Shown piece by piece: positions 1-38,602 of a DNA stretch of 38,602 nucleotides. The stretch covers positions 1 through 38,602 of IMG/VR virus record IMGVR_UViG_3300032236_000882; one strand, written 5' to 3'. The stretch comes from a virus. The stretch's first letter is position 1. Each line of letters opens with the position of its first letter. The notes beneath the pieces are model-generated. The model was not told where the DNA came from. It ran no database searches and was given only the letters and a program-made list of their open reading frames with translations. A program made the translations under genes and the position numbers.

Positions 1-123
1 AAGTAAAGCCCCTAAACAGGGGCTTTGGCTATTAAGCGTTGGAAGTAACTTTATTTAATTGCTCAGTTACATCACGCTCAATCTTCTCAATGATGGACTT
101 TACCTGCTTGTAAGCACCTGCAT
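1..123. repeat. Terminal direct repeat, left copy
   Basis: Bases 1-123 are identical to 38480-38602. The repeat runs off both ends and cuts the 50-codon gene at 32-184, which is complete only at this end. The simplest reading is a circularly closed assembly whose ends overlap. A physical terminal repeat of this size is possible but less likely. Confidence 0.95.
5..26 (-). terminator. Hairpin terminator at the meeting point of the two transcription arms
   Basis: AAAGCCCC (5-12), loop TAAACA, GGGGCTTT (19-26) form an 8-bp perfect stem. Read leftward, the stem is followed across the circle junction by TTTACTTTT, a reasonable U-tract. Read rightward the tract is only TTT, so it should work best for the leftward late transcript. 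It may also stop the rightward arm ending at 38479. Confidence 0.75.
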
Positions 124-184
124 GCAAAGCACCTAACACAATATTTAGTTCATCCAAAGTTAAGGTAAGAGTAAATTCATTCAT
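32..184 (-). CDS. Small conserved phage protein, 50 aa, last gene of the late operon
   Basis: This reading frame is too short for usual cut-offs. It begins MNEFTLTLTLDEL and ends in a helical tail (SIIEKIERDVTEQLNKV). Small phage proteins that open with MNEFTLTLT-like strands and then an amphipathic helix are common at the ends of late operons, and their function is unknown. No strong ribosome-binding site precedes the ATG. About 105 bases without a convincing ORF separate it from the holin-like gene upstream. The terminal repeat cuts through it, so the right-hand copy is truncated. The gene call is fairly safe because of the family resemblance; the function is not known. Confidence 0.65.
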   Translation of the reverse strand: MNEFTLTLTLDELNIVLGALHAGAYKQVKSIIEKIERDVTEQLNKVTSNA

Positions 185-289
185 AGTTGCATTTAATTTG
201 TAAAATTATGTCATAAATAGTGTGTTGTGGAGTTAAATCAATATTTAATCCAGAACCACAATTTATTGTAGCACAGCCGGAAACTGCAA

Positions 290-496
290 TTATTTGGATT
301 CCGATTCCCACTTTTTTAAAAGGGAACCAAGATCATCAGCCGGTAAATGAGAGACCCCAAAAATTGCCAAGGCTAATGCTTCTATTGCATGTTCTTGTCC
401 ATCTGTTAATTCATATAAACCAAAAGCAGAAATGATTAACATAATTCCGCGCCAAGTTGATAATTCACCCAGTCTATTCAAAATAAATTGTTTCAT
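290..496 (-). CDS. Holin-like small membrane protein, 68 aa
   Basis: The protein has an N-terminal amphipathic start, then RGIMLIISAFGLYEL, a hydrophobic segment at about residues 16-30. A second hydrophobic helix (AIEALALAIFGVSHL) follows, and the tail is charged. The TWRG...G...(P)D layout resembles small phage holin-like proteins found near endolysins. Its start overlaps the stop of the preceding gene by ATGA (493-496), so it is coupled to the lysis operon. Inference: it makes the membrane lesion that releases or activates the endolysin. It could instead be an antiholin or another small membrane protein. Confidence 0.55.
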   Translation of the reverse strand: MKQFILNRLGELSTWRGIMLIISAFGLYELTDGQEHAIEALALAIFGVSHLPADDLGSLLKKWESESK

Positions 497-732
497 TTAG
501 TTTCTCTCTTTTTTAAATAAGCAACGGCTAATTCTACACCTAAATTAGCCTCCCATTGCAACAATTGAAGACCAATAATCTCCAGTTCAGCAAGCACACC
601 TGCACGCTTAGAAGCGTCATCAATTTCTTTATCAGCCCAGCGTTCTACAGTAGCTAATATCCTAGCAAATACATCAGAGCTAAGAATTAAGTTAGCAAAT
701 GCTTGAATAGCTTCCAAAATAATAAAGTTCAT
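493..732 (-). CDS. Hypothetical lysis-cassette protein, 79 aa
   Basis: I do not recognise a family. The protein is mostly predicted helix: a hydrophobic first 20 residues (MNFIILEAIQAFANLILSS), then an amphipathic charged centre (VERWADKEIDDASKRAG), then a second apolar helix (LQLLQWEANLGVELAVAYL). It overlaps its neighbours on both sides by ATGA (493-496 and 729-732), so it must be expressed with the endolysin and holin-like genes. A membrane-surface role in lysis is plausible from position alone. Confidence 0.55.
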   Translation of the reverse strand: MNFIILEAIQAFANLILSSDVFARILATVERWADKEIDDASKRAGVLAELEIIGLQLLQWEANLGVELAVAYLKKRETK

Positions 733-962
733 CTTCTATCCTCCAGTTTTGTTTCAATACGGCCAATGGCCAACTCAATACGACTTAAACGCAAATCAAT
801 TTCTTTAGCTTGTTGCTCGTGTTTGTCTTTATGAGACTCTAAGCTGTTCTCTAATTGCGAAATGCGGTAATCATGATTCTGAATCAAAGCCCATGTCGTA
901 ATTGCTGCGCCAATAAGAATTAATCCAGAATCCAACCATTTTTGCATCTCCGCGCCTCTCAT
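729..962 (-). CDS. Single-pass membrane protein with coiled coil (spanin- or holin-like), 77 aa
   Basis: I chose the ATG at 960-962 because it forms a TAATG overlap with the endolysin stop; a longer frame opens further upstream but runs into the endolysin gene. The N-terminus carries one transmembrane helix (SGLILIGAAITTWALI), followed by about 50 highly charged residues with heptad-like spacing (ISQLENSLESHKDKHEQ). An inner-membrane anchor plus periplasmic coiled coil is the i-spanin (Rz) layout. Class III-type holin accessory proteins look similar. I see no lipoprotein o-spanin partner nested in it, so the spanin reading is uncertain. Confidence 0.55.
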   Translation of the reverse strand: MRGAEMQKWLDSGLILIGAAITTWALIQNHDYRISQLENSLESHKDKHEQQAKEIDLRLSRIELAIGRIETKLEDRR

Positions 963-1378
963 TATATTTTTGATAGTTGGAAGTGCATAAAATCTGGGGT
1001 TTTCCATGTTGCTCCCCAATCAAAGCCAGCATCGATAAAACACTGAGCCAACTCAGTAGACATATTTCCTTTTTTACCGAACTGGTTCCATGCGGCATTT
1101 ATGTCGATAGCAATTCCCCAAGAGTGTAGAGAACTAGAAGTAGCGCCCCGCTTCCTGCGAACATTAAAACAACCATCCCAAGTACGAATCTCAGAAGCCA
1201 ACCCTCTCGATATAACATTTGCAAAAGCAATACCCAAAGGAGCAACAAGGTCGCGGTTACAATATATACGTTTAGGTATCGCTCCATGTTCTAACTCAGT
1301 TGGTACATCCCAAATCACCATAAACTTTTCAGTTTCAGGTGGGCCATATTTTTTAAGAGCTTGTTGTGAAGTAATCAT
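962..1378 (-). CDS. Endolysin, M15-family L-Ala-D-Glu / D-Ala-D-Ala type peptidase, 138 aa
   Basis: The protein shows the zinc-peptidase M15 signature: SLHSWGIAIDIN (residues 83-94, with H85 and D92 as metal ligands) and DFMHFQ (129-134, with H132 as the third ligand). The family cleaves peptide cross-bridges or stems in peptidoglycan. It is a single-domain enzyme without a signal peptide or cell-wall-binding module, as expected for phages of Gram-negative hosts that rely on a holin. Its start overlaps the stop of the collar fibre gene by ATGA at 1375-1378. It is followed by three small, partly membrane proteins, forming a compact lysis cassette. Confidence 0.88.
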   Translation of the reverse strand: MITSQQALKKYGPPETEKFMVIWDVPTELEHGAIPKRIYCNRDLVAPLGIAFANVISRGLASEIRTWDGCFNVRRKRGATSSSLHSWGIAIDINAAWNQFGKKGNMSTELAQCFIDAGFDWGATWKTPDFMHFQLSKI

Positions 1379-2781
1379 GTTTTAATAATATACATTAAGG
1401 CAACGTTGACAGGTCTATTTTCTGGTCCGCCAGAACTTTGAATATTTGCATTACCAATTTGAGTTCCAGTTATATTTGATTGCGTTTGTACGTTACCACT
1501 ACCACCACCACCAGCCGCATTATTATATGATGCAGCGCCAGGAGAAATGCCATGAGCATGGCCACTATCTGTATGTGTGTGTGACAAGTTAGAGCCAGAT
1601 TCTTTTGATCCAAACGCTCTACCTGAGAATGTCAGTGTGACCGTAGAACTGGCAGTGGCGTTAGCTGAAATAGTAATAGCTGAACTGGATACAATAGATG
1701 CCACAGTAGAACCTGAAGGAACTCCCGAACCTGTAACACCCATACCAACAAACATAAATCCAGTAGCAGACAAGCCAGTAATACTGTTGCTTCCATTTGT
1801 GGTTGTGCCAGATATAGCCGTTTGGTCAATATTCTGACCGTGATCCCAACCTCTAACAAATTGAGCGCGTAAATCAGGAATGTTAAACGTAGTGCTACCG
1901 TCACCAGCGCCAAATACAGTACCAATGGCCGCAAATAAAGTGGCATAGGTTGTTCTTGAAATAGCAGCACCATTACATTCTAAATAACTGGATGGAGCGG
2001 TATTAGACGCCCACATAATCACACTTCCAGGTAATACCTGAATAGCCGCTGTGCCACTAATGTTAATCGGCCAAGTGGCTCCAAATGTAGTCCCGTCAAC
2101 AGCTAAATCTAAATTGGTTCCGTCATAATCAATGTAAATTTGATGTGATGAACCCGATGTTCTTGTACCTGTTTGAACTGCAACAGGAATACTAGAGGGA
2201 TTTGTTTGAATTAAACCATACTGGAATGATGACAATCCAGAATCAAGCGCATTTCCAGCATCCATTCTGAGTGTTATGTTTGTAACACTTCCAGTAAACG
2301 ATGCAGAAAATATAGTTCCGTATTGAAGTCCATTAGCACAAGATAGCTTTAGTCTCCGATTCTGTTGCAAAAGCGCTCTATTATCACCGCTTACACTAAA
2401 GCTTGATGAAGTAAGAAAGGTTGGTGTTCCTCCGAAGGTTTCCCAATCTCCCGTTAAAAGCAACAGCGTTGCATCATTAATGCCTGAGATTTGATCATAG
2501 GTTGAAATGGTTACGCCATGCGTCTGACCAGACAGTGGTGGACCTTCAAGAACAATCTTATAATACTGACCTGCTTGTAGCCAGATTTCACCACCTGTTT
2601 CACCTCTTGCATTAAGAGGAATCGGGTTAGGCCAAGCTGTTAACGCTGTGCTATCTGTGTAAACCGTTAATGGTGTAGTGGTTCCACCATAGTAAAACCA
2701 CATAAGACCACCAGCCAAAAACTGTGCGTTATCGGTCCATTGGTTTTCTTGAAGTATCGGGCATAGATTGGCTGCTGACAT
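1375..2781 (-). CDS. Tail fibre with phage tail-collar domain, 468 aa
   Basis: The middle of the protein (about residues 249-320) holds a tail-collar domain: PGSVIMWASNTAPSSYLECNG, then RTTYATLFAAIGTVFG, GSTTFNIPDLRAQFVRGWD. The chain closes with the typical ENRPVNVALMYIIK. Between them is a Ser/Thr-rich beta segment and the His cluster HTHTDSGHAHG. HxH clusters in T4 gp12 and in some phage spikes bind metal in trimeric needles, so a metal site is a reasonable inference. The N-terminal 130 residues (WFYYGGTTTPLTVYTDS) resemble phage fibre attachment domains. An SD (AAGAGGATT) precedes the ATG. Confidence 0.8.
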   Translation of the reverse strand: MSAANLCPILQENQWTDNAQFLAGGLMWFYYGGTTTPLTVYTDSTALTAWPNPIPLNARGETGGEIWLQAGQYYKIVLEGPPLSGQTHGVTISTYDQISGINDATLLLLTGDWETFGGTPTFLTSSSFSVSGDNRALLQQNRRLKLSCANGLQYGTIFSASFTGSVTNITLRMDAGNALDSGLSSFQYGLIQTNPSSIPVAVQTGTRTSGSSHQIYIDYDGTNLDLAVDGTTFGATWPINISGTAAIQVLPGSVIMWASNTAPSSYLECNGAAISRTTYATLFAAIGTVFGAGDGSTTFNIPDLRAQFVRGWDHGQNIDQTAISGTTTNGSNSITGLSATGFMFVGMGVTGSGVPSGSTVASIVSSSAITISANATASSTVTLTFSGRAFGSKESGSNLSHTHTDSGHAHGISPGAASYNNAAGGGGSGNVQTQSNITGTQIGNANIQSSGGPENRPVNVALMYIIKT

Positions 2782-2792
2782 ATATAATCCTC

Positions 2793-4598
2793 TTATCTAA
2801 ATCTGCGCTTTAGGTATTCTGGAACATTGGTTGTTGTGCGCTCTAACATTTGAGAAATACCCGAAGGTGCTTGACCTGCATGATACGCATTTAATAACTG
2901 TTGAAACTGTTCAGGATTGCGTAATGCTTCATCTAAAGCAGTAGCGCCTCTTGATCTACCAAGAGCATCTACTAAATTCATAACGGTTGCTACCTTGCCA
3001 CCACCAGGCACTAATCCAGACTTCATTAGAGAAGTTAGATACGTTGCGGTAGGTGAACCAGAAACCGCACGAGCGCCTTTCTGAGCGTTTTCTAAAGCAG
3101 ACATAGCCATTGCAGCGTCATCTAGGAAACCGCGCCCTGATGGGCTTAGACGGTCAATTTCAGACGCGCCTAATTCTTTAGTGGTAACGTCTGATGCTGC
3201 TTTACGCATTTTGTATGGTGTAATAGAGCGGATGGTAGTTCCAGGAATAACAGGAGCGTTCTTAAACATGTCTAGAACATCTCTAAACGCTCTACCCTCT
3301 TCAATGGGTTTAATCTTATTAACATAAGTTGATAAGTATTTGTCCCACTCCCCCTGACTCGCAGCGCTTAATCCTTCATCTAGCGCTGATTTTAGTTCCA
3401 TTGCACCTTTACGATTGGATTTAATTGCATTAGCCAGCCTGTCGTTAGGACCGGCCATACCTCGTAAAGCGTCATCAATTTGCTTTCTAGCTGCATATAA
3501 ATCAGATGGATCAGGACCATTTGCATAACCTGCACCTTCGGGTCCACCTAAAGCAGAACGTTCAGTTGCTTTAATTGTGCTTTGCAACGGAGGTGAAGCC
3601 CTTCCAACCTCACCAGGACGAACGCGCATTTCTGATATTGTCTCGGTTAATGGTGCAGTCATTTCAAAAACAGTAGGAGACTTTCTAGCCTTTTCAAAAG
3701 CGCCTTGTCTTAAGGCTCCTGTTTCTTCGTTAAGCTTTTCCATAGCCAAGCGCTCTTGCTCACCTGTTAAAGCTCTCTTTTCTAAACCAGCAATGATGGC
3801 TTGCTGATTCTCAATATCACGTTGCATAAAATCAGCAGGAGCTCTATTGCGAGCGTTCATTTCAAGCTCTAACAATTTAGGATCATCTGTAATCATGCCA
3901 ACAGTCGGTTTTATGCCTTCAGCGCGTCCAAATGGAGGCAAAACAGGACCAGCCTGTCCTGGTGGTGGGGTATTTCCATACACACTAGATAATTCTCTTG
4001 GAAGCGCTGCACCACCTGTTTCCCTAGATATTTCTCTTAGAGCTCCGTACTGTGGGTTGATAATTCCACGCCCGTATTTAGCTATGCCGGTTATTCCTTT
4101 TGCAACCGGTCCAATAACTTCAGGTACTAAAGCTCCACCCGCAGCGCCTGTGGCTGTTGCTTGTGATCGTTCAAAAGCGTTTGCATAAGGGCTTAAACCA
4201 GCTTGTGCGCCACCTAATAAAGCATTAAGGCCAATTCTCCCCGCTGTTGTGGTTGCTCCATAAGGAACTGCCATACTTTCTAGGGCCATCATTCCAACAT
4301 CACCCACCTTAGTTAACGATGGTGCATTTTCAGATTGCCTATTAAGTTCTTCTCCTTTCTTTTGCACAAACTCACGATAAGGTGAATATTCTTTCCCCAT
4401 TTCACCTGACATCATGCGCCCAATGTCTGAACCAATTTCTTGTGCGCCAATCAATTGTTTAGATAAACGTAGCCTCATGCCTTCTGATAAGCTACCTATA
4501 TCGTTTCGCTTCAATTCTTTTTTAGTTTCAGAAGAACCGTATTTTTCCCAAGGCTTACTTGCGCTGGGTTCCGCATATTTTTCCCAAGGACCAGCCAT
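2793..4598 (-). CDS. Putative internal virion / DNA ejection protein with PWEKY repeats, 601 aa
   Basis: The N-terminus carries two copies of PWEKY (residues 4-8 and 16-20), a motif I know from large internal virion proteins of podoviruses. The rest is Ala/Gly-rich helical sequence, with an apolar stretch near 105-160 (GRIGLNALLGGAQAGL, ATATGAAGGALVPEVIG) that could span a membrane. Its start forms TAATG with the stop of the preceding gene (4596-4600). In P22-like phages three ejection proteins (gp7, gp16, gp20) follow the tail genes, and this is the third of three such genes here. The role is inferred from composition and position, not from a catalytic motif. Confidence 0.6.
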   Translation of the reverse strand: MAGPWEKYAEPSASKPWEKYGSSETKKELKRNDIGSLSEGMRLRLSKQLIGAQEIGSDIGRMMSGEMGKEYSPYREFVQKKGEELNRQSENAPSLTKVGDVGMMALESMAVPYGATTTAGRIGLNALLGGAQAGLSPYANAFERSQATATGAAGGALVPEVIGPVAKGITGIAKYGRGIINPQYGALREISRETGGAALPRELSSVYGNTPPPGQAGPVLPPFGRAEGIKPTVGMITDDPKLLELEMNARNRAPADFMQRDIENQQAIIAGLEKRALTGEQERLAMEKLNEETGALRQGAFEKARKSPTVFEMTAPLTETISEMRVRPGEVGRASPPLQSTIKATERSALGGPEGAGYANGPDPSDLYAARKQIDDALRGMAGPNDRLANAIKSNRKGAMELKSALDEGLSAASQGEWDKYLSTYVNKIKPIEEGRAFRDVLDMFKNAPVIPGTTIRSITPYKMRKAASDVTTKELGASEIDRLSPSGRGFLDDAAMAMSALENAQKGARAVSGSPTATYLTSLMKSGLVPGGGKVATVMNLVDALGRSRGATALDEALRNPEQFQQLLNAYHAGQAPSGISQMLERTTTNVPEYLKRRFR

Positions 4599-5950
4599 TA
4601 TTTAGCCCTCCAGTTTTTTGGATCAGCCGGATCTCCACCCATAAATTCATGACCATCTTCAATTGCGCCAATTGCAGGAGCATTTGAAGATTCATTAATA
4701 TTACCAATTTTTGCAGCTAATTCTGGGTATTTTTGCATTTTAGCTTTAGCAAGACGCATAAATGTCTTGAATGATTCTTTACGAGCGGCAGCGGGAATAT
4801 CCGAAGCAATGTTTGCAGCGGCTTCACGCAACAACTCTTGGTCTTTATCTGACATTGGACCTGCGCCAATAATGTCCTTAGACATTGCTCTAAGTTGAGC
4901 GCCAATCACTTTTAATCTTTCACTAGCCTCAAATGCTTCAGTAGATTGACCCATTGAAGCTGCGCCAATATCAGAGCCTTTAGCCATACGTTCAGCTTTA
5001 CTCGCAATGGATTTATCAATCAATCCCTCAACGTCTTCATTAGCTATGCTGGATAGAGTCATAGCTTTTTCTTCTGCTGTTTGGCGTTCTGTTGCTTTAA
5101 TTTCGCCCCGTTTTCTAGCAGTCGCTTCTTCTTCTGCAATACGGGCTTTTTCTGCTGCAATATCAGTTGAACCGGCTGTAGGAATTTTCTGACCATCACC
5201 GGATTCATATACGTTATAAACGCTTGACTCTGGAGCAGGGCCATATTTATCAGACATTGGCCCAGATTTACGCACATTTGGATTTGGAGGAAGCAATTCA
5301 GGAGCGCCTGTTGTTTGGTTTTGCGTAACTTTTCCTCTATATTCTTCTGGGGTAAAGGCTGGAGGAAGACCACGAATGGCTCGTTCACGATCAACAGATA
5401 ATTGGCTTTCCATCCAAGGAGATTTGTACCCACGGCCCAAAGCATTAATCATTACCTGATCAGGCGTGTGTTCTTGTGGGTTAAAATTGGCAGGTAAATT
5501 AAAGCCTTTACTTCTTAAATCAGAAGCAGCTGCACCAATTTTTCTATTGTACGCTTGCATGTCTCCTGTTTTTAAAGCCTCTTCTGCAATAGGTCCAAAC
5601 ACTTTAGATACATACTCTTGTTGAGAAGCATCCATTTCCATGCCGGTTTTTGCGGTTGATGCTTCTGCCTGCCTTATTTGCGCCTCTTTTGCTCGGTTTT
5701 CTAAACCAAGTTGTTGCATTTCCATAGCCATTTTTGGGTTATAAGCACCAATTTGTTCATAAGATGGTATACCACCAGATTCAGCAAACAGTTTTCTTAA
5801 ACCGCGTTCCGCTGTTAAATCTTCTTGCGCTTTTTCCAAAGCCATTTGATCCATTTGAGAAGAACGTGAATTTTTTAAACCTTGATAAAATTCTTGGCCT
5901 GTTGGTTGGGACGCATAAATCATCCGCATGATTTCTGTTAAGTCAGACAT
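4598..5950 (-). CDS. Putative internal virion / ejection protein, coiled-coil rich, 450 aa
   Basis: The protein is largely helical, with long charged runs (LENRAKEAQIRQAEASTAK; EKARIAEEEATARKRGEIKA) and no transmembrane helix. It has a Pro-rich linker around residues 190-250. No enzymatic motif is visible. Its place between a p32-like DNA transfer protein and the PWEKY protein, with TAATG coupling to the latter, suggests the second member of a P22-like ejection trio. It could also be a scaffolding or tail-hub-associated protein. Confidence 0.55.
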   Translation of the reverse strand: MSDLTEIMRMIYASQPTGQEFYQGLKNSRSSQMDQMALEKAQEDLTAERGLRKLFAESGGIPSYEQIGAYNPKMAMEMQQLGLENRAKEAQIRQAEASTAKTGMEMDASQQEYVSKVFGPIAEEALKTGDMQAYNRKIGAAASDLRSKGFNLPANFNPQEHTPDQVMINALGRGYKSPWMESQLSVDRERAIRGLPPAFTPEEYRGKVTQNQTTGAPELLPPNPNVRKSGPMSDKYGPAPESSVYNVYESGDGQKIPTAGSTDIAAEKARIAEEEATARKRGEIKATERQTAEEKAMTLSSIANEDVEGLIDKSIASKAERMAKGSDIGAASMGQSTEAFEASERLKVIGAQLRAMSKDIIGAGPMSDKDQELLREAAANIASDIPAAARKESFKTFMRLAKAKMQKYPELAAKIGNINESSNAPAIGAIEDGHEFMGGDPADPKNWRAK

Positions 5951-5968
5951 TACATTATCCTCAAAACC

Positions 5969-6835
5969 TTAAAAATACGCGGGGGCATTTGCAAATTGGC
6001 TTTGCAATGTTTGCTGACTAACTGGGCTAACAACATTACCCATGTTAGAACCATTAATGCCAGAAAAATAATTTCCTAAACTTGATAAGTTGCCACTACC
6101 ATAAGCCGATCCTAAAGATGATCCAATGTTTCCAATACCTTGACCAATAGCCGCATAAGGAGCGCCAGCGGCTGCTGCATTAGCATTACCAAGATTTTGA
6201 TATGCGTTACTAATAGCAGGGCTTTGACCAATCCCCGCAAGTTGTCCAGCAGCGTTTAATCCAACACCTGCGCCTGTTCCAGTAATATTGGCCTGTTGAC
6301 CTAAAACATTCGCAGTTTGTTGTTGTCCTTGTAAATTTTGATTAAACGCATTACCGTATGCGGTTTGAGCTCTTTGCCAAGCGTTTTGGAAACCTGTAGC
6401 CGCTTGGTTTTGAGCGTAATTGTTAAGGGCCATTTCATTTGCACCCGAAAGTAAGCCACCCTTAGCCGCAGAAGAATTGTTAATAGCTTGCAATCCTTGT
6501 TGTAATTGCATTTGATAGCCTGGAGTAGCTTGTAATTCTGCAAGATTATTGACCATTGGCGTATACAATGGACTTTGCTGATATTGAGACATTCCATAAG
6601 GCGTTGTCATGGATGGAACGGCGCCCATATATTGATTTATAGCTGTTTGATAGTTAGGGACGTTTGTTTGCCCAAAACTAATATAAGGCTGTAAGTTTTG
6701 TTGCGCTTGTTGATAAATCTGTTTTTCAAAGTCAAGTTGAGCTTGCGCTTGCTGTTGGGCTGCGTCCGCAGCACTACTGGCTCCGGCTGCGCTTACGCCA
6801 GCCCCAATTGCGGCTCCTGCTACTGCGAATGGCAT
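5969..6835 (-). CDS. DNA transfer protein p32-like ejection protein, 288 aa
   Basis: The N-terminus is a small apolar Ala/Gly helix (AVAGAAIGAGVSAAGASSAADAA). A Gln/Ala-rich region follows, then the stretch GYQMQLQQGLQAINNSSAA..GGLLSG, with YAQNQAATGFQNAWQRAQTAYG further on. That block is characteristic of phage proteins usually labelled DNA transfer protein p32 or tail injection proteins. They leave the capsid at infection and help the genome cross the periplasm. The C-terminal half is low-complexity Gly/Asn/Ser. An excellent SD (AGGAGG, 7 bases from ATG) lies inside the end of the oxygenase gene, with which it overlaps by 16 bases. Confidence 0.75.
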   Translation of the reverse strand: MPFAVAGAAIGAGVSAAGASSAADAAQQQAQAQLDFEKQIYQQAQQNLQPYISFGQTNVPNYQTAINQYMGAVPSMTTPYGMSQYQQSPLYTPMVNNLAELQATPGYQMQLQQGLQAINNSSAAKGGLLSGANEMALNNYAQNQAATGFQNAWQRAQTAYGNAFNQNLQGQQQTANVLGQQANITGTGAGVGLNAAGQLAGIGQSPAISNAYQNLGNANAAAAGAPYAAIGQGIGNIGSSLGSAYGSGNLSSLGNYFSGINGSNMGNVVSPVSQQTLQSQFANAPAYF

Positions 6836-7392
6836 AAACGCCTCCTATCTGATCGTATGCAAATAATAAGTGTGATTCTGTCTACAGGTGAATCATTCCG
6901 CACCCAATGAGTTACTTGGTTGTTAAACCAATAAACCTCACCAGGTTGAGCAGAATATTCGCCTTCCTCAAAGCAAAACGCTTGATTTGGATGTGCTTCA
7001 AGCTGAATTGCATATTTATCGTAATACGCTGCATGCCAACTAACGTCAACATGAGGAGCCACGAAACCACCTGAAGGTATCCGTGTAATGAGTATGCCGC
7101 CAAGTCTTTCACCTTGAACGCGGCTCATAATTTGAAAAGCTAAATCTTTTACAGCAGGTAATTGTTGTGCTGCTTCATACCATACAGGATCATGTTCTTC
7201 ATTAAAATCAGACCATGAACCATTAAACTCTGCGTAATCCCTATATCGCACCCAAATGTCTGATATTCCCGTATGAGGACTATCATACCGTTCAGTACGG
7301 TTTGTGTACATATTCCACAGTTGTGGATTCTGCTTGATTTGAAGTAATGCCGGAATGTGATCTACTGCACCTATCGACAACACATTGTTCAA
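6820..7392 (-). CDS. 2-oxoglutarate/Fe(II) oxygenase, aspartyl/asparaginyl hydroxylase-like, 190 aa
   Basis: The protein contains the iron-binding triad and co-substrate arginine of 2-oxoglutarate oxygenases: H114 and D116 in APHVDVSWH, H162 in NNQVTHWVRN, and R172 in VDRITLI. The surrounding GEVYWFNN and the beta-rich core match the Asp/Asn beta-hydroxylase (Asp_Arg_Hydrox) branch, which hydroxylates protein side chains. The substrate is unknown. It is coupled by ATGA (7389-7392) to the sulfotransferase-like gene and lies four genes downstream of the collagen-like fibre. Inference: it hydroxylates a virion protein, possibly that fibre. Metabolic or host-protein hydroxylation is the alternative. 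Confidence 0.8.
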   Translation of the reverse strand: MNNVLSIGAVDHIPALLQIKQNPQLWNMYTNRTERYDSPHTGISDIWVRYRDYAEFNGSWSDFNEEHDPVWYEAAQQLPAVKDLAFQIMSRVQGERLGGILITRIPSGGFVAPHVDVSWHAAYYDKYAIQLEAHPNQAFCFEEGEYSAQPGEVYWFNNQVTHWVRNDSPVDRITLIICIRSDRRRLCHSQ

Positions 7393-7865
7393 ACCATTTC
7401 CCTCACAAGTTCAATTGCTGTGTGGTTTTGCACGTTCATATCGCATAACAAATTAAATCTATGGATGTTAAACGGCAAACCAAATACAGTCCTGCACACT
7501 TTAGACATTACAGCAGGGTCAAAAAGATCCTTAAACTGTATCCTGTAACCTTCAATCTGATTTAACATGTCTATTGAGTCATCTGGCATTAAAGGAAACT
7601 CCATTTTCTTTAAAGAATCGTTTATTTCAGTTAATGAACGTTCAATAATTAATTTTGGTGCTGAATGAGCATTAATAGCTTCAATTTGATAAATTGCGCT
7701 TGTTTCAGCTATTCCAAATTTTAAACCAAACCCTTGTTGATCTAATTCATTTAACGTGTGATAAATAAAACTTTCATGCCAACACAAACTAACATCAGTG
7801 GTGAAAAGATTAGCGGCCCAAGCTGTGCCTGAGCGCGGTAATCCAATTACCATAAAATCAATCAT
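7389..7865 (-). CDS. Sulfotransferase-like P-loop protein, 158 aa
   Basis: The N-terminus begins [23 protein letters not shown] (residues 8-14) is the PAPS 5'-phosphate loop of sulfotransferases. [11 protein letters not shown] (about 75-85) is placed where the 3'-phosphate-binding Arg/Ser of the family would fall. CWHE (28-31) offers possible acid/base residues. At 158 residues it is shorter than usual sulfotransferases (about 250 or more), yet it has a normal start and stop, so it is a compact type rather than an obvious fragment. It is coupled by ATGA to both neighbours. It would transfer sulfate from PAPS to a hydroxyl; the acceptor is unknown. A shorter nucleotide kinase-like role cannot be excluded. 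Confidence 0.68.
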
Positions 7866-8008
7866 TTCTTTTTACAACAACCGGCTTTACTTTTACGAGC
7901 TTCAGAGTAAGCAATTGCGGCTGCTTGTTTGACCGGCTTACCGGCTTTAACTTCTGTAGCAATGTTCTTGCTGATTGTCTTTTGTGAAGAACCTTTTTTT
8001 AACGGCAT
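7862..8008 (-). CDS. Small Lys-rich phage protein (MPLKKGSS family), 48 aa
   Basis: The ORF is short, with a very good SD (GGAGG) seven bases before the ATG and an ATGA overlap (7862-7865) with the sulfotransferase gene. It starts [16 protein letters not shown], continues [17 protein letters not shown], and ends in a CC pair and three lysines. The family is widespread as a small phage or bacterial protein of unknown function; the sequence is basic and may bind nucleic acid. Only its position ties it to the neighbouring modification enzymes. Confidence 0.75.
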
Positions 8009-8026
8009 ATTGACCTCCAGAGATAT

Positions 8027-9115
8027 TTATAATATAGCAAAAGTTGGATCTAACGTATACCACCCTTTGTCATTCAAATTGTTGATCTGCTTAAAGATTC
8101 GGTCCATTTGTGCGCCTACATTCTCAAGAGAGTACTTTTCTCTTGTTTTCAGAGCAATTTTTTCTCTATCTAATTGCCATGCAAACTCTACCGCTGTAAC
8201 CCAATCGCCTAATGTCTTGCACCTGAACCCGGTAACCCCATGCTCGATAGTCTCAGAAAAGGCTCCATAATCAGACCCTAGTAATGGAGTACCGCATAAC
8301 ATACCTTCAACACCTGCACCGCCAAAAGGTTCACAGTATTGTGTTGGCATAACCATAGCGTATGCGTTCCTTAGAAGCTCACTACGGGCCAAACCAGTGA
8401 CAGGCTCACGGTACGTCAAGTTAGGTATTTCTGGATCTAGAAATAACTCAGGATAACCAGAACCACACATCACTACCGGCATATCTACATGCCTTGCAAT
8501 CTCTTTTACGGTTTGTAATCCTTTACACTCAATGACTCTTCCAAAATAAAGCAGGTATTTACCTTGCTCATAACTTGGTTTCCAGTCATCTAAGTCATAA
8601 CCCATAGGGCACACCCATTGATATGAGTTGCCTTGCTTTTGTTCCTTGCCTTGATGCCATGACCACCATTGATAAGTCTCATAGATTCTTAAATCTAATC
8701 CGCAATCTGGATAACCTATACCAATTTCCACGTGTTTGGCGAAAGGAAACAAAGTAGCCAAGTCAGCATGAGTAACGCCAAAAGGATGACAAACAATATC
8801 TCCAGGCATAATTCTTTTAGCCAATTCATTTTTTAATCTCGCAGAAAAAGCCCTATAAATATCGGAATCAAGGTTTGCCTCACCGTGAGGTGGTGCTGAA
8901 TTCATTTTAGCTTTTAACTCTTTAAACTCGTCCTTCTTCAATATCACCACATGCTCGGATGCCTGTGATGTTGATCCTTCGTTGCTGTACTCAATGACCT
9001 CATACCCATAGGGGAGCATCATTTTACCAAACCGATATATTCTCCCAGTAAACGCACAGTGACTATATTCTGGAGTTGGAACAGTGTGGAACAGACCTAA
9101 TAAATGCAACTTCAT
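8027..9115 (-). CDS. GT4-type (GT-B) glycosyltransferase, 362 aa
   Basis: The protein has a GT-B layout. The N-terminal half opens [11 protein letters not shown]. The C-terminal nucleotide-sugar domain has [22 protein letters not shown] and the hallmark E-x7-E (E262 and E270 in [11 protein letters not shown]), followed by [15 protein letters not shown]. Retaining glycosyltransferases of family 4 transfer a sugar from an NDP-sugar. I placed the start at 9113-9115 because it overlaps the fibre stop as ATGA; four more codons upstream are open but unnecessary. Direct coupling to the collagen-like fibre suggests the fibre, or host surface sugar, as acceptor. A role in DNA-base modification is less likely because no base hypermodification genes are seen. 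Confidence 0.85.
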
Positions 9116-10959
9116 ACAATTTTCCAAGTGCTGCCAGAACTTACAGTTACAACAATTCCAGAGCTAATCGTAACAGGTCCAGCGGAAATACCATTTTGCC
9201 CTGTAGCTATTGTATAACTTATACCAATAGTTTTGGAGTTTACAGTAATTCCATTGCTTGAAATCATAGCAACAGAGGTTAATTCCCCTGTGCTTGGTTT
9301 GTACAAATATTTAGCGTTACTTGTATAAGAGTTTGTAATAGCTCCAGAAGTTGCGGTTACAAATATTGGATATAATGCGGTTGTGGTTGCGGTATCATTA
9401 GAAACAGTTGAATACGGTCCTGTAGCTCCTGTAACGCCTATTCCGGTAGCGCCTGTTACCCCTGTTGCGCCAGTTGTGCCCACGCCAGCGGGTCCTGTAA
9501 CGCCAGTTGCACCCGTTACGCCTATTCCAGAAGCGCCGGTAGCGCCGGTTATTCCAATACCCGTTGCCCCAGTTGCTCCGGTGGTTCCAATACCCGCAAT
9601 TCCGGTTGCTCCAGTTGGGCCAATTTGCGTATACATCACCTGAGATGCGGTAACAATAGCGCATGGTGAAACAGGGTTAACTGGAGAAGTTCCAGCAGGG
9701 AATGTCTGTAGCTGAAGCATTGTGCTATCGCCTGACCACATCAATTGCAAATAATCGCCTGATGTAATCCTTAAAACATAATTGATTGCAAGAATGGTGT
9801 ATCCATTACTTGAACCATGCGCCGATGTAATAGCGTAATAACTATTAGTATCAGCAACGTCAACACCGTTTTGTCTAAGCCATACACTAATATTGTGGAT
9901 CTGTGAATCTGTGTTTACGGCCTGTAGCGAATATTGGATGTTGTAGACACCACCGGAAGAAAACGTGATTCTATTTCCACTAACAATACTGACGCCGTTG
10001 CTATTGGGGTCTGTGTTACTAAGATTTATAGCATAAGCGGTTGTTGTATTAACAAGCGTTTGTGTGGTTGTATCATAGAACGAACCCCAATAACCTAACG
10101 CACCACCAACCCCCGCTGGGCCTGTAGCACCAGTGGGTCCGGTAAATGAAAGGCCAGTTGCGCCAGTAATTCCTTGCAATCCTGTAGCGCCAGTAATACC
10201 AATTCCTGTTGCGCCCGTAGTTCCAATACCAGTAGCGCCTTGTGGGCCTGTTGCTCCGGTAATTCCAATACCTGTAGCTCCTGTAATCCCAATACCCGTT
10301 GCGCCTTGTGGCCCCGTAGCGCCTGTAATACCGATACCTGTTGGACCAGTTGGACCAGATAATCCTTGTGGGCCAACAATCTGGCCAACATTGTTCCAAA
10401 TAAGCGCAGCAGTCCAGATGTACAAATCACCGTTGGAATCGACAATGTAAGCATCATTTACATTGTTTCCGGTAGTTGGAAGTAAACTTGGATTAGCTAC
10501 AGAACCCTTAATGTTAATTGATGTGCCTTGTGGCCCCGTAGCACCTGTAATACCGATACCTGTTGCGCCAGTAATACCTACGCCAGTTGCCCCAGTACTG
10601 CCGGTTAAGCCAGTCGCACCTGTAATCCCGATGCCTGTGGCGCCAGTGGAACCTGTATTTCCAATTAAACCAGTAGCGCCTGTTGCCCCAGGGATTGTTG
10701 AAGCGGGGCCAGTCGCGCCTGTAACACCAATTGATCCAGTCGGCCCCGTAGAACCTGGTGGACCAGGAACAGTAGAAGTAGGACCAGTAGCGCCAACAGA
10801 GCCAGAAGAATAAGGTAAAAGGTTCCATTTAGTAGAGCCATCACCCACTTTAAATTTATGGGTATCAGTTTCAACACCCATTTCTCCGGATGCAAGCGTT
10901 GGGTTAGCCGTAGACCATTCAGACGCTAGACCTCTTCTCAACTGAATTTGAACCGTCAT
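9112..10959 (-). CDS. Collagen-like tail fibre with Mtd-type N-terminus and C1q-like domain, 615 aa
   Basis: Residues 1-50 ([33 protein letters not shown]) match the small beta domain at the N-terminus of phage receptor-binding proteins such as major tropism determinant. Three collagen-like Gly-X-Y blocks follow at about 56-147, 197-285 and 448-515, with Thr very frequent in the Y position (GITGATG, GPTGPTG). They flank a small domain (148-196, [16 protein letters not shown]) and a jelly-roll C1q/BclA-like domain (about 288-445). Residues 516-615 are homologous to the C-terminus of the 16418-17455 fibre. Collagen triple helices are made by trimers, so this is likely a trimeric receptor-binding fibre. 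Thr-rich triplets are the O-glycosylation sites in bacterial collagen-like proteins. Confidence 0.88.
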
Positions 10960-11168
10960 ACTGGTTTCCCGCTAGTAACTACTGAACCTCCATTTATTGC
11001 GGTTACAGAACCACCGTAGACTGAACTAGGCGTTCCACCGTCAATAACAGGGCTTCCCTGATAACTTAATTGATCTTGAACTTGTTGAAACCATTGCGTC
11101 CATGCAAGCGCCATCTGACCATTCTGTGATAATGGAGAAGATCGAAACGGTGGCTGTTGAAATGCCAT
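10956..11168 (-). CDS. Small virion-associated protein, 70 aa
   Basis: The protein opens with [19 protein letters not shown], then [12 protein letters not shown], and ends in a Gly/Ser-rich tail. Phage proteins with this opening are common between tail-hub and fibre genes and may be fibre adaptors. The function is not established. It overlaps the fibre gene by ATGA (10956-10959) and shares base 11168 with the gp10-like stop (TAATG), so all three are translated together. Confidence 0.65.
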
Positions 11169-12952
11169 TACTTTTGCGCCTCTGTCGCATAAGCTGCTGC
11201 ACTCATCAGAACCACTTTAACTGGATCTGAAATGCGGAACTTGAACACATAGTTTCTTGATACTCCAAGCCTTCTCCATTCTGCGCGCTTTAAGAACTCA
11301 CCCTGATCACCAAAGTTAGTCCACATTTCCATGCCCCACGTAAAACCACCGTCCCTTGATACTTGTAGCATCACTTGTGGATTTTGCCCCTGACCACCTG
11401 ACGTACCTACACCTTGTTCCATATCAAGACGCAATCTATAGATGTGCAACTTGTTGAAACTGTCACCTTTAAAAAAATGCGGGGTTATTAGCTCCCGCAC
11501 AATGGGAAACCCATTATCCGTGTATTGAGTCGGATCTAATGCGTAGATATTGCCGTTCCGGTAATCCGTGACAATATTTTGATAATTAAACTGAGTACCT
11601 TTGTTGCCGTAGTGCCTTGTATCGTTGTAACTGACCAGTTGGCTCCACATGTTCGATGTAGCATCAAACAACCATGTAATACCGGCGGTTTGGAAGCTGA
11701 TTTGATAAAATTCATGTCCATTTTGACGGTATCCAAAGGCTACAGCGTCACCAGGATCCTCATAACTGCTAAACAGATAATCAAGATCAGGAGGTGAAAC
11801 AACAACAGGCAAGTAGTTTTGAATGGTAACTACTGAGATTCCGCCTCGTCTTGCTCTGGCCAGAAAGTACATGGAGCCATTGACTCTAGCAATTGTCCAA
11901 GGCGACACCACGCCGAAATCATTCGGAGAGCCAGAAATACGCAAATAAGGAAAAGGATAAGCACCAACATCTTGCCAATATTCGTAAGAGATTACACCCA
12001 AAAGCGCTAAGTTACCGTTATCAATGGCAATAGCACTCAAATTATCGGTATAGGCTTCCTTAGAGGCAAAATTTAAAGCGTTCCAAGTGAAAGCGTCATA
12101 TTGGTTAGATATGTAAAATTGTCGCGTATCGGGCTTATTTACAATAAAATAGGAATCGTTGAAGACAACCGTAGTACCACCAGGAAACCCTGCATCTGTA
12201 ATCTGCCTAAAGTTATTAACAACCTTTAGGTTTCCGCTTGTGATTGCGCTTGTTGTTGCTGTGAACTGCCATTGATTAGCATTGCATACTGTGCCGGTTC
12301 CTGGTGTTGGCCCTGTGGCCATAAAGATTGTACCAACGGTATTGGTTGCAGCCCCTACTAGCGTGAAATCTGATGTGCCAATCGTTTCAATTCTGTAAGT
12401 AGAATTAGCAACCATAGCAGTTGCTAAACTAGTGATCATTTGAACAGTATAAGTACCATCAGCTAATGTTCCGCTTTGAACATCAATTTCAACAGAATCA
12501 CCCGTGTGTCTGTTGGTGGTGTTTTCTGTAACCGTTACTGTAGTACCTGATTGCGAATAAACTAAATCAGGTGTTGTTTCTTGATAAACATAACCATATT
12601 CACCATCAACAATCATAATCTGTGAGGCATTGTCAGACATGCTGACGTTGCCGGAATTGGTCAGTAACTCTCCCACCCTTGTTACGGTCCAGTTAGCATC
12701 AATTTCATACACATCAGCGCCTGCAACCGCTAACATAAAGTCAGAAGGTTGATACCACCAGATACCTCTAATAGGGTAAATGCCTACATTAGCTTGAAGA
12801 GTTAGACCAGGAGTTCCATAAGCGACAAGACGAGACTTATCCGCCTCTGCCTTGACCTCCATATAGATATTTTGACGTTTCTGAGCCGTTACAGCACGAG
12901 ATTTGCCTGAAATGCCTGGGCCAAGAATAGGAAGTTGCATAGTTGCTGGCAT
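11168..12952 (-). CDS. P22 gp10-like packaged DNA stabilisation / tail hub protein, 594 aa
   Basis: The start MQLPILGPGISGKSRAVTAQK and the following beta-rich repeats with many aromatic residues (IRGIWWYQPSDFMLAVAGADVYEI; PYLRISGSPNDFGVVSPW) fit the phage stabilisation (gp10) family. In P22, gp10 assembles below gp4 as the tail hub, closes the portal channel after packaging and carries the tailspike and needle. The length is somewhat above P22 gp10 (472 residues). The ATG is preceded by a GGAGG SD that overlaps the divergent HNH promoter. On the late transcript it is separated from the gp4-like gene by the antisense HNH gene. Confidence 0.82.
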   Translation of the reverse strand: MPATMQLPILGPGISGKSRAVTAQKRQNIYMEVKAEADKSRLVAYGTPGLTLQANVGIYPIRGIWWYQPSDFMLAVAGADVYEIDANWTVTRVGELLTNSGNVSMSDNASQIMIVDGEYGYVYQETTPDLVYSQSGTTVTVTENTTNRHTGDSVEIDVQSGTLADGTYTVQMITSLATAMVANSTYRIETIGTSDFTLVGAATNTVGTIFMATGPTPGTGTVCNANQWQFTATTSAITSGNLKVVNNFRQITDAGFPGGTTVVFNDSYFIVNKPDTRQFYISNQYDAFTWNALNFASKEAYTDNLSAIAIDNGNLALLGVISYEYWQDVGAYPFPYLRISGSPNDFGVVSPWTIARVNGSMYFLARARRGGISVVTIQNYLPVVVSPPDLDYLFSSYEDPGDAVAFGYRQNGHEFYQISFQTAGITWLFDATSNMWSQLVSYNDTRHYGNKGTQFNYQNIVTDYRNGNIYALDPTQYTDNGFPIVRELITPHFFKGDSFNKLHIYRLRLDMEQGVGTSGGQGQNPQVMLQVSRDGGFTWGMEMWTNFGDQGEFLKRAEWRRLGVSRNYVFKFRISDPVKVVLMSAAAYATEAQK

Positions 12953-12980
12953 TAGACAAATCCTCCGTTAATGTTATACT
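12952..12980 (+). promoter_or_regulatory. Sigma70-type promoter for the HNH gene
   Basis: TTAGAC (12952-12957), a 17-bp spacer, and TATACT (12975-12980). Transcription would begin near 12987, only 10-22 bases before the possible HNH start codons. The -35 box overlaps the start codon of the gp10-like gene, and the spacer contains its SD on the other strand. Confidence 0.55.
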
Positions 12981-13008
12981 TTACATACAACATTTTATGG
13001 ATCTTGTC

Positions 13009-13512
13009 ATGAAATTGATTCCAAATCTTGATTTTCCTTATTACGCTACAGAGGACGGAAAAATTATTAGCCACAAGTTGAAACGCCCGCTTGCTACAGT
13101 TTTGAATAAAGGCTACGAAGCAATTGAAGTTCGCAAAGATGGAGAACGGTTGTACACAAGAGTTCATAGGCTTGTTTGTCTTGCTTATCATGGAGAGCCA
13201 CCAACTTCCAATCATTGTGTAAACCATAAAGACGGAAATAAACTCAATAATAAACCAGATAATCTTGAATGGGTTACACCATCCGAAAATTCTCAACATT
13301 TTTATGACGAACTTAACGGAAAAGCCTTGCGCCCAAGAGGACACAATAATCATTGGAGAGCTAATTATACTGATGAAGAAGTCAGAACAATTAGAAAATT
13401 TCATAAAGAAGGTATTGGCTACCATAAAATACGAAATTTAATGGGTAACAAAACCTCTTGGGTGGCAATCCAAATGTTAATTAAAGGCAAAACATATACA
13501 CACGTACTATAA
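13009..13512 (+). CDS. HNH homing endonuclease (free-standing), 167 aa
   Basis: The protein begins MKLIPNLDFPYYATEDGKIISH, then RVHRLVCLAYHG, followed by the HNH core NHCVNHKDGNKLNNKPDNLEWVTPSEN, which is the HNH_3 type. A C-terminal helix-turn-helix-like segment (YTDEEVRTIRKFHKEGIGYHKIRNLMG) is the usual DNA-binding part. Such enzymes nick or cut intron-less or homologous sites and copy their own gene. It is the only gene on this strand within the 31-kb late arm. It inserts cleanly between the gp4-like and gp10-like genes, ending four bases before the gp4-like stop. In-frame starts also exist at 12997 and 12943; the last lies upstream of the predicted promoter's TSS. Confidence 0.88.
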   Translation: MKLIPNLDFPYYATEDGKIISHKLKRPLATVLNKGYEAIEVRKDGERLYTRVHRLVCLAYHGEPPTSNHCVNHKDGNKLNNKPDNLEWVTPSENSQHFYDELNGKALRPRGHNNHWRANYTDEEVRTIRKFHKEGIGYHKIRNLMGNKTSWVAIQMLIKGKTYTHVL

Positions 13513-13516
13513 TATT

Positions 13517-14632
13517 TCATCGGCCATATCCGTCCGAAAATATATTGTATCTCAATTGTGACGTATTCATCAGCGCCACATCCGTTCTAAGGGTATTAGT
13601 TCTCTGATTCATGCGCTTTAAACGCATTAAAGCTGACGTACCCAAAGCAACGGTTGTGGGTCTAATATCAAACTGATATTCCTCTGCAATGCGAGTTGCT
13701 AGATTGAACACAATTGCTTCCCAATAGCCTGGTGGGAGCTGAATTGGATCAGAAGGATCTAGGATAATGCTAAAAGGCTTCCAGCTTGTAAGTGTAATTG
13801 TGCCGGGTGCAGTAGATGCGCCGTTATTAGCGTAAAGCGGATAAATGTAACACTCAGCTATAGGGAAACTTGGTTGATAATACAAGTAACCGGGGAAATT
13901 GGTCTGAAGCGTTTTAAGCCTGATTGCGTTATAGTCATCATACCCAATAACCTGCATGGGGTAATCAACAGGAATTGACCCATTAGTCAGTGTTAAATAA
14001 GCGTCTACAATCTTTGATGGCCTGACTGTGTTCCAAAGACCACCGATTCCTATAGTGTATGGGTTCTGAGCAGCTATAAGCGGAAAAGTCTCACGCTTAA
14101 CCTCATACAGCATCAATTCATCTAGTGACCATGAATCCAACATTCTGTTGAGTGATTCTAGGCCATCTTTCAATTCTGATGCGGTCAAATCAACGTCAAC
14201 CGCTGAAACCTGTATTAGCCTCATAGCGGCACGAATAATATCGTAGCCTGTGTAGAGCTGTCCTACATTGTTTGTTGTTCTAGTGGCAATAGGAGCCGGA
14301 TTAACAGCGCCCCAAATAGCAGGATCATCCTGCCAGAGCTCTTGATTAAGTTCCCATACAGAACCAGGTAAGGAAAATATATCAACAATCTTTTGCCCGT
14401 GAGATAGATTACCTCCAGCAATGAACATATCATATGTGGTTGAGTTATCTACATAAAAAGTCAGTTGATTGTCAGTAATTTTTAACGGTTCGGTTAAAGG
14501 TGTTGTAAGCCCTGCATCTTCATAAACAACCGCAACAGAACTGGTCCCACCGATAAACACTTGTGCAACTGCATCACCTAGAGTCGCACCAACTGGAGGT
14601 ATAAAGGTAATCTGGAAAAGTTCTGATGCCAT
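13517..14632 (-). CDS. P22 gp4-like tail accessory / head-completion protein with extra N-terminal domain, 371 aa
   Basis: From about residue 125 on, the sequence has the gp4-family helices (YDIIRAAMRLIQV, LTASELKDGLESLNRMLDSW) and later PSFPIAECYIYPLY and QLPPGYWEAIVFNLATRIAEEY. In P22, gp4 (166 residues) forms a ring under the portal and completes the head. The first 110 residues here (QVFIGGTSSVAVVYEDAGLT, YVDNSTTYDMFIAGG) look like a beta-sandwich found in fibre and baseplate proteins, and I take this as an added domain. It is the first of the tail-module genes after the fibre cluster. The antisense HNH gene begins four bases past its stop. Confidence 0.78.
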   Translation of the reverse strand: MASELFQITFIPPVGATLGDAVAQVFIGGTSSVAVVYEDAGLTTPLTEPLKITDNQLTFYVDNSTTYDMFIAGGNLSHGQKIVDIFSLPGSVWELNQELWQDDPAIWGAVNPAPIATRTTNNVGQLYTGYDIIRAAMRLIQVSAVDVDLTASELKDGLESLNRMLDSWSLDELMLYEVKRETFPLIAAQNPYTIGIGGLWNTVRPSKIVDAYLTLTNGSIPVDYPMQVIGYDDYNAIRLKTLQTNFPGYLYYQPSFPIAECYIYPLYANNGASTAPGTITLTSWKPFSIILDPSDPIQLPPGYWEAIVFNLATRIAEEYQFDIRPTTVALGTSALMRLKRMNQRTNTLRTDVALMNTSQLRYNIFSDGYGR

Positions 14633-14638
14633 AATTAT

Positions 14639-15145
14639 TTATTCGTAAAGAATGTTGATTGAGCCAGCGTCAAAGGTGTCTGTGCCGTTTACTGTGGTCA
14701 GGGCTATGCGGTCTAGAGTTCCTGATAAAGAAACAGCTCCACCACCAGTTGCAACGCTTGTTCCGGTGGTTTTTACGGAATGGCTAGATACCCACAAATT
14801 TGACCCGACGAGTTCTAAGCGCATCGCCCCGCTTATGGCGTTAGCTGCTCCAGCAGATCTAATAATAAAGCCCGCCGTTGAAGATGCTGTAGCTGTAGTG
14901 TTTGAACCATTGAATTCACCACCAGTTGATACATATGAAGTAGTCTGAATAGACCCAGAACCAATTTGAACTATTGGAGTGCTTGTGCCGCTCGTGCTTA
15001 CTTCATTAAACATCATAGTTATTCGCTTAACGCCAGCCGGAATACCCGTGAACGTAATGATCGTGCCAGACGTAGTAGCCTGAGCCGTTCCAGAGTTAAT
15101 AACCCCAACAGTGCTTACATTAGATCCATCAAGCGTAATGCTCAT
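14639..15145 (-). CDS. Beta-rich structural protein, 168 aa
   Basis: I do not recognise a named family. The sequence is Ser/Thr/Gly-rich with alternating apolar residues (TSGTIITFTGIPAGVKRITMMFNEVS; LELVGSNLWVSSHSVKTTG), typical of a beta-sandwich virion protein or fibre tip. The ITFTGIPAGVKRIT phrase is common in phage fibre-region proteins. It overlaps the stop/start of the upstream 142-aa gene by ATGA (15142-15145). Confidence 0.7.
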   Translation of the reverse strand: MSITLDGSNVSTVGVINSGTAQATTSGTIITFTGIPAGVKRITMMFNEVSTSGTSTPIVQIGSGSIQTTSYVSTGGEFNGSNTTATASSTAGFIIRSAGAANAISGAMRLELVGSNLWVSSHSVKTTGTSVATGGGAVSLSGTLDRIALTTVNGTDTFDAGSINILYE

Positions 15146-15570
15146 TTGTTCGCCTCAATCGCAGCGTTAACCGGAGCCACAGACGCAACAAGAGCCGTAG
15201 TATCTGCACTGGCTGTGATCGCGCTACGAGCCGTGTCAATCAATGCAATCCAGTCAGCGTCACTCAGCACGTTGTCGAGTCCGATTGAAGCGTTGGTGAA
15301 CCTGTGCTGGGCTTCTGCTTTGGCTAGAGAGTTGAGATTAGCCGTTGCAATCGCTTTGGCCTTGGTGAGATCGACTGATACCGCACCGTCAGCTAGAACC
15401 CACGCATCGAAGAACGCGCTGTCATCGCCCTGTGGAAGCGTTGAATCGTCAACGATGATTGCCCCAGCTGGAGCGTCTTTAGCCAGTACGTCAGCGATTG
15501 GAAGTTCGCCAGTAGGAACGCACACCGCGACATTGTTGTTTGGGGTCGAATAGATGATTACTTGAGTCAT
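15142..15570 (-). CDS. Tail fibre assembly / chaperone-like protein, 142 aa
   Basis: The C-terminal part has AFFDAWVLADGAVSVDLTKAKAIATANLN, like the conserved segment of phage tail-assembly (APC-type) proteins. A helical Ala-rich stretch follows. The N-terminus VIIYSTPNNNVAVCVPTG is also common in such proteins. It would assist folding or attachment of a neighbouring fibre, but similar proteins are also structural. The gene is visibly richer in G+C than its neighbours, with many CG dinucleotides, which hints at separate acquisition. Confidence 0.58.
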   Translation of the reverse strand: MTQVIIYSTPNNNVAVCVPTGELPIADVLAKDAPAGAIIVDDSTLPQGDDSAFFDAWVLADGAVSVDLTKAKAIATANLNSLAKAEAQHRFTNASIGLDNVLSDADWIALIDTARSAITASADTTALVASVAPVNAAIEANK

Positions 15571-15582
15571 TTGTTTGTCCTG

Positions 15583-15987
15583 TTAGTTTCCGAATACTGA
15601 GACATAGCAATCGTATGGGTCAACTCCAGCACTGGCAGTTGTATAGATTCCTACTTGACATAATGATGTGGTGTTTGCCGTTCCAACCCCACTGGCATTT
15701 CTTCCATTTGTAATTAAAGTAACTTGATTGGACATACTAAATACACTGTAATTGGCGTCTGTTGTCGCCGTTGTAAAATTTATCTGAAATGCCCCAGTTC
15801 CAACCCTAGTAATACTGCTGACGTTGTATTGCGCCCTAACCGTAATAGCCGAAGCCACATACCCAAAATTAACCCAAGCCAGCGCATTAGTTGTGACGCC
15901 ATTACTCTGGACTTTTAAAACACCTGACCCGTCCGCAGTCGATACGATTGCGCTAGAAGAGGTTGAAGCATTAACTGTACATACCAT
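15583..15987 (-). CDS. Fibre-type knob protein, paralogue of the next gene, 134 aa
   Basis: The core NALAWVNFGY, AQYNVSSITRVGTGAFQINFTTATTDANYSV parallels the 135-aa product of 16001-16408 (CRAWVNFN, ASFNVSSITVVSTGTYTVNFATAMSDTNYNL). This WVNFN...FNVSSI domain occurs often in phage tail fibres as a small beta knob. The protein has no anchor domain of its own and so probably attaches to a longer fibre. Both proteins end in an aromatic YISVF/YVSVF strand. Confidence 0.72.
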   Translation of the reverse strand: MVCTVNASTSSSAIVSTADGSGVLKVQSNGVTTNALAWVNFGYVASAITVRAQYNVSSITRVGTGAFQINFTTATTDANYSVFSMSNQVTLITNGRNASGVGTANTTSLCQVGIYTTASAGVDPYDCYVSVFGN

Positions 15988-16000
15988 TTTTATTTACCTC

Positions 16001-16408
16001 TTAGCGGAATACTGAGATATAGTTATAAGGTAACGATGCGGGAGCACCAGTTGCTGCGTTTGTGGTTATAACCCCAACAGCGCCAGTAGTTAATGTGTTT
16101 GGTACTCCAACGGAAGAAGCTCCTAAAGCAATAACTCCACCAATCGATGCTTGGTTTAAGGTAGACATTCCCACCAAATTGTAGTTTGTGTCCGACATAG
16201 CCGTAGCGAAATTGACCGTGTAAGTTCCAGTTGAAACAACAGTGATTGAACTTACATTAAAAGACGCCCTAATTGCTCCGGTGCTATTAAAATTCACCCA
16301 CGCCCTGCAAAGCGTCCCTATCTGAGTGCTATTACCATCATAAAATAACGGTGGTGTTCCCGCTGTTGAAGATTGAACACCATCTACATACACATTGCCG
16401 TATGCCAT
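16001..16408 (-). CDS. Fibre-type knob protein, paralogue of the preceding gene, 135 aa
   Basis: Same domain as the 134-aa neighbour at 15583-15987, differing mainly in the N-terminal 30 residues (MAYGNVYVDGVQSSTAG). Motif order: CRAWVNFNSTGAIRASFNVSSIT, then YTVNFATAMSDTNYNL, then a Gly/Thr/Ala-rich loop and LPYNYISVFR. An SD (AAGAGG) precedes the ATG. Tandem paralogues with divergent loops suggest duplication in the host-recognition region. Confidence 0.75.
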   Translation of the reverse strand: MAYGNVYVDGVQSSTAGTPPLFYDGNSTQIGTLCRAWVNFNSTGAIRASFNVSSITVVSTGTYTVNFATAMSDTNYNLVGMSTLNQASIGGVIALGASSVGVPNTLTTGAVGVITTNAATGAPASLPYNYISVFR

Positions 16409-16417
16409 ATAAACCTC

Positions 16418-17455
16418 TTAAACTACAACCCAGTGTGACCCACTGGATATTGTAACTGTTACGCCTGAATTGATTGTTATAGGCCCAGCTGATACTGCGC
16501 TATTTCCTGAAGCAATTGTATAACTTTTACTGACTGTTTTTGAGTTTACAGTGAAACCATTTGTTGAAATATGTGCCGATGCGCTTAATTCACCTGTGCT
16601 TGGTAAATAATTGTATTCAGAACTAGAAGTATAAACAGATGTTACTGTTCCAGATGTAGCATTAGAAAATAGTGGATACCGAGTGGATGTAGTTGAAGTG
16701 TCATCGGTTACAGTAGCACCACCAACCAATGTCCAAGTAGTTCCATTGTAATACTGGAACTGATTACTTGTACTGTTGTAGTAAATATCTCCCGCCGTTC
16801 CAGCCGGAGCTGTAGCAAGACCTGTAAAATTAACTTGTCCCGTAGAGGACATGGTTATATTGCTTTCCCATGACGGGTTAGCGCCAACACCGTTTGAGCG
16901 TAAAAGCTGCCCTGTGTTGCCAGGATTTAGGAATGTAGTTGTGTTTGGTGCGCTTTGATAAGGAATAGATCCAGTCAATCCACCATTAATATTACTTGCA
17001 AGCCCTACTAGTACAGAGGCCGGATTTACCCATGAAGGTGCAAGCGTTCCGTTGGCTGTCATTAATGAACCAGTTGAACCAACAGGAACAAAAGCAGAAT
17101 TTGCGGTAGATGCTTGATAAACAATTTGACCAGCGCCACCGCCAGCTATGGATGTTGCTGTTGTAGCTGATCCACCAGAACTCCAATAAGGAGTACCAGT
17201 ACCATTTGAAGTTAATACCTGACCTGGAGAACCAATCGGAGCAAAGCCAGTTAATCCATCACCTGTCTGATAGGGAATCTGTCCTGCAACCCCATTAGAA
17301 AGGTTTGGAATACTAGAACCTGATAATGCTATTTGCAAATCAGAAACATTTCCATTGCCATCTGTAACAGGTTGAGGTGCGCTTGTTAGTCCACCTGGTG
17401 CTTGCAACAGACCATTAAAGGATAAATTAATATTTTGCGGGCCAAGATTGGACAT
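16418..17455 (-). CDS. Repeat-containing tail fibre with shared C-terminal domain, 345 aa
   Basis: Three imperfect repeats of about 37-39 residues lie at roughly 55-92, 106-142 and 158-196. Each has I(P/V)YQ, then PGxxGQ(V/L)LxSNG, then a Pro-Ser/Tyr-Trp end (TPYW, PSWV, PSWE). This unit is frequent in phage fibres. Residues 222-245 (GDIYYNSTSNQFQYYNGTTW) form a short beta hairpin module. Residues 248-345 (STGELSASAHISTNGFTVNSKT, ISSGSHWVVV) are homologous to the end of the collagen-like fibre. It is probably a receptor-binding fibre or a shaft that shares a trimerisation tip. Confidence 0.78.
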   Translation of the reverse strand: MSNLGPQNINLSFNGLLQAPGGLTSAPQPVTDGNGNVSDLQIALSGSSIPNLSNGVAGQIPYQTGDGLTGFAPIGSPGQVLTSNGTGTPYWSSGGSATTATSIAGGGAGQIVYQASTANSAFVPVGSTGSLMTANGTLAPSWVNPASVLVGLASNINGGLTGSIPYQSAPNTTTFLNPGNTGQLLRSNGVGANPSWESNITMSSTGQVNFTGLATAPAGTAGDIYYNSTSNQFQYYNGTTWTLVGGATVTDDTSTTSTRYPLFSNATSGTVTSVYTSSSEYNYLPSTGELSASAHISTNGFTVNSKTVSKSYTIASGNSAVSAGPITINSGVTVTISSGSHWVVV

Positions 17456-17466
17456 TATGAACCCTC

Positions 17467-19992
17467 TTACTTAATGCGCTGGAATACAACCTGAGTGACG
17501 TTCCAAGCATCGCCTGCAACCACTGTTGACATAGAGAACCTAAGATCTAATGTCTGTGCGCCTGTTGTTACCGTGGTTGATGCGGGAGTATTCTGGTCAA
17601 TGTTTAAACCAGCCGCCACAATGGATTCAGTCAATATTCCGCTTGTCCAGACAGCTGTGGTGCTAGTTGAAACAAGCTCGAACTCGCATGACCAGTTGGT
17701 TGTCTTGGCTGTGCTTATTAGTACCGCAACAGTAATTGCAGGAAGAGCCGTGGTTCCCCAATAAGGAGTGATTACCGCGTTTCTGGTTGTAGCAGAGCTT
17801 GCAGCGACAAAGTTACCGTATGCCGTTACCTTCCATGTTCCTGTTGTGGCCGCCGTCTGAGAGGCCATTGTAACGCCGCCTGTTGTTGGCGTTGCGGTCG
17901 CGGCAATGTTTGTTGCCGCTGTGGATTTACCTGTTGAAGCGTCGCCCACGTTACCTGCAACGACGGTAGGGTATGATAAAGATGTTGTTGCCGTAAGCGT
18001 AGAGAACCGACCAGTACCAGCAGTGGTAGCGCCAACGTTAAAGTTGTTGATGTTCTGTGCTGTACCTACAGCTGTGAGGCCAGCTGTACCAAACTGCGTA
18101 TAGTTAGCGCCAGTGGTAGATGGAGTAACCACACCGACCGCCCAGTTGCCCGTAGCCGTAGCGTTTGATTTAGATAGGAACGTGACCGAACCACCCGCCG
18201 GAACAACAATCAGTGTAGTCGGAGTAGAATCCTGTACGGTTACAGCGCCAGTAGATTCATTAGCGATTAAATACCCAACACCAGCAGCAATCGTTGTTTC
18301 GCTAGGTAATACCACCGTCTGGGTCGTTGATCCAGTAAATCTCTGGTAGTAAGCGGATGCTGAGGTTAGTGTGGTAGTTCCCGCTGCCGTTGCTGTAGTT
18401 GCGATACCTTCTGATGCGTTGTTATATGTCAGCGTAGTAAATGCGCCAGTTGCCGGGGTTGTTGCCCCAATAGACATATTGTTGATATTACCGGTTGTTC
18501 CGGCAGATATTGCAATTGTTCCAGCGCCAGTAGTTGTATAGCTCTGATTGTTTGCTCCAGTGTTGTGGGTTACAACTCCTGTTGTGTTCAATGTTGTGAA
18601 CGAGCCTGTGTTAGGCGTTACAGAACCAATCTGAGCATTGTCGATCTTGTTGTTACCCATGTTGAGGCCAGTTGAACCCCACTGGACAAGGCCGTTAGCG
18701 CCAAAACCCGGAGCAAATATATAGCCAGTCCAGTTACCTTTCGCCGCTCCGCTCTGATCTGAGTAGATATAAATCGCCATCCCCGGAACAATCGTAGCCA
18801 AGAAGGTCGCATCGCTGTTATTGATAGTTACGTTCTGCGTCGAGTCATTGTCGATAATAAAACCAAAACCAACGCCAACAACATTTTCATCAGGAAGCTG
18901 GAGGGTCTGTGTGTTTGTGCCAGTAATACGCTGAATATAAGCTGAAGCGTATGTTAGAACCGTTGTTCCGCCCGTAGAATTAATATTGTTTACGTTTGGC
19001 TGCTGATTGGTATACGTAAGCAATGAGAAGTTGCCGTTTTGAGGGAATGATGGATTGATAACAGCGTTATCAATGACATTGCCATTCATGTTGAGCCGAG
19101 CAGATCCCCAAGCAATTGGGCCGTTTGCCATATTAGTCGGCACAGCTGCGGACGAGATCCAACCCCCACTAGATATGGTATTGCTCGTTGACGTAAAGTA
19201 AAGGACCGTACCCGGCTGCATAGTTGCCAGCGTTGAAGATGCGGCATCTACTACAGTGACAACACCGGCTGTATTGCTGATGGTCGAAATACAAAAGCCG
19301 AAACCAATTGGAATGGTAGTTTCATCAGGAAGTTGGATGGTCTGTGGGCTTGATCCAATTATATTCTGATAATAAGTAGAATTAACCGTAAGTACGGTTG
19401 TGCCAAAGGCTGAAGTAACCGCCGTATATCCCGGAGCTTCATTGTTGTAAGCCAGCCGCGTAAACGTGCCTGTATTTGGGGATGTTGTGCCGATGGATGC
19501 AGCAACAATGGCTCCCCCCGCCATATCAAGACCAGCAGTGCCGAAATGAACAGGACCCGCAGAAGTCTGAGAGGGAATGTAAACATTAACCTGCCAGTTG
19601 CCTGTGGCGGATGCGTTATTTGTCGTATAAAGCGCAATAGCGCCAGCAGATGGGATGGTATATACAAGATTTGTAGCAGAATCTTCGACAATAAGACCCT
19701 GCGTGGAATTATTCTGAATACAGAATCCAGCGCCTACCTTCATTGTGGTTTCGTCTGGAAGCTTAATGATCTGATTAAAAGTACCAGTAAAGACCTGATA
19801 ATAGGTCGATGCGTTCGTTAGCGTGGTAGTTAAACCATTAGTTGTCGTAACCGTAACGCCATAAGCCGGGGATTTAAACAGGTTTGCAACCGTTACATTA
19901 GCAGTTGTCGAACCTTGGTCAAGCGGTAGAAGCTCTGTACCTACTAGCGGAAGTGATGCCGCTGGTAATTGAGTGATTGTCTTTGTTCCCAT
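17467..19992 (-). CDS. Long repeat-containing tail fibre, 841 aa
   Basis: The N-terminus (KTITQLPAASLPLVGTELLPLDQG) is the usual anchor of phage fibre proteins. Four copies of a roughly 90-residue unit follow. Each has a Tyr-rich strand (YYQ.FTG), LP(D/S)E with a following TT or NV, and (G)xGFxI.N.ST, centred near residues 80, 223, 368 and 564. Between them are five copies of IG(T)TTPNTGxFTTL, a phrase typical of phage fibre shafts. The last 165 residues are a different Thr/Ala-rich domain (TTGTWKVTAYGNFVAAS). It is the largest protein of the phage and likely the main side fibre. The repeats are a possible recombination hotspot. Confidence 0.78.
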   Translation of the reverse strand: MGTKTITQLPAASLPLVGTELLPLDQGSTTANVTVANLFKSPAYGVTVTTTNGLTTTLTNASTYYQVFTGTFNQIIKLPDETTMKVGAGFCIQNNSTQGLIVEDSATNLVYTIPSAGAIALYTTNNASATGNWQVNVYIPSQTSAGPVHFGTAGLDMAGGAIVAASIGTTSPNTGTFTRLAYNNEAPGYTAVTSAFGTTVLTVNSTYYQNIIGSSPQTIQLPDETTIPIGFGFCISTISNTAGVVTVVDAASSTLATMQPGTVLYFTSTSNTISSGGWISSAAVPTNMANGPIAWGSARLNMNGNVIDNAVINPSFPQNGNFSLLTYTNQQPNVNNINSTGGTTVLTYASAYIQRITGTNTQTLQLPDENVVGVGFGFIIDNDSTQNVTINNSDATFLATIVPGMAIYIYSDQSGAAKGNWTGYIFAPGFGANGLVQWGSTGLNMGNNKIDNAQIGSVTPNTGSFTTLNTTGVVTHNTGANNQSYTTTGAGTIAISAGTTGNINNMSIGATTPATGAFTTLTYNNASEGIATTATAAGTTTLTSASAYYQRFTGSTTQTVVLPSETTIAAGVGYLIANESTGAVTVQDSTPTTLIVVPAGGSVTFLSKSNATATGNWAVGVVTPSTTGANYTQFGTAGLTAVGTAQNINNFNVGATTAGTGRFSTLTATTSLSYPTVVAGNVGDASTGKSTAATNIAATATPTTGGVTMASQTAATTGTWKVTAYGNFVAASSATTRNAVITPYWGTTALPAITVAVLISTAKTTNWSCEFELVSTSTTAVWTSGILTESIVAAGLNIDQNTPASTTVTTGAQTLDLRFSMSTVVAGDAWNVTQVVFQRIK

Positions 19993-19993
19993 G

Positions 19994-20155
19994 CTATTGC
20001 ACCACTATGTAATCGCCGCTATCCGTTAATAAGTAATCACCAGCCTGAGTAACCAATTCCGTAGCCGTTGGAGGCGGAGGAGCTGGTCCAACTTTCTGTA
20101 TGCTCTGATAGAACATACCGAGAGAGTTTGAAAACATCCACCCAACTTGGAACAT
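19994..20155 (-). CDS. Small structural-region protein, 53 aa
   Basis: The short ORF begins MFQVGWMFSNSLGM, has a PAPPPPTA linker, and ends in GDYLLTDSGDYIVVQ. The LLTDSG(D/N)xIxx ending is a recurrent tail motif in small phage proteins next to fibres. It fits exactly between the stop of the 107-aa gene and the ATG of the long fibre (TAG then ATG two bases later), which supports it being real. The function is unknown. Confidence 0.6.
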   Translation of the reverse strand: MFQVGWMFSNSLGMFYQSIQKVGPAPPPPTATELVTQAGDYLLTDSGDYIVVQ

Positions 20156-20159
20156 ATCT

Positions 20160-20483
20160 TTACCTGTAGTAACTGATGTTCAATGTGCCAGAACCTGAAA
20201 CAGGAATAAATTTGATCTTATTCAAATCTCCCGTATAAGCAAGAATAGTCTGGGCTACAAGATACATTCCAACAGTAGGATTTGGTGCTGTCACACCATC
20301 ATCTGTCCATCTGAAATCTACGCCCTCACACTGAATCAGAGCAATAGATGCGCCAACCGGAGGGTTTAATGCCTGAACTGCGCTAATGTTTCTGAATTGC
20401 CGATAGCCAGCAGGTTGAAGCGCTGAAGGCGATATATCTCTGCTGCCTGCTACAGGTACGCCTGGGGTATCTAACCAGCTCAT
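20160..20483 (-). CDS. Small structural protein, 107 aa
   Basis: The central phrase VGASIALIQCEGVDFRWTDDG, followed by PTVGMYLVAQTILAYTGDLNKIKFI, belongs to a small beta-sandwich family common in podovirus head/fibre regions. It may be a head fibre or decoration protein; the exact role is unknown. It lies between the short linker-type gene and the fibre cluster. Confidence 0.7.
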   Translation of the reverse strand: MSWLDTPGVPVAGSRDISPSALQPAGYRQFRNISAVQALNPPVGASIALIQCEGVDFRWTDDGVTAPNPTVGMYLVAQTILAYTGDLNKIKFIPVSGSGTLNISYYR

Positions 20484-20494
20484 AATGTGTTGCC

Positions 20495-20683
20495 CTATTC
20501 AGTGAGTAAAGCCCAACCACCTGCAAGTAGTCGGTCTAATTCGTCTTGAGAATATGCGTCAATCTCACGCGGGAGCGTGGATGTTGGATCATAGACGCGA
20601 GTAATTTTAAATTCTGGAAGTCTTTTAACTTCTGCAACAGATTCAATGATTTCATCTGAATCTATCTTTTTTGGTCTAGCCAT
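20495..20683 (-). CDS. Small hypothetical head-region protein, 62 aa
   Basis: I place the start at the ATG at 20681-20683 (MARPKKID), because an AGGTGA SD lies six bases upstream; a GTG three codons earlier is possible. The N-terminus is basic and the C-terminus acidic (YSQDELDRLLAGGWALL). No known family is evident. The gene follows the hairpin that ends the decoration-like gene. Confidence 0.6.
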   Translation of the reverse strand: MARPKKIDSDEIIESVAEVKRLPEFKITRVYDPTSTLPREIDAYSQDELDRLLAGGWALLTE

Positions 20684-20701
20684 AGCTTTCACCTATATAA
20701 G

Positions 20702-20728
20702 AATAAGGGGAGGCGAACCTCCCCTATT
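20702..20728 (-). terminator. Hairpin between head genes (terminator or attenuator)
   Basis: GGGGAGG (20707-20713), loop CGAA, and CCTCCCC (20718-20724) form a perfect GC stem extended by A-T pairs. Read leftward it is followed by TTATTCTTATAT, a poor U-tract. It most likely reduces rather than stops readthrough, lowering fibre genes relative to coat and decoration. Confidence 0.6.
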
Positions 20729-20738
20729 CCGTTAACCC

Positions 20739-21134
20739 TTACGGGTTTGAGCCAGCAACAACGCCTGAGTTGTTCAGGATGGTTACACCGAAGTCATAAA
20801 CAACAGGGTATCCGCGAACAATGTAAGCATGGTAAGTATCTGACGTTGGAGACAGATTCCCGGCTGTTGAATTGACATAAGCAATTGTTACAGAATTGGC
20901 AGAGTCAACCCATGAAGATACGAGATTCAGCCCTGTTGCAGGAGCAAAACTAGGCGAAATCACGACAACATCACCAGGAAGAACCCCGTTTACGGGAACT
21001 CTTGCCGTTCCAGAAGCGTTAGCCGTAATAACTACGCCGATTGGAGAAGGAATAGAAACAACCGAAGCGCCACGCTGAATAACAGGAGTGACGATATTCG
21101 GGCCTGGATTAACATTAATTACTGGGGTAGCCAT
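20739..21134 (-). CDS. Head decoration-like structural protein, 131 aa
   Basis: The protein starts MATPVINVNPGPNIVTPVIQRG and continues VLPGDVVVISPSFAPATGL and WVDSANSVTIAYVNST. This is a beta-strand pattern seen in phage proteins directly after the coat gene. Position and high beta content suggest a capsid surface or stabilising protein. No recognised named family gives the function. It is 12 bases downstream of the coat gene with a good SD (AGGAGT). Confidence 0.65.
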   Translation of the reverse strand: MATPVINVNPGPNIVTPVIQRGASVVSIPSPIGVVITANASGTARVPVNGVLPGDVVVISPSFAPATGLNLVSSWVDSANSVTIAYVNSTAGNLSPTSDTYHAYIVRGYPVVYDFGVTILNNSGVVAGSNP

Positions 21135-21146
21135 TATATTTACTCC

Positions 21147-22400
21147 TTAACCAGTGATTCGAGTTGCAAGTTCTGGATAGATGGTGGACCACCCATAAAG
21201 AACATCCAAACGGCAAGGCAACTGATCGCTGTTAATGTCATACTGACGAACCAAGCGGATGGACACGCCATCAGCAGCAGCCCGGCCAGCCATATCAACA
21301 CCCTGTGGTAGGATCAGGTCAGCCGTACCAAATGCAAAAGCATCACGATGGAACGCAATAGCGTTTGGATAGGTTGAGCCAGCGTTACCAGAGATAACTG
21401 TAGCTTTGCCCGCAGGGATAGAACCTGATGCGCTTGTTACGTTCTGGAACTGACCACTGAATACAGGTGTTGGGAATACCTGAAGCGTCTGAACTGAACC
21501 CGTACCCGTAGCCGCAGACGTCAATACGAAGTTCCGCAAAGCGCCAGTAGATTGACGATTCTGTGGGTTAACCGCGTAAACGCCGGGGATCGTGAATACA
21601 GTTCCCTGTGTCAAAGTAACGCCGGAATCAACCGTTGCCGTAAGACCAAATGAAGTCTGTGCATTGGTCTGCACTGATCCACCAGCCTGAGCAGAAACAT
21701 TGATATTGTTGACGTTTGAATCAAACGTGCCTGAAGTGAACTGACCTACGTTCTGGTCCATCGCGAAGTTGAATCCAAGAGTAGAGTCGCCCAGCGCACC
21801 TTTTTCAAAGATACGTGAGATTGTGCCTTGTGGGTTAAACAGGTTGGTGAGGCCGGAAACGATTCCAACTTCGACTGTTGGATCGACAATAATGTGTCTT
21901 TCTTCATCGACAGGAGCCGCTTCTTGGTTGAGCCTAGCGCGAGCAGCGAGAATAGCCGCTGTTGACTGAGCCTGTGTAGGTGTTCCTGTAAGTACACCAG
22001 GTGTTCCCACCATGTTGTACACGTTAAGGAACTGTTGCAGACCATCATAATCAATCTTATTAGCAACAGCAGCAATGGCTGGTTTAATAAAACGATCAGA
22101 GAAGTCTGAAATGTTCATTGTGAGATCCTGCGTAGTGAACGCCATATCCACACCAAACTGAGTGTTCAGCGTCAGCGGAACATACGTTTCTACAGAGGAT
22201 TCAACCTGAAGTGCTGGACCTGTACGGCCAACATAACGTGGGGGTTTACGCAAGTTAACGGTTGTACCGATCTTAGCGCCTTCGATTGCGAATTTATCGT
22301 CATACTGACGCGAAACTGCACGAGTAAAAACCAATTGGTTGGTGAGTACCCGCAGAGCTTCATTCGTAATCATGCTTATCGTAAGCAATTGATTAGACAT
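21147..22400 (-). CDS. Major capsid (coat) protein, P22 gp5-like, 417 aa
   Basis: The N-terminus MSNQLLTISMITNEALRVL and the body RYVGRTGPALQVESSVETYVPLTLN belong to the P22 coat family. Later come YDGLQQFLNVYNMVG, FHRDAFAFGTADLILPQG and SIRLVRQYDINSDQLPCRLDVLYG, whose order and closing motif are characteristic of that fold. P22 gp5 is 430 residues. The protein forms the icosahedral shell with the upstream scaffold. It has a dedicated promoter at 22531-22559 and an AGGAG SD, consistent with the need for the highest expression of all phage genes. Confidence 0.9.
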   Translation of the reverse strand: MSNQLLTISMITNEALRVLTNQLVFTRAVSRQYDDKFAIEGAKIGTTVNLRKPPRYVGRTGPALQVESSVETYVPLTLNTQFGVDMAFTTQDLTMNISDFSDRFIKPAIAAVANKIDYDGLQQFLNVYNMVGTPGVLTGTPTQAQSTAAILAARARLNQEAAPVDEERHIIVDPTVEVGIVSGLTNLFNPQGTISRIFEKGALGDSTLGFNFAMDQNVGQFTSGTFDSNVNNINVSAQAGGSVQTNAQTSFGLTATVDSGVTLTQGTVFTIPGVYAVNPQNRQSTGALRNFVLTSAATGTGSVQTLQVFPTPVFSGQFQNVTSASGSIPAGKATVISGNAGSTYPNAIAFHRDAFAFGTADLILPQGVDMAGRAAADGVSIRLVRQYDINSDQLPCRLDVLYGWSTIYPELATRITG

Positions 22401-22530
22401 AGGAATCTCCTAAACGAAAAAAAATAAAGGGTTTTAGCCTAAAGTTTTTTCCAGATGGGAGCCGTTCCTTCGAATGATCTAGATTTGTGCCTGACAAGTA
22501 AACCGGCTAAAGTTTACAAGACGTACTCAC

Positions 22531-22559
22531 TATATACCATAATTTATTTGACATGTAAA
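22531..22559 (-). promoter_or_regulatory. Sigma70-type promoter for the coat gene
   Basis: On the minus strand: TTTACA (22554-22559), a 17-bp spacer, and TATATA (22531-22536), preceded by TGG (an extended -10 element). Predicted transcript start is about 22524, giving a 5' leader of some 120 bases. That leader contains a short hairpin (GTAAAC ... GTTTAC, about 22500-22520). The -35 box begins one base past the 3' end of the tRNA gene. Confidence 0.62.
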
Positions 22560-22560
22560 G

Positions 22561-22636
22561 TGGAGCCGGTAAAAGGACTTGAACCCTTAACTTCTTCATT
22601 ACAAGTGAAGCGCTCTACCAATTGAGCTATACCGGC
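22561..22636 (-). tRNA. tRNA-Thr (UGU anticodon)
   Basis: On the minus strand the cloverleaf is complete. The acceptor stem is GCCGGTA/TACCGGC. The D arm holds AGCTCAATTGGTAGAGC, and the anticodon arm is CTTCA-CTTGTAA-TGAAG with anticodon TGT. The T arm contains GGTTCAAGTCC, and the 3' CCA is encoded. It lies between the scaffold and coat genes in the late operon and is presumably processed from that transcript. It reads ACA (and ACG by wobble), codons plentiful in the Thr-rich fibres. Confidence 0.93.
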
Positions 22637-22643
22637 TAATCTA

Positions 22644-23489
22644 TTACCTTTTGATTCGACCCATTCTTGCTTCACGCTCTTTATTGTTCATGTAAGCAAT
22701 ATAATCTTTGGTTGACATAGTTGAGGGGTCTAACTTACCTGCACTGGCTCCTGTGCCTGTAATGGGCTTAATCGGAGTGGGTGCTGTCCTTGTTGTGCTA
22801 TCAGGTCTAATCAGAGAGGCTAATCTCATACCTGCTTGGATGGGGTTCATTCCAGCTATCTCATAAGCCACATCCAGATTGCGTCCAAGCTGATAAGCAA
22901 TATCAGGGCCATTATCGAGACCCAGAAGCGCCTGTCGAATGGTAGCATTATTAGCCAAGCGAGGATCAGATGTAATAGATTCAATAGTTTGATCATAATC
23001 AGGATACTTTGCTCTTGCGGCTGCTTCAGCGGTTTCAAGTTTAGCTTGTTGAGCCGCTACTTTCTGATGCTGTTCTCTTTGCTCATACTCCGCAGCGACT
23101 GCTTGCTTGGCTTCCTCGATTGCAGAGACTCTGGTGTACTGCATCATTGCATCCATGTACCTAGGATCGTACTGTCCACCTGCAAAGTCTGCTGGGTTTG
23201 GTGGTGCAAACTTAGGTGCTTCTGGCTCATTCCTTGGTTGTAACCGTTGAAGCATTTCCTCCTGTTGTGCTAGAACTTTCTCTAAGCGCTCTGCTTGTCT
23301 TCTAGCTTCGTGCTTATCTCTGGTTAGCTCGTCAATCCTACGCTTATACCACGGGTCTTGTTTATCTTGAGCGCTTGCTTCAGTTTCGGTAGCTTCGCCT
23401 TCTGTTGACTCAGTTACCTCTTCTGAAGCGGTTGCTTCAACTTCTGGTTGCTCTGGTGAGAGAGCCTGAACGTCATTTTCTTCACTCAT
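22644..23489 (-). CDS. Scaffolding protein, 281 aa
   Basis: The N-terminus is acidic, with repeated Glu/Thr (VEATASEEVTESTEGEATE). A charged coiled-coil follows (RIDELTRDKHEARRQAERLEKVLAQQ, EEAKQAVAAEYEQREQ), and the C-terminal tail ends in basic residues (NNKEREARMGRIKR). An elongated helical protein with a basic coat-binding end matches P22 gp8 (303 residues), which is found in the same place between portal and coat. It directs coat assembly and then leaves the procapsid. It ends eight bases before the tRNA 5' end. Confidence 0.8.
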   Translation of the reverse strand: MSEENDVQALSPEQPEVEATASEEVTESTEGEATETEASAQDKQDPWYKRRIDELTRDKHEARRQAERLEKVLAQQEEMLQRLQPRNEPEAPKFAPPNPADFAGGQYDPRYMDAMMQYTRVSAIEEAKQAVAAEYEQREQHQKVAAQQAKLETAEAAARAKYPDYDQTIESITSDPRLANNATIRQALLGLDNGPDIAYQLGRNLDVAYEIAGMNPIQAGMRLASLIRPDSTTRTAPTPIKPITGTGASAGKLDPSTMSTKDYIAYMNNKEREARMGRIKR

Positions 23490-23503
23490 TTGGGAATTGC
23501 TCC

Positions 23504-25702
23504 TTATGGTTTAAATTCTTCGTCTGGTTTCTTTTCGCCTGCCAACGCTTCAATGTTTGGCTCTTTAGTCATGGCTCCTGCTGTCTTCCTAGATGCTCTA
23601 GGCATTGAAGCCGGTTTTGCGGGTGCGCCTTGTGGCTGACCACCTGCATACTGTGCATGAGGCGCCTGCATAACCATTTCTTCTAGCGCTTCATTCTCTG
23701 CATCTTCTTCCGGCATCTGTTGAGCGCCTGATTGCATGATCATAGCTGCGTCCATAGCAGCCTGTCTGTTAATGTCCAAGTTAGCTTTCATAACTTCAAC
23801 ATCAGCTTTCATGCGGTTGGTCTGAGCGTCATACCATTCACGTTCCATCTTCTGTATTTCAAGCAATTTCTTTTGTCTTAGGTCTTGGATCTCTGCGCTC
23901 ATGTGTTCCATCTGTTGAGCTAATTGATTCATAGCCTGTTCAGCCTGTAACAACTGTGGATCTGCTTTATCACCAGCTTGATTCACCTGTTGAATCTGTG
24001 GCGGTAACATTGCTTGCAGTCTGCGACTGATCTCTTCAGCACCAGGCCAATCCATATTTTTGACCATTAAGTCACCAATCAGACCAAACAGGCTTGGATT
24101 AGCTTGCGTCAGAGTCAACATCATTTGGGATGCTTCATCTCGCTTAGTTGCATAGCTTGGGCCAGAATCACAGACGACATCATACTGCCCAATTGTCGGG
24201 TTAAAGATAGAGTCAATTGCAGGATTATCTGTTCCTGCTGATGCTTGGGGAAGGTTTGGATTAAGTTTAACTGTTCTCGGAGAACCGTCCTCTCCAAGTA
24301 TACGGGCTACCCTAGGTCTGTCATAAACTTTAGGAATCATATCAAGGATAATTCGTCCCACTTGTCTAATTGACCTGTTGAGGTTGTCTTGATAGTGGAA
24401 CGTGTTTGTGTCGGCTTGCTTTTGACGCAAGAACAAAGCTTTGCCGGAAACCTCATTAGACTGAGCGCCCAAGCTAGGTTGATAGATACCCATGCTCTGC
24501 ATGATATCGTTCTCAGCCAACTGAATGGCTTGCATGATAGCGCTTGAGGCTTGAGGTGGTTGTGATCTTTGTGGAGCGCCTACAGGCGTTCCTGCAATAC
24601 TGACTGGATCATACTCTAAGTACGCCATTGATTCCTGATTTGCTCTACCCCAGTTTGGATCTGTCTCAAACTGTCCAGCAACGCCTATAAACGGCGCTTT
24701 TGGTGAGAGCGCTACGTTCTCAGCATTAGCTGATAAATAGTAGTTATAGAGCCTCTGAGCGTCTTTAGCGTTACGAACAAGACCTGCTAGATACCTTCTG
24801 CCCTGTAAGAATAGCTCATGTCCCACAACAGGAATGATTGGAATAAATTTGGAGGGGATTTCTGTCTGCTCTAGGATCGTATCACCTGTAACCTTGCACC
24901 ACATACAGCGCTTGACGTCTGCAATCCTTGTCATGCCCGATTCTGGATCAGTGATTTCTTTCTCTTCATGTTCAAGATAATAATACTCAGCAACACGCAC
25001 TGAGTCTTGCGTAAACCATCCTTGTGCATCGCCATTACCCGCTGAATCCCATTGCGTTTCAGGCGTGTTTGGATACATGCGCTTGAACTCATCCTTTGAG
25101 ATTTCTTCAGCTATGATTGCCCACTCCATGTCAGAGCCATCTGGGGCTTTACTGTGAGGGTCAATATAAACCTTAAATGGATCAGGAATACGGTCAATAA
25201 ATATGTCCTGATCAAAGCTTGTATCGTCAATCCAATCGTTTCTGACCCTGATGTAACCAAGACCTGTATCGACCTGCCATTCTACGGAAGTGTCATAAGC
25301 AATACTTGCGTTAGAGTTGTCTTGGATGTGACGTATAAGCCCCATAAGAACGTCAGCAGTATCTTGGTCAGCGCCATCGTTAACAGGCCTAATGCGAATA
25401 GATGGAGTATTCTGTCTGATTTCATTGACCACCTTATCTCTGAATTGAAGCAGGCGATTGACCACAAGCATGGGTCTCTCTTTTTTCGGTCTATTGCGAT
25501 CATATTTCGCGCTCTCCGGCCATTGATCACCTAATCGAGCGAATCTAATGTCATCTAACATTTCTTGACGGTTCTGCGCTGTAAACTCTAAAGCGGTCTG
25601 AAACCGCTTCTTAATAGTCTCCAGAATCTCTGAGGTTTCAGTTCCCTCGTCTGCATCTGTACCTAGATCGTTGTATATGCTATCAGCGTCAAGATTTGCC
25701 AT
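23504..25702 (-). CDS. Portal protein, P22 gp1-like, 732 aa
   Basis: The sequence fits the P22 portal family over its full length (P22 gp1 is 725 residues). Matching stretches include RNRPKKERPMLVVNRLLQF, QNTPSIRIRPVND and IDRIPDPFKVYIDPHSK. Further in, PVVGHELFLQGRRYLAGLVRN is followed by AIMQAIQLAENDIMQSMGIYQPSLG and a helical barrel-like C-terminus (EQAMNQLAQQMEHMSAEIQDL). Twelve copies form the ring at one capsid vertex through which DNA is packaged and ejected, and on which gp4-like and gp10-like proteins are added. It starts 12 bases after the terminase stop. Confidence 0.9.
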   Translation of the reverse strand: MANLDADSIYNDLGTDADEGTETSEILETIKKRFQTALEFTAQNRQEMLDDIRFARLGDQWPESAKYDRNRPKKERPMLVVNRLLQFRDKVVNEIRQNTPSIRIRPVNDGADQDTADVLMGLIRHIQDNSNASIAYDTSVEWQVDTGLGYIRVRNDWIDDTSFDQDIFIDRIPDPFKVYIDPHSKAPDGSDMEWAIIAEEISKDEFKRMYPNTPETQWDSAGNGDAQGWFTQDSVRVAEYYYLEHEEKEITDPESGMTRIADVKRCMWCKVTGDTILEQTEIPSKFIPIIPVVGHELFLQGRRYLAGLVRNAKDAQRLYNYYLSANAENVALSPKAPFIGVAGQFETDPNWGRANQESMAYLEYDPVSIAGTPVGAPQRSQPPQASSAIMQAIQLAENDIMQSMGIYQPSLGAQSNEVSGKALFLRQKQADTNTFHYQDNLNRSIRQVGRIILDMIPKVYDRPRVARILGEDGSPRTVKLNPNLPQASAGTDNPAIDSIFNPTIGQYDVVCDSGPSYATKRDEASQMMLTLTQANPSLFGLIGDLMVKNMDWPGAEEISRRLQAMLPPQIQQVNQAGDKADPQLLQAEQAMNQLAQQMEHMSAEIQDLRQKKLLEIQKMEREWYDAQTNRMKADVEVMKANLDINRQAAMDAAMIMQSGAQQMPEEDAENEALEEMVMQAPHAQYAGGQPQGAPAKPASMPRASRKTAGAMTKEPNIEALAGEKKPDEEFKP

Positions 25703-25714
25703 TGTATTTCCTGT

Positions 25715-26980
25715 TTAGTTCATCCAGCTTCCGCCACGCATACCATCATCTATGCGCTTGCGTTTTATGTTGTCGTTCTTCAATTGATCAATACACGTTG
25801 CTAAATACCTGAAAGCGTCAGCGCCGTGACTATATTCATCGTGTAAAGGGCTTCCTGGCTCTTCTGTTCTTGCGTTGATTGAGCGTCTGTATCGCTTCAA
25901 GCACTCTTGCAATCTTGCTGTTTTCTCTTTATCCATCCATAGTCTTGGAAACAGCATCCTAGCCAGTTTTATCCCATGTTCAATATCACCTACAGGGATA
26001 ATCTCAGTAGACCAACCCATAGCCTCTAAGAGCTCCTGAGCAGATTTACCTGTCTTATAATCTTTAGTCACACCATCATGTGGCAACCACATTTTGCCCC
26101 AATTGTATGGCTTATGCTTTAGTTCTGTACTGTACCAATCAAGCGTCTTGTGTGAGTCTTCAATGTAATCTATAACCCTACACTCAGAACCAGAACGTTG
26201 AACAATAATGATTGACATACAATCATTCCAGCCTAAGTCCCATACAGCATGGGTTTTAAGTATGGGATCATGGTTGCAAATGGTTATGCGGTTTTGATCA
26301 AACATATACTGATATTCATCAGCGTAGATTGCTCCATCAACAACTGTTTTGGGCTTTCCTTCCCAGATGTTTTCGTAATCTTTGGGATTGGTTCTCATGC
26401 AATGTAAGCGCTCTTTATCAAGCACTTCGGGGAACCAGGGATTATCATCCCAATTGATTTTGACCACCAATGAATCAGGTGGTGGATTAATCACAAACCG
26501 TTTGTACGTTTCATCGGTATCAAGTTCTGGATTTAGAGTGATCCATATCTCTGAATCAGGCTTACGAATGGTAGGAATGAGAATATCCCAAGACTTCTTT
26601 GATACAGTCTGCGCCTCTTCAACCCAAACGCGGTCAACACCCTCAAAGGATTTGATTGATTCAACTGTATGGCTTGCAAGACCTGCAAAGCTAAATTCTG
26701 ATCCGTTCTTACCTCTTATTGAGGTTTCAGTCACGGTAAAAAAATAGCCGAGATTCATCTCTTGGATCTGATCCACCAACAGTGTGTGTACCGATTGTTT
26801 GATTGACTTTTGAACTTCACGCGCACAGAGAATCCTCAATGGTTGTTGAGCTGCCTGTATAAGAAAAGCCCTAGCACAAGCCCAAGACTTGCCAGAACCT
26901 CTGCCTCCGTAGTAACACTTAGTTCTATACTTTGAAAAGATTGAACGAAATTTAGGAGGAAACTTAACTTCAGTCTCCAA
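25715..26980 (-). CDS. Terminase large subunit, 421 aa
   Basis: ATPase motifs are a Walker A (GGRGSGKS, residues 25-32), a Walker B with catalytic Glu (RVWVEEAQ, 117-124) and the coupling motif WITLNP (146-151). The nuclease half has D248 in VWDLGWND, an acidic cluster around D271/E274, and D388 in EYSHGADAFRYL. This is the PBSX/Terminase_3-like arrangement. It powers packaging through the portal and cuts concatemers. Its start overlaps the small terminase gene by 11 bases. Confidence 0.92.
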   Translation of the reverse strand: METEVKFPPKFRSIFSKYRTKCYYGGRGSGKSWACARAFLIQAAQQPLRILCAREVQKSIKQSVHTLLVDQIQEMNLGYFFTVTETSIRGKNGSEFSFAGLASHTVESIKSFEGVDRVWVEEAQTVSKKSWDILIPTIRKPDSEIWITLNPELDTDETYKRFVINPPPDSLVVKINWDDNPWFPEVLDKERLHCMRTNPKDYENIWEGKPKTVVDGAIYADEYQYMFDQNRITICNHDPILKTHAVWDLGWNDCMSIIIVQRSGSECRVIDYIEDSHKTLDWYSTELKHKPYNWGKMWLPHDGVTKDYKTGKSAQELLEAMGWSTEIIPVGDIEHGIKLARMLFPRLWMDKEKTARLQECLKRYRRSINARTEEPGSPLHDEYSHGADAFRYLATCIDQLKNDNIKRKRIDDGMRGGSWMN

Positions 26981-27251
26981 AGTTCACCTTCAAAGAATGT
27001 TGAACTGGTCCGCCATCAGGACCAGACACGGTTGATTCTGTCCTGGCTAGTTTTGGAACGTGATACTCGACAACAGATTGAAATAGCTGAAATGCTTTTT
27101 CTGGGTTCTCTTGAGCTACTTGATCAAGCCAGCCTTCTAGTCTGTGAGCGTTATTGTCCACAAACTGAGCAATAGCCATCCGAGCATCTTGTGTTGCCTT
27201 GTTTGGGACGCCTTTTGGCCTTCCTTGTCCTGATGTGCTAGTTTTAGCCAT
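26970..27251 (-). CDS. Terminase small subunit-like protein, 93 aa
   Basis: The start MAKTSTSGQGRPKGVPNKATQDAR is the basic opening of a family commonly placed directly before the large terminase. The middle is helical (LEGWLDQVAQENPEKAFQLFQSVVEYHVPK). The tail is flexible (VSGPDGGPVQHSLKVNF) and would bind the large subunit. Position and overlap of 11 bases with the terminase gene support the call. The packaging-site sequence is not identifiable here. Confidence 0.75.
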   Translation of the reverse strand: MAKTSTSGQGRPKGVPNKATQDARMAIAQFVDNNAHRLEGWLDQVAQENPEKAFQLFQSVVEYHVPKLARTESTVSGPDGGPVQHSLKVNFGD

Positions 27252-27277
27252 AATTGCATAGCCTTGCGTATTTTGTG

Positions 27278-27445
27278 CTAGTCATCTTCACTGCGTTGAA
27301 ACCATTGATCACACGAATCCGTGTTTGAAACGGTCATTGGCTCTTCAATTGTATGATGATCAAGAACACAACAACCAGAATTAGCATCGTATCGCATGAG
27401 ATCATAGAACTCACAATTTTGGCATATCCTTGGAACGATAACCAT
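27278..27445 (-). CDS. Small zinc-ribbon protein, 55 aa
   Basis: This short frame overlaps the end of the 93-aa gene in another frame and was not obvious at usual length cut-offs. It starts MVIVPRICQNCEFYD. The Cys pattern C8-x2-C11, C25 (or C26) and C45 is that of a single zinc ribbon, as in the C-terminal Cys cluster of the Cas4-like protein (C225, C228, C241, C258). The stop is the only TAG before the terminase genes. Function is unknown; it may bind nucleic acid or a partner. Confidence 0.62.
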   Translation of the reverse strand: MVIVPRICQNCEFYDLMRYDANSGCCVLDHHTIEEPMTVSNTDSCDQWFQRSEDD

Positions 27446-27692
27446 ATTCTATTTTTTCTTTAAATAAATCATAAGCCGCATAATCTTTGTTGATAGATGC
27501 TTTAATGAAACTACCCCTTACATAGCCACAATATTCTTGAAATGTCAATAGTTGCATAATAACATCTTCAGCATTTACAGTTTTTCTCGTCTGATTTTTC
27601 TTAATCGCCTCTATCTTTTCGCTTACAGAAGCTTTAGCCCAAGACTCACAAGCTATATCCCATTCTGATTGAGTTGCATTATCTATGCTCAT
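27411..27692 (-). CDS. Hypothetical protein, 93 aa
   Basis: The protein is helical and mildly acidic at the front, basic in the middle (EKIEAIKKNQTRKTVNAEDVI), with FQEYCGYVRGSFIKASINKDYAAYDLF and RSKDMPKL at the end. I do not recognise it. It sits 10 bases after the MazG-like gene and overlaps the zinc-ribbon gene by 35 bases. Confidence 0.55.
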   Translation of the reverse strand: MSIDNATQSEWDIACESWAKASVSEKIEAIKKNQTRKTVNAEDVIMQLLTFQEYCGYVRGSFIKASINKDYAAYDLFKEKIEYGYRSKDMPKL

Positions 27693-27702
27693 GAATTTTC
27701 CT

Positions 27703-28038
27703 TTAATGGTCGATTTTATCTAACCTAAGCAAAGCGTTGTAATCTGTGTACTGTTCGGGATAGCGTTTAGCTAACTTCTCAATGTTTTCTCTTGCGATTG
27801 TCTGGAGAGACTCTCCCAGGACAGAAGCAGCATAAGCGCAATACCAAAGAACGTCACCAATCTCCTCACGCAGGTTATCGCGGTCGATATTGTGGTCATA
27901 TATTTCAAACCTCTTCACAGCATCGGAAAACTCTCCAGCTTCCCCTGTTAAACCCAGTGCCGCATGAACCAGTCCCTTTCTAAATCCTAGGTCCTTAGAT
28001 GTGCGTTTTGCTAACAATTGGTACTCTGCCATATCCAT
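27703..28038 (-). CDS. MazG-like nucleotide pyrophosphohydrolase, 111 aa
   Basis: The metal-binding helices of the MazG/HisE/dUTPase-2 superfamily are visible: LTGEAGEFSDAVKR (E-x3-E type, about residues 30-43) and EEIGDVLWYCAYA (E-E-x2-D, about 58-70). The enzyme hydrolyses NTPs or dNTPs to NMP and pyrophosphate. Phage copies may lower (p)ppGpp-like signals or house-clean nucleotide pools. The start ATG directly follows the stop of the zinc-binding gene upstream; a second ATG two codons on is also possible. Confidence 0.88.
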   Translation of the reverse strand: MDMAEYQLLAKRTSKDLGFRKGLVHAALGLTGEAGEFSDAVKRFEIYDHNIDRDNLREEIGDVLWYCAYAASVLGESLQTIARENIEKLAKRYPEQYTDYNALLRLDKIDH

Positions 28039-28338
28039 CTACTTTTTCGCCTCTCTACGGGCCTCATGATGCGCTTTAGCCCACTTACTTGCTTGCTCTT
28101 TATGGTAACACCCGCATGACTTACTCATGCCGGACAAAATGTTCTGCGCTAAGATGCTTCTTACCGTCCCGCACCTGCATTTTGTTATCACTACCTTTTT
28201 GCCGTTCTCATACGGTTTTTGATCGTCAATGACGGTCCAATACCCAAACGACTTACCCACAAGTTCTAAGTTCCTCTTCCTTGTCTTCTTTGGAGAGTCT
28301 TGGTAGACCTGCCCAATGAGTTGCTCCTGATTCGTCAT
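28039..28338 (-). CDS. Zinc-binding DNA-binding-like protein, about 99 aa
   Basis: The domain LVGKSFGYWTVI ... TKCRCGTVRSILAQNILSG ... SKSCGCYHKE is a common phage module (GxxFGxxTVI, CxCG, SCGC). It is usually found with AP2 or HNH proteins and is thought to bind DNA through a zinc site. The tail is Lys/Arg-rich. The start is uncertain: ATGs at 28350 and 28338 lie deep inside the gene upstream, while a GTG near 28260 begins just before the domain and might be the true start. Confidence 0.65.
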   Translation of the reverse strand: MTNQEQLIGQVYQDSPKKTRKRNLELVGKSFGYWTVIDDQKPYENGKKVVITKCRCGTVRSILAQNILSGMSKSCGCYHKEQASKWAKAHHEARREAKK

Positions 28339-28462
28339 AGTATTGCCCAATTATTGCTGTTCCGTGTTTTAAACGTAAAAGTATTTTAGTTCCCTTTGGT
28401 GGTGGATAATAACTAATTCTTTTCCACACCGGCATATATTCAGATTGGTATTTTTCTGTCAT
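28253..28462 (-). CDS. DUF551-like hypothetical protein, 69 aa
   Basis: The pattern WKRISYYPPPKGTKILLRLKHG ... GQYYDESGATHWAGLP resembles DUF551-type small phage proteins (W..PPxGTxxLLR...G.Y....W). It overlaps the RusA-like gene by ATGA (28459-28462) and shares about 86-98 bases with the next gene in another frame. The function is unknown. Confidence 0.65.
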   Translation of the reverse strand: MTEKYQSEYMPVWKRISYYPPPKGTKILLRLKHGTAIIGQYYDESGATHWAGLPRLSKEDKEEELRTCG

Positions 28463-28824
28463 TGGAATTTAAGTATTTTAACTTTAACGCCACCATTAAC
28501 GACTGGGTATCCATACTCAGCAATTATTTTTTTAATCTGTTTATCGTTTTCATATATAATACCCTGCAAGCTATCTAAAACTACCTTTAACGCATTATCA
28601 ATATCAATACAGGTTTTTGACTCCTCACCCTTAACGGTCAGTTTTGGCCGTAGCTCTATTATGACCATCAGCTCATCAACCGTCAAGTTATAGTCGGATG
28701 CTTGCACTGTGTTCCTAACGTGCCTTTTGAACTCCATCGCCTCTTTCGATGGAACCATCCGATTTCTGAAACAACGCCAGTAACGGTTCGCTGATGGTGG
28801 ATAATTTAGCTCAATTTCAATCAT
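28459..28824 (-). CDS. RusA-like Holliday junction resolvase, 121 aa
   Basis: The start chosen is ATG at 28822-28824 (MIEIELNYPPSANRYW), with a GAGG SD eight bases upstream. RusA signatures are PPSANRYW near the N-terminus and CIDIDNALKVVLDSLQGIIYENDKQI, which carries the D/N/K residues that bind the metal. RusA cuts four-way junctions made in recombination-dependent replication, and the recombination genes are on the opposite arm. An in-frame TTG further up would give 130 residues. Confidence 0.85.
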   Translation of the reverse strand: MIEIELNYPPSANRYWRCFRNRMVPSKEAMEFKRHVRNTVQASDYNLTVDELMVIIELRPKLTVKGEESKTCIDIDNALKVVLDSLQGIIYENDKQIKKIIAEYGYPVVNGGVKVKILKFQ

Positions 28825-28850
28825 GCTGAAATCCTCGGAAACAACAAACA

Positions 28851-29036
28851 ACGGAACAACGAAATTTGCCTCTATTTTGACCTCCTAAAAAGACCCTTTT
28901 GGTAGTTGTTCCGTCCTATAGGAAAAAATGTTCGGAACAACCCCCCTTGATGTGGGGCTTAACGCCCCCATCATCGGGTAGGGTTTTTCATTGTTCGGCA
29001 ACACTACGGAACAATGGGAACAATGTACGGAACAAC
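28851..29036. repeat. GGAACAA iteron cluster (origin or operator candidate)
   Basis: Six perfect copies of GGAACAA, mostly within ACGGAACAAC. Five are in one orientation (28853, 28934, 29008, 29017, 29029) and one is inverted (28906-28912), with degenerate copies near 28837 and 28991. Three rightmost copies start at 9- and 12-bp intervals. Between copies is a GC hairpin (GGGGC TTAAC GCCCC, about 28955-28969). The gene-free interval lies directly after the primase-helicase stop and before the RusA-like gene. Confidence 0.7.
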
Positions 29037-29037
29037 C

Positions 29038-31098
29038 TCATTTTTCACCTGCTGGACGATAGTATTTTGTTGCGTTTTTATGCTCGCCTTGCACGTTAAT
29101 TTCTACTTTTTGTGCATCAGTCAGTTCTGCAAGCGCCTCTAGTAAATACGTCTTTTTCCCTCCAATATCTTCGTAAATTTTGTTCGTACTGACACCTAAA
29201 AAGCTGTACAGACCTTCATCCATTGCCTGTTTCCATTCCCTTTTAATATAGTCTAATACCCTTATTAAGCGCATTGAATCATCCATGTTCTTATTGCGAA
29301 CAGATACTTCAGCCTTCCTAGCTTCCATCGAATCATCACCGAATAAAGGCTGAGGGACACCGAACCTATATACTATATCTTGAATCTCTCCCCAAGGCGT
29401 TGATACTGTTTCATTACCAGTAATAGTATCCATTTCCATTTCATTAAAAGCCGCTTCAAATCTTTTTTTACCTAATACAAAAAACCTTTTATCGGGAATA
29501 TCTTCGTCTTTAACTAAAAAAGCCACCCCATGCGCGTCACCTACCCAAGCACCGCCACCTCTCGGTGAAAGTTCATCAGGCGCAGAGGTGCGTGTGATTG
29601 CTTTTGCCAGATGCGCTATGAGCCACATAGAACCACCGTTAAGCGTTTTCTTAATCGAACCTATGGCTTTACCGATCTCCGCGTTATCGTTCTCATTGTC
29701 TAGGTCAATCGTTGCGTTACTGGTATCAAAAATAATCAAAGGATCAATCATGTAATGGTTCTGGTTGGCTTCCGCTTCGTATGAATAGCGCTCACGCCAG
29801 AACTCTATAGACTTAGCCAATTGTTCCGGTTTCCGTCTGTTCGCAGGGATCACATGAAACCACTCATCAAACTCTGATGCAGGAGCCACGTTCTCCGCGC
29901 TCATCATCATACCTTTTACGATACGCCTTAACTGACCAGGATCTTCTGTGACGTAGATAACTTTCCTGCGTAACACAATGTTGATGTTAGGGACATTCCA
30001 TAAACCAGCAACAATAGCAGCGATAGGAACCACAGCACTGGTCTTACCAACACCGGCTGCACCTGCTATGACGGTCACGCCTGTACCGATAAATCCGTCC
30101 ACTGTATATTCAATATAATCAAAGTTCCCGCTGAAAAAACGATTCCCTATAGGCTCATCATAGATAGGATCATGAACGATGGGTTGATTAATGTTTGACT
30201 TAGGATTGACCCAGCCCAAGCTCTGAGCCTCTTTAAGAATGTGCCTGTAGTCTATTTCGTTCTTCGTATCTATGGGAAAAGTTTCCCATTTGTTACGAGC
30301 TTCAGCCGGATCATAAACATCACTCGATTGTGACCACTCCAACCAAAGAGAGCGCCCGTCATCACCGTGTTTTTTAAGCGCTAGGCCAAACTGCACCCAA
30401 GTATCGTAATCATCGGATCTGATTCGTGTAAGCGCTGAACGAATATCAGCCACCTGAGCGGGTGATAAGTTATGCTCACCATGATTAATGGTCTGATTAA
30501 CGTTCTTCGCTCTACGCGCCTCATACGGCCTTAGAACCTGTTCTACGAAGTCAGTTAGATCAGTAAATGATTCGCACCTGTGAGCTGCACCTGTAACCGT
30601 AAAAAATCGCCCTGTAGAATAAGCCTCTATACCGTCTTCCTTGCTTGATCCTATAGACTTAAATTCTTTACCGTAACTAATGGCATGTACACCATCACCG
30701 TTTGGTGAGGATTCAACATAGCCCGGTAGGTCGTTCCAAAGCACTTGGAGGTGTGCGTGTTTAGAGATTTCGTCAAAGTCGATACCTTGCCAATAGTTGC
30801 CTGTTCCATCAGGTCCTAGTGCAAAACCTAAACCCGCGTAAGGTTCTGGGCTATTGATAATAGCATCTGATGCTTGTTCGAAGGTAGCTAGTTCAAACAA
30901 GTCCTCATCGGTATCGGTTGATTTGCGCGTGAAACCAGAGATATAGAAAGGAACCTTTCTGGGCTTCTTACCAACTACAGGATGTGGGACTTCCTTCCAT
31001 AAGAGCCACCGCTTTGCGTGTAACATAGCATCGGGTATTTCTTCCGAGATACCGTCAAGGCTTTCTAAGAGTTCTCCTGTATCTTTATCAATAATCAT
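29038..31098 (-). CDS. Primase-polymerase / helicase fusion, about 686 aa
   Basis: I start at the ATG at 31096-31098 (MIIDKDTG), which lies inside the preceding HTH gene. The N-terminal prim-pol half has YAGLGFALG, GIDFDEI (catalytic D-x-D), GVHAISYG and GIEAYSTGRFFTVTG. A linker of PriCT-2 type follows (IRSALTRIRSDDYDTWVQFGLALKKHG). The C-terminal RecA-like helicase has a Walker A, GAAGVGKTS (about residue 346), and YMIDPLIIFDTSN as Walker B, the AAA_25/RepA type. This combination starts replication by making primers and unwinding. Its stop abuts the iteron cluster. Confidence 0.86.
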   Translation of the reverse strand: MIIDKDTGELLESLDGISEEIPDAMLHAKRWLLWKEVPHPVVGKKPRKVPFYISGFTRKSTDTDEDLFELATFEQASDAIINSPEPYAGLGFALGPDGTGNYWQGIDFDEISKHAHLQVLWNDLPGYVESSPNGDGVHAISYGKEFKSIGSSKEDGIEAYSTGRFFTVTGAAHRCESFTDLTDFVEQVLRPYEARRAKNVNQTINHGEHNLSPAQVADIRSALTRIRSDDYDTWVQFGLALKKHGDDGRSLWLEWSQSSDVYDPAEARNKWETFPIDTKNEIDYRHILKEAQSLGWVNPKSNINQPIVHDPIYDEPIGNRFFSGNFDYIEYTVDGFIGTGVTVIAGAAGVGKTSAVVPIAAIVAGLWNVPNINIVLRRKVIYVTEDPGQLRRIVKGMMMSAENVAPASEFDEWFHVIPANRRKPEQLAKSIEFWRERYSYEAEANQNHYMIDPLIIFDTSNATIDLDNENDNAEIGKAIGSIKKTLNGGSMWLIAHLAKAITRTSAPDELSPRGGGAWVGDAHGVAFLVKDEDIPDKRFFVLGKKRFEAAFNEMEMDTITGNETVSTPWGEIQDIVYRFGVPQPLFGDDSMEARKAEVSVRNKNMDDSMRLIRVLDYIKREWKQAMDEGLYSFLGVSTNKIYEDIGGKKTYLLEALAELTDAQKVEINVQGEHKNATKYYRPAGEK

Positions 31099-31270
31099 TC
31101 TTGCGTCCTTCCAAATAATCACTGATTGCTTTCACAGCCGCATAAGAAGGATTAAGAGTGCGCCGTTTCGCAATGTCTTTTACCGTGTTGTAGTGAAGCC
31201 CTGTAGCCTCTGCAACTAACAATAAGCGCCGATCTGATAAAGCGTATCTAATTTGCTCAAGCGTCATCAT
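31088..31270 (-). CDS. Small helix-turn-helix regulator, 60 aa
   Basis: The protein has a single HTH: LLLVAEATGLHYNTVKDIAKRRTLNPSYAAVKAISDYLEG, the short Cro/XRE-like type abundant in phages. A GAGG SD stands eight bases before the first of two consecutive ATGs. It is the first leftward gene and overlaps the primase-helicase gene by 11 bases. Its position next to the divergent promoters suggests that it represses one or both, but this is inference. Confidence 0.75.
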   Translation of the reverse strand: MMTLEQIRYALSDRRLLLVAEATGLHYNTVKDIAKRRTLNPSYAAVKAISDYLEGRKNDY

Positions 31271-31305
31271 ATATAATTCCTCTGTTAAAAAATGTTAATG
31301 AACTG

Positions 31306-31334
31306 TTGACATCATAGACGAATACCACTAGAAT
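31306..31334 (+). promoter_or_regulatory. Early rightward promoter
   Basis: TTGACA (31306-31311), a 17-bp spacer, and TAGAAT (31329-31334): a near-consensus sigma70 promoter reading into the recombination genes. The predicted start near 31341 puts the dyad at 31345-31373 within the first 35 transcribed bases. Confidence 0.72.
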
Positions 31335-31339
31335 AGCAA
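31311..31339 (-). promoter_or_regulatory. Leftward promoter, antiparallel to the rightward one
   Basis: On the minus strand: TTGCTA (31334-31339), a 17-bp spacer, and TATGAT (31311-31316). Its -35 box touches the rightward -10 and its -10 touches the rightward -35, so the two cannot be occupied together. The -35 is only 4 of 6 to consensus. Confidence 0.5.
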
Positions 31340-31344
31340 CTGTC

Positions 31345-31373
31345 GTCACAACTTGCATCGTGCAAACCGTGAC
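31345..31373. promoter_or_regulatory. Long dyad at the start of the rightward transcript (operator or RNA hairpin)
   Basis: Arms GTCAC (31345-31349) and TTGCA (31353-31357) mirror TGCAA (31361-31365) and GTGAC (31369-31373), separated by three-base spacers, with a centre of TCG. The symmetric spacing is that of an operator for a dimer. As RNA it would fold into a hairpin with an internal loop. Confidence 0.65.
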
Positions 31374-31392
31374 ATAAATGGAGACAAGCCTG

Positions 31393-32067
31393 ATGGCTAT
31401 TAATCTAAAGACAACCGCTGGTTTACACGCCAACGGGGTTAAATTGCTCGTGTACGGACAAGCAGGGGGCGGAAAAACTTCGCTTATACCTACCTTACCT
31501 CAACCAATTGTTCTAAGCGCTGAGGGTGGTCTATTATCTATTGCGGATGCTGACATACCATTTATAGAGATTAGTTCGATGACGGACCTTACAGAAGCTT
31601 ATGGGTGGTTGACTGAATCTAAGGAAGCAGAAGGTTATCAATCTGTAGCACTCGATTCAATCAGTGAGATTGCAGAGGTGGTTCTTAACACGGAGAAAAA
31701 GCAAACGAAAGATCCTAGACAAGCGTATGGGGCTATGCAGGAAGCTATGACGGACATTATCCGCTCGTTCCGTGATCTTCCGAATCGCCATGTATACATG
31801 TCCGCCAAGCTTGATAAGTCCCAAGATGAAATGGGACGTATTCTGTATGCGCCTTCTATGCCTGGTAACAAGACTGGACAATTGCTTCCGTACTTTTTTG
31901 ATGAAGTGCTTGCGCTTAGAGTTGAAAAAAACGCGGACGGTGAGTCAACTCGTGCGTTGATGTGTGACTCTGACGGGCTTTGGTTAGCTAAGGACCGCTC
32001 AGGAAAGCTAGACGCATGGGAAGCACCTGACTTGGGAACAATCATACAAAAGATTGGAGGTAAATAA
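31393..32067 (+). CDS. Sak4-like RecA-type recombination ATPase, 224 aa
   Basis: The start chosen is ATG at 31393-31395 (MAINLKTTAG), with SD GGAGAC 11 bases away. An ATG 15 bases upstream overlaps that SD and is unlikely. Walker A is GQAGGGKTS (residues 22-30), followed by PIVLSAEGGLLSI, and the Walker B-like strand is GYQSVALDSI. This is the small AAA_24/Sak4 type that anneals or pairs single strands together with a phage SSB. Its TAATG junction with the next gene shows translational coupling. It is the first gene of the recombination module. Confidence 0.83.
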   Translation: MAINLKTTAGLHANGVKLLVYGQAGGGKTSLIPTLPQPIVLSAEGGLLSIADADIPFIEISSMTDLTEAYGWLTESKEAEGYQSVALDSISEIAEVVLNTEKKQTKDPRQAYGAMQEAMTDIIRSFRDLPNRHVYMSAKLDKSQDEMGRILYAPSMPGNKTGQLLPYFFDEVLALRVEKNADGESTRALMCDSDGLWLAKDRSGKLDAWEAPDLGTIIQKIGGK

Positions 32068-32450
32068 TGATAAATAGATTAGCCACTGAATGGATCACGG
32101 CAAAGGAAGCCGAGCGGGTGGCGGTAGAAAAGCGCAGAGCTATCGAGGATCAGCTAAAGCTACATCTGAAAATACAGGAGCAAGATGAAGGGACGATCTC
32201 ACACAAAGATAATGTATACACCATTAAAGCTGTGTGCAGGATGAACCGCAAAATTGACTCTGAAAAGCTTTTAGCAATTGCAGGTCAAAACGGCTATGCT
32301 GATCAGTTGGCTAATCTTTTTAGGTGGAAACCTGAAGTGATCCAATCAGCATGGAAATCCGCTGATCCTAAGATGATACATACACTCAGCGCCGCCATCA
32401 CAATGGAACCAGGACGTCCTTCTTTTTCAATTACAACAACAGGTGAATAA
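32067..32450 (+). CDS. Small protein between Sak4- and DUF669-like genes, 127 aa
   Basis: The N-terminal half is a charged helix (AKEAERVAVEKRRAIEDQLKLHLKI). The rest is a mixed domain with GTISHKDNVYTIKAVCRMNRKIDSEKLL and a Trp (FRWKPEVIQSAW). This small family recurs in phage recombination modules of this kind without an established function. It starts at the TAATG overlap and ends two bases before the next ATG, so all three proteins are made together. Confidence 0.68.
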   Translation: MINRLATEWITAKEAERVAVEKRRAIEDQLKLHLKIQEQDEGTISHKDNVYTIKAVCRMNRKIDSEKLLAIAGQNGYADQLANLFRWKPEVIQSAWKSADPKMIHTLSAAITMEPGRPSFSITTTGE

Positions 32451-32452
32451 CA

Positions 32453-32965
32453 ATGGCATTATTAAACAACGTATTTGAACTCTCATCAGTACCTGAGCGC
32501 GAAGAGCGCAATAACGACTTTACTCCGATCCCTGCCGGTTGGTACACGGCCATGATGATGCGCACTGAGATCAGACCCACTAAGAAAGGTGGTGAAATGA
32601 TCAACATTAGGTATGACATCACAGGTCCGGAACATGTAGGCCGTGTTGTGTTTGGAAACATCAACATCGCTAATGACAACCCAGTCGCGGTACAAATTGG
32701 TCATGAGCAATTAGGCCAAATTCTTAGGGCTATTGGCTTGGACCGCTTGCGTGATACTGATGAATTGTCGGGTCATACATTGCAAATTAAGGTTGAGGTG
32801 CGTAAGTCTGAGGGTTATCCTGATGCTAATGAGGTGCGAGGCTGGAGAGCAGTTCCATCAAGCGTACCTAAATCACCCTTTTCGGATCTCAAAAGCGATC
32901 TAGGAGCAGAACCTGCACCTAAGAAAGCGTCTACGGCTAAAGCTAACCCACCCTGGGTAAAATAA
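32453..32965 (+). CDS. DUF669-type, ssDNA-binding-like protein, 170 aa
   Basis: FTPIPAGWYTAMMMRTEIRPTKKGGEMINIRYDI, later GRVVFGNINIAND and IGHEQLGQILRAIGL, fit DUF669. This beta-barrel protein occurs next to Sak4-type recombinases and is considered a phage ssDNA-binding partner. The flexible tail ends PPWVK, an SSB-tip-like peptide. A strong terminator follows the stop codon. Confidence 0.78.
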   Translation: MALLNNVFELSSVPEREERNNDFTPIPAGWYTAMMMRTEIRPTKKGGEMINIRYDITGPEHVGRVVFGNINIANDNPVAVQIGHEQLGQILRAIGLDRLRDTDELSGHTLQIKVEVRKSEGYPDANEVRGWRAVPSSVPKSPFSDLKSDLGAEPAPKKASTAKANPPWVK

Positions 32966-32981
32966 CGATTGTCTCCCTCTT

Positions 32982-33009
32982 GGCGGTCTTAATGGCCGCC
33001 TCTTTTTTT
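32982..33009 (+). terminator. Intrinsic terminator inside the early arm
   Basis: GGCGGTC (32982-32988), loop TTAAT, GGCCGCC (32994-33000), then TCTTTTTTT. Seven pairs including one G-U, followed by a strong U-tract. It follows the DUF669-type gene and precedes the Cas4-like gene, which needs readthrough or antitermination, or a promoter not found here. Confidence 0.85.
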
Positions 33010-33022
33010 GAGCTAAAAAAAC

Positions 33023-34021
33023 ATGAACACTCAAACCTTAATAGATGCTCACCATGAATCTTTACGAGAACCACCGCGTAGTCACCTGGGATGCTCCACG
33101 CTCGGACATCCATGTGATAGATGGCTGTGGTTATCCTTTAGGTGGGCTGTGGTGGACAAACTTAGTGGACGAATACTGCGTCTTTTCAGAAGAGGCCAGC
33201 TGGAGGAGCTACAAGCTATCAAAGACTTACAGGCCATTGGTTGTAAATTCAGCCATGCCCAGAAGCGGGTGGAGTTCGGTTCTAACGTATCCGGTTCCCT
33301 GGATGGAATATTAGAAGGTGGTTTACCGGATCATGAGTTAAAGCGCTTTGTGGTTGAGTTTAAGACGCACAATAAGAAGTCATTTGATGAACTAGAGAAA
33401 AAAGGAGTTGAGCTTTCAAAGCTAACGCACTGGGTCCAGATGCAAGTGTATATGTTGGGCACTGAAATTACCCAAGCGCTGTATTACGCCACCTGCAAAG
33501 ATGACGACCGTATCTATACCGAGATTGTCGAATTAGACGCTGATAGGGCTACGTATTACGTCAACAGAGGTAAACGCATTGCCTTGTCTGATTCAATGCC
33601 TGAACCAATCTCAAGCAACCCTAGTTGGTACGAGTGCAAGTTTTGCCCTGCATGGGAGTTTTGCCATCAAAGTAAGTTAACTAAAGAGGTTAATTGTCGT
33701 ACCTGCGCTCATTCAACAGCTACAAAAGATGACCAGTTTACGTGCGCTCAGTTTGATAATGAACCGATGCCGGTTGAATGGCAGAGACAGGGATGCACTC
33801 AGCATGTGCTACACCCCGATCTAGTTCCCTGGCCCAGGACGGTCAGTAAGGTTCAAGGTGAAGCGGTTTATATCATTGACAATAAAGAAGTACGCAACGG
33901 GGAACCTGATGCTTATGTGTTTAGTAGTAAGGAGCTGATCGCTAACCCGATTGCTTGCGCTCATTCTGATAATACCGTTGAAGCAATCAGAGATGTTTTG
34001 GATGGTGAGGTGGTTGGATGA
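33023..34021 (+). CDS. Cas4/RecB-like PD-(D/E)XK nuclease with Fe-S and zinc cysteines, 332 aa
   Basis: Nuclease residues are D94 (GSLDGI), E112-x-K114 (VVEFKTH) and Q139-x3-Y143 (QMQVYML). Cysteines at C24, C31 and C205, C208, C214 surround the core, as in Cas4-type nucleases that carry a 4Fe-4S cluster. A further CX2C...C...C group (C225, C228, C241, C258) looks like a zinc ribbon similar to that in the 55-aa protein near 27.3 kb. The 5'-to-3' exonuclease role makes single strands for the Sak4-like ATPase. The start codon has no strong SD. Confidence 0.83.
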   Translation: MNTQTLIDAHHESLREPPRSHLGCSTLGHPCDRWLWLSFRWAVVDKLSGRILRLFRRGQLEELQAIKDLQAIGCKFSHAQKRVEFGSNVSGSLDGILEGGLPDHELKRFVVEFKTHNKKSFDELEKKGVELSKLTHWVQMQVYMLGTEITQALYYATCKDDDRIYTEIVELDADRATYYVNRGKRIALSDSMPEPISSNPSWYECKFCPAWEFCHQSKLTKEVNCRTCAHSTATKDDQFTCAQFDNEPMPVEWQRQGCTQHVLHPDLVPWPRTVSKVQGEAVYIIDNKEVRNGEPDAYVFSSKELIANPIACAHSDNTVEAIRDVLDGEVVG

Positions 34022-34587
34022 AAGTTGAAATAGGAAACGCAACACTTTATTTGGGTGATTGCATGGACATATTACCAACCTTAGATAAGGTTGATGCTGT
34101 CATTATGGACCCCCCTTATGGAATGTCGTTTCAGTCAAATCATCGGCAAAATAAACACAAGAAAATTGCAAACGATGATAATGCTGATCTTGCAGTACAA
34201 GTTATTCAATGGGCATTAAATAATTGTTTTCATTCTGTTTATGCTTTTGGTCGCTGGGACAATATTTTGGATTATCCAAAACCAAAAAGCCTGATTACTT
34301 GGGTAAAAAATAATTGGTCTATGGGTGATTTGAACCATGAACATGCAAGGCAAACAGAAGTTGCGTTTTTTTATGCCATGCAAAATCATTATTTTCCTAA
34401 ATCTCGACCTACTGACGTTTTGCATTTTTCAAGAACAAATAATGAATTTCACCCAACCGAAAAACCGATTGGTTTAATGAAGCATTTTATTGAATGGACA
34501 AACGGCACTGTTTTAGACCCATTCATGGGCAGCGGTACAACAGGAGTTGCCGCTATACAAATGGGACGTACATTTATAGGAATTTAA
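34018..34587 (+). CDS. DNA methyltransferase (beta-class), broken near the C-terminus, 189 aa
   Basis: The catalytic motif is DPPYG (31-35), the HPTEKP phrase is at 145-150 and the SAM-binding FMGSGTTG at 169-176, all in the beta-class order of N6-adenine/N4-cytosine methyltransferases. The reading frame stops at TAA (34585-34587) where the family has Glu in F(I)G(I)E. The same frame continues open for another 37 codons. ATGA joins it to the nuclease gene. It may be a solitary methylase masking the DNA from host restriction. The recognised bases are unknown. Confidence 0.85.
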   Translation: MKVEIGNATLYLGDCMDILPTLDKVDAVIMDPPYGMSFQSNHRQNKHKKIANDDNADLAVQVIQWALNNCFHSVYAFGRWDNILDYPKPKSLITWVKNNWSMGDLNHEHARQTEVAFFYAMQNHYFPKSRPTDVLHFSRTNNEFHPTEKPIGLMKHFIEWTNGTVLDPFMGSGTTGVAAIQMGRTFIGI

Positions 34588-34701
34588 AAAGAACCAAAGT
34601 ATTTTGATATTGCTTGCAAGCGTATTGAACAGGCTAATGCTCAAGGTCAGTTGTTTAATGAAGAACCAGTTAAAGTGGTCCAGAATGAATTATGGATGTA
34701 A
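34585..34701 (+). pseudogene. Detached C-terminal end of the methyltransferase
   Basis: After the TAA the frame reads EPKYFDIACKRIEQANAQ and closes at TAA 34699-34701. This is the normal last helix of the family (E.d..YfdiA..Ri). A single G-to-T change (GAA to TAA) would explain it. There is no new start codon with an SD for this piece. Confidence 0.8.
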
Positions 34702-34764
34702 AATGTTGATTTTATTAACAATAAATAAAAAATTTACGTTAATAAAAAATAATTGAAAAAAGTG

Positions 34765-34793
34765 TTGACATTGATATGTTGTAGTCTTATTCT
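34765..34793 (+). promoter_or_regulatory. Rightward promoter for the accessory-gene arm
   Basis: TTGACA (34765-34770), a 17-bp spacer, and TATTCT (34788-34793), set in an A+T-rich gap after the methyltransferase remnant. Predicted transcription start is near 34800, just before a leader that can fold into a hairpin. Confidence 0.7.
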
Positions 34794-34798
34794 TATAT

Positions 34799-34835
34799 CC
34801 AAGCCACGGGGCTGACAACAAAAATACCAACTTGG
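34799..34835 (+). promoter_or_regulatory. Leader hairpin touching the ribosome-binding site
   Basis: CCAAG (34799-34803) can pair with CTTGG (34831-34835). The second arm contains the first bases of the GGAGACA SD that serves the gene at 34846. An inner AGCC-ACGG-GGCT stem lies within the loop. This may control translation. Confidence 0.4.
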
Positions 34836-34845
34836 AGACAGACAA

Positions 34846-35004
34846 ATGAAGCTAGAAACACTTGATACTTGGCAAACACAGTCACGCGGATCTAATGATA
34901 ATGAATATCAAATTTATTTAACTTTTGCCGATGATGGCAAGGGCGGGGACATTACCAGAAACAATGCGCCTCTTTTGACTTACGAAGAGTGGTTAAACAA
35001 ATAA
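34846..35004 (+). CDS. Small hypothetical protein, 52 aa
   Basis: The ORF is short and starts seven bases after GGAGAC. It begins MKLETLDTWQTQSRG, then YQIYLTFADDGKGGDITRNNAP, and ends in YEEWLNK. A hydrophilic soluble protein of unknown function, it is the first gene after the 34765 promoter. The same GGAGACA SD precedes the next two genes with good SDs, so the frame is probably real. Confidence 0.68.
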   Translation: MKLETLDTWQTQSRGSNDNEYQIYLTFADDGKGGDITRNNAPLLTYEEWLNK

Positions 35005-35012
35005 AGCTTAAC

Positions 35013-35028
35013 GGCCCCTTCGGGGGCC
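35013..35028 (+). terminator. UUCG-capped hairpin
   Basis: GGCCCC-TTCG-GGGGCC is a perfect, very stable stem with a UUCG tetraloop. No T-tract follows, so it may act as an RNA-stability or processing element between small genes rather than as a true terminator. Confidence 0.5.
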
Positions 35029-35050
35029 AACACCTAACGGAGACAAAAAA

Positions 35051-35254
35051 ATGAACGAATCACAAATTACAGAAATGACAATTAAGAACTTTAAAGCAGC
35101 TATAGATCAGCAATCTGAATTTAAGTCATTGGAAGACGCTTTAGATGGTTATCGAAACAACGCGGTTGATTGTTTAGTAGATCTAGGGATCTGCACAAAG
35201 GAAAACTATGAACTCGTAAATCAGGTATTTGATGCTGAGATTGAAAAACTTTAA
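35051..35254 (+). CDS. Hypothetical protein, 67 aa
   Basis: Acidic, helical small protein (NFKAAIDQQSEFKSLEDALDGYRNN, then ENYELVNQVFDAEIEKL). GGAGACA lies seven bases before the ATG. No family is recognised. It resembles the small early accessory proteins that phages use against host functions, but no target can be named. Confidence 0.65.
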   Translation: MNESQITEMTIKNFKAAIDQQSEFKSLEDALDGYRNNAVDCLVDLGICTKENYELVNQVFDAEIEKL

Positions 35255-35294
35255 TAACCCCGCGCTAAGGACGGCGCATAACGGAGACACAAAC

Positions 35295-35453
35295 ATGATC
35301 TGGTTAATTATTATTTTAATAATGTTTTTTCTATGCCCTGACGTGTTGGGACTGATTATATTTTTATCAATTGCAACTATGTTTATTGGTCTTATTGGTG
35401 GTGGTGTAGTTTTTATTCTGGTTTCTTTTGCTAAAGCGCTAGGTGTACTGTGA
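35295..35453 (+). CDS. Small two-helix membrane protein, 52 aa
   Basis: The true start is ATG at 35295 (MIWLIIILIMFFLCPD), because GGAGACA lies eight bases upstream; the frame opens 66 bases earlier, but that would run into the previous gene. Nearly the entire protein is apolar: residues 2-13 and 17-45 (GLIIFLSIATMFIGLIGGGVVFILV). It probably resides in the inner membrane. The function is unknown. Confidence 0.65.
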   Translation: MIWLIIILIMFFLCPDVLGLIIFLSIATMFIGLIGGGVVFILVSFAKALGVL

Positions 35454-35530
35454 TGAAAACATTATTACAACTTGTGTTTATTTTATCTGTAATGGTTTAT
35501 GCGCTAGTCGGCTTTATACAGGGTTACTAA
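35453..35530 (+). CDS. Membrane micropeptide, 25 aa
   Basis: The very short frame overlaps the stop of the previous membrane gene (TGATG). The sequence MKTLLQLVFILSVMVYALVG is one hydrophobic segment followed by FIQGY. Coupling to another membrane peptide and a start codon in the right place make it a likely small membrane protein. Only position and composition support it. Confidence 0.5.
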   Translation: MKTLLQLVFILSVMVYALVGFIQGY

Positions 35531-35531
35531 A

Positions 35532-35690
35532 ATGGATTATGAACCCGTAAATATTGCAGGTTTAACCTATAGAGAAAAACCAATGAACATAATAAAAAGA
35601 ATCCGTTTAAGGATCTTGTCTTGGCAAATAAAGCAGTGCATGAATCGGATTGATAAGCTACTAACAAAAAAGAACAAACTAGGTGCTTGA
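35532..35690 (+). CDS. Small basic protein, 52 aa
   Basis: It starts one base after the micropeptide stop. It begins MDYEPVNIAGLTYREKPMN and then has a strongly basic helix (IIKRIRLRILSWQIKQCMNRI) and KKNKL end. It may bind RNA or DNA or a membrane surface. An in-frame ATG at codon 18 is an alternative start. No family is recognised. Confidence 0.5.
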   Translation: MDYEPVNIAGLTYREKPMNIIKRIRLRILSWQIKQCMNRIDKLLTKKNKLGA

Positions 35691-35691
35691 T

Positions 35692-36198
35692 ATGAGAAAA
35701 AAAACATGGACACCGGAAGAGAATAAAATAATGGAAGACCAATTGGTCTATGAAGGAGTCACTAACATGGCAAAAATATTAAACCGTTCAAAGTATTCAG
35801 TTAGAGATAGAGGTAGAGCTATGGGGTTGTTAATGCCAGGAAAAAGAACAACCAATGGACGTAAAGCAAAATTGGAGGAAATGCTAAAAGAAAGAACAGT
35901 TATGGTTGATGAACTTAAATACTTTATCAACTTTACCTTTAAGAGTGATCAAAACAAGGCAAAGATTGGCTGTGAGCGCGTAGATGATGCGGTTCAGGCT
36001 TATGACCTAAGTTGGTGGTATAGACGTAGAAATTGCACTCTAGGACAATTGTGCGAGCTTTTTGTAGACGGTTATAGCTGGATTGTTGCAAAGGATGTGT
36101 TGCGTAAAAAAATCATTGATCTAAAAGAAGGTTTAATGACGGGTGGGTTTGAAGATAATACGTTTGCTTATGATTTGTATTTTGGAGACGGTGAATAA
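35692..36198 (+). CDS. SANT/Myb- or GcrA-like DNA-binding protein, 168 aa
   Basis: I use the ATG at 35692 (MRKKTWTPEENKIMEDQL) rather than a GTG nine bases earlier. Residues 5-50 follow the SANT/Myb-like pattern (WTPEENKIM ... VTNMAKILNRSKYSVRDRGRAMGL), which binds DNA. The C-terminal two-thirds is an uncharacterised domain rich in aromatic residues (YDLSWWYRRRN, LCELFVDGYSWIV). It may regulate late transcription or a host promoter; this is inference. Confidence 0.68.
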   Translation: MRKKTWTPEENKIMEDQLVYEGVTNMAKILNRSKYSVRDRGRAMGLLMPGKRTTNGRKAKLEEMLKERTVMVDELKYFINFTFKSDQNKAKIGCERVDDAVQAYDLSWWYRRRNCTLGQLCELFVDGYSWIVAKDVLRKKIIDLKEGLMTGGFEDNTFAYDLYFGDGE

Positions 36199-36200
36199 AC

Positions 36201-36437
36201 ATGATGACAATAACCTGGAACGACAACGAGTTAGACGTGGAAGGTAGGATTACTAAGTATTACCCAGCAACGATGGAAGAACCCGCTGAAGGTGGTGATG
36301 TTGAGATTGACGCCATTTGGGTAACGCTAAAAACCATTGGTGGAAATCTGGTTACGGTAAACATTATGCCGGTCTTAAGTGAGCAAGATTATGAAGAAAT
36401 TGAAGAGATTATTTTAGAGAGCAAAACCCATGAGTAA
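36201..36437 (+). CDS. Hypothetical acidic protein, 78 aa
   Basis: The beginning ITWNDNELDVEGRITKYYPATMEEPAEGGDVEID and an acidic C-terminus (EEIEEIILESK) resemble small phage proteins with a repeated strand-helix plan and no known role. An SD GGAGACGG is 11 bases before the ATG and inside the previous gene. It overlaps the next gene by eight bases. Confidence 0.65.
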   Translation: MMTITWNDNELDVEGRITKYYPATMEEPAEGGDVEIDAIWVTLKTIGGNLVTVNIMPVLSEQDYEEIEEIILESKTHE

Positions 36438-36720
36438 AAGACATAAACATTATGACGAAATTGTTGCGTGGGCCAATGGAAAGAAGATTCAGTATAAATT
36501 TGATGGAGACGCTATATGGAGAGATTGGTGTTCAAATGAAGCGCCAAGTTTTATGGATTATTCTTATTTCCGCATAAAACCAGAGCCTACGCCGGATGTC
36601 GTGAAAGAGTGGCGAACAAATAGATATGGTAAATGTGTTGTTTCTGGTAACCCAAATATTCGACTCACCTTTTCAGGAGAGGATGGCAGACTAATCAAAG
36701 CTGAAGTTATAGGTGATTGA
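36430..36720 (+). CDS. Conserved phage protein of unknown function, 96 aa
   Basis: The opening HYDEIVAWANGKKIQYKF and FMDYSYFRIKPEP follow a recognisable phage family (H.d.I.aWA.G..IQ...YRIKPE) often in early operons of temperate and lytic phages. The family function is unknown. Two Cys are present but in no clear metal arrangement. The stop is immediately followed by the next ATG. Confidence 0.72.
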   Translation: MSKRHKHYDEIVAWANGKKIQYKFDGDAIWRDWCSNEAPSFMDYSYFRIKPEPTPDVVKEWRTNRYGKCVVSGNPNIRLTFSGEDGRLIKAEVIGD

Positions 36721-36894
36721 ATGAACGAAGAAGAAATTGTGTTCAGCCACCTTTACTATTTAAGTTACGCAGGGTGCTACCGGATTGGTAAAGAAAGCAT
36801 AGGGATGTGTTTTTACTTAAGGAAAAAACCATGCTGGTTTCACAGAAAGATGATGAAGCTATGTCTTGGTTGGGAATGGAGGGATAACTTATGA
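36721..36894 (+). CDS. Small Cys-containing conserved phage protein, 57 aa
   Basis: The frame uses the ATG right after the previous stop. The C-terminal phrase RKKPCWFHRKMMKLCLGWEWRDN is known from various small phage proteins (PCWFHRxMMRLxLGWxW). The ATGA overlap with the next gene supports the reading. Role unknown. Confidence 0.65.
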   Translation: MNEEEIVFSHLYYLSYAGCYRIGKESIGMCFYLRKKPCWFHRKMMKLCLGWEWRDNL

Positions 36895-37127
36895 ACAAAG
36901 CACCGAAGAAGATTTGGGTTGATTTTGTGGATTGGCCTGATTCACCACCACTTATTTGCAGCATTAAACCGGATGTCCATTCGTGGAACGGAGAACCATA
37001 CATCCGCGCTGACCTATTTGATGAGTTGGTTGAGGCTTTGGAAATAACAGCGGAACTGGTTGAAGCTTTAGGACATACAGCGAAAAAAGCCAGAGCTGCA
37101 CTAGCTAAGATTAAGGAGAAGATATGA
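36891..37127 (+). CDS. Hypothetical phage protein, 78 aa
   Basis: PKKIWVDFVDWPDSPP, then GEPYIRADLFDELVEALE, and a helical Ala/Lys-rich tail (KKARAALAKIKEKI). The Y(I/V)RADL...LVEAL arrangement is common to small early-operon proteins of phages (Ea22/ead-like group). It overlaps both neighbours by ATGA. Function unknown. Confidence 0.68.
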   Translation: MNKAPKKIWVDFVDWPDSPPLICSIKPDVHSWNGEPYIRADLFDELVEALEITAELVEALGHTAKKARAALAKIKEKI

Positions 37128-37408
37128 GCGAAACAAAATTCACGCCGGGTCCTTGGTATGTTGGAGATAAAGGGATTGGACCAGTATCCGAAGAATACGA
37201 TCAAACTTGTGGAATGGTTATGGAGATAGCTGAGGTCTGGGGTAAAAATCGCGAAGCCGATGAGTTTCTAATCGCCGCCGCGCCCGATATGTATAAGGCT
37301 TTGGAAATGATGTGGGATACCGCTTGCACAAACGCATCGAGTAGACCAAGCAAACAAGCATTCTTAAAAGCACAAGCAGCACTAGCCAAGGCGAGGGGGG
37401 AAGGATGA
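37124..37408 (+). CDS. Conserved phage accessory protein, 94 aa
   Basis: FTPGPWYVGDKGIGPV opens the chain and EADEFLIAAAPDMYKALEMMW follows, a pairing typical of a frequent phage family (tpGPW...EAdaxLIAAAPdxyxAL). The function is unknown. Overlaps are ATGA at both ends. Confidence 0.75.
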   Translation: MSETKFTPGPWYVGDKGIGPVSEEYDQTCGMVMEIAEVWGKNREADEFLIAAAPDMYKALEMMWDTACTNASSRPSKQAFLKAQAALAKARGEG

Positions 37409-37686
37409 AAAAGTTAAGTAATCGAATTAAAAATGCAAGAAAAGCATTGGGGTTAACCGCAGAACAAGTGGCACATAAAACAAACATAAGTACTAACACA
37501 ATTCTAAAAATAGAAAAAGGTAGCTGTGGAAGTATGGCTACTATAGACCCTCTTATTGGGTTTCTTGAAGATAACGGTAAGATCATTCTTTTTAATGAAG
37601 ACTCAGTTGATTTATATGATTTAGATGCAAAATCTAAAGTGCTTGTAAGAGCTTTGATAGATGTCTTAACGAGGGAGGAAACATGA
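37405..37686 (+). CDS. XRE/Cro-type transcription regulator, 93 aa
   Basis: The HTH is in residues 6-40 (RIKNARKALGLTAEQVAHKTNISTNTILKIEKG). The rest (IDPLIGFLEDNGKIILFNEDS, AKSKVLVRALIDVL) probably mediates dimerisation. It could control phage genes or act as an antitoxin-like protein. No toxin gene is seen beside it. It is coupled by ATGA at both ends. Confidence 0.75.
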   Translation: MKKLSNRIKNARKALGLTAEQVAHKTNISTNTILKIEKGSCGSMATIDPLIGFLEDNGKIILFNEDSVDLYDLDAKSKVLVRALIDVLTREET

Positions 37687-38192
37687 ACAAAGAACGCGAG
37701 TTGTTGAGAAGGACTCTAGTTATTTTAGAAACTGCCAATACTTTAGAAACTTTGGTTTTAGGTTCCTTAAAACTTGAAGATGACATCCGCACCTACCTAG
37801 CTTCCGAGCCAGAAGATGAGCCATTTGCATGGGCGTGGGATGAAATCATGTCAGACGGGATTGAACCAGTAGCCGACATAGACAAGCCTATAGATAACGA
37901 ATATCGAACAAACATTAGACCCTTCTACCTCCACCCACCCAGACCCAAGACAGAAGATGAGCCTGTGGCGTGGGTAAGACTCCAGTATGTAGGGGCAGGA
38001 CAAGTTCTCACTGCTATTTTTTATCACCCAGAACCGGGAGCTATCCCTTTCTACACTAGACCCGAGTCAGCAAGGAAGCCGATGACGGTGGATGAAATGA
38101 GAAAAGCGTGGGACGATCCCGAGGAACTAACTCAGCAATGCCTAATTGATTACTGCCGAGCAATAGAAAAGCATCACGGTATAGGAGAATGA
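37683..38192 (+). CDS. Hypothetical accessory protein with EPxAW repeats, 169 aa
   Basis: A helical start (LLRRTLVILETANTLETLVLG) leads to two copies of a small unit, DEPFAWAWDEIM and DEPVAWVRLQY. Each is followed by (P)FY(L/T)xP and then TVDEMRKAWDD near the end. This unit is known in many phage early-region proteins without a function. The stop overlaps the next gene by ATGA. Confidence 0.68.
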   Translation: MNKERELLRRTLVILETANTLETLVLGSLKLEDDIRTYLASEPEDEPFAWAWDEIMSDGIEPVADIDKPIDNEYRTNIRPFYLHPPRPKTEDEPVAWVRLQYVGAGQVLTAIFYHPEPGAIPFYTRPESARKPMTVDEMRKAWDDPEELTQQCLIDYCRAIEKHHGIGE

Positions 38193-38479
38193 TTATGAGA
38201 TACGCACTAACACTATTTATTTTAGGATCAGCTATTTTGTACGGAGTGGCTAAAGCTAATTCATTAAGTTGCTACCAGTTCGGTAACTTCACTCAATGCT
38301 CTAACGGAGTATCCGCGTACCAGTTTGGGAACATTACACAGATTCAAACCCCTTCCACCATACGAACCCCAACCATACCGCCATTACCAACATTACTGCC
38401 ACCTCCAGCATATCCATCCAATCCCAATCAGGTTTTTGATCCATATCAACCCTACCAGCCATTTGGCAAAAGATATTAA
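38189..38479 (+). CDS. Secreted FGN-repeat protein with proline-rich tail, 96 aa
   Basis: The N-terminus has a signal peptide (MRYALTLFILGSAILYGVAKA, cut probably near residue 22-24). Two copies of YQFGN(F/I)TQ follow, at about 29-36 and 44-51, separated by a Cys-containing spacer. The last 45 residues are Pro-rich (PPLPTLLPPPAYP). FGN-type repeats with paired Cys occur in small envelope proteins of bacteria, so this is likely a periplasmic or outer-membrane-facing phage product. A role such as envelope alteration or superinfection exclusion is possible but untested. A second ATG six bases on has better SD spacing. Confidence 0.68.
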   Translation: MIMRYALTLFILGSAILYGVAKANSLSCYQFGNFTQCSNGVSAYQFGNITQIQTPSTIRTPTIPPLPTLLPPPAYPSNPNQVFDPYQPYQPFGKRY

Positions 38480-38602
38480 AAGTAAAGCCCCTAAACAGGG
38501 GCTTTGGCTATTAAGCGTTGGAAGTAACTTTATTTAATTGCTCAGTTACATCACGCTCAATCTTCTCAATGATGGACTTTACCTGCTTGTAAGCACCTGC
38601 AT
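38480..38602. repeat. Terminal direct repeat, right copy
   Basis: Exact copy of bases 1-123. It starts right after the stop of the gene at 38189-38479 and includes the hairpin terminator and most of the 50-aa gene on the minus strand. Confidence 0.95.
38484..38505. terminator. Copy of the junction terminator
   Basis: The stem AAAGCCCC / GGGGCTTT with loop TAAACA, the same as at 5-26, lies five bases after the last rightward stop codon. It separates the converging transcription arms. Confidence 0.72.

Follow-up and report, generated by a model that had tools for sequence, protein, structure and literature searches.

We found that the short gap from which the two gene arms of this phage diverge holds two elements that are conserved in dozens of relatives: a pair of superposed, oppositely directed predicted promoters (31306 to 31339) and, at the 5′ end of the predicted rightward transcript, a hairpin (31345 to 31373, plus strand) that is very probably a structured RNA and not a DNA operator. 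Positions 31306 to 31339 are best read as an early promoter/operator whose two directions exclude each other and which is autoregulated in the manner of Cro. The leader RNA structure is well supported, and the conservation of its shape suggests a regulatory role. For both elements, conservation among the relatives is stronger evidence than the shuffle or fold statistics reported below.

The window, by which we mean the whole stretch of DNA that was analysed, is a 38.6-kb virus record (38,602 nt; IMGVR_UViG_3300032236_000882) that is possibly incomplete. Pfam and PHROGs matches identify genes for a phage portal, major head protein, terminase, primase, Sak4, an SSB-like protein and an exonuclease. 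Coding is leftward nearly throughout the region left of 31270 and rightward throughout the region right of 31393; because coding flips direction around it, the 122-bp gap (31271 to 31392) is where the two arms diverge. The leftward arm begins with a 60-aa helix-turn-helix (HTH) protein (31088 to 31270, minus strand), followed by a primase/helicase (PriCT-2 and AAA_25; 29038 to 31122, minus strand; Pfam and PHROGs). The rightward arm (plus strand) encodes a Sak4-like recombinase (31393 to 32067; phrog_124, E = 6e-54), a DUF7173 protein (32067 to 32450; Pfam E = 7e-19), a DUF669, ssDNA-binding-like protein (32453 to 32965; Pfam E = 5e-9, with matches to PHROG ssDNA-binding families) and a Cas4-type exonuclease, in that order. 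The Sak4 start codon is more likely at 31393 than at 31378, because the relatives align from MAIN- (ATG at 31393).

Several other features of the window were recorded. A tRNA-Thr gene (anticodon TGT; 22561 to 22636, minus strand) sits within the run of structural genes, between the major head gene and an upstream 281-aa ORF. An HNH endonuclease gene (12943 to 13512, plus strand) opposes the minus-strand structural genes around it and looks like a homing-type insertion. The tail-fibre-like protein at 9112 to 10959 combines an Mtd N-terminal domain with collagen repeats, and its neighbours are a glycosyltransferase (8027 to 9127) and an Asp/Asn hydroxylase-like protein (6820 to 7392), so that the region from 6820 to 10959 possibly specifies a modified collagen-like fibre. 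The DNA methyltransferase ORF at 34018 to 34587 matches N6_N4_Mtase to its last residue and stops at FIGI; the homologue in locus L066 runs on, and the ORF is possibly truncated or frameshifted.

We compared the gap with its counterparts in 80 relatives chosen by Sak4, 80 chosen by the HTH protein, 12 genome-bin contigs and several cultured phages; the more distant Sak4 phages VPv64, PSASB_03, Seurat and Mcat23 were also retrieved. A nucleotide search of phage records gave no match, and the titles and abstracts of the literature naming the isolates are silent on this gap.

The window hairpin reads GTCAC-AAC-TTGCA-TCG-TGCAA-ACC-GTGAC. As a fold it is only moderately unusual (z = −2.6). Its relatives share an architecture of an outer stem, a 3×3 A-rich internal loop and a short inner stem, built from very different sequences, for example CTGCGC-GAA-CGG-AATTGG-CCG-AAG-GCGCAG, CACCAC-AAA-CAG-ATTCC-CTG-ACA-GTGGTG and, at the equivalent place in another relative, CGTTAC-GAA-CTG-AGTC-CAG-ACG-GTAACG. 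Among 21 distinct copies, from a hairpin set of which part was first picked by a pairing-based finder, 97.4% of cells are paired, compared to 26 to 39% in slid controls, and both partners vary in all six pairs of the outer stem and in one pair of the inner stem. When the search was anchored on promoters, 21 of 38 hairpins were recovered, compared to 1.8% in shuffles, with miscalled promoters and mismatched stems partly to blame for the remainder. A covariance search extended the set to 47 distinct copies, where 96.0% of cells are paired and compensatory changes occur in all six outer pairs. The helices thus covary beyond both slid and shuffled controls, as those of a structured cis-regulatory RNA would. 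In the same 47 copies, positions R7, A8, A14, A24 and M25 and the G12-C21 pair are always identical or of one class. The combination of free stems and fixed loops argues for a recognised RNA structure rather than a DNA operator.

The window's own hairpin is a divergent copy. The covariance model (R1) gives no match to it, nor to the copies in PB15, 1N2-2 and CGphi29, and all four were therefore placed by position and shape. The window copy keeps the 3×3 internal loop and most of the invariant bases, which together with position and shape carry its membership of the family; A14 is not kept, and the first loop base is C and not A. By eye, it falls into an AAC/ACC subtype common to loci L083, L084 and L171. 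No Rfam 15 family was found at the leader of the window or of six relatives, either at the gathering threshold or at E values up to 1, and the scan of the window returned a tRNA only. An intrinsic terminator or attenuator at the dyad was considered and rejected, as the U-tract is absent (the sequence from 31374 onward is ATAAATGGAG).

The hairpin keeps company with the promoter. Its stem mostly starts 7 to 10 nt past the rightward −10 box, and where genes have been inserted ahead of Sak4 it remains with the promoter, indicating that it marks a transcript start and not one gene. It is usually present in a single copy per genome. Four records (L058, L066, L072 and L081) have three promoter-plus-hairpin copies each and, on inspection, every copy lies shortly 3′ of a promoter-like sequence and ahead of a different gene; one of those in L066 diverges from a methyltransferase gene. 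Copies also occur in cultured Idiomarina, Salicola and Alteromonas phages, and by eye the PSASB_03 gap has no such hairpin.

A second hairpin lies at the other end of the first rightward genes. In the window it is an intrinsic terminator, GGCGGTCTTAATGGCCGCC-TCTTTTTTT (32982 to 33000, plus strand), 3′ of the SSB-like gene and within the operon about 1.6 kb downstream of the leader. A strong hairpin is found at this place in all 26 sampled loci (mean folding energy −21.5 kcal/mol, compared to −11.2 kcal/mol when shuffled), and the excess stability is much weaker after Sak4 and the other genes. A terminator with a U-tract is present in the window, L002, L019 and L083, and is unclear in most other loci. 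The bracketing of Sak4, DUF7173 and SSB by hairpins suggests that these three genes could be carried on a discrete, abundant, end-protected messenger.

The chief rival to messenger protection is antitermination at the post-SSB terminator, in which the leader hairpin would be a processive antitermination or anti-pausing element of the HK022 put or lambda nut type, loaded while polymerase is departing from the early promoter and enabling read-through of the SSB terminator and beyond. The hairpin's place right at the head of early transcripts, whatever gene is downstream, is in keeping with such an element, as are the invariant loop bases, which suggest specific recognition, and the true intrinsic terminator in the window's operon. 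However, putRNA is about 70 nt long with two stem-loops (PMC9378689), compared to one 29-nt hairpin here; the window's long leftward arm is led by no hairpin copy; and the post-SSB hairpins of most relatives lack a clear U-tract. On this evidence we consider antitermination unlikely. A broader proposal, which we put forward tentatively and with less than even confidence, is that the leader hairpin represents a new early-transcript RNA family, with RNA polymerase or a protein of phage or host origin as its recognition partner. Such an RNA would single out early phage messengers to be protected or processively transcribed, and would travel with the Cro-controlled mirror promoter among phages of very different hosts.

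The first-pass annotation had described the promoters, the repeats and the dyad of this gap, and all of them are present in the sequence. The rightward promoter, TTGACA-17-TAGAAT (31306 to 31334, plus strand), matches the sigma-70 consensus at 11 of 12 positions and has a counterpart in about 40 related loci, and the leftward promoter, TTGCTA-17-TATGAT (31311 to 31339, minus strand), matches at 9 of 12; these predictions presume a sigma-70-like host. Their boxes interdigitate, each −35 abutting the opposite −10 around a mirror axis at about 31322.5, and the predicted starts (about 31341 to 31342 rightward and about 31304 leftward) are some 37 bp apart. The promoters had been called face-to-face; they point apart, and the pair is divergent, or back-to-back. 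The further claim that only one of them can be used at a time agrees with the geometry, in that two superposed, predicted promoters would exclude each other, and the pair is kept across the relatives.

By itself a 9-of-12 promoter match is not significant (14 sites compared to 18.5 in shuffles in an 8-kb scan). Superposed opposed promoters with at least 9 of 12 matches each arose in 0.4% of 3000 dinucleotide shuffles of the 122-bp gap, and such a pair with one member at 11 of 12 or better arose in 0 of 3000. The same opposed and interdigitated pair, with a 4- to 5-bp offset, recurs in about 40 distinct related loci and in the phage isolates 1N2-2, PB15 and CASP1, the last without the hairpin. 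It also persists where other HTH families, including P22_Cro, replace the PHROG 18104 protein of the window.

The 34-bp core shared by the two promoters (31306 to 31339) has two-fold symmetry, with arms at 31306 to 31317 and 31328 to 31339. An automatic test of arm symmetry took in miscalled sites, and a curated test was used in its place. Across 30 hand-picked representatives, with kinship ignored and with some symmetry expected from the −35 consensus by itself, the arms gave 227 matches within sites, compared to 186 ± 8 when permuted. Examples of arm pairs within a site are TTGCAT/TTGCAT, TTTACA/TTTACA and TTGACTA/TTGACTA. In the L044 clade, both arms shift together to a GAATC-type sequence and the −35 consensus is lost. 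From this covariation and the position of the regulator gene, we infer that the core doubles as an operator for the HTH protein encoded next to it.

A rival reading places a palindromic repressor site in the rightward promoter. If the rightward promoter alone were real, the leftward match would be a by-product of that palindrome and the leftward operon would be transcribed from elsewhere. The leftward −35 is indeed usually the weaker (TTGCAn), and the co-shift of the L044 arms away from the −35 consensus points the same way. Nevertheless, the leftward TAnnAT −10 and the 17-bp spacing are kept in most loci, and plasmid pLS20 offers a natural instance of coincident divergent promoters in use (PMC4207663). 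We therefore judge a solitary rightward promoter to be unlikely.

The first leftward gene had been annotated as a small HTH protein, an assignment borne out by its match to PHROG 18104 ('transcriptional regulator', E = 1e-13). Its predicted model has four helices (mean pLDDT 87), and the best matches among solved structures are XRE/Cro-like (SinR, with 434 Cro lower down). Because these structural matches are weak (best E = 0.09), the protein is assigned mainly through PHROG 18104 and through syntenic exchange: the window protein is itself not a member of PF14549, and P22_Cro (PF14549) proteins hold its position in several relatives.

Two further proposals of the first-pass annotation fared less well. 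The three TGTTRA repeats (31283 to 31309, plus strand; TGTTAA at 31283 and 31293, TGTTGA at 31304) are present, the triplet occurs once in the window, and three hexamer repeats in phase, whatever their sequence, appeared in 0.3% of 3000 gap shuffles. As operators, however, they are not supported, and we assign them no function: they are not conserved past the nearest clade, L002 has changes in two of the three copies, and the more distant loci lack them. The gap had also been read as a decision or timing switch. A lysis/lysogeny decision is unsupported, as phage integrase PF00589 was not found in the record by a search that was positive on control genomes, and none of the proteins searched was recognisable as a CI-like repressor. 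Because both are missing from these searches, a role in timing or dosage fits better.

The hairpin's place near the Sak4 ribosome-binding site raises the possibility of a translational operator, to which Sak4 or SSB would bind and control its own synthesis. Autoregulation of the SSB type is known in T4. This proposal is quite unlikely here, since the hairpin keeps to the promoter when the first gene is unrelated, its extra copies precede other genes, and the Shine-Dalgarno region lies outside the stem. Least probable by far is the original interpretation of the dyad as a DNA operator for the 60-aa HTH protein or the 93-aa XRE protein, which its symmetry near the rightward start and the adjoining divergent HTH gene favour: the stems change completely with pairing kept while loop bases stay invariant, the hairpin sequence is identical beside the unrelated P22_Cro and PHROG 18104 types, and G-U exceeds A-C on the transcript strand (8 compared to 3, a small number).

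Taken together, we think it rather probable that the gap stacks two devices, a mirrored promoter under Cro-like control and a leader RNA hairpin that heads a Sak4-DUF7173-SSB messenger. The 34-bp core would act as a promoter both ways and, because one mirror-symmetric core serves both directions, polymerase would be seated in a single orientation at a time. Leftward transcription would yield the Cro-like HTH protein first and the primase next. The most likely target of the HTH protein is the symmetric core, where its binding would lower transcription in both directions, and this repression could limit and time early transcription in a phage without visible lysogeny genes. The rightward transcript is predicted to start within a few bases of the conserved hairpin, which may shield the 5′ end, bind a protein, or both. 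Together with the post-SSB hairpin or terminator, it would delimit a discrete messenger for Sak4, DUF7173 and SSB that outnumbers the message for the exonuclease further downstream.

Because the hairpin covaries across dozens of environmental phages and also occurs in cultured ones, it is a concrete, testable RNA element that Rfam does not list. Binding to a protein or to polymerase would make it a new device for controlling early transcripts; if it protects mRNA, it would explain overproduction of recombinase and SSB by these phages. The mirrored promoter would provide a natural minimal case of competition between RNA polymerase orientations, with a single Cro-like protein in control.

The closest known arrangement is the Pc/Pr pair of pLS20, coincident divergent promoters whose geometry was established by experiment (PMC4207663). 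There, as here, each −35 is superposed on the −10 of the opposing promoter, and a regulator gene comes first in one operon. Unlike the phage gap, with its one palindromic core and leader hairpin, pLS20 combines several RcoLS20 motifs with DNA looping. In the bidirectional promoters described by Warman, Grainger and colleagues, pseudo-symmetric DNA also drives divergent transcription and the orientations compete; however, these share a −10 and have starts 7 to 25 bp apart (PMC12825309, PMC10268837), whereas the −10 boxes here are separate and the predicted starts are more widely spaced.

A small HTH gene beside divergent early promoters is likewise found in lambdoid phages with Cro or P22_Cro (PF14549). 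Unlike a Cro/CI immunity switch, the divergent partner here is Sak4, with neither the CI partner nor an integrase found. The leader resembles HK022 putRNA in being a structured cis RNA just past an early phage promoter, and differs from its two stem-loops in being a single hairpin, mostly one per genome (PMC9378689). Compared to 5′-terminal stabilising stem-loops such as those of ompA and papA (cited in PMC3997798), the hairpin similarly lies within a few bases of a predicted 5′ end, but its invariant internal-loop and loop bases suggest recognition beyond 5′-end protection. The new part is the leader RNA family; the promoter geometry was already known from pLS20.
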